A stretch of DNA of 32,271 bases from a filamentous cyanobacterium Phorm 6 (lineage in GTDB: Bacteria > Cyanobacteriota > Cyanobacteriia > Cyanobacteriales > Microcoleaceae), in assembly GCA_003003725.1 (NCBI GenBank), contig PVWI01000037.1, positions 1-32,271 on the forward strand, written 5' to 3'. The translations under genes were made by a program, and so were the position numbers. Of the stretch, positions 1 to 32,271 are shown piece by piece (the first letter of the stretch is position 1; every line of letters begins with the position of its first letter). The notes under the pieces are model-generated. The model ran no database searches. It had not been told where the DNA came from and saw only the letters and a program-made list of their open reading frames with translations.

Positions 1-2
1 CA

Positions 3-1118
3 GAAAAACTGACAGTTTTAGGAGAAGGAGGATCTGCTAATACAGAATGGGAAAACGGACGCATAAAATTTGATACTGATTTTAACGTGCAAACTCTGAT
101 TGATAACAATCAAGGCTTGCAATTATTTGACACTAACGGCAATACGATATTTCAGCAAGGGAAGTTTGTGCTTGCCATACCATTGTCATTAAGCGATACA
201 GTACAATTACCAACGGCAAAAAATCGAATTCAAGGAATTACCTTGCCAATAAGTGAGAGGGAAGGTGGTAAAGTAATCGGCTATATAAGAGTAAGCCAAT
301 CCCTCGAAGAAATTGACGAAACCTTAAATAAATTAAATTTAGGGCTAGGGAGTGGAATTCTTATAGCCTTGATTTTTAGCGGTGTTGGTGGAGTCATATT
401 GACTCGTCTAGCGATGCAGCCAATTGAGGAAAATTTTCAAAGTTTAAAGCAGTTTACTGCTGATGCTTCTCACGAATTTCGCAGCCCCTTGATGGCGATC
501 AAAAGTAATCTAGCCGTAGCACTAAAATACCCAGATGGCATGAGAGAATCAGATGCCGAAAAGTTTCAGGCTATTGCTAGTGCTGCGAATCAAATGACGC
601 AGCTAACCGAAGATTTGCTGCTGTTAGCACGAACCGATAAAGTGGTCAGCATCAATAAAGCTCCTGTCAATTTAACTGTTGTTTTGGAGAACTTAGTTCA
701 GCTTTATCAGTCTCGCGCCGAACTCAAACAAATTAGTTTAAAACCTCAGCTAACAGAAAATATTAATTTAATAGGTGATTTAAACCAACTAACACGACTG
801 TTCACCAATTTGATTCAAAATGCACTTCACTACACGCCATCTGGAGGAACAGTTGAAATTACAGCCAACCGTCTCGGTTCCTATTGCATTGTCAGCGTGC
901 GAGATACGGGTGTGGGAATTGCACCCGAGCATATTAAGCTGATTTTTGAGCGGTTTTGGCGAGCAGATGAATCTCGTTCCTATTGGAGTGGAGGTTCTGG
1001 TTTGGGATTAGCAATAGCCCAAACCATTGCCCAAAATCACGACGGCTCAATTACCGTTACCAGTCAGCTAGGAGTTGGCAGTTGCTTCACTGTGAAATTG
1101 CCCTGTAACTCTTTTTAA
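3..1118 (+). CDS. Sensor histidine kinase, 5'-truncated by window edge (RppB/NrsS-like)
   Basis: The frame is open from base 3, so the true start lies outside the window; the GTG at 87 is internal. The visible part begins in an extracytoplasmic sensor segment and then has one membrane helix (about residues 86-108 counted from the GTG). A HisKA domain follows with the phospho-acceptor His in ASHEFRSP (codon at 471-473), then a HATPase_c domain with N box NLIQNALHY, G1 box DTGVGI and G2 box GGSGLGLAIA. It autophosphorylates and should pass phosphate to a response regulator, probably OmpR-type and encoded just upstream outside the window. The overall look matches cyanobacterial RppB/NrsS-type kinases; that subfamily name is my inference from pattern recall. 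The kinase function is certain, the signal is unknown. The neighbouring 39-bp boxes could be targets of its partner regulator. Confidence 0.9.
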   Translation, partial: EKLTVLGEGGSANTEWENGRIKFDTDFNVQTLIDNNQGLQLFDTNGNTIFQQGKFVLAIPLSLSDTVQLPTAKNRIQGITLPISEREGGKVIGYIRVSQSLEEIDETLNKLNLGLGSGILIALIFSGVGGVILTRLAMQPIEENFQSLKQFTADASHEFRSPLMAIKSNLAVALKYPDGMRESDAEKFQAIASAANQMTQLTEDLLLLARTDKVVSINKAPVNLTVVLENLVQLYQSRAELKQISLKPQLTENINLIGDLNQLTRLFTNLIQNALHYTPSGGTVEITANRLGSYCIVSVRDTGVGIAPEHIKLIFERFWRADESRSYWSGGSGLGLAIAQTIAQNHDGSITVTSQLGVGSCFTVKLPCNSF

Positions 1119-1225
1119 ATCATTTAATATAAATCGCTTTATTGATGTTTTTTAAAAACAACAAATTATTGAAAAATTATGATATAAACTATAAATAGCT
1201 TGAACTTTATTGAGTTGTATTGATT

Positions 1226-1909
1226 ATGCTAAAAAAAATTCATGAATTTTGGTTTCAGCATATAAATCCACGATTAAATACTTTAATTGTGACACTTGGT
1301 GTAGTTGGACTTACCAGTTGTCTGCTAATCAGTTTTATTTTAGCGTGGCTATTTGAAGAAATATTAGAACGAGAAGCTTTTGCTTTTGATACTTCTTTGC
1401 TGTACTGGCTGCACGGATATGCAAATCCGAGTCTAGATGCTGTGATGCTAACAATTACTCAGCTTGCTGATCCCCGTGTAGTTATAGTGATTGTGGCAGT
1501 CACGCTGGGAATTCTCTGGTGGAAGCATCACCGCGAGGAAGCTAATTTTTTTGCTGTTGCTTGTTTGGGAGCCTTCATTCTCAATACTGGATTAAAGTTA
1601 TTTTTTACTAAACCTCGTCCACATCTTTTTCCAAGTTTAATTGCAGAAACATCCTTTAGTTTTCCGAGCGGTCACGCTTTAGGAAGTTTTGTAATGTATG
1701 GGTTTCTATCTTACCTGCTTTCCGCTCACTTTCCGAAGTTTTCCAAATTAATATATACTTTAGCTGTTTTGACGATCGCTCTTATTGGCCTGAGTCGGAT
1801 GTATATAGGGGTACACTGGCCAACGGATATCATTGGTGGCTACGGAATCGGCTATCTTTGGCTGACGCTTTGCATCGCAATGCTGAGGTTACAAACCAGA
1901 CAAGTCTAG
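1226..1909 (+). CDS. PAP2-family membrane phosphatase
   Basis: A 227-aa integral membrane protein with about five or six hydrophobic helices. It carries the complete phosphatidic acid phosphatase type 2 signature: KLFFTKPRP (KX6RP), FPSGH, and SRMYIGVHWPTD (SRX5HX3D), with the His residues of the second and third motifs catalytic. Family members dephosphorylate phosphatidic acid, diacylglycerol pyrophosphate or undecaprenyl pyrophosphate at the membrane; the substrate here cannot be told. I chose the ATG at 1226; a TTG two codons earlier (1220) is also in frame. No clear Shine-Dalgarno sequence precedes it. It lies 107 bp downstream of the histidine kinase on the same strand, across an AT-rich gap, so it may or may not be cotranscribed. 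A strong hairpin follows it. Confidence 0.9.
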   Translation: MLKKIHEFWFQHINPRLNTLIVTLGVVGLTSCLLISFILAWLFEEILEREAFAFDTSLLYWLHGYANPSLDAVMLTITQLADPRVVIVIVAVTLGILWWKHHREEANFFAVACLGAFILNTGLKLFFTKPRPHLFPSLIAETSFSFPSGHALGSFVMYGFLSYLLSAHFPKFSKLIYTLAVLTIALIGLSRMYIGVHWPTDIIGGYGIGYLWLTLCIAMLRLQTRQV

Positions 1910-1933
1910 TATTGCATTGCTCAATTCGAGCGA

Positions 1934-1985
1934 ATATCAAAGGGTAGCTAGTGATTGTGATAAAAATCAAGCTACCCTATGATAT
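1934..1985. terminator. Long hairpin between convergent genes, likely bidirectional terminator
   Basis: Two 16-nt arms (1934-1949 and 1970-1985) pair with a single mismatch around a 20-nt loop; the arm core is AGGGTAGCT/AGCTACCCT. It sits between the converging PAP2 and DUF347 genes. No U-run directly follows, so termination is inferred. Confidence 0.55.
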
Positions 1986-2015
1986 AATGTTTGGTTAGTT
2001 CCTCGCTAAGCAGAT

Positions 2016-2075
2016 GTTTGTAGTAAAAACTGAAGTTTTCCTAAAAATATAAGGACTAAAGTCCTCACTACAAAC
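2016..2075. repeat. Degenerate copy of the GTAGTG...CACTAC hairpin repeat
   Basis: Left arm starts GTTTGTAGT and right arm ends ACTACAAAC, with AGGACTAAAGTCCT in the right half. It is an imperfect hairpin related to the better-kept copies at 14580-15070, 29826-29886 and 30952-31009. It lies just past the end of the DUF347 gene. Confidence 0.6.
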
Positions 2076-2080
2076 CAATT

Positions 2081-2836
2081 TTATTCATCGTTAGCAGCCA
2101 CAGTCCCCATGAGTTTTCTCTGATTGAAAGTTGTGAAGGCGATACAGACTAAAAGTATTGACAGCAGGACTATAGATGAGCCTACCGTACCAAAATTTAG
2201 ACCGCCTTTTTCTTGTGATTTGGTCATAACATCCCCAAGTGTGGCACCAAACGGTCGGGTGAGTACGAACGCAATCCAAAACAACAAGACTGGCGAAATT
2301 TGAGTATAATAATATGCTCCCAATACCAGCGCAAGCAAACTAGAAATTAGGAGCGCTCCTCCTGCAAATCCAAGTCCAGAAGTATCGGCGAGAAAATCGC
2401 CCACCGCAGTACCCAAAGTATTTGAAAATAGAATTGCAGTCCAATAAAGTATCTCAATTTTAGGCGTTTTGACGTTATTAACAGATAGAGACCCAACACT
2501 GAATCGCCAGAATGCCAAAGTAGCCAAGAGAAGAGTAAGTAAAATCGCAGACCCTGTAGCGTAGCCCAGCCCTAAAGTACGATCCATGTAATCTGAAATC
2601 GTTGTACCCGCTGTGCTGGTTGAAAGGATGACAGTCCAATAAAGCAATGGGTTATAGCTTTTCGATATCAATTGAGAGACAAGAGTAGCTAAAAAAATTC
2701 CAATCAATATCATCGAACTAACCGCATAGCCCACGTTTAACGTCATGGATAAAAGGTCTCCTGCCGTTTCCCCCAGAGTGGTTGCACATATCTTCATTAT
2801 CCAGAAAAAGGCAGTGATTTGTGGAAGTTTGCTCAT
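2081..2836 (-). CDS. DUF347-repeat membrane protein (COG4705-like), copy 1
   Basis: A polytopic membrane protein of about 251 aa made of four repeats of the DUF347 type, each roughly two helices. Each repeat opens with an aromatic/Trp pair and has a G-x(3-4)-D signature: FFWIMKICATTLGETAGD, LLYWTVILSTSTAGTTISD, ILYWTAILFSNTLGTAVGD and LLFWIAFVLTRPFGATLGD. DUF347 proteins are uncharacterised; transport or sensing is only a guess. The longest frame begins with a GTG at 2872, but that codon lies inside the conserved 39-bp box, so I chose the ATG at 2836. That start (MSKLPQITAFFW) also lines up with the paralogue next door (MLNRVPEVTGSFW). The box directly upstream suggests its own regulated promoter. 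The fourth repeat differs from the rest in carrying the basic TRPFG/TRPLG motif in both paralogues. Confidence 0.8.
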   Translation of the reverse strand: MSKLPQITAFFWIMKICATTLGETAGDLLSMTLNVGYAVSSMILIGIFLATLVSQLISKSYNPLLYWTVILSTSTAGTTISDYMDRTLGLGYATGSAILLTLLLATLAFWRFSVGSLSVNNVKTPKIEILYWTAILFSNTLGTAVGDFLADTSGLGFAGGALLISSLLALVLGAYYYTQISPVLLFWIAFVLTRPFGATLGDVMTKSQEKGGLNFGTVGSSIVLLSILLVCIAFTTFNQRKLMGTVAANDE

Positions 2837-2866
2837 TTTGGCGATCGGGTTATCGTACTTTAGCGG

Positions 2867-2905
2867 TTTCACTCTAGATGATAAATGTCAAGAACTTGGA
2901 AAGAT
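2867..2905 (-). promoter_or_regulatory. 39-bp regulatory box, copy A
   Basis: Read on the minus strand it begins ATCTTTCCAAGTTCTTGAC and ends TCTAGAGTGAAA. It matches three other boxes in this window at 30 of 39 columns without gaps. It holds two CTT-n-CA half-sites 11 bp apart and a TAGAGT (-10-like) element, 31 bp upstream of the chosen DUF347 start. Confidence 0.75.
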
Positions 2906-2915
2906 CGATCGCTAA

Positions 2916-3683
2916 TCAGTTTTGTTGGTCGATCGGCATTGGGGCTAGTTTCTTCTGCTTAAGGCTTAAGTAAATAACCAGACTCACGATTATACAAAGA
3001 AAAAGCATACTGGTTCCGATCGTACCAAAACCCAAACCACCATTTGTAGTAGGTTGTGACAATAAATCGCCAGTAGATGCCCCCAGTGGACGAGTCAAGA
3101 TGTAGGCCACCCAAAATGCCAAGACTGCATTCATTCTGAAGTAATAATAACCAGCAGCTACTATCGCAATTAAAACCGCAAATACTAATGCTGATTGTGC
3201 ATAACCCAGTTTCAAAGCCTCTGCTATAAAGTCTCCTGTTGCCGTACCAAAAGCAAACGTAAATAAGATAGCAGCCCAATAAAACAGCTCTCTCTTCGCT
3301 GTGTTGATGGAGTGCATAGCTAATGTTTTTTCGACCGCATACCACAGTCCAAAAACGGCACATAATATTGCACTAAAAACTATAATAGTTGTGGTCAAGC
3401 TAACTCCCAGCTCGTCTACCAATCTATCCGTAATTAGTGTGCCAGTGATGCTCATTAAAACGACGACAATCCAGTAACTAGCTGGCACATACCGTTTCAG
3501 CTTAAACTGATTCAAAAGCGCCATCAGTAACACAGCGCTCATCACATAGGATGTAACGCTTAAACCAAGGTTCAGGTTTACTGATAGATAATCAGCCATA
3601 GTTTCACCTACTGTGGTAGCCAAAACCTTAATAATCCAGAAGGAACCTGTAACCTCTGGAACCCTGTTTAGCATCTTATTCAT
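2916..3683 (-). CDS. DUF347-repeat membrane protein (COG4705-like), copy 2
   Basis: A 255-aa membrane protein, paralogue of the next gene downstream, with the same four repeats: FWIIKVLATTVGETMAD, SYWIVVVLMSITGTLITD, LFYWAAILFTFAFGTATGD and LAFWVAYILTRPLGASTGD. I start it at ATG 3683 (MNKMLNRVPEVTG), which aligns with copy 1; the longer frame to 3746 adds 21 residues with no family likeness and runs into a hairpin repeat. An AAGAAAG stretch upstream could be the ribosome site. No 39-bp box precedes it, so it is probably transcribed with the PepSY gene 119 bp upstream. Tandem copies with clear divergence suggest a hetero-oligomer or two related substrates (inference). Function unknown. Confidence 0.8.
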   Translation of the reverse strand: MNKMLNRVPEVTGSFWIIKVLATTVGETMADYLSVNLNLGLSVTSYVMSAVLLMALLNQFKLKRYVPASYWIVVVLMSITGTLITDRLVDELGVSLTTTIIVFSAILCAVFGLWYAVEKTLAMHSINTAKRELFYWAAILFTFAFGTATGDFIAEALKLGYAQSALVFAVLIAIVAAGYYYFRMNAVLAFWVAYILTRPLGASTGDLLSQPTTNGGLGFGTIGTSMLFLCIIVSLVIYLSLKQKKLAPMPIDQQN

Positions 3684-3735
3684 GATATTTTTCTTTCTTA
3701 ATTTTTCGATAGAAACAAGATGGGATCGCATCATA

Positions 3736-3762
3736 AGGGCGGGCATTCACAGACACCGCCCT
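3736..3762. repeat. AGGGCGG hairpin repeat
   Basis: Arms AGGGCGG and CCGCCCT enclose a 13-nt loop, in the gap between the PepSY gene and the DUF347 gene. It could attenuate transcription between the two or be a small dispersed repeat. Confidence 0.5.
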
Positions 3763-3802
3763 ACTCTATTTGTTGCCTCAAGAAAGCGAATTTGTTCGGA
3801 AT

Positions 3803-4303
3803 TTACTTCGTCTTGGTATCATCATTCGTTTCCCCATCGCCATCGCCGCCAGCCGCCTCGGAAATTTGAACGCTGCTGCGGGGAGAAACGCTTTCCTTAC
3901 CCTCAGCTTTTAGGCTTTGCGTTTGGAGGATTTTACCGTTACCCGCATCTACACTTATTTCCTGTTGACCGATCGCAACTGAGTACACAAGATTGCCGTC
4001 TTCGTTTTCTAATTTGACACTATTTGCTGTGCCGCCTTTAGCAGCTTCCGCTGCGGATCGCGCCTGTTCGGGCGTAATTTTAGCTAGAGATTGCAGGCGA
4101 CTTGATTCTTGCTTTTCTTCGGCATCATCGTTAGTTTCGCCGTCGCCATCACTGGCTTCAGGTGCTGCTTTGCTGCTGGTGCGATCGGGCATGACGGCAA
4201 CCTGAGATTGTGTTGGCGAAGCGTACACAGTTCGGACTAATGCACTCAGCCCTAAAGTACCGACTAAAGCTGTCACTAGAGCGATTTTTGTTGAGGTTTT
4301 CAT
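3803..4303 (-). CDS. Secreted PepSY-domain protein with two DGDGETNDD motifs
   Basis: A 166-aa protein with an N-terminal signal peptide (Lys residues, hydrophobic core about 7-23, likely cleavage near Ala28-Ser29). A PepSY-like domain (about residues 72-130) follows, recognisable from ITPEQARSAAEAA, then a strand pair and VDAGNGKIL. The acidic nonapeptide DGDGETNDD occurs twice, at 52-60 just after the signal peptide and at 154-162 close to the C terminus, flanking the PepSY domain. PepSY domains are extracytoplasmic modules often linked to protease inhibition or metal and redox functions. The acidic repeats resemble metal-chelating loops, but this is inference. The same DGETND core appears in the small peptide gene upstream. 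Preceded by the 39-bp box and probably leading an operon with the DUF347 gene. Confidence 0.85.
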   Translation of the reverse strand: MKTSTKIALVTALVGTLGLSALVRTVYASPTQSQVAVMPDRTSSKAAPEASDGDGETNDDAEEKQESSRLQSLAKITPEQARSAAEAAKGGTANSVKLENEDGNLVYSVAIGQQEISVDAGNGKILQTQSLKAEGKESVSPRSSVQISEAAGGDGDGETNDDTKTK

Positions 4304-4334
4304 GGTGCGAAACTTCTTTAATCTAGGCTTACAG

Positions 4335-4373
4335 TTTCACTGTAGATAACAAAAGTCAAGAACTTAGCAAGAT
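4335..4373 (-). promoter_or_regulatory. 39-bp regulatory box, copy B
   Basis: On the minus strand it begins ATCTTGCTAAGTTCTTGAC and ends TCTACAGTGAAA, 31 bp upstream of the PepSY start, the same distance as copy A from its gene. It is the most divergent of the four copies, with TTGACT for TTGACA and TACAGT for TAGAGT. Confidence 0.75.
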
Positions 4374-4499
4374 TTTCAAAAATTTGGATAGTGTTATTTT
4401 GTTTATGTATATAAAAATGCAGCTTGAGAAGCAGTACCTGACTAAATCTCTGGCATAATTATTGTGTAACAGCCATCCTGCCTGTTCATGACTATCTTT

Positions 4500-4754
4500 T
4501 TAGGAGAAGTCTATTTCGCACTCAAGCAAATCGTTCCACATGATGCCGTCTAATTTATTACTAAATGGCGGAACGACATCCTTTGCCTGCTTGCCAGCAA
4601 TAGTATCTTGGCTGGCACTACCGCAACCAAGCGAGTCATTAGTCTCGCCGTCACTTTGATTGTCGAATGTGCCCGCACTACCGCAACCAAGCGAGTCATT
4701 AGTCTCGCCGTCACTTTGATTGTCAATTACAGAGATTTTATTGGCGATTTGCAT
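4500..4754 (-). CDS. Small acidic repeat peptide with DGETND and GCGS motifs
   Basis: An 84-aa protein. I chose ATG 4754 because AAGGA sits 8 nt upstream; the longer TTG start (4760) is less likely. After a short N-terminal segment it has two 20-residue repeats containing DNQSDGETNDSLGCGSA (residues 11-27 and 31-47), encoded by a perfect 50-bp DNA repeat. A non-repeated C-terminal part with WNDLLECEIDFS follows. There are three Cys (24, 44, 79) and no signal peptide or membrane helix. I do not recognise a family. The layout resembles multi-core peptide precursors, but no modification enzyme or exporter is nearby. A metal-binding or regulatory peptide is equally possible. It has its own 39-bp box and shares the DGETND motif with the secreted PepSY protein. 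Confidence 0.7.
   Translation of the reverse strand: MQIANKISVIDNQSDGETNDSLGCGSAGTFDNQSDGETNDSLGCGSASQDTIAGKQAKDVVPPFSNKLDGIMWNDLLECEIDFS
4615..4724. repeat. Perfect 50-bp direct repeat within the small peptide gene
   Basis: The stretches 4615-4664 and 4675-4724 are identical, giving a 60-bp period (20 codons) inside the reading frame. The 10-bp spacer differs from the sequence after the second copy. Perfect identity suggests a recent duplication. Confidence 0.95.
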
Positions 4755-4783
4755 TGTCAAATCCTTTCCATGTAGGTTTGCGC

Positions 4784-4822
4784 TTTCACTCTAGAGCACA
4801 AATGTCAAGAACTTGGAAAGAT
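4784..4822 (-). promoter_or_regulatory. 39-bp regulatory box, copy C
   Basis: On the minus strand it begins ATCTTTCCAAGTTCTTGAC and ends TCTAGAGTGAAA, 29 bp upstream of the small peptide's ATG. It lies in the 137-bp gap between the peptide gene and the histidine kinase. Confidence 0.8.
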
Positions 4823-4891
4823 TCAGCGAAACCTAAAAAAATTGGTAAAATTATGGCTTGCTGCTGCTTTTCATCGTGTATATGTCTAATT

Positions 4892-6787
4892 TTAAGACTG
4901 TTTAATTGGCAGTGTTATGCAAAACTCCGTTCCCTCTCCCAGTTCGGAAACAACTTCTAGATTACCCTTGTGCTTTTCGATCAACTGATAACAAACAGTT
5001 AGTCCTAAACCTGTTCCTTTGCCTACATCTTTCGTCGTGAAAAAAGGATCGAATATTTTAGATTTTAATTCTGGCGGTATCCCAGTACCGTTATCTCGAA
5101 TTCCGATTCTAACCAGCTCGGTATCTATTGTTTCCGTATGAATCCAGATAGTAGGTCTCTCAGTCGCATTGCTTGAGGCTTTACTGTTAACTTTTCGTTC
5201 CTCAACGGCCCAGATTGCATTGTCGATTATATTCATAAATACCTGATTCAAAAGCGCTGCATAGCACTTGACTTTGGGTAAATCTCCATAGTCTTTAATT
5301 ACTTCAATCTTTGATTCCAAGCGCTGATTGATAATTGCCAACGTACTGTCAATACCTTCGTGAATATTGGCAAATTTCAGCGACGATTCATCCAATCTAG
5401 AGAAGTTACGCAGAGACTGAACAATTTGTCTAATTCTGTCAGCGCCATTTTTCATGGAATGTATAAGTTTAGAAAAATCCTCAGCCATAAAATCCAGATC
5501 GATTGCCTCAGTTTCAGCTTGAATCGCACCGTTGGGATTAGGGTACTGCTTCTGGTACAATTTCACTAATCGGAGTAAGTCTTGAGAGTAGTTACTAGCG
5601 TGTTCTAGGTTGCTGTAAATAAAACTGACCGGATTGTTGATTTCGTGAGCGATACCTGCTACCATTTGACCCAAGCTCGACATTTTCTCGGCTTGAATGA
5701 GCTGGGCTTGAGTCTGCTGAAGATTGTGCAAGGCATCTGCAAGTTGATTGTAAGCTGACTGCAACTCGTGATTTTTTTGTGAAAGTTCTTCAGTCCGTTC
5801 TTCCACGCGCTTTTCTAAGTTTTGCTGCGAAATTTCTAATGCTTCAATATGCTCTTTTACAGATTGAATGAGACTGTTGAAAGAAATCGTTAATCCTCCT
5901 ACTTCATCGCCAGTAGTAACCGCAGCTTGGAGATTAAAATTGGATTCCTTAGTTGCTTGTTCAGCGACTTGAGTCAATGCTTCTATAGGTTGAGAAATCA
6001 TCCGACTGATGTATAATGCAAAAATAGCAGCGCCGATTGCTGAAAGTAAAAGACTGGCGATGCTGATTTGGACACCAATTTTCCGCGCGCTTTCTAGCTG
6101 GAATTTTGCTTGTTCTTGTCCTAGATAAGCAAGTTTAACAAATTTGGTTAAATCTTCTGAAAGTTCGTTAAACTGGATCGCCTCCCGGCTTTTGGTAAAA
6201 TCCCACAGTGACTGCTGTGCAGCTATACCTGTTTTTTCTCCCAAGCGTTTAGGATCAATTTGTTGCAAAGTCCGCTGGATTTTTTGAATGTAAGCTATTT
6301 GAGTAGAGTCATACTTACGTAAAAATTGATTCAACTGTACTATGTCTGTGTCGGCTTGGTTGAAACTGCTATTACCTAAAATTATTAACGAAGATAAAAG
6401 ATGACGAGATTTTTTTAATGCAGTAAAAAATTCACCTTTTTCGTCTACAAATTCTTGAGTATCTCCAGTCACAAAAATAAGTTTATTTTGGTTTGATTGA
6501 GTTTCCATCACAGCAATTTTCATTCCGCTTAAAATCTGGGCCTTTTCTTGTTCGAGACCGAGTTTATGCAAAGCTTTTTTGGTGTAGAAGTTTCCAACTA
6601 GCTGTCCGCAAGTCGTTCCCAAAACAGCAAGACTGAGTATCAATGCATAACCCAAGCTAATTTTTAACCGAATCGGGGCGCGGCGAAGCAGTTGTTGCAA
6701 CCAATTGGGAGCAAATTTGAAATCCGTTGATGTTTTTATATGGGATGGCATTTGGACTACAGCTTGCTTATGGTTTTGTGAGTGCAT
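4892..6787 (-). CDS. Membrane-bound HAMP histidine kinase
   Basis: A 631-aa kinase. Transmembrane helices at about 42-62 and 238-260 enclose a roughly 175-residue extracytoplasmic, mostly helical sensor region of the four-helix-bundle type. A HAMP linker (about 261-315) and a coiled coil (about 316-365) follow. The HisKA domain has the phospho-acceptor His381 in GIAHEINNP, and HATPase_c has NIIDNAIWAV, DNGTGIP, FDPFFTTK and GKGTGLGL. The catalytic half is close to those of the LOV kinase and the truncated kinase downstream, marking a shared HK subfamily. No response regulator adjoins it on this strand. It is itself preceded by the 39-bp box, 73 bp upstream of the ATG, so it may be produced as part of the regulon headed by the window's first kinase. 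The signal is unknown. Confidence 0.9.
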   Translation of the reverse strand: MHSQNHKQAVVQMPSHIKTSTDFKFAPNWLQQLLRRAPIRLKISLGYALILSLAVLGTTCGQLVGNFYTKKALHKLGLEQEKAQILSGMKIAVMETQSNQNKLIFVTGDTQEFVDEKGEFFTALKKSRHLLSSLIILGNSSFNQADTDIVQLNQFLRKYDSTQIAYIQKIQRTLQQIDPKRLGEKTGIAAQQSLWDFTKSREAIQFNELSEDLTKFVKLAYLGQEQAKFQLESARKIGVQISIASLLLSAIGAAIFALYISRMISQPIEALTQVAEQATKESNFNLQAAVTTGDEVGGLTISFNSLIQSVKEHIEALEISQQNLEKRVEERTEELSQKNHELQSAYNQLADALHNLQQTQAQLIQAEKMSSLGQMVAGIAHEINNPVSFIYSNLEHASNYSQDLLRLVKLYQKQYPNPNGAIQAETEAIDLDFMAEDFSKLIHSMKNGADRIRQIVQSLRNFSRLDESSLKFANIHEGIDSTLAIINQRLESKIEVIKDYGDLPKVKCYAALLNQVFMNIIDNAIWAVEERKVNSKASSNATERPTIWIHTETIDTELVRIGIRDNGTGIPPELKSKIFDPFFTTKDVGKGTGLGLTVCYQLIEKHKGNLEVVSELGEGTEFCITLPIKQS

Positions 6788-6860
6788 GGGAATAATATTA
6801 AGGTTGACATCTATTTTTCTGAAATTTTAACCATGAACTTTCTTTAATGTCAGTTTGACA

Positions 6861-6899
6861 CTTCACTCTACAGGACAAATGTCAAGAACTTGGCAAGAT
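6861..6899 (-). promoter_or_regulatory. 39-bp regulatory box, copy D
   Basis: On the minus strand it begins ATCTTGCCAAGTTCTTGAC and ends TGTAGAGTGAAG. This copy shows the direct repeat most clearly: CTTGCCA and CTTGACA 11 bp apart. It lies upstream of the HAMP histidine kinase. Confidence 0.78.
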
Positions 6900-7272
6900 T
6901 ATCTGTCTGAAAGTTAAGAGATTTCATCCTGATTTCATTTTTGGGTGTCAACCTAGGTTAAGTGGCGATTTAACATGGATGAGGTGCTGTCGCGGTGAGG
7001 AGTGCGATCGCACTTAAGATAGCAAGTATCAAGCGTGCAAGTTTTCGCAGCCACAGACCAAAATACCATCAACCGTGAAAATATCTCTCGATTAATAGTC
7101 GTCTCTGCTCATACCCGAGGGCGATATGTTTGTTTTTTAATTACTGATATTCGCCCAGCATTATTGCAACTTTTATGCTCGCTAATTTCTGAATAAGTTT
7201 TGATAAATTTCCTTGACTCCCTGTCTCAAAGTGCCATAATTTACCAATCATTGTCCGCCAAGAGTAAATCAA
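6900..7272. other. Intergenic region between divergent kinase and lipoprotein genes
   Basis: About 370 bp without a convincing gene. It holds an ATTTCAT tandem pair at 6921-6938 (listed separately) and a HIP1-containing palindrome, AGTGCGATCGCACT, near 7002-7015. I see no further structure. Confidence 0.6.
6921..6938 (+). promoter_or_regulatory. ATTTCAT pair with 11-bp period
   Basis: ATTTCAT occurs at 6921-6927 and 6932-6938, spaced 11 bp like OmpR/PhoB-type half-sites. A second pair lies upstream of the DUF2808 gene. It is over 330 bp from the lipoprotein start, so the target gene is uncertain. Confidence 0.35.
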
Positions 7273-7776
7273 ATGAAAACCATCAAATCAAGTTTAATTG
7301 TTCTAGGCACTGTCGGATTACTATTTTTGGGAGCCTGTGGCAAAGGCGACGAAAAAAGTGGTGCAAATAGCAGCCAAACATCCCCTCCTGTCGCCTCTCA
7401 ACCTGTATCTTCTGCTCCCAGTGCTGCCCCTGCGACAACGGGTAAAACGGATCATCCTACAGCATCTAAAGGCGGTCAAGTTGTCGAGTCTGGAGCTTAC
7501 CACTTAGAGTTTTTAGCTGAGAAAGAAGCTACCGGAACTCATTTAGACCTTTATTTGCAAAAAGGCGACAATCACGAACCAGTCCCCAACGCGAAAGTGT
7601 CAGCTCAAGTGCAGTTACCGAGTGGAAAACAGCAAACCCTAGCCATGAATTACGACCCTGATGGCAAACATTATACTGTTGTGTTTCCTGTCAAAGATGC
7701 CGGACAATATCCCGTCAAAATGACTGCGGATATTAACGGAGAAAAAGTCAACGGTCGTTTTACCTTTAAGCAATAG
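7273..7776 (+). CDS. Lipoprotein with YtkA/FixH-like beta domain
   Basis: A 167-aa protein with a lipoprotein signal peptide (hydrophobic core followed by lipobox LGAC, Cys22). A low-complexity Ser/Ala/Pro linker runs to about residue 60. A C-terminal beta-rich domain of about 100 residues follows (EFLAEKEATGTHLDLYLQ, then NAKVSAQVQLPSGKQ, then KDAGQYPVKM and VNGRFTF), resembling YtkA/FixH-type domains. Such domains are often found with metal-handling or envelope proteins; the exact role here is unknown. The ATG has a weak upstream purine run (AAGAG). It is divergent from the histidine kinase, and a stem-loop with a T-rich tail lies about 60 bp downstream. Confidence 0.75.
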   Translation: MKTIKSSLIVLGTVGLLFLGACGKGDEKSGANSSQTSPPVASQPVSSAPSAAPATTGKTDHPTASKGGQVVESGAYHLEFLAEKEATGTHLDLYLQKGDNHEPVPNAKVSAQVQLPSGKQQTLAMNYDPDGKHYTVVFPVKDAGQYPVKMTADINGEKVNGRFTFKQ

Positions 7777-7838
7777 ATAGCTGAGCGATTAATGCCGTCT
7801 TAGTTATGGGTGCATTATGTCAACTATCTCGAACAGTG

Positions 7839-7873
7839 TCAACCCGGTTTATTTGATGAGCGGGGTTGATTTT
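7839..7873 (+). terminator. Rho-independent-like terminator after the lipoprotein gene
   Basis: TCAACCC (7839-7845) pairs with GGGTTGA (7863-7869), followed by TTTTAATTT. Position and T-rich tail fit a terminator for the lipoprotein gene. Confidence 0.6.
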
Positions 7874-7926
7874 AATTTGGACGAGCGGCAATTTATTCTC
7901 CTAAACACTAATTTAAATTACGTAAA

Positions 7927-7943
7927 TTTCATACTAATTTCAT
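7927..7943 (+). promoter_or_regulatory. TTTCAT pair with 11-bp period upstream of DUF2808 gene
   Basis: TTTCAT occurs at 7927-7932 and 7938-7943. A TAATAA (-10-like) element follows at 7959-7964 and the ATG is 61 bp further on the right side of the pair. The spacing fits a response-regulator site over the -35 region. Confidence 0.45.
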
Positions 7944-8004
7944 CCCTGAGAGTGAAGCTAATAAATAAGAGAAACAATTAGTTGAGTTTTCAGGGATAAT
8001 CGCC

Positions 8005-8475
8005 ATGAAAAAGTTTATTTACGCTGCTGCCTTTACCTTGGTGCTGGCATCTAATGCCCCCGCTACTATTGCGGGAGGAGCCATGCAAAATGCTAATATT
8101 CCTCACCTTGTTGGTAGCGCTGCAACTCCTAATAAAGCTCGCTTTCAAGGTGCTACCCATCATTTTGAGGTTCACGTTCAGGGAAGAGCTCTTTCGGAAA
8201 TTGCGATCGCCATTCCAGACAATCTGAGCATCAGGGGAGGGATTGAGGTGAAAAATCAATCCAATCAGAAAATCGACACTCAAGTATCTGTCAATAGCAA
8301 AAAAGCCACCGTAGTTTTTGCTCAACCAGTCGCTGCTGACACCACCATCTCAATTTATATGCGTGGCATTCATACTCCCGGTTACAGCCGCAATTGGGGG
8401 TATGCAATTTCTGGTAAAATGGTAGGAATCAACGCAGAAATTCCCCTCGGTAGAGTTGGGATTCAAACTTACTAA
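8005..8475 (+). CDS. Secreted DUF2808-family protein
   Basis: A 156-aa protein with a Sec signal peptide (MKKFIYAAAFTLVLASNAPA, probably cut after the Ala-rich stretch near residue 23). The mature part matches the cyanobacterial DUF2808 family: HHFEVHVQGRALSEIAIAIP near the start and YMRGIHTPGYSRNWGYAIS near the end. The fold is probably beta-rich and extracytoplasmic, with unknown function. AGGGA lies about 8 nt before the ATG, fixing the start. The paired TTTCAT boxes upstream suggest two-component control. It is one of four exported proteins in this signalling region. Confidence 0.8.
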   Translation: MKKFIYAAAFTLVLASNAPATIAGGAMQNANIPHLVGSAATPNKARFQGATHHFEVHVQGRALSEIAIAIPDNLSIRGGIEVKNQSNQKIDTQVSVNSKKATVVFAQPVAADTTISIYMRGIHTPGYSRNWGYAISGKMVGINAEIPLGRVGIQTY

Positions 8476-8595
8476 TAGTAATAAAATTAGGGAAAGATTC
8501 TGTGTTCTACTCTCATTTTGAAAAAGTCAAAATCCGCGTTTATTGTAGCACGAGCATCCCGCCCCTTGGGCTACCTGCCGTTAAAAAGATCAAAT

Positions 8596-9015
8596 TCAAA
8601 CTGCTTCCTGCATTGCCAATAACCTGCTAGTTTCAGACTTCTGCTGCCTGATTGGTAGCGAAATTACAAACTCCGTACCTTCTCCAACTCTGGAAAGGCA
8701 CTCCAAGCTGCCACAGTGCTTTTCTCGAACAATCTCGGAGCTAATTGATAACCCTAAACCCGTTCCTTTACCGGCGGGTTTCGTGGTAAAAAAGTGATTA
8801 AATATTTTAGCCTTGACTTCTTCAGTCATTCCAGGGCCGTTGTCGGAAATGCGGATGATTGCCCGATCGCCCTCCGCGACTTCCGTGCTAATCTCAATTG
8901 TAGGACAGCTTCTGTGACAATTCAAAACACCCGCATTAGAACTGTCTCGCAAAACATCAATCGCATTGCTGATAATATTCATAAACACCTGATTTAATTG
9001 TCCTGCATAACACAA
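8596..9015 (-). pseudogene. Histidine kinase remnant: HATPase domain only
   Basis: The 139-codon frame encodes only the ATP-binding half of a kinase: CYAGQLNQVFMNIISNAID (N box), DNGPGM, FNHFFTTK and GKGTGLGLSIS. The HisKA domain and everything before it are missing. The frame starts with a TTG at 9015 directly at the TA edge of the MITE-like element, and an in-frame TGA lies three codons upstream inside the element. The remnant is homologous to residues about 994-1116 of the LOV kinase downstream, but the divergence is too great for a fresh duplication. FNHFF replaces the usual FDPFF. The missing N-terminal part does not appear on the far side of the element, so a deletion accompanied or followed the insertion. 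Probably not functional. Confidence 0.8.
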
Positions 9016-9145
9016 TACGGTTCACTTAACACTATTTATGCGCCGGAGATCCCCCTAAATCCCCCTTAAGAAGGGGGACTTTGAGAGCATTCTTTTCCCC
9101 CCCTTTTTAAGGGGGGTTAGGGGGATCTGTCTTAAGTGAACCGTA
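9016..9145. mobile_element. MITE-like element with TA-flanked terminal inverted repeats
   Basis: CGGTTCACTTAA (9018-9029) is perfectly inverted at 9132-9143, each end flanked by TA (9016-9017, 9144-9145). The 126-bp inside has no reading frame. Inner inverted stretches rich in GATCCCCCTAA and AAGGGGG extend the symmetry. TA flanks fit a Tc1/mariner-IS630-type MITE mobilised in trans. Confidence 0.75.
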
Positions 9146-9221
9146 TAATTTTATAGTCATTGTTTGAGCGGACTCGATCTAATGCCCAATGCCCTGTTTG
9201 GCCAATGCCCTCCCTACACAA

Positions 9222-12200
9222 TTATCTAATCGGAATTTCGATGATAAATTCGGTTTCTTTATCGGCTTGGGAGAGGCATTGCAATTTGCCATTGTGTTTT
9301 TCAACGACAATTTGGTGCGAAATTGATAAACCCAAACCTGTGCCTTTACCTACGGGTTTTGTGGTAAAAAACGGGTCAAACAAACTCACAATATGATCTT
9401 GGGGGATACCCGGGCCGTTGTCTTTTATCCGAATGCAAATACTTTTGTTGTCAATCGTTTCAGTTTTAATTGTAATTGTCGGAAAACTAGAATTTGTGGT
9501 GGTGGTGTTGATTTTGCTGCTGCTTTCTTCCAATGCGTCCATCGCATTTGCTAATATATTCATAAATACCTGATTCAAGAGTCCGGGATGGCATTTAATT
9601 TTCGGCAGTTCTCCGTATTCTTTAATCACTTTAATGCCCTGCCAGTTTGGCTTGGCTTTTAGCCTGCTGTTCAACATTAACAGGGTACTTTCTAAACCTT
9701 CGTGAATGTCGGCAGGCTTGAGCTTAGCTTCGTCGGTTCGCGAGAAGTTGCGCAGAGTTTGAATGATTTCTACAATTCGCTCGCATCCTGTCTGCATGGA
9801 ATTGAGCAATTTTGGCAGGTCTTCTGCTAAAAATTCTAAGTCTATATCTTCGGCTTGTTTCTGAATTTTTGCAGGGGGATTTGGGTATTCTTCTCGATAC
9901 ATCTGCACGATTTCTAGCAGGTCGAGAACGTAGCCGCGGACGTGGCAGAGGTTGCCGGCGACAAAGCCAACTGGGTTGTTAATTTCGTGGGCAATTCCTG
10001 CTAGGACTTGTCCGAGGGAAGACATTTTTTCGGTTTGGACTAATTGCATTTGAGTTTGCTGCAATTCGCGCAATGCTGTTTGCAATTCTCTTGATTTTTG
10101 CCGATCGCGCGCAGCACCCGCAGCCCGTTCTTCCTCAACTCCGATCGCCCCTGCAATAATTCCGATCAGCTTGCAGTCGGCTTCTGTGGGGGCGATCGGC
10201 TCTGTGTAGAGAACGCACATCACACCCATGTAATTGTCACCCAGCCGCACTGCTTGTCCCAGATAGCTTTTGAGTTGGTAGCGGATGACAGCGGGATCGC
10301 TTTTGCCGTAGATAGTGTTCTGCAAGTCAGGAATCGCCACAGCCGCGTCGCCTCCTTTACTGCATACATCGGTGCAGATGTGGCCTTCGGCGCGATCGAC
10401 AGCCGGGTAATCCGGCGGCGTTTGCCAAGTCGCGATCGCGCGCAGCAGCCCGCCACCGACGTGGCTGTAGATGGCGCTGCTGCCGCCCAAAAGCTCTCCG
10501 GCTAAGGATGTCAGGCGCTGGATGTTGTCAGCCGCGTCGGTGGTGAATCCCAAAAAGCACTCGTTGATTTTGCTGAGGCGGTATTCTGCTTGCCGACGCG
10601 CCGTCATGTCGCGGGAGTTGACTACAATTCCGTTCACAGCGGGGTCTGCTAGCAAGTTAATGCCGACTCCTTCGAGAAAACACCAAGAACCGTCAGCGCG
10701 CCGGAAGCGACCTTCTAGGGCGATCGGATCTGCGGGATTTGCGATCAGTTTCTCCTGCTGGGAAATGACCGCTGCAATGTCGTCTGAGTGGATGAAATCG
10801 AGAATCATTCGATCGATCAGTTCCTCTGGTTCGTAGTCCAAAACTGTTTCTACAGAAGGGCTTTCGTATACTATGCGGCCGCTTGCGTCGAGAATAGTAA
10901 TGATGTCGGAACTGTTGAGAATCAGCGATCGCCACTTAGCCTCATTTTGCAATAAAGCTGACTGGGCTTGTTTGCGATCGGTAATATCCTCGACCATTTT
11001 CAGAATAAACTGCGGCATTCCCTGACTGTTGTCGATGACAGAGGCGCTGAGGCGTCCCCACCTGATGCTGCCGTCGGGGCGGAGATAGCGCTTCTCGATT
11101 TGGTAAGCTTGGCGATCGCCTCCGGCCAACTGCCGGCGCAACTGGCGCGAAGCTGGTGCGTCTTCCGGGTGCACGCAGCAATCGATATCGACCCCCCGGA
11201 GTTCGGCTTCCGATCGCCCCAGCATAGCTTGAAATGCCGGATTAGTGGCGATCGCCACACCTTGGAGAGTAGCGACTGCCATGCCGATCGCACCGCGTTC
11301 AAAAATTGCCCGAAACCGCTGTTCGCTTTCGCGCAAAGCTGCTTCTGCTGCCACTTGCTGGGTGATATCCCGCCCCGCCACTGCCATGCCTTTGCGGGAA
11401 CCGTCGGGGTTGTACAGCGGCACTTTCCGCACTTCAAACAAATTGCTGCCGCCTGTGGGTAAGGGGACAATTTGGCTGCTGGAGGTAAGAGTGCCTGCTT
11501 CCCAGGTAGTTTCGTCGGTTTCCTGCCAACTTAGGAGGATGTCTCTGACTCTGGGATCGGCTGCTGCTGCGAGTTCGGCAGTCGTTTTGCCTTGGTAATC
11601 TGCGGTTTCCCAGCCCAAAAGTTTGAGGGCGCAGTCGTTAGCAATCAGCCAGCGCCCCTCGCCGTCTGTGAGGTTGATGGCATCGGGCACGGCATCGATC
11701 GCGGTTTTCAGCCAGTATTCTCGATCGCGCAGGGCTGCTTCGGCTGCTTTGCGATCGGCGATTTCGGCGACGGTTCCTTCGTAGTAAAGGAGTTCGCCTG
11801 CTTCGCTGCGGACTTCGCGCACGTTTTCCGAGATCCAGGTAGTGCTGCCGTCAGCGCGGCGTACGCAGGACTCAAACTCTTTCAGGGAGCCATTTTGGCG
11901 GATTTCAGCCATAAAGGAAGCGCGGCGGGTGCGATCGGCGTAAAGGTTTTTTGCCGAACATTTTGCGATCAGTTCTGACGGGCAATCGTAGCCGTACATT
12001 CGGGCGAGTGCGGGGTTGGCGCTGAGGTAGCGCCCGTCTGGGGAAGTTTGAAATATGCCTTCGGTGGCGTTTTCAAAGATGCTGCGGTATTTTTCTTCGG
12101 CTTGTTTTAGGGCTTCTTCTGCTTGCTTGCGATCGCTGATATCAGATTGCACGCCGATGAAGTGGGTGACGATCCCGCTGCTGTCGCGCACGGGCGAGAT

Positions 12201-12572
12201 GGTGAGTTCGTTCCAGAAGGGGGTGCCGTCTTTGCGGTAGTTTTTCAGAACTACTTTGCAGTCGTGTTGTTCTTGCAGGGCCACGCGGATTTGATCGAGG
12301 GCGGCGCGATCGGTATCCGGGCCTTGCAAAAAGCGGCAGTTGTGCCCGATGATTTCGCTGCGATCGTAGCCTGTAATCTGCTCGAAAGCCGGGTTGCAGT
12401 AGACTATGGGCTTGTCCGGCTGGGTAGCGTCTGCGATCGTGATGCCGTTGCTGGTAGCTGCTAGGGCGCGATCGTACAGCCGAAATACTTCTTCTATTAA
12501 ATTCGGTGCATTGCCGCCAGTGCGAGTCGGCGATAGCGTTTCAGAATGAATGCTTATATTATCGATCTGCAT
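9222..12572 (-). CDS. LOV-domain multi-PAS/GAF histidine kinase (putative blue-light sensor)
   Basis: A 1116-aa soluble kinase with no membrane helices. The first PAS (about 33-148) is a LOV domain: GHNCRFLQG with photoreactive Cys79, flavin contacts Asn111 and Asn121 in NYRKDGTPFWNELTISPV, and Gln142 in GVQSD. Four more PAS domains follow (about 158-275, 285-407, 415-535, 545-662), then a GAF-like domain (about 672-815) and a coiled coil. HisKA has His862 in GIAHEINNP. HATPase_c has FMNILANAMDAL, DNGPGIP, FDPFFTTK and GKGTGLGL. LOV domains bind FMN and form a cysteinyl adduct in blue light; here this would control kinase activity (inference). The ATG is the only good start. No response regulator is adjacent. 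The stop lies just beyond the MITE-truncated kinase remnant. Confidence 0.92.
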   Translation of the reverse strand: MQIDNISIHSETLSPTRTGGNAPNLIEEVFRLYDRALAATSNGITIADATQPDKPIVYCNPAFEQITGYDRSEIIGHNCRFLQGPDTDRAALDQIRVALQEQHDCKVVLKNYRKDGTPFWNELTISPVRDSSGIVTHFIGVQSDISDRKQAEEALKQAEEKYRSIFENATEGIFQTSPDGRYLSANPALARMYGYDCPSELIAKCSAKNLYADRTRRASFMAEIRQNGSLKEFESCVRRADGSTTWISENVREVRSEAGELLYYEGTVAEIADRKAAEAALRDREYWLKTAIDAVPDAINLTDGEGRWLIANDCALKLLGWETADYQGKTTAELAAAADPRVRDILLSWQETDETTWEAGTLTSSSQIVPLPTGGSNLFEVRKVPLYNPDGSRKGMAVAGRDITQQVAAEAALRESEQRFRAIFERGAIGMAVATLQGVAIATNPAFQAMLGRSEAELRGVDIDCCVHPEDAPASRQLRRQLAGGDRQAYQIEKRYLRPDGSIRWGRLSASVIDNSQGMPQFILKMVEDITDRKQAQSALLQNEAKWRSLILNSSDIITILDASGRIVYESPSVETVLDYEPEELIDRMILDFIHSDDIAAVISQQEKLIANPADPIALEGRFRRADGSWCFLEGVGINLLADPAVNGIVVNSRDMTARRQAEYRLSKINECFLGFTTDAADNIQRLTSLAGELLGGSSAIYSHVGGGLLRAIATWQTPPDYPAVDRAEGHICTDVCSKGGDAAVAIPDLQNTIYGKSDPAVIRYQLKSYLGQAVRLGDNYMGVMCVLYTEPIAPTEADCKLIGIIAGAIGVEEERAAGAARDRQKSRELQTALRELQQTQMQLVQTEKMSSLGQVLAGIAHEINNPVGFVAGNLCHVRGYVLDLLEIVQMYREEYPNPPAKIQKQAEDIDLEFLAEDLPKLLNSMQTGCERIVEIIQTLRNFSRTDEAKLKPADIHEGLESTLLMLNSRLKAKPNWQGIKVIKEYGELPKIKCHPGLLNQVFMNILANAMDALEESSSKINTTTTNSSFPTITIKTETIDNKSICIRIKDNGPGIPQDHIVSLFDPFFTTKPVGKGTGLGLSISHQIVVEKHNGKLQCLSQADKETEFIIEIPIR

Positions 12573-12906
12573 GAGTTTCTATATATTGAGTTTATTGTCG
12601 AGTCCGACTGGCAGCGCCTAGAGTTTAACAGAATTGCCCTGTTTTCCGAAGGCAGAAGTTAGAAGGCCATTATGCATAATTTTTGCAGTAAATCATACCC
12701 ATAAAAAATCTGAACTCCATCGTTTTAATTTATAATAGTTGTTGCCGCCCTCACTCTATCCCTGGTATGGTTTACTTAGCCGATCGCGCGAAATTAATTT
12801 TTAAATCCAACCCAAAAAAATAGAGCTTCCGGATCTAGTTAAATATTTTTTATTAAAAATTTTTATTAAAATGATTCAAACTCTGGTGAAACCAACCGAC
12901 TCAAGA
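12573..12906. other. AT-rich intergenic region upstream of the LOV kinase
   Basis: 334 bp without a convincing gene. It presumably holds the LOV kinase promoter (read leftward) and the HAD gene's terminator, but I see no clear element. The part at 12840-12870 is almost pure A/T. Confidence 0.6.
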
Positions 12907-13566
12907 TTAATTTTGAACGATCGCAGCCAGTTCCGAAATATTGTCGATCGCAAAAGTCGGTTTTAGGGCGAGACACTCAGCGCGATCGCCATATCCGTAA
13001 ACCGCCCAACAAACATCTATCCCAGCATTTTTCGCAAACAACAAATCAACCGCCGAATCGCCAACCATTAAAACTTGACTGTTATCCAAATCCGGGAACA
13101 GCGGTTTAATAATCGAGTGAAAAACACTCGGGTTTGGTTTTTGAATAATTTGTCCGTCATCACCTAAAATTAAATCAAAATAACCGTGAATTCTCAATTT
13201 CTCCAAAAATAAGTTAACAAAACTAATGTGCTTGTTGCTGAAAACTCCCAGACTCAATCCGGACTTGCTCGCCAACTGCAAAACTTGCTTGGTGCCCGGA
13301 AATAAATCTAGCTGCTTTTCACCTTCTGTCCGATAAAAAGAGCGGTAAGTTTCCACCCATTGGGGAATAGCGCTTTCCTCGATCGCCGGATCCAGGATTT
13401 TGAAACTATTTGCTAAATTGATCCCGATCGTCGCTTGAATTGTCTCAGCAGCAGGCGGCTCAATATTGAAACTTTCAAAAGTTTTGGTAAAGCAATATAC
13501 AATAGCTTTGTGAGTAATTGCCAAGGTGCCGTCGAAATCGAAAATAATTAACTTATACTGACTCAT
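12907..13566 (-). CDS. HAD-family hydrolase, phosphoglycolate-phosphatase-like
   Basis: A 219-aa HAD phosphatase. Motif I is DFDGT near the N terminus (nucleophile and acid Asp), followed by a helical cap as in the Gph/beta-phosphoglucomutase group. Motif II is GVFSNK, motif III the Lys in KPNPSVF, and motif IV GDSAVDLLFAKNAG. Substrates of this subgroup include phosphoglycolate, sugar phosphates and pyrophosphate; sequence alone does not decide. I chose ATG 13566, with GAGGAAG immediately before it; the TTG at 13575 overlaps that site. It is divergent from the Uma2 gene, with a 111-bp AT-rich gap between them. Confidence 0.85.
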   Translation of the reverse strand: MSQYKLIIFDFDGTLAITHKAIVYCFTKTFESFNIEPPAAETIQATIGINLANSFKILDPAIEESAIPQWVETYRSFYRTEGEKQLDLFPGTKQVLQLASKSGLSLGVFSNKHISFVNLFLEKLRIHGYFDLILGDDGQIIQKPNPSVFHSIIKPLFPDLDNSQVLMVGDSAVDLLFAKNAGIDVCWAVYGYGDRAECLALKPTFAIDNISELAAIVQN

Positions 13567-13677
13567 CTTCCTCAAAAAATCCTAGATAGCAACACAAGGC
13601 TTACAATGATATAATAGCATTATCAATCTCTAACTCACCAAGAATAAGTATAATTTTTCAACATTCAAGAGGTCAAG

Positions 13678-14463
13678 ATGAATGTCACCGAAAAACCCGA
13701 AGTCATAGCAACAGATTTCCCAGATCACACTCAATTACCAGACTCCGACGGTACTTTTGTGAAAAACTTTCAAGAACACCCTCAAAGCATCCTGTTAACA
13801 ACATCAATTCGACCGATTTTAGATCGAATTCATCCCGACGGACAATACTGTATCGGTCAAGATTCCGGTATTTACTGGCGAGTAGCCCAACCCCCGGAAC
13901 CGCCAGAAAAAGGAGCCGAAGCACCCGATTGGTTTTACGTGCCCGACGTGCCGCCAACTCTTGACGGAAATCTCCGCCGTTCCTATGTGATGTGGCGGGA
14001 ATTAATGCCGCCTCTGATTGTACTAGAATTTGTCTCGGGCGATGGTAGTGAAGAAAGAGATAGGACTCCTCGCAAAGGCAAATTCTGGATTTACGAGCGG
14101 ATAATTCGCCCTGCATTTTACGGCATTTATGAAGTCAAAAAAGCCCAAGTTGAAGTCTATCATTTGGTCGAAGATCGCTTCGAGTTAGCTCCACAAAATA
14201 ATCGCGGACATTACCCGATCGCCCAAATAGGAGTAGAATTAGGTATTTGGCAAGGAGTTTATCAGGGCGTAGAACTGCCTTGGCTGCGCTGGTGGGAGGC
14301 ATCCGGGACTTTGCTGCCGGCGGCGGAGGAACGAGCAGAACAAGCCGAATTAGCCGCAGAACAAGCGCAGTTTGAAGCTGAACAAGAACGACAAAGGCGG
14401 ATAGAAGCTGAGTTGCGAATTCAAGCTTTGGAAGCGCGTTTGCGAGAGTTAGAAGGGGAATGA
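13678..14463 (+). CDS. Uma2/DUF820-type nuclease-fold protein with C-terminal coiled coil
   Basis: A 261-aa protein of the Uma2 (DUF820) family, extremely multiplied in cyanobacteria and related to PD-(D/E)XK nucleases. Candidate active-site residues are the Asp in EAPDWFYVPDV (about residue 81), the Glu in PPLIVLEFVSG and the downstream Arg/Lys in RKGKFWIYE. The last 55 residues are an Ala/Glu/Gln/Arg-rich coiled coil (EERAEQAELAAEQ onward), common in this family. No function has been shown for most members; nuclease activity is inferred from the fold. It is followed at once by a long repeat region. Confidence 0.8.
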   Translation: MNVTEKPEVIATDFPDHTQLPDSDGTFVKNFQEHPQSILLTTSIRPILDRIHPDGQYCIGQDSGIYWRVAQPPEPPEKGAEAPDWFYVPDVPPTLDGNLRRSYVMWRELMPPLIVLEFVSGDGSEERDRTPRKGKFWIYERIIRPAFYGIYEVKKAQVEVYHLVEDRFELAPQNNRGHYPIAQIGVELGIWQGVYQGVELPWLRWWEASGTLLPAAEERAEQAELAAEQAQFEAEQERQRRIEAELRIQALEARLRELEGE

Positions 14464-15203
14464 TACTGTGACGAGAAACCGGGTTTTTTCGCCAAAATAT
14501 TTGCAAAAAATCCTGAATTTCGCAAAAACCAGGTTTCTTTGGATTTATATCCTGGACGATCGATTACCATAACAAACACGGTTCGTAGTGCGGACTTCAG
14601 TCCGCAAGATGGAACGGACTGAAGTCCGCACTACGAACCAATCCTGACTCTCGCAAAAATATTTGTAAAAAGCAGTTTCTTTGGATTTATATCCTGGACG
14701 ATCGATTACCATAACAAACACGGTTCGTAGTGCGGACTTCAGTCCGCAAGATGGAACGGACTGAAGTCCGCACTACGAACCAATCCTGACTCTCGCAAAA
14801 ATATTTGTAAAAAGCAGTTTCTTTGGATTTATATCCTGGACGATCGATTACCATAACAAACACGGTTCGTAGTGCGGACTTCAGTCCGCAAGATGGAACG
14901 GACTGAAGTCCGCACTACGAACCAATCCTGACTCTCGCAAAAATATTTGTAAAAAGCAGTTTCTTTGGATTTATATCCTGGACGATCGATTACCATAACA
15001 AACACGGTTCGTAGTGCGGACTTCAGTCCGCAAGATGGAACGGACTGAAGTCCGCACTACGAACCAATCCTGACTCTCGCAAAAACCCGGTTTCTTTATT
15101 GGGAGTGCATAAGTCTTACTAGGTAAGCATAGGCTATAATCCAGAATTTGCGTATATTAATTGGTTAAGAGTAAAGTATTGCATCACTTTTGTGTAAAGT
15201 CCT
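14464..15203. repeat. Noncoding region with four tandem 142-bp hairpin-bearing repeats
   Basis: After a GAAACCGGGTTTTTT-type hairpin (about 14474-14540), four near-identical units begin at 14533, 14675, 14817 and 14959, an exact 142-bp period. The last unit fades out near 15084. Each unit holds a perfect inverted repeat: GGTTCGTAGTGCGGACTTCA and onward, pairing over 25 bp around a 10-nt loop. No reading frame is convincing. The array ends about 120 bp before the aspartate kinase start. Confidence 0.95.
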
Positions 15204-17015
15204 ATGTCACTAATTGTTCAGAAATACGGCGGCACCTCGGTTGGTACAGTCGATCGCATTTTGGAAGTAGCGCGACGAGTTGTCAAAACAGTACAGCTTG
15301 GAAACTCGTTAGTTGTCGTACTTTCAGCAATGGGGAAAACCACCGACGGTTTAGTGAAACTCGCCAAGGAAATTTCCGTAAATCCCAACAAACGCGAAAT
15401 GGATATGTTGCTCTCCACTGGGGAACAAGTCTCGATCGCACTTTTGAGCATGGCATTACAGGAAATGGGACAGCCCGCCATTTCCCTCACCGGCGCCCAA
15501 GTCGGCATCGTCACCGAAGCCGCCCACACCCGCGCCCGGATTTTGCGAATCGACCCGAACAGGCTCCAAACCCAGTTAAACAGCGGTAAAGTCGTCGTCG
15601 TCGCAGGTTTCCAAGGCATCGCCGATGCCGGAGAATTGGAAATTACCACCTTGGGGCGTGGCGGTTCCGACACCACAGCAGTCGCCCTCGCCGCAGCCTT
15701 GCGCGCCGACAGATGCGAAATTTATACCGACGTGCCCGGAATTCTGACTACAGATCCGCGCTTGGTTGCTGACGCGCAATTGATGGACGAAATCACCTGC
15801 GACGAAATGCTGGAATTGGCGAGTTTGGGCGCAAAAGTCCTGCACCCGCGCGCCGTAGAAATTGCCAAGAATTACGGTGTGCCGCTGGTGGTGCTTTCTA
15901 GCTGGAGTGACGCGCCCGGTACGCGGGTAGTGTCCCCCCCCCCTCCATCCGCCCGGCCTTTGGAGGGCTTGGAGCTCGCGAAAGCGGTGGATGCGGTGGA
16001 GTTTGATTTGGATCAGGCGGGGGTGTCGCTGTTGCGTTTGCCCGATCGTCCGGGAGTAGCAGCGCGGTTGTTTGGGGCGATCGCGCAGCAAAACCTCGAT
16101 GTAGACTTAATTATCCAGTCAATTCATGAAGGAAATACTAACGATATCGCCTTCACAGTCAGGCGAAATTCGCTGAATCAAGCTGTTGCGGTTGCAGATG
16201 CAATTGTCCCCGCCTTGGGTAAGAATTCTCGCCCAGAATTGGGGGAACCGGAAGTGAAAGTAGAAGAAAGACCCATAGCTAAAGTTAGCATTGCGGGTGC
16301 GGGAATGATCGGCCGTCCGAGGGTAGCGGCCCAGATGTTTAATACTTTGGCAGATGCGGGAATTAATATTCAGATGATTTCGACTTCCGAGGTGAAGGTT
16401 AGTTGTACGATCGATGCTGCGGAGTGCGATCGGGCAGTTGCCGAACTTTGCAAAGCCTTTGATGTCGCCAACTCCCCTGTCGGGCTGCATTCAGCGTCGC
16501 ATAAACCGCCCGCTGTGAGGGCTGTAGCCTTGGATCTCAATCAAGCGCGTCTGGCAATTCGCCAATTGCCCGATCGGCCCGGAGTAGCAGCAAAAATGTT
16601 CGGACTTTTAGCCGAAGAAAATATTAGCGTAGACACGATCATTCAATCGCAGCGGTGTCACAATATCGACGGCATATTAACGCGCGACATTGCATTTACC
16701 GTAGCACAAATTGACGCAGAAGCAGCTAAAACAGTCCTAGAAAAATCAGCATTTGAATTCGGCTGGGGCGAAGTAGCAGTCGATACAGAAATCGCCAAAG
16801 TTAGCGTTGTCGGTTCCGGGATGGTAGCGCATCCGGGAGTTGCAGCAAAGATGTTTGAAGCGCTTTCGCAGCACGAAATCAACATTCAAATGATTGCAAC
16901 TTCTGAGATTAAGATTAGCTGCGTTGTGGATGAGGCACAGGGTGTCACAGCTTTGAAGGCAATTCACGCGGCCTTTGAGCTTGCCGGGAGTGAAAAAGTC
17001 CAAGTTCCAGCGTAA
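15204..17015 (+). CDS. lysC: Aspartate kinase with duplicated ACT domains
   Basis: A 603-aa enzyme that phosphorylates aspartate, the first step toward lysine, threonine, methionine and isoleucine. The amino-acid kinase domain (about 1-250) starts with [10 protein letters not shown] and has ATP- and aspartate-site segments such as [12 protein letters not shown]. The regulatory half (about 265-600) is a double ACT pair: [22 protein letters not shown] and [22 protein letters not shown] head the two halves, and [29 protein letters not shown] head the second ACT of each. The length and four ACT units are typical of cyanobacterial aspartokinases, which are feedback inhibited by lysine and/or threonine. 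The linker at about 245-250 is encoded by a run of ten C (15934-15943). It stands alone, not in an amino-acid operon. Confidence 0.95.
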
Positions 17016-17143
17016 TACTTGTTTGTAGTAGTAGTAGGGACACAGTGCGGTGTCCTTATTGCCTATTGCTGCCCTGTCATTATTGCAGATGATTAGGCTG
17101 TGTTAGGATCGAATTGGCGATCGGCTCAAAAGGATTGAATCTT

Positions 17144-17554
17144 ATGACTGTAGCGAAGGAACAGATTACTGATAGCAATAGCAACAGCGGTTTATCGAAT
17201 TTCCGAATCACTGTCGAACGTTTGATCGAGCTTTTAGATTTAGAAGAAGAGGATGAGTACGGAATTTTGAGACCGACTGAGTATGCTTTCAGGACAGCGA
17301 TGAAATTGATTGTAGAAGCTTATGATATTTTGGGTGATGATTTTCCTAAATCCTCCACTGGTACAGACGATCTAGGTAGTATCAGACTTGCTTGGGAAAA
17401 TAGAAAAGCCGATCGCAAAGTTAGGTTATTTTGCCCATCTAATGCCGAGGAGAAAACTTACGTTTATCATCAAAACAGTGAGGAATATGGCTCGGAAGAT
17501 ATTACTTCAGCAGTAACCTTAGTTTATTGGCTAGAGTGGTTTAACAAGCTATGA
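17144..17554 (+). CDS. Hypothetical protein A (first copy of a duplicated pair)
   Basis: A 136-aa acidic, soluble protein of unknown function, starting at ATG 17144 with AAAAGGA upstream. The frame is open to 17114, but the second copy supports the inner ATG. Features include an acidic helix (ERLIELLDLEEEDEYG), LRPTEYAFRTAMKL, a Gly-Thr-Asp-Asp turn, and the ending LVYWLEWFNK. No signal peptide or membrane helix. Its stop overlaps the next gene's ATG (ATGA), so the two are translationally coupled. Its homologue A' (17955-18362) is nearly identical over the first 60 residues and much more different after. The pair layout resembles toxin-antitoxin or effector-immunity cassettes, but no known domain supports that. 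Confidence 0.7.
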   Translation: MTVAKEQITDSNSNSGLSNFRITVERLIELLDLEEEDEYGILRPTEYAFRTAMKLIVEAYDILGDDFPKSSTGTDDLGSIRLAWENRKADRKVRLFCPSNAEEKTYVYHQNSEEYGSEDITSAVTLVYWLEWFNKL

Positions 17555-17958
17555 CAGATAAATCTTCTCCGAGTGAATTAGAGTTGGAGCCTTTGAATGA
17601 AACTGCTATTGTTTATAGAGCTTTACTTCGCCGACAATGGATGGATGAAACAAGCGATCTAGTTTTACTCTTCGCTTATTTACTTAGAGCAAATGAACCA
17701 GGTTTGTCGGTGACAATTGCCAGTGTTCGTTCGCCCGAACAATGTGCAGCAAAATTTAAAAAATGTTACGGAGTTGCTAGTATTCAAGTAGGACAAATTC
17801 GTGAATTAGGTTTAGATGCAGTACCTGATTCAGCATCCCACGCTCAGATTGTCGGTTTACCTTATGTGACAGACGACCGAGACAGAGCTGAAAGATTAGC
17901 CGATTTATTAGCAGAGCAATCTCAAATTATATGGAAACCAAGGGATTTAATCTTATGA
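17551..17958 (+). CDS. Hypothetical protein B, coupled to A and A'
   Basis: A 135-aa soluble protein that I cannot place in a family. It begins by ATGA overlap with gene A and ends by ATGA overlap with gene A'. The N-terminal 20 residues are Ser/Glu-rich. A helical stretch (RALLRRQWMDETSDLVLLFAYLLRAN) and an alternating strand/helix part (LSVTIASVRSPEQCAAKF, then IRELGLDAVPDSASHAQIVGLP, then AERLADLLAEQSQIIW) follow. The tight coupling implies fixed stoichiometry with A. A truncated second copy follows A'. Coding is likely because the overlaps and duplication are conserved. Confidence 0.65.
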   Translation: MTDKSSPSELELEPLNETAIVYRALLRRQWMDETSDLVLLFAYLLRANEPGLSVTIASVRSPEQCAAKFKKCYGVASIQVGQIRELGLDAVPDSASHAQIVGLPYVTDDRDRAERLADLLAEQSQIIWKPRDLIL

Positions 17959-18362
17959 CTGTAGCGAAGGAACAGATTACTGATAGCAGCAATAGCGGTT
18001 TATCTAATTTTCGCATTACCATCGAACGTTTGATCGAACTTTTAGATTTAGAAGAAGAGGATGAGTACGGGATTTTGAGACCGACTGAATATGCTTTCAG
18101 GACAGCGATGAAATTGGTTGTTGAGGCTTATGATAGCATGGGAAACAGTTTTCCAAAATGCTCTACTGGTACTGATGACCGAGGCAGTATTACACTAGAT
18201 TGGACAAGCTTAGAACCAGAGCGTACAGTCCGCCTATTTTGTCCCTTCAGTGCAGAGCAACCAGTTGATATCTATCACCATGCAAAGAATGAAAATGTGG
18301 TCGAAGATATCGTTTCATCATCAACATTAGTTTACTGGTTGGAGTGGTTTAACAAAAGATGA
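17955..18362 (+). CDS. Hypothetical protein A' (second copy)
   Basis: A 135-aa paralogue of A, starting at ATG 17955 with AAGGGA upstream; its ribosome site and first codons closely copy those of A. Residues 1-60 differ from A at only about four positions. From residue 61 on (after VEAYD) differences are frequent, though VRLFCP and LVYWLEWFNK are kept. This unequal divergence suggests either gene conversion of the 5' half or selection on the 3' half. It overlaps the stop of B by ATGA and its own stop overlaps the ATG of the B' remnant. Confidence 0.7.
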   Translation: MTVAKEQITDSSNSGLSNFRITIERLIELLDLEEEDEYGILRPTEYAFRTAMKLVVEAYDSMGNSFPKCSTGTDDRGSITLDWTSLEPERTVRLFCPFSAEQPVDIYHHAKNENVVEDIVSSSTLVYWLEWFNKR

Positions 18363-18478
18363 TAGAACAATCTTCAGGGAGTGCGTCAGAGTCGGAAAAT
18401 TTACCTTATAATACTATAGCAGCATCTACTCAACACCCAGTTTCTCAATTAATTCATTCCACTTTATCTTGTGAATAG
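18359..18478 (+). pseudogene. Truncated second copy of B (B')
   Basis: A 39-codon frame begins by ATGA overlap with A', exactly as B does with A. Its first 20 or so residues (MIEQSSGSASESENLPYNTI) parallel the N terminus of B (SS, S-E, L, N-T-I pattern). Homology stops near 18419, seven bases before the restriction gene's stop codon at 18426, and the frame then runs antisense into that gene. This is best read as B' cut by arrival of the restriction-modification pair. Confidence 0.55.
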
Positions 18479-19529
18479 GCTGCAATTCTGTATCAATACT
18501 GACCAGATTAGAGTAATTATTCACAAAAATTTCTAAGGAAATCAATCTTAAGTAATATTGAATCGTAGGAATTACTCCATTAATTATTATTTGACAGCCA
18601 TGCTCTTCTCTAACTTGAGATATTATGTTATTTATTTCCTGAACTTCAGAAATTTTAATATTCTTACACGAAAGTATATAGTATCTTTTGGGATTAAACC
18701 TGATAATTTTTTCATAAGCTATTCGCACAATTGTTAAGTCAATTTCCCGATCAAGCTTTACTTCAATAGCTTCACTGATTTGCCCTTGTTCGTCAAATAC
18801 TTCTATGTCGCCTGAACTTCTTGAAGTCAAGTCAGATGCTGTGTGACTGCCTAAAGGTGCTAAAGTACACTTTTCATATCTTTTCACTTCATCCAAGAGA
18901 GACTTGTACGTTGCATAGATAGCCAGAACCGGCAACTTTGAGCCACCGCGAACTTGATATTTAGTAGAAAAATGCTCCTCCAGACAAGAAACTATACTCA
19001 GTATGTTCAGAGTGTCAGGATTAACTAATTTGGCTACGTTTACAATATTTTTAGCTTTTACTTCAATAACTTTATTCAATATCAACCGCAGCACATTATC
19101 TGCCTGTTCAGGTCTGCTTTGAACATAATCAATTATATTTAAAAATGCTTCTTTTACTTGCTGGTTCCTGATTTTACCCTTGTAATCTAAATTGTACGGG
19201 TACGGTTGTTCTAAAGACCTGGTGAGCCAACCGCTTTCAGCCATAGATGGAAGTCCCAGTTCTTTTAAAGTAGGTGTAATATATAAAGTGTCAATATTTC
19301 TTCCCGAAAAACCACCCGGTATACTACTCTGATGTTTTCTGATGTCCTGTTCAGGGGATAAAGACTTGTAAGTTAGAAGAGTGACCAAGACGGTGTAGAC
19401 TGCCTTCTGTTGGTATGCTTGTTCACCAATCAGTAAAATATATTTAAGGCATTGTTGAGGAATATCCTTGATATCAGCAATTGAAAAGGACAAGCTGTAT
19501 ATATTCTTCAGTTTTTGTTTGTGGTTCAT
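18426..19529 (-). CDS. Type II restriction endonuclease (PD-(D/E)XK candidate)
   Basis: A 367-aa protein from ATG 19529 (a GTG at 19538 adds three residues). Its start overlaps the end of the methyltransferase gene by 56 bp. The C-terminal half has a plausible nuclease core: GDIEVF followed 15 residues later by E-V-K (EAIEVKLD), the D...ExK pattern, then a helix. The N-terminal half has SSIPGGFSGRNIDT and MAESGWLTRSLEQPYPY, which recall restriction enzymes of the SacI-type group, a weak impression only. The context with a cytosine-5 methyltransferase makes the role as partner endonuclease strong. The target sequence is unknown. The gene is AT-rich and lacks the HIP1 sites common in its neighbours, suggesting transfer. 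Confidence 0.78.
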   Translation of the reverse strand: MNHKQKLKNIYSLSFSIADIKDIPQQCLKYILLIGEQAYQQKAVYTVLVTLLTYKSLSPEQDIRKHQSSIPGGFSGRNIDTLYITPTLKELGLPSMAESGWLTRSLEQPYPYNLDYKGKIRNQQVKEAFLNIIDYVQSRPEQADNVLRLILNKVIEVKAKNIVNVAKLVNPDTLNILSIVSCLEEHFSTKYQVRGGSKLPVLAIYATYKSLLDEVKRYEKCTLAPLGSHTASDLTSRSSGDIEVFDEQGQISEAIEVKLDREIDLTIVRIAYEKIIRFNPKRYYILSCKNIKISEVQEINNIISQVREEHGCQIIINGVIPTIQYYLRLISLEIFVNNYSNLVSIDTELQPIHKIKWNELIEKLGVE

Positions 19530-20511
19530 TTGTTTCACTTGACAATAAATTTTGACTTAATATTTCTTTCGCGATCGCCTCCACCACGGGCACGCAAACC
19601 GAATTCCCAATTTGCTTGTAACTTTCCCCCGCACTCGGATAACTCTTAAAATCTTCAGGAAAACCCATAAGGCGGTAACATTCCTTCAGCGTCAACTTTC
19701 GCACCATATCTTGCTCAGGAAAATAGATAAAAAACCTACCCGATGTTTCTTGCGAAGGAATAGTCGGATGCACGCCATCCACCGAATAAATGCGATTAGG
19801 CTGTCTGTGCACCCTCGACAAATGTTCTGTATTCGGCCTCACCCCAGTTTTCCAAGTACCTTTATTTCTGTATCCTACAAACAAAAGTCCCGAATCTTGC
19901 TTTCTCGGAGACTCAATTAAAGTATACTCTGATTTGTCCAATATTTCAAAATCCCCTGTCTCGTCTAGAAATTCCCTGAGTTTGGGAGGAAACTTGCTTT
20001 TTAGGAATGAAAAATTGAAGGGTTTACCTTTAGTTGCAATAATAAATATTCTTTCGCGGTGTTGAGGAAGTCCAAAGTCTTTAGCATTCAGCATTTTGTA
20101 ATTCACGCTATAGCCCAAATCTTCAAGGCTGGCGATAATTACTTTTAAGGTATTTCCCTTGTCGTGATGGATTAAGTGCTTGACATTTTCCAGGACAACT
20201 ACTTGAGGTTGTTTTACTTTAATGATTTTACAAATCTCAAAAAATAGCGTGCCTCTAGTATCTTCAAAGCCGAGCTTTTTGCCGCAGATACTAAAAGGTT
20301 GGCACGGAAAACCGGCGACTAAAACATCAAAATCTACTAATTCGGCAGGATTAATGTTACTGATGTCTGCAAAAGGCACTTCGCCGAAATTGTCTGTGTA
20401 AACTTCTCGGCATTTACTATTGATTTCGCAGGAAAAAACGCATTCAAAGCCCTGTTTCTCAAAACCTTGTCTGAAACCTCCTATTCCCGAAAACAAATCT
20501 ATAAATTTCAT
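19474..20511 (-). CDS. DNA (cytosine-5) methyltransferase of a type II RM system
   Basis: A 345-aa enzyme that transfers methyl from S-adenosylmethionine to C5 of cytosine in a specific sequence. Ordered motifs: I DLFSGIGGFRQGF (SAM), IV GFPCQPFS with catalytic Cys70, VI LENVKHL, VIII QHRERIFI, and X at the C terminus (YKQIGNSVCVPVVEAIAKEI). The target recognition region between VIII and IX contains RVHRQPNRIYSVDGVHPTIPSQETSGRFF. It protects the host DNA from the adjoining endonuclease, which overlaps its 3' end. The upstream methyltransferase order is the usual safe arrangement. One HIP1 site occurs near 19570. Its specificity cannot be read by eye. Confidence 0.93.
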   Translation of the reverse strand: MKFIDLFSGIGGFRQGFEKQGFECVFSCEINSKCREVYTDNFGEVPFADISNINPAELVDFDVLVAGFPCQPFSICGKKLGFEDTRGTLFFEICKIIKVKQPQVVVLENVKHLIHHDKGNTLKVIIASLEDLGYSVNYKMLNAKDFGLPQHRERIFIIATKGKPFNFSFLKSKFPPKLREFLDETGDFEILDKSEYTLIESPRKQDSGLLFVGYRNKGTWKTGVRPNTEHLSRVHRQPNRIYSVDGVHPTIPSQETSGRFFIYFPEQDMVRKLTLKECYRLMGFPEDFKSYPSAGESYKQIGNSVCVPVVEAIAKEILSQNLLSSETNEPQTKTEEYIQLVLFNC

Positions 20512-20770
20512 CTATAATTTAATGCTAAATCTTGCTAAAGCTAATAATAACAGATTTTGTTTCTCTTTCTTCTTTCACTCTGCGTTCTCTGCGTTCTCTG
20601 CGGTTAATTATACAAATTTAAACAAAAACCAGGCGACGGACAGGAAATTGCCGTGTCTGCAGATATCATCTAGAATGTCGATCGCCCAAAATTCCCAAAC
20701 TTGTCCCACAGCCCACTAAACTAGGAATAGCAAAAAAAATATAGCTACTGTTTACTTCCTTTCACCAACC

Positions 20771-21154
20771 ATGAGTCAAACCTTGGAAAACCTCACCGCC
20801 ATCGATGACAACCTCTCCAAACGCCACATCGACCTCGATCCGGGTGGCTACTTCATCATCTATCTCGATCGCGAAACCAGCCTAATTTGCGCCAAACACT
20901 TCACCAACATCATCGACGATCGCGGCCTCGCTGTCGATCCCGAAACCGGTAAACCCATCCCCGCCCGCGGCAAGGTAGAACGCACTGAAGTCACACTTTT
21001 TAGCGGCAGAACCGCCAAAGAACTTTGCGTTAAAATCCTAGAAGAAACCCGCCCCAGCCCGGTGACGATGTTCGATCACGCGGCTTATCTGGGACGGGAA
21101 TTTGTACGGGCAGAACTTGCATTGTTGAGCGATCGAGAATACGTTCAAGATTAG
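20771..21154 (+). CDS. DUF4346-type cyanobacterial protein
   Basis: A 127-aa soluble protein resembling the DUF4346 family of short cyanobacterial proteins. Visible family-like parts are DPGGYFIIYLDRETSLICAKHF near the start, RTAKELCVKILEE in the middle, and DHAAYLGREFVRAELAL near the end. No enzymatic role is known to me. The start at 20771 is the first ATG, following a 250-bp noncoding gap after the methyltransferase start. HIP1-derived GATCG codons are frequent, unlike in the restriction genes next door, so this marks the return to native sequence. Confidence 0.75.
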   Translation: MSQTLENLTAIDDNLSKRHIDLDPGGYFIIYLDRETSLICAKHFTNIIDDRGLAVDPETGKPIPARGKVERTEVTLFSGRTAKELCVKILEETRPSPVTMFDHAAYLGREFVRAELALLSDREYVQD

Positions 21155-21213
21155 TCAATCCGCGCCCGATTTTATTGACAAAAAGGCAAGTTATTGCATC
21201 TGACAGCAACCGA

Positions 21214-21939
21214 TCACGAAAAACCTTGATACCAGAAATAAGTCACCATCGGAATCACTGTCGCCAACACCAACAGCACAACCACAACAACTGTGGCATT
21301 ACCTTGGTCTGTTTCTTCAGCTTTTTTAAACGTGCCTTCAACTTGAATGTTGTCAACAACTTCAGGCGCGCCCGGATCGGGTTCGCCCGACATCACAGTC
21401 GCAATCCGCGAACCGGCTGCGGTAAATGCCTCGTTGTATTTATTGCCTTCCCGCAGCGGCACTTGCACGGTTTCCTCAGCTACACTCTGGGCAATTTCAT
21501 CGGCTAGCAGGGACTTTGCCCCTTCTCCGGTGCGAATTGTGGCGCTGTTGGTAACAGTGTCTAGAACGAGTAAAATTTGATTAGTCTGGTCTTCTTTGGC
21601 GGGAAACCACTGTTCAAACAGTTGGTCGGTGAAAGTGGCAACTGTTTCGCCGTAGTCTAAGCGGTGGATGGTGACAAACCGGACTTGTTTTCCTGTTTGC
21701 TGTTCCAGGTTGTCGAGTTCGGTGGTGATGCTGCTTTCGCTGCTGCGGCTGAGCACGTCGCCTTTGTCAAACACCCAAGTTCGATCGCCCGCCGACAACA
21801 GGGGAAACTCGTATACGCCCGTCGCCAATGCTGGCAATACCGCTATCTGTGATGCGATCAGGGCGATCGCGATCGCCGCCGCCAAGGGTTGGAGATATTT
21901 TCTCCAGTTAAATAATTGCTTCAGGAGGAGTCTAGTCAT
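21214..21939 (-). CDS. psb32: Photosystem II repair protein Psb32 (TPM domain)
   Basis: A 241-aa protein with an N-terminal signal/anchor (hydrophobic to about residue 40, ending ALATG). A TPM (TLP18.3/Psb32/MOLO-1) domain (about 50-185) follows, with DKGDVLSRSSESSITTELDNLEQQTGKQVRFVTIHRLDYGE and NQILLVLDTVTNSATIRTGEGAK. A C-terminal helix (about 217-237) follows a linker. It is predicted to sit on the thylakoid lumen side. Psb32/TLP18.3 proteins help photosystem II repair under strong light. It is divergent from the 76-aa gene at 22072; the gene's 3' end faces the DUF4346 gene. Confidence 0.88.
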   Translation of the reverse strand: MTRLLLKQLFNWRKYLQPLAAAIAIALIASQIAVLPALATGVYEFPLLSAGDRTWVFDKGDVLSRSSESSITTELDNLEQQTGKQVRFVTIHRLDYGETVATFTDQLFEQWFPAKEDQTNQILLVLDTVTNSATIRTGEGAKSLLADEIAQSVAEETVQVPLREGNKYNEAFTAAGSRIATVMSGEPDPGAPEVVDNIQVEGTFKKAEETDQGNATVVVVVLLVLATVIPMVTYFWYQGFS

Positions 21940-22071
21940 GAGGTTAACCGTAAAACTGACTTTTCCCCAAAAATACTATAGAAACCAGCGTAAAATTCAA
22001 TTTATGCACAGCAATATTTAAAATTAAGCCGCCAGTCGAACTTCTCGCCCGATAATTTTAGGATTTTAACT

Positions 22072-22302
22072 ATGGAACCAGCAGACAGTTATAAAGGTTG
22101 GATTATGCAATCCCAGAAAGTATTCTACGTCGAAGTTTGGGATAGCCGGGGCAACCGCCACGTCGCCGTCCAAAATGCCAAGACTGAGGAGGAAGCTTTG
22201 GAATTGGCCAAAAAGTGGATTGACAAGTACGAGTCAAAACCCGGAAGAATGCCGATCGACGTACCGCATCCTTTCGGAGATATGATCGATATGCCTTTTT
22301 GA
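22072..22302 (+). CDS. Small hypothetical protein
   Basis: A 76-aa soluble protein, or 65 aa if the ATG at 22105 (MQSQKVFYVEVWD) is used, which I think about equally likely. It shows a beta-beta-helix layout (KVFYVEVWDSRGNRHVAV, then TEEEALELAKKWIDKYE) and a Pro-rich C-terminal tail with DVPHPFGDMIDMPF. Function unknown; I do not recognise a named family. A heptamer repeat tract begins right after its stop codon. Confidence 0.6.
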   Translation: MEPADSYKGWIMQSQKVFYVEVWDSRGNRHVAVQNAKTEEEALELAKKWIDKYESKPGRMPIDVPHPFGDMIDMPF

Positions 22303-22306
22303 AGTC

Positions 22307-22432
22307 ATTAGTCATTAGTCATTAGTCATTAGTCATTAGTCAGCAGTCAGCAGTCAGCAGTCAACAGTCAACAGCTAACAGTCAACAGCTAACAGTCAAC
22401 AGTCAACAGTCAACAGTTAACGGTCAACAATT
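22307..22432. repeat. Heptamer tandem repeat (STRR) tract
   Basis: GTCATTA units pass into GTCAGCA, then GTCAACA/GCTAACA units, all 7 bp. This is the short tandemly repeated repetitive sequence class known from filamentous cyanobacteria. It fills the gap between the small gene and the FMN reductase. Confidence 0.95.
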
Positions 22433-22451
22433 CCCAAAAGCCAGCGTTCTA

Positions 22452-22997
22452 CTAAGAAATTCCTCGCAATTTCCGCGTATTTTCTACCAAACTTTTCGCA
22501 AATTCATCGAACCTTTCAGACAATTTTTCATCCAACAATTTGCCATCAGGACTAAAAGCTTTCCAAGCTTGTCCGATCGCAATTTGTTCGGGAATTACCC
22601 AAGCGTGCACCCATCTCAAAATAGTTCGCAAATCGTTAAGCGCGTTGCTGTTAACTTGCCCTCCCAAAACGCTAATCGCACCCGCAACTTTGCCGTCCAA
22701 ATGCTCGAAAGTGAGTAAATCGAGGGCATTCTTGAGAGCACCGCTGACGCTACCGTGATACTCCGGCGTTGCCAAAATCAAAGCGTCGGCTTGCTTTACC
22801 GCATTCCGCAGCTTTTCCACATCGGGGTAATCGGAATAATCATTCTCACCGTCGCAGAAGGGCAGATCGATCGATCGCAAATCTAATATTTCAACTTCGG
22901 CGCCGAGGGCTTGCGCCCGTTGTGCTGCCACCTTCAACGCTAACTGGCTGTAAGATCCAGCCCGCAAACTCCCACCAATGCCGACAATCTTCACCAT
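22452..22997 (-). CDS. NAD(P)H-dependent FMN reductase
   Basis: A 181-aa flavodoxin-fold protein of the FMN_red family. Characteristic segments are VGIGGSLRAGSYSQLAL (FMN phosphate loop), LPFCDGENDY, and ATPEYHGSVSGALKNALDLL (the PEY-HGS-LKN-LD signature around the flavin). It reduces FMN, and in some relatives quinones, azo compounds or chromate, with NAD(P)H; the actual substrate is not clear. Length and ATG start are normal. It stands alone between a heptamer tract and a pair of hairpin repeats. Confidence 0.9.
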   Translation of the reverse strand: MVKIVGIGGSLRAGSYSQLALKVAAQRAQALGAEVEILDLRSIDLPFCDGENDYSDYPDVEKLRNAVKQADALILATPEYHGSVSGALKNALDLLTFEHLDGKVAGAISVLGGQVNSNALNDLRTILRWVHAWVIPEQIAIGQAWKAFSPDGKLLDEKLSERFDEFAKSLVENTRKLRGIS

Positions 22998-23100
22998 AAA
23001 ACTTTAAAATCCGGTAAGACGTACTCATTACGACTATGATTAAGATAGCAAGTTCGATCGGCAAATGTCAATCGATTTGAGATTTGAGATTTGAGATTTA

Positions 23101-23290
23101 TAGACGTAGCCGAGAAACCGGGTTTTTTGAGCAAAATTCTTGATTAAAGCTACAGATTTGGGAAAAAACCCGGTTTCTGAGTCGCAGTGCGTAAGTTGAG
23201 TAGACGTGGCCGAGAAACCGGGTTTTTTGAGCAAAATCCTGGGTTAGAGCCCACAGATTGGGTAAAAAACCCGGTTTCTGAGTCGCAGCG
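23101..23290. repeat. Two tandem 100-bp units with GAAACCGGGTTTTTT hairpins
   Basis: Units start at 23101 (TAGACGTAGCC) and 23201 (TAGACGTGGCC). Each has GAGAAACCGGGTTTTTTGAG on the left and AAAAAACCCGGTTTCTGAGT on the right, forming a long hairpin. They differ mainly in the loops. Related arms appear near 14474 and 29712. They sit between the FMN reductase and ftsH promoters. Confidence 0.9.
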
Positions 23291-23440
23291 GGTTCAACAA
23301 CCAGCCATCTCGATCGGCCTCTTTGAGATGCAGGCGAGAGATAAACCCATTCAACACCCGCCCTGTTGTTAAAATAAACAAACATAGCAAACCAAAAGCG
23401 GTCAATCTTGGCAGTCTTCCACCTTGGGCAAAAAAGCAAT

Positions 23441-25387
23441 ATGAAAAATTCTTGGAAACACGCATGGCTGGGACATCTAGCTGTAAACAAAGACAAATCG
23501 AGCCAGCAGAATCCTCAAAAATCAATTCCAGGACGGAATCTTTGGCGCATCCTGGGCAGTTTGGTGATTTTTCAAGGAATATTGCTCTCGACTCCGGTTT
23601 TTGCCGACAGCGCGCCAAATAACACCATGAGTTATAGCAAACTCATCGAAAACATAGAAAAAGGGCAAGTCAGTAAAGTCGAAATAGACGAAATTCAAAG
23701 AACTGCCAGAGTTAAGCTAAAAGATCAAAAAACCGATCAAGCTCAAATTGTTGCTCTGTTCGATTACAACAACCGAGAACTTTACTCGCAACTCCGCGCC
23801 AAAAAGATTGACTTTGAAGTCAAACAAACAGCCGACAACACCGCAGCAGTCAGTTTAGTCGTAAACTTACTGGTAATTTTCCTAGTGCTAGCAGCGCTGA
23901 TGGCAATCCTGCGTCGATCGACCCAATCGCAAGGAAATGCCATGAACTTCGGCAAATCCCGAGCCCGTTTCCAAATGGAAGCCAAAACCGGCGTGATGTT
24001 CGACGACGTAGCAGGAATCGAAGAAGCCAAAGAAGAACTGCAAGAAGTCGTAACCTTCCTCAAAAAACCCGAACGCTTCAACGCCATCGGCGCCAAAATT
24101 CCCAGAGGAGTTTTGTTAATCGGGCCTCCGGGAACCGGTAAAACCATGTTGGCAAAAGCCATCGCAGGCGAAGCAGGCGTTCCCTTCTTCAGCATCTCCG
24201 GTTCGGAATTTGTCGAAATGTTCGTCGGAGTCGGCGCATCCCGCGTCCGCGACTTGTTCAAAAAAGCTAAAGAAAATTCCCCCTGCATCGTCTTCATCGA
24301 TGAAATAGACGCCGTAGGCAGGCAGCGCGGGGCTGGGATCGGTGGCGGAAATGACGAACGCGAACAAACCCTCAACCAGTTGCTGACAGAAATGGACGGC
24401 TTTGAGGGTAACAGCGGCGTGATTGTGATTGCGGCGACTAACCGCCCTGATGTGCTCGATAGTGCCTTGCTGCGGCCTGGTAGGTTCGATCGACAAGTAA
24501 CGGTAGATTTGCCCAGCTACAAAGGGCGTTTAGGGATTTTGGAAGTGCACGCGCGCAACAAAAAACTCGACGACGAAGTTGCCCTAGACATGATTGCCCG
24601 TCGCACTCCCGGCTTTTCCGGCGCTGATTTGGCAAACTTGCTCAACGAAGCAGCTATTCTGACTGCGAGGCGACGCAAAGACACGATTAGTAACTTGGAA
24701 GTTAACGACGCGATCGACCGGATCACGATCGGACTGACGTTGAACCCGCTACTCGACAGCAAGAAAAAGTGGATGACAGCATACCACGAAATCGGGCACG
24801 CCCTAGTCGCGACAATGCTCAAAAATGCCGATCCCGTTGAAAAAGTAACGATTATTCCACGATCGGGCGGCATCGAAGGCTTTACTAGCTTTACCATCGA
24901 CGACGAAATGATCGACAGCGAAGGTTTGAGGAGTCGGGCTTTGTTGTTAAACCGAATTACCGTAGCTTTGGGGGGACGGGCGGCGGAGGCAGAAATTTAT
25001 GGCGATGCTGAAATTGACACCGGTGCCGGTAGCGATCTCAAAAAAGTTGGCAGTCTGGCTAGGGAGATGGTAACGCTTTACGGAATGTCGGATTTGGGGC
25101 CTGTGGCTCTTGAAAGTCCGAACAATGAGGTGTTTTTGGGGCAGAGTTGGAATTCGCGAAATGAGTATTCCGAGGAAATGGCAACCAAGATCGATCGGCA
25201 AGTCCGAGAAATCGCCTTTCAATGCTACGAAGAAGCCCGCCGGATTATCCGCGAAAACCGCTATTTGGCAGACAAACTTGTCGAAGCGCTGTTGGAGGAA
25301 GAAACCATCGACGGTGACGAATTTCGCCAAATTGTCGATCGGTATATCAAGTTGACTAAAAAAGAGTCATTGGTCATTAGTCAGTAG
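23441..25387 (+). CDS. ftsH: ATP-dependent zinc metalloprotease FtsH
   Basis: A 648-aa membrane protease from ATG 23441; a TTG at 23408 would add 11 residues. Helix 1 (about 34-55) and helix 2 (about 136-157) enclose an 80-residue lumenal/periplasmic part. The AAA module has Walker A GPPGTGKT (228-235), Walker B FIDEID, the pore motif MFVGVG and the second region of homology ([19 protein letters not shown]). The zinc site is HEIGH (449-453) in the peptidase domain. Cyanobacterial FtsH forms hexamers and removes damaged photosystem II D1 protein and misassembled membrane proteins. The last residues SLVISQ and the stop are encoded by a heptamer repeat, an unusual tail. Which of the usual four cyanobacterial FtsH copies this is cannot be told. 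Confidence 0.95.
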
Positions 25388-25431
25388 TCATTAGTCAGTA
25401 GTCATTGGTTAGTAGTCATTGGTCAGTAGAC
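25369..25431. repeat. Heptamer repeat tract overlapping the end of ftsH
   Basis: GTCATTA, GTCAGTA and GTCATTG heptamers start inside the last codons of ftsH and run to about 25431. Confidence 0.9.
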
Positions 25432-25552
25432 CTCTTGCAAAAGTCATCTTAATCAAATTTTGTAACAGGCTCTCCGGCCTGTTCCACAAGAAAAAATGTT
25501 TTTTGTGGAATGGGCTCTGGGGCCCGTCCTAGTTATTTTTGCAATTCAAGTC
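25431..25552. mobile_element. Possible MITE-like insertion inside a heptamer tract
   Basis: Between two heptamer blocks lies a 122-bp piece starting AGACCTCTTGCAAAAGT and ending TTTTTGCAATTCAAGTCT, an imperfect inverted pair. Internal hairpins include TTCCACAAG...TTGTGGAA and CAGGC...GCCTG. No reading frame. The mobile status is inferred. Confidence 0.45.
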
Positions 25553-25662
25553 TAGTATTCATTAGTCAGTAGTCATTGGTAAGGGTGGGGATTGTGTAAT
25601 ACTTCTTCCCTCTGATTACTAACTAATGACCAATGATCAATGACCAATGACTACTGACTAAT
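25553..25662. repeat. Heptamer tracts in opposite orientation
   Basis: GTCATTAG/GTCAGTA heptamers (about 25556-25580) face their reverse complement (AATGACC/AATGACTA, about 25618-25660), and could form a large hairpin after the convergent ftsH and M23 genes. Confidence 0.75.
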
Positions 25663-26282
25663 TAAGACTGATTAGAATACATTTCCCGTAGTACCAAAGC
25701 CGGATCTACCCAACGGCCACTGTACTTCAATCCCCAGTGCAAGTGAGGCCCAGACGTGCGGCCAGTCATCCCAACTCTGGCAATTCTCGCACCAGCCGGC
25801 ACTGTTTGACCTTGCCAAATTTGTAAAGTACCTTCGCGATCGGTATAGTAACGCCCGCCGTTAGCCGTGAGTACCCGGCCCCTGAGATGACAGTAGATGT
25901 GTTCCCAATTTCCCGATCGCACCACCATACCAGTGCCGCACCTGCCATCTTCCCAAACTTCCACAATTTGCCCGCCCCACCAATTGCGAATATAGCTGCC
26001 TTCCGGGGCCGCCATGTCCAAACCGTAATGAAAATCTCCACCACGGGGGCCGAAGGGGGAAGTGTATGTTTCAAAATTTTCGACTGGAAAAGAAGCTTCT
26101 TGCCACAAATTACCCGTCGCTACTTTACTGGGTAAGCCAGACTGAGCTGTGACCAAATGCTGCTGCAAATAAGGGCCGATCAAAACAATGCCGATCGAAA
26201 GTGCCAGCAGCAGCATCTGTCTGAGACGAAAAAAGCGTTTTGCCGTCAGCGGGCCTCTAGAGTCTTGCAGGATTTTTTTCAC
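25662..26282 (-). CDS. M23-family (LytM-type) peptidase
   Basis: A 206-aa exported or membrane-anchored protein with a single hydrophobic helix (about 22-40). The M23 domain (about 68-200) has zinc ligands His85 and Asp89 in FHYGLDMAAP and His182 in GPHLHWG. His180, and either His128 or His132, take the catalytic base role. The core is complete, so an active peptidoglycan endopeptidase acting on peptide cross-links is likely. The Cys-rich pair (Cys115, Cys131) could form a disulfide. The ending is next to heptamer repeats. The upstream 285 bp before the next gene hold no visible gene. Confidence 0.88.
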   Translation of the reverse strand: MKKILQDSRGPLTAKRFFRLRQMLLLALSIGIVLIGPYLQQHLVTAQSGLPSKVATGNLWQEASFPVENFETYTSPFGPRGGDFHYGLDMAAPEGSYIRNWWGGQIVEVWEDGRCGTGMVVRSGNWEHIYCHLRGRVLTANGGRYYTDREGTLQIWQGQTVPAGARIARVGMTGRTSGPHLHWGLKYSGRWVDPALVLREMYSNQS

Positions 26283-26567
26283 GGCTCAAAGTTGAATGTG
26301 TGTGTATGCGTTGAGGAGTGCCAATTCGCTGCAAGATGTCGTGTGAGCTCTACCCGCGATCGCGAATCAGTTAATCAACAACGTGTATCTTACTCCATCC
26401 AAAACCCGTGTCAAGGCTTCAGGGCACTTACTGGGGGTGAGGCAAAAAAAAATTAGCCACAGAATTTCGGCTGCGGTTGAATTCGATCGAGCTTTTGCTT
26501 GACACTATAGTTTAGTCCGGGATTTTGGTATCATCCAAAATTTCAAATTCATAACACAGATCAAGCA

Positions 26568-26951
26568 ATGCTTACTGAAATTTTTCCCTTTAGTTTTGCC
26601 ATAGACGCAACTGCGATCGCCGGTGCGTCATTATGGTCTTTGGCCCTGTACTGGGGCCTGTCGCCCCTCACAGAATGGGTAATCCTGCAACTCAACCGGT
26701 GGATGAATTTTGCCGAAAGATCCCTCTACACCTCGGAAGCGGAGTTTGAGAGAACCCGCCAAGCTAGAGAAGCTCAAAATGCGTTTTACGCTTCGCTGTT
26801 GAGCATTCTGCCCTTTTTGATTGTGGGTGGATTGTGCAATTGGGGCGTAGAATTCTCTCTGGGCACCAGTTGGGCGGTATCTATGGGTACAATCGCCTGT
26901 ATTGGTGGCGGTGTGTACGAGCTCGGCCGCCGAGACGGTGAAGAGTCTTAG
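26568..26951 (+). CDS. Small two-helix membrane protein, unknown function
   Basis: A 127-aa protein with hydrophobic segments at about residues 12-45 and 78-110 separated by an amphipathic charged helix (RWMNFAERSLYTSEAEFERTRQAREAQNAFY). A charged tail ends GRRDGEES. I do not recognise a named domain; the composition looks like a conserved cyanobacterial membrane protein. The ATG follows a likely promoter region with TTGACA near 26500 and TATAGT near 26506, too closely spaced to be sure. Stand-alone gene. Confidence 0.65.
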   Translation: MLTEIFPFSFAIDATAIAGASLWSLALYWGLSPLTEWVILQLNRWMNFAERSLYTSEAEFERTRQAREAQNAFYASLLSILPFLIVGGLCNWGVEFSLGTSWAVSMGTIACIGGGVYELGRRDGEES

Positions 26952-27118
26952 GGAATTTTAGATTTGGGATTTTGGATTTTGGATTGCTTGAGAGATTCGG
27001 AGATGCGCAGGGATCTAGAATCAAGGAGCGTCTGAAATTCAAAACTCAAAATCTATAATAAATATGAAAATTGCCGTTGATTTTTTGAGCGATTATCAAA
27101 CAACATTCGCCCACTATT

Positions 27119-27928
27119 TCAACCGTAATTCGACTCAGGATGTTTTCCTAAAAGCCTCAGTTGCCGTTCAGTAGCAGTAGCGAGAATTTCGGGATTGAAC
27201 TGCCACGGCCAAGGCGAAAATTTCTGCGCGATATTGCGGTGGGAATAATGCACTTGCAGCATATAGCGACTAGCATCGACGGTGGTATTTCTGCCGCCAG
27301 AGTGCCAAATTTCACTGCGGAAAAATAGCACATCTCCAGCTTTGCAGACAACTGGTTCTAACGAGTGTCCGTTCCAAGTTTCTTCGCCGCGATCGGGTTT
27401 TCTACCAGATTTGTGACTGCCAGGAATAATATAGGTAGGACAGAGGTCTTCTGTGATGTCGCTGAGATAGAAATGGGCTGTACAAATCGATACTGGCAGT
27501 TGAAAAGTGCGATCTGCAAACACGCTTTCGGGCAGTGGCACAAACACTTGATCGACGTGGACGCGCCAACCGTCGTAACCGGGGCCACTTTTCCATGCAG
27601 TCATGCCGATAATGTGGCAATCGCTGCCCATCAAGGCTTCTGCCAATTCAATGATACCAGGTCGATCGCTATAGGACAGCCACAGGCGATCGCGATTAAA
27701 CACGCATTTAAAATGTTTGTTCAATTCACTCCAACTGCTACCATCGAGTCCGAAGGGTTGCAGGCGATCGAGTGCTTCCCGCGCCGCCACCATTTCCGAC
27801 TCGCCGAGCACACCGGGAATCAACGCAAAACCATCTTCATGTAACGCTTCTACCGCGCCCGCTGTATCGAAAAGGTCACAAGTCTTTTGCTGATAGCTGA
27901 AAACTTTGCTCAACGTGCTTGCGTTCAT
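27119..27928 (-). CDS. Phytanoyl-CoA dioxygenase (PhyH)-family oxygenase
   Basis: A 269-aa Fe(II)/2-oxoglutarate-dependent oxygenase. The metal triad is visible as His124-x-Asp126 in RVHVDQVF and distal His209 in SEIWHSGGRN, and Arg221 in ASRYMLQ fits the 2-oxoglutarate anchor. The family hydroxylates diverse small molecules, including phytanoyl-CoA, ectoine and natural products. No biosynthetic cluster surrounds it, so the substrate is unknown. ATG at 27928 is the natural start. It is divergent from recQ, with a 215-bp gap holding an inverted repeat. Confidence 0.87.
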   Translation of the reverse strand: MNASTLSKVFSYQQKTCDLFDTAGAVEALHEDGFALIPGVLGESEMVAAREALDRLQPFGLDGSSWSELNKHFKCVFNRDRLWLSYSDRPGIIELAEALMGSDCHIIGMTAWKSGPGYDGWRVHVDQVFVPLPESVFADRTFQLPVSICTAHFYLSDITEDLCPTYIIPGSHKSGRKPDRGEETWNGHSLEPVVCKAGDVLFFRSEIWHSGGRNTTVDASRYMLQVHYSHRNIAQKFSPWPWQFNPEILATATERQLRLLGKHPESNYG

Positions 27929-28036
27929 AATTCAAATTCGAGTAAAATTATTAACTGTTATTAAATTAACACTAATGCGGACAGTTTCATGACGTGCAGT
28001 GGCGAGCAACTCGGTTTCTACGAAAATTTAGTTATT

Positions 28037-28100
28037 GTAGGGTGCGTCAGTTATAAAATCTTTGCTAAACACAGATCAGACTTTTGCTGACGCACCCTAC
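28037..28100. repeat. Inverted repeat GTAGGGTGCGTCAG / CTGACGCACCCTAC
   Basis: Two perfect 14-bp arms (28037-28050, 28087-28100) around a 36-bp centre. It overlaps the upstream in-frame ATG for recQ at 28084, which supports the later start at 28144. A dispersed cyanobacterial hairpin repeat is likely. Confidence 0.85.
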
Positions 28101-28143
28101 GGAATCAGGTATAATTGACTCTTCTGATTTGGGAATAAACCAA

Positions 28144-29592
28144 ATGAAATACCAACCAGAACCAACATCATTAAATCAAGCCCGCGCCGCCTTCAAAGAA
28201 ATTTGGGGATACGACGATTTTCGACCGCCACAAGCAGAAATTGTCGGTAGTTTGTTAGCAGGAAAAGATACAATCATAATTATGCCGACAGGTGGCGGCA
28301 AATCAATCTGCTTTCAACTACCAGCTTTGTTGCAAACAGGTTTAACTATCGTAGTTTCGCCCTTAGTCGCCTTGATGGAAAATCAAGTGCAAGAATTGCG
28401 CGATCGCAATTTGCCCGCTTCCCTCCTCCACAGTCAATTGCCAACACAGCAGCGCCGACAAACTATGCAATCGCTGCAACAAAATAAATTGAGATTGCTG
28501 TACCTGTCTCCCGAAACATTGCTCAGCAAACCAGTTTGGGAAATAATCAGCCAGCCACACATACAAATAAATGGTTTAATATTAGATGAAGCGCACTGTT
28601 TAGTGCAATGGGGTGATACATTTCGACCAGCTTATCGGCGTTTGGGTGCGGTGCGATCGGCTTTATTGAAAACTAAACCGCAAGGAAGTAAAATTGCGAT
28701 CGCCGCTTTCACCGCTACAGCCAACCCAGAAGCACAGCAGACAATCAAAAAAGTCTTGCAACTGCAAAAGCCGGAAGCCTTTCTGCAAAGTCCCTATCGT
28801 TCTAACTTACATCTACAAGTGCAAACTGTTTGGACACCGAGGGGACGCAAACAGCAATTATTAAATTTTATTAAAACTCGACCGAAACAACCAGGCTTAG
28901 TGTATGTTCGGACTCGAAAAGATAGCGAAAAATTGGCAGATTTGCTGGAAGAATCAGGTTATCAAACAGCAGCATATCACGCAGGCTTAAGTGCAGAAGA
29001 ACGGCGACAAATAGAAAAAGCTTGGTTGAACAATCAGCTTAAATTTGTAGTTTGTACCTCAGCGTTTGGGATGGGAATTAATAAGCCGGATGTTAGATGG
29101 GTTGTTCACTATCAAGCACCTTTGCTATTATCAGAATACATTCAAGAAATTGGTAGAGGCGGACGCGACGGCAAATCGGCGATCGCCCTGACGTTGATTA
29201 GCGAACCGACGGGCTTGCTATACCCGGAAGATAAACAAAGAAAGGAGTTTTTTCAAGATAAACTGCGATCGCAATATCGAGAAGCGCAGCAGTTAGCTAA
29301 AAACCTACCAGTGAAAGGTAATGTAGATGCAGTTTCGCGGGAATTTCCCGAAAGTGCGATCGCCCTTTCAATCTTACACAGCAGCGGACAATTAAAATGG
29401 ATCGATCCTTTTAATTATGTTATCAATAAATCGGCACAGCAAAAAGCCGAAAAACCCAATTTTACCGTCGCTGAGGAAATGGTAAAATACCTGAAATATC
29501 GACAATGTAGATGGCAATTCTTGCTACAAGCTTTTGGTTTTACCAAGGAATCTCAATCTATGCGGTGTGGCCATTGCGATAATTGTCGATAG
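28144..29592 (+). CDS. recQ: RecQ-family ATP-dependent DNA helicase, short form without HRDC
   Basis: A 482-aa superfamily 2 helicase that unwinds DNA 3'-5' in recombination and repair. ATG 28144 is chosen over 28084 because the earlier one lies in an inverted repeat and RecQ homology begins only after it. Motif I is MPTGGGKS, II DEAHCLVQWGDTFRPAYRRLG, III TATANPEAQ, then PYRSNLHLQV, motif V CTSAFGMGINKPDVRWVVHY and VI EIGRGGRDG. The C-terminal zinc site is YRQCRWQ with RCGHCDNC. The protein ends right after the zinc domain, so the winged-helix and HRDC domains of long RecQ are missing, as in many cyanobacterial RecQ proteins. Confidence 0.92.
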   Translation: MKYQPEPTSLNQARAAFKEIWGYDDFRPPQAEIVGSLLAGKDTIIIMPTGGGKSICFQLPALLQTGLTIVVSPLVALMENQVQELRDRNLPASLLHSQLPTQQRRQTMQSLQQNKLRLLYLSPETLLSKPVWEIISQPHIQINGLILDEAHCLVQWGDTFRPAYRRLGAVRSALLKTKPQGSKIAIAAFTATANPEAQQTIKKVLQLQKPEAFLQSPYRSNLHLQVQTVWTPRGRKQQLLNFIKTRPKQPGLVYVRTRKDSEKLADLLEESGYQTAAYHAGLSAEERRQIEKAWLNNQLKFVVCTSAFGMGINKPDVRWVVHYQAPLLLSEYIQEIGRGGRDGKSAIALTLISEPTGLLYPEDKQRKEFFQDKLRSQYREAQQLAKNLPVKGNVDAVSREFPESAIALSILHSSGQLKWIDPFNYVINKSAQQKAEKPNFTVAEEMVKYLKYRQCRWQFLLQAFGFTKESQSMRCGHCDNCR

Positions 29593-29955
29593 AATTGACA
29601 ATTAGACTAAAAAATGTTAGAATAAAGGCATTTATTTGACATAAATTCTACTGGTTATCAGGCTCCAGCCCGATCGCGAGTAGAAACGAGTAGAAAATAG
29701 TAGATGCTCTCAGAAACCGAGTTTCTTCCTATATTTATCGTTTTTGTTGGCATAACTCATAGAAACCCGGTTTCTAGCCCCATATCCGTCATCTCGTGTC
29801 CGGTAGATTGACCGATCTCGCGATTGGTTCGTAGTGCGGACTTTAGTCCGCTATTGGGTTGCGGACTAAAGTCCACACTACGAACCGTTTTTGTGACGAT
29901 CGCAGATCGGACATGATATCAGCCCCAAAAATCGGCAACAAACAGTAAAAATTAA
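29593..29955. repeat. Intergenic region with two hairpin repeats
   Basis: First, AGAAACCGAGTTTCT (29712-29726) pairs with AGAAACCCGGTTTCT (29761-29775). Second, 29826-29886 is a GGTTCGTAGTGCGGACTTTA-type hairpin, a diverged relative of the 142-bp array's hairpin. No gene seen. Confidence 0.85.
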
Positions 29956-30921
29956 ATGATAGAAACAGAGACTCCGGCACAGATGTATACAGTAGAAAAT
30001 ACAGAAGAATTTAACCAGAGTAATGTCACTCAACGATTAGATATTTGGCTGTCAAACCAGATACCAGACTTATCCCGATCGCGCGTCCAAGCTCTCATAT
30101 CACAAGGCAACGTCAAAGTCAACGACGAAACCTGCACCTCGAAAAAAATATCAGTCAAAACGGGCGATCGCATTCACCTCACATTACCCGAAGCCCAGCC
30201 AACTTCCTTACAGCCCCAAGCAATTCCCCTCGATATTCTTTACGAAGACGACAGCCTAATTATCATCAACAAACCAGCCGGATTAGTAGTACACCCAGCC
30301 GCCGGACATTCAGACGGAACCTTAGTTAACGCCCTGTTAGCGCACTGTCCGTTAGCAGCAATCGGCGGAGTTCAAAGGCCCGGAATCGTCCACAGATTAG
30401 ACAAAGATACAACAGGTGCGATCGCGATCGCCAAAACCGACATTGCCCACCAAAACCTCCAAGCCCAACTCAAAACCAAAACCGCCCGCCGCGAATATTT
30501 AGGCATAGTTTACGGCGTTCCCAGTATAGAAACAGGTACAATAGATTTACCAATTGGCCGACATCCCACAGACAGAAAAAAAATGGGTATAGTACCAGTA
30601 GAAAAAGGCGGCCGCCCCTCCGTTACTCACTGGACAATCAAAGAAAGAATCGGCAACTATTGCTTAATCCAATATCAATTAGAAACCGGCCGCACCCATC
30701 AAATTCGCGTCCATACAGCCGAAATAAAACATCCGATTGTCGGCGACCCCATGTACAGTTGCAACCGTTCTGTAGGCGTCAATTTAACCGGACAAGCCCT
30801 CCACGCATGGAAGCTGACTTTGCAGCATCCCTTAACCGGAGAGTTGATTGAGGCGATCGCACCTTTGCCCGATCAATTCAACACTTTGTTGAAAATACTG
30901 CGCCTGCGAGCTAATAATTGA
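29956..30921 (+). CDS. RluA-family pseudouridine synthase (RluD-like)
   Basis: A 321-aa enzyme isomerising uridine to pseudouridine in RNA, most likely in 23S rRNA as RluD does. An N-terminal S4 RNA-binding domain (about 25-85) is followed by the catalytic domain, with HRLDKDTTG containing catalytic Asp149, then ARREYLGIVYG, IDLPIGRHPTDRKKMG and GRTHQIRVHTA. The RluD- rather than RluC-like order of S4 and synthase domains and the KPAGLVVHPAAGH segment support that subgroup; the exact target base is not provable here. The start could also be the ATG for MYTVENTEEF nine residues later. Confidence 0.9.
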   Translation: MIETETPAQMYTVENTEEFNQSNVTQRLDIWLSNQIPDLSRSRVQALISQGNVKVNDETCTSKKISVKTGDRIHLTLPEAQPTSLQPQAIPLDILYEDDSLIIINKPAGLVVHPAAGHSDGTLVNALLAHCPLAAIGGVQRPGIVHRLDKDTTGAIAIAKTDIAHQNLQAQLKTKTARREYLGIVYGVPSIETGTIDLPIGRHPTDRKKMGIVPVEKGGRPSVTHWTIKERIGNYCLIQYQLETGRTHQIRVHTAEIKHPIVGDPMYSCNRSVGVNLTGQALHAWKLTLQHPLTGELIEAIAPLPDQFNTLLKILRLRANN

Positions 30922-31284
30922 TATTATGTTATGTCAATTACCCGCAGTAAAGGTTCGTAGTGAGGACTTTAGTCCTCAGAAAGAAGGACTAAAGTCCTCA
31001 CTACGAACCAATCGGCATTGATTCGGAAACTATTTTAAAATTATCGGCGTTTATTGGCGTTAATCTGCCTGACATCTGCGGTTTTTGTATCAAGTAAAGA
31101 TTTATGCAATGAGTCTATTGCTCGCTGCCGAACTTCCCTCAAAAAATTATGAGTCCTGAGTTTTGGATTCCAAGTTTAGTAAAAAACTCAAACCTCAAAA
31201 CTCAAGACTCAAAACTCTCTCAGCTTAAAAACTGATCGATTAAATCCATAGCCCGACACAAACAATAGCACCAAGCAGCATCAA
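30922..31284. repeat. Intergenic region with two inverted repeats
   Basis: The hairpin at 30952-31009 (GGTTCGTAGTGAGGACTTTA type) follows the pseudouridine synthase and might terminate it. The second, GAGTCCTGAGTTTTG (31151-31165) with CAAAACTCAAGACTC (31196-31210), has one mismatch and lies downstream of cpcG. No gene seen. Confidence 0.8.
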
Positions 31285-32040
31285 TTAGCGGCGAGGAACC
31301 ATCGTCGCAATATTGATATTAGCCAGGGGCACGCGCTGCGGCGCAGTAGCAGGCTTAGGCATATTGCGAGCCATAGCCAAATAGCCCGACGGATCGCCAG
31401 CCTTCGCTTGTTGCTCTTGAGGAACAAAACGGCGAACAGTCGTTTGCCAGATGATTTGCGGGAAGCCAAGCTGCGAGCGGTGGTACTCACCGTAGCGAGG
31501 CGTTTTCAAATTGAAAGGTACTTCCCCTCCAACTCGCTGAGGCAAAATTCGGCGCTGTTGGTAAGGTACTGTATCGTAGCCGAACTTGTTCAGGTACTCA
31601 TCGCTATTGACCAACTCGTCAATAAAGCCTTGAGGCCCCTTAGTGGCAACTACGATCGACCAAGCAATCTTTTCGCGATCGCTGTACACATCCCGGCCCA
31701 AAACGCGCTGCACGCACATTTCCACAAACCGGTAGTTGCTGTTAGTTTGGTAATTCCGTTCCAAGAAAGGAGCCGAAGTCGCCAAACCGCGAATGAAATC
31801 CCGTACCGTAATTTGGCCGAACTTCAATTGCGATTCCAAAAACTTTTGGCGGTTGCTCTTGAGGATTTGGTGTTCGCTGTAAATCTGGCGATATCCAGCC
31901 CAAATCAAATTTTCCATGTCTCCAGACGAGAGCACATTTTCAGTTGTGAAAATTCTCGGCTGCTCGTCGCCCCCGACTTCATAACCAGCAACGCGCTGGT
32001 TTTGGCTCTTGGGGGCGTAGCTTAATAAAGGAAGCGCCAC
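31285..32040 (-). CDS. cpcG: Phycobilisome rod-core linker CpcG
   Basis: A 251-aa linker that joins phycocyanin rods to the allophycocyanin core on the thylakoid's cytoplasmic face. It starts with GTG at 32040, supported by GGAG about 9 nt upstream and by the conserved family start [21 protein letters not shown]. The Pfam-type linker domain spans about 25-175, with [40 protein letters not shown] and [24 protein letters not shown]. The C-terminal extension, rich in Pro and Arg, ends [12 protein letters not shown], and is where CpcG proteins contact the core. The membrane-binding hydrophobic tail of CpcL-type linkers is absent, so this is the classic rod-core type. Confidence 0.94.
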
Positions 32041-32195
32041 GTTAAAATCTCCGTTATCTCAAATTTCAGAAATAGTTGACACCGCGAGCTGCCAGCTTAA
32101 CGGATACAACTAACCAACATACAGATTAGGGGATTCAGGCAATCTAAATCTGATTTTCCTGAATTTTTGCAACAATCTGTAACATTTGTTGACTG

Positions 32196-32271
32196 GGAAG
32201 AAGGAAGAAGGAAGAAGGAAGAAGGAAGAAGGAAGAAGGAAGAAGGAAGTAGGAAGAAGGAAGTGGGAAGT
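32196..32271. repeat. GGAAGAA heptamer tract at the window edge
   Basis: About ten GGAAGAA units with slight drift (one GGAAGTA, last GGAAGTG) run to the end of the window, upstream of cpcG. The tract continues past the edge. Confidence 0.95.

Follow-up and report, generated by a model that had tools for sequence, protein, structure and literature searches.

In class II activation, as known for PmrA/BasR and PhoB, two half-sites lying about one helical turn apart replace the -35 element of the promoter. Judging from the available text of PMC4182526, the copper-responsive two-component regulator CopR of Synechocystis has sites of the form TTCATN4-5TTCAT, and NrsRS governs the nickel-resistance operon nrsBACD, with no DUF347 or PepSY targets named for it there. 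The portions available of PMC8963506 describe UzcRS of Caulobacter as a metal-responsive two-component system that activates mainly secreted and membrane proteins and has the site CATTAC-N6-TTAA, and give a precedent for metal binding by PepSY in UipA. The available descriptions of the mmf cassette of Tn6048 (Cupriavidus metallidurans, plasmid pHB44) list a PepSY protein, an undecaprenyl-type phosphatase, two DUF347 proteins, a response regulator and a kinase (PMC4914505, PMC12029693), and report its upregulation in that species by Pb and Zn (PMC12029693). A literature search, with most subscription journals outside its coverage, returned no title or abstract describing the box that is the subject of this work.

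The window, that is, the whole stretch of 32,271 nucleotides that was analysed, is an entire contig (C339) of the filamentous cyanobacterium Phorm 6. It carries four 39-bp boxes, all on the minus strand: at 2867-2905 before the gene of a DUF347 protein (DUF347a), at 4335-4373 before a PepSY gene, at 4784-4822 before the gene of a small repeat peptide, and at 6861-6899 before the gene of a HAMP-domain histidine kinase. The alignment confirms that the four copies are gap-free, with 30 of 39 columns invariant, as a previous sequence-only reading of this DNA had claimed, and pairwise they are identical at 32-36 of the 39 positions. The core, noted in that reading as TTGACA with TAGAGT 9 bp on, is TTGACA, 9 nt and TASAGT, the PepSY box having TTGACT and TACAGT instead. 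The -10-like elements are found at 2871-2876 (TAGAGT), 4339-4344 (TACAGT), 4788-4793 (TAGAGT) and 6865-6870 (TAGAGT), and the half-sites of the first box at about 2886-2893 and 2897-2904. The distance from the box to the start codon is 30 bp for the ATG of DUF347a, 31 bp for the PepSY gene, 73 bp for the HAMP kinase and, for the repeat peptide, 23 bp to a TTG or 29 bp to an in-frame ATG; the range of about 29-73 bp given previously becomes 23-73 bp when the TTG is counted. A matrix built from the four boxes scores them between 52.7 and 56.4, while the next-best match in the window reaches 10.4 and the best match in 40 simulated windows (about 1.3 Mb) reaches 18.2. In the complete genome sequence set of the organism (6,644,697 bases), a 30-base pattern with up to three mismatches finds only the four window boxes, all preceding genes, and the reversed-pattern control gives 0 matches.

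The DUF347a gene (2081..2836, minus strand) encodes 251 amino acids from its ATG and matches Pfam PF03988. The product is a predicted eight-helix membrane protein with conserved acidic residues; its structure model (pLDDT 85.8) has 8 helices, and no clear solved relative was found. The longest listed open reading frame of this gene, from 2872, begins inside the first box, and its true start is likely the ATG at 2836, the position to which relatives align. A second DUF347 gene (DUF347b; 2916..3746, minus) lies downstream of the PepSY gene and is without a box of its own here. The PepSY-domain protein (3803..4303, minus) has two DGDGETNDD motifs, and the small repeat peptide (4500..4760, minus; TTG start, in-frame ATG at 4754) has two SDGETNDS motifs and no Pfam match at 0.01. 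A HAMP-domain histidine kinase is encoded at 4892..6787 (minus), and no response regulator was seen among its neighbouring frames. On the plus strand, the window includes the C-terminal part of a sensor kinase (87..1118) and a PAP2-family phosphatase (1220..1909; PF01569).

The N-terminus of this sensor kinase is located on another contig of the same genome, C473, of 6268 bases, which encodes an RND adaptor (634 aa), a CusA/CzcA-family RND pump (1045 aa; 825.5 bits against a cut-off of 701.45), a response regulator (RR; 5308-5982) and, at the contig end, the start of the kinase. C473 ends in 31 residues that match the kinase N-terminus of genome G026, the window kinase opens at EKLTVLGEGG, and comparison with G026 indicates that about 10 codons are missing between the two contigs. 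The sequence-only reading had placed the partner of the kinase ending at 1118 just outside the window, and this RR is of the OmpR type expected: its Response_reg (PF00072) and Trans_reg_C (PF00486) domains were read on the RR of locus L058, which is 96% identical to it. The best NCBIfam matches of the RR and the kinase are RppA and RppB, a pair which we take to be the NrsR/NrsS system of cyanobacteria, although both scores lie under the curated cut-offs (236.1 bits against 250 for the RR, and 275.8 against 400 for the L058 kinase). Sequence relatives include BasR (8jo2/4s04) and RpaA (9dvt). In the stretches scanned from the genus of the window, no box scoring at least 14 precedes the pump-RR operon, except in L058, where a weak match of 15.9 precedes the RR.

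The relationship between the box and this RR is evident at the family level. We scanned 59 genomes of the family with a 36-base pattern, allowing up to three mismatches (reversed controls gave 0 matches in all 59), and boxes were found in 10 of them, with 27 copies including the window's 4, and from one to four strict copies per box-bearing genome, in one cluster. An RR at least 86% identical to that of C473 is present in exactly these 10 genomes, a co-occurrence that partly reflects joint inheritance, since the RR and the boxes are physically linked; the next-closest RR is 73% identical (G006, without a box), and the other listed matches do not exceed 62%. The gene maps of the nine other box-bearing genomes indicate that the boxes mostly precede DUF347a, the PepSY gene, the repeat peptide or the HAMP kinase in a conserved cluster. 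In G030 the RR and the boxes sit on different contigs, and in G045 the kinase match is shortened and a decayed box (score 25.0) is found before the HAMP kinase. G026 retains the RR and the boxes with no DUF347a match at 1e-10, whereas G027 and G037 possess DUF347a (78% and 76%) but no RR ortholog (best 57-58%) and no box in 12 kb; in these genomes, therefore, the box follows the RR and not DUF347.

For the class as a whole, 54 loci besides our own were picked from 388 genomes only by RR similarity (E of 1e-85 or better; 834,106 bases in total), and compared with 22 control stretches (439,802 bases), of which 20 were taken arbitrarily from such genomes and two are loci whose RRs have 56-58% identity. 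Loci L194-L197, which had been fetched for other reasons, were excluded from both sets. With the matrix built from the four window boxes alone and a threshold of 18, 38 of the 54 loci, which are phylogenetically non-independent, contain boxes (72 matches) versus 0 of 22 controls; the corresponding values are 40 versus 1 at a threshold of 16, and 46 versus 6 at a threshold of 12. As one of the 40 simulated windows reached 18.2, less than one chance match is expected in 834 kb. A broad matrix at threshold 18 gives 40 of 54 loci (73 boxes) versus 0 of 22, but some contigs in its training set come from genomes that also supplied test loci, which leaves the window matrix as the only independent one. 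The share of loci with boxes drops little with RR identity (16/21 at 70-80%, 14/20 at 66-69% and 8/13 at 62-65%). No box at threshold 18 was found in 16 of the 54 loci with the window matrix, some of them on short contigs, or in 14 with the broad one. In the class as in the family, the boxes track this RR.

The anatomy of the box was analysed on 71 boxes, the remainder of 83 after dropping near-copies, which come from the 54 loci, three plasmid stretches and the window; they were found with the broad matrix, and the column counts therefore lean towards it. Class-wide, the box is composed of two TCTTnnC half-sites 11 bp apart, followed by TAnnnT at a mostly fixed distance. The successive columns of TCTT in the first half-site are conserved in 67, 71, 71 and 71 of the 71 boxes, those of TCTTGAC in the second in 69, 67, 70, 70, 60, 69 and 61, and the T, A and final T of the -10-like element in 66, 71 and 71, respectively. 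The similarity between columns peaks at an offset of 11 (3.27, against at most 1.62 for the other offsets from 5 to 24), a value reached by 70 of 20,000 column permutations, in agreement with the earlier proposal of half-sites at the 11-bp spacing of OmpR/PhoB-type regulators. The gap between the 22-nt half-site pair and the 11-nt -10 block is 5 in 65 of 79 pairs, a value taken from sequence alone, and from boxes whose search matrix already contained this spacing.

The downstream start codon is located at a median of 31.5 bp and falls within 20-60 bp in 27 of 42 cases, four of the 42 being the window's own. The RR loci contain 73 boxes, and for 38 of them the downstream gene could be matched to this cluster. 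Over all 42 cases, the matched genes are PepSY (19), DUF347a (7), DUF347b (7), the RR (4), the kinase (2), and the repeat peptide, the HAMP kinase and PAP2 (1 each). Recognised downstream genes are mostly homologues of those in the window, which the sequence-only reading had named as support. From the unmatched downstream proteins, 22 were picked and 20 run against Pfam: 9 of the 20 have no match at 0.001, and the matches of the others include HtrA-like trypsin/PDZ (2), RTX repeats (3), a metallophosphoesterase, Sbt_1, a polyketide-cyclase family protein and a leucine carboxyl methyltransferase.

An exact core pattern recovers 29 stretches from the genome_contigs collection, which is described as covering 84,980 species. 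Of these stretches, 28 are titled cyanobacterial; the 29th is labelled as a Tatlockia MAG, and its RR (72%) and DUF347b (77%) match the cyanobacterial cluster. Leaving out eight already-studied stretches, an RR at least 66% identical lies within 5-8 kb in 13 of 21. A stricter, 36-base pattern with up to three mismatches matches 5 of the 388 class genomes, our own included. RR relatives with 74-81% identity are present on 11 cyanobacterial plasmids, of which three were scanned. Those of Nostoc and Anabaena have boxes before DUF347, which is followed by the RR and the kinase, and before PepSY, and on pCHRO.01 of Chroococcidiopsis thermalis PCC 7203 the pattern, with up to three mismatches allowed, occurs 14 times (control, 0). 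One pCHRO.01 site, with 2 mismatches and without the TA, heads a row of genes for an aquaporin, a Mn catalase, VIT1/CCC1, the RR and the kinase; its place before the RR and kinase would fit autoregulation there. In other species, boxes precede four RR genes (L146, L151, L172 and L191). The regulon had been described as compact, which holds for the four boxes here and perhaps not elsewhere, in view of the 14 matches on pCHRO.01.

Among the described systems, a similar gene set is that of the mmf cassette, whose PepSY protein, phosphatase, two DUF347 proteins, RR and kinase, as far as its available descriptions go, are paralleled here. MmfC1 is 55% identical to DUF347b and mmfC2 51% to DUF347a; similarity to mmfA (PepSY, 31%) and mmfB (phosphatase, 26%) is weak, and mmfR and mmfS, only 34% and 29% identical to the RR and kinase here, were not considered orthologs. 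The mmf RR belongs to another lineage, the available lists of mmf genes include no RND pump, and no box was found in the scanned pHB44 mmf stretch, where the maximum score is -8.8. CopR, in the text available, shares the use of a repeated half-site, but the box here has TCTTnnC at 11 bp and does not follow the CopR pattern, while UzcRS differs both in its site and in its phylum. With respect to PmrA/BasR and PhoB, the arrangement looks alike and the half-site sequence differs. On sequence evidence, three features of OmpR/PhoB class II regulons are present: the RR domains, tandem half-sites about 10-11 bp apart, and an overlap with the -35 position at a mostly fixed distance from the -10 element.

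We therefore consider it highly probable that each box is the operator and activator-dependent promoter of the adjacent OmpR/PhoB-family RR, and very likely that the boxes are an unusually clear, class-wide case of such operator-promoters. It is unlikely, in our estimation, that they are the sites of a different OmpR-family regulator, such as the paralogue on contig C50 or another RR, with the adjacent RR linked by chance or sharing the sites. In our own genome, a related site that precedes the gene of a 128-aa protein is found about 1.8 kb from the paralogue (60-61% identity), and the paralogue cluster of G011 has two such sites; however, paralogues of 61-62% are present in seven family genomes without strict boxes (G011, G033, G040, G043, G051, G054 and G055), and strict boxes go with the close RR in 10 of 10. 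A set of 29 DUF347 loci in 28 genomes, our own excluded, bears on the same question: boxes (score of at least 16) occur in 18 of 21 loci with the RR in the genome versus 4 of 8 without it (Fisher p 0.07), and both matrices return identical box-bearing loci. Two of the four exceptions come from incomplete genomes (G350, 72%; G327, 78%). The other two are G183 and G436. G183 (99% complete) carries four boxes at the DUF347 locus, and none of its RRs exceeds 55% identity, 150 of the 156 candidates having been scored; G436 (95% complete, 6% contamination) carries one box, and none of its RRs exceeds 52%. Another RR may therefore share the site.

As it pairs a TTGAC-like block with a -10-like one at a largely constant distance, the box could also be the promoter of an alternative sigma factor that needs no activator, an explanation to which we give very little weight. 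The sequence-only reading had judged TTGACA-9-TAGAGT too close for a normal -35/-10 pair, and we agree: a promoter scan of 2700-7100 found no 16-18-spaced site using a TASAGT element, the repeated half-site upstream is conserved as well, and the boxes track an OmpR RR. Slighter still is the probability that the boxes lack a regulatory role and arose as a dispersed repeat or by recent duplication. Some similarity is seen in the downstream flanks (13-21/40 identical, pairwise), but the upstream flanks are identical at only 7-13/40, the strict copies in each box-bearing family genome are few and confined to a single cluster, and recognised start codons in other species mostly follow at 20-60 bp. 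A scattered repeat, which had been named earlier as the finding that would speak against a regulon, was rejected by the scan of our own genome, with its four copies in one cluster.

According to the operator-promoter model, the RR, phosphorylated by the kinase split over C473 and C339, would bind as a dimer to TCTTnnC and TCTTGAC, 11 bp apart. The half-site pair would occupy the -35 position and assist RNA polymerase in opening the -10 element TAnnnT, which would begin 16 bp past the C in the second CTTGAC. We infer that transcription would start about 7 nt past the -10 element, giving leaders of about 20-70 nt. The regulon would act at the envelope, through DUF347 membrane proteins, acidic PepSY and repeat peptides, and a second kinase. 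Because of the link with a CusA/CzcA-type pump and the mmf-like gene set, the signal may be heavy metal or envelope stress, and the boxes probably define a small metal- or envelope-stress regulon around the DUF347 membrane protein family. A more tentative reading, which we regard as possible and rather doubtful as a whole, is that of a class-wide, partly plasmid-borne stress regulon in which the RR lineage moves together with its box as a module and keeps recruiting envelope genes; exported PepSY and repeat peptides, with their DGDGETNDD-like acidic motif, might buffer metal in the periplasm, next to DUF347 proteins of unmatched fold, and the paralogous RR might read a variant box in the same genome.

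These results provide a concrete predicted operator for a cyanobacterial two-component system. They would also link a defined regulator to DUF347, an uncharacterised family known in other bacteria as part of a metal-response cassette, and the box matrix may be used to predict the regulon in further cyanobacterial genomes.

The acidic motif D.E.[NQ]D (for example, DGDGETNDD) was found in 14 of the 77 proteins encoded downstream of the 39-bp box, whereas a control set of 669 ORFs, listed mechanically, contained it only once; its carriers are mostly PepSY relatives, so the 14 occurrences are not independent. These carriers include the PepSY-domain protein (window 3803-4303) and the small repeat peptide (4500-4760), both on the minus strand, as well as L142, L152, L159 and others. 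In four relatives (loci L054, L056, L058 and L060), the PepSY box sits within the repeat-peptide ORF, at its 3' end.

A paralogous response regulator and kinase with a variant box are present on contig C50 of the window's own genome (L104; 4738-5191 and 5214-7254), and also at L193. The C50 regulator is 60% identical to the proposed OmpR-type reader of the boxes, and the variant box of its system precedes a 128-aa GESGE-rich protein; in genome G011, the variant box is additionally located upstream of an RTX-repeat protein. Two genomes carry boxes and lack a close response regulator (loci L249 and L258): G183, which is 99% complete, has four beside DUF347 (C2:62029-62751 and flanks, L249), and G436 has one.

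At window 18426-20511, an ORF that resembles a C5-cytosine DNA methyltransferase in a motif is adjoined by a possible restriction partner. On the Nostoc plasmid pANSO36B (L202; 13635-16726), TniQ and TnsA-type genes adjoin the DUF347/response regulator/PepSY group, hinting at its mobility. No response regulator was seen among the ORFs neighbouring the second, box-preceded kinase (window 4892-6787), whose position behind a box possibly constitutes a feed-forward arrangement.
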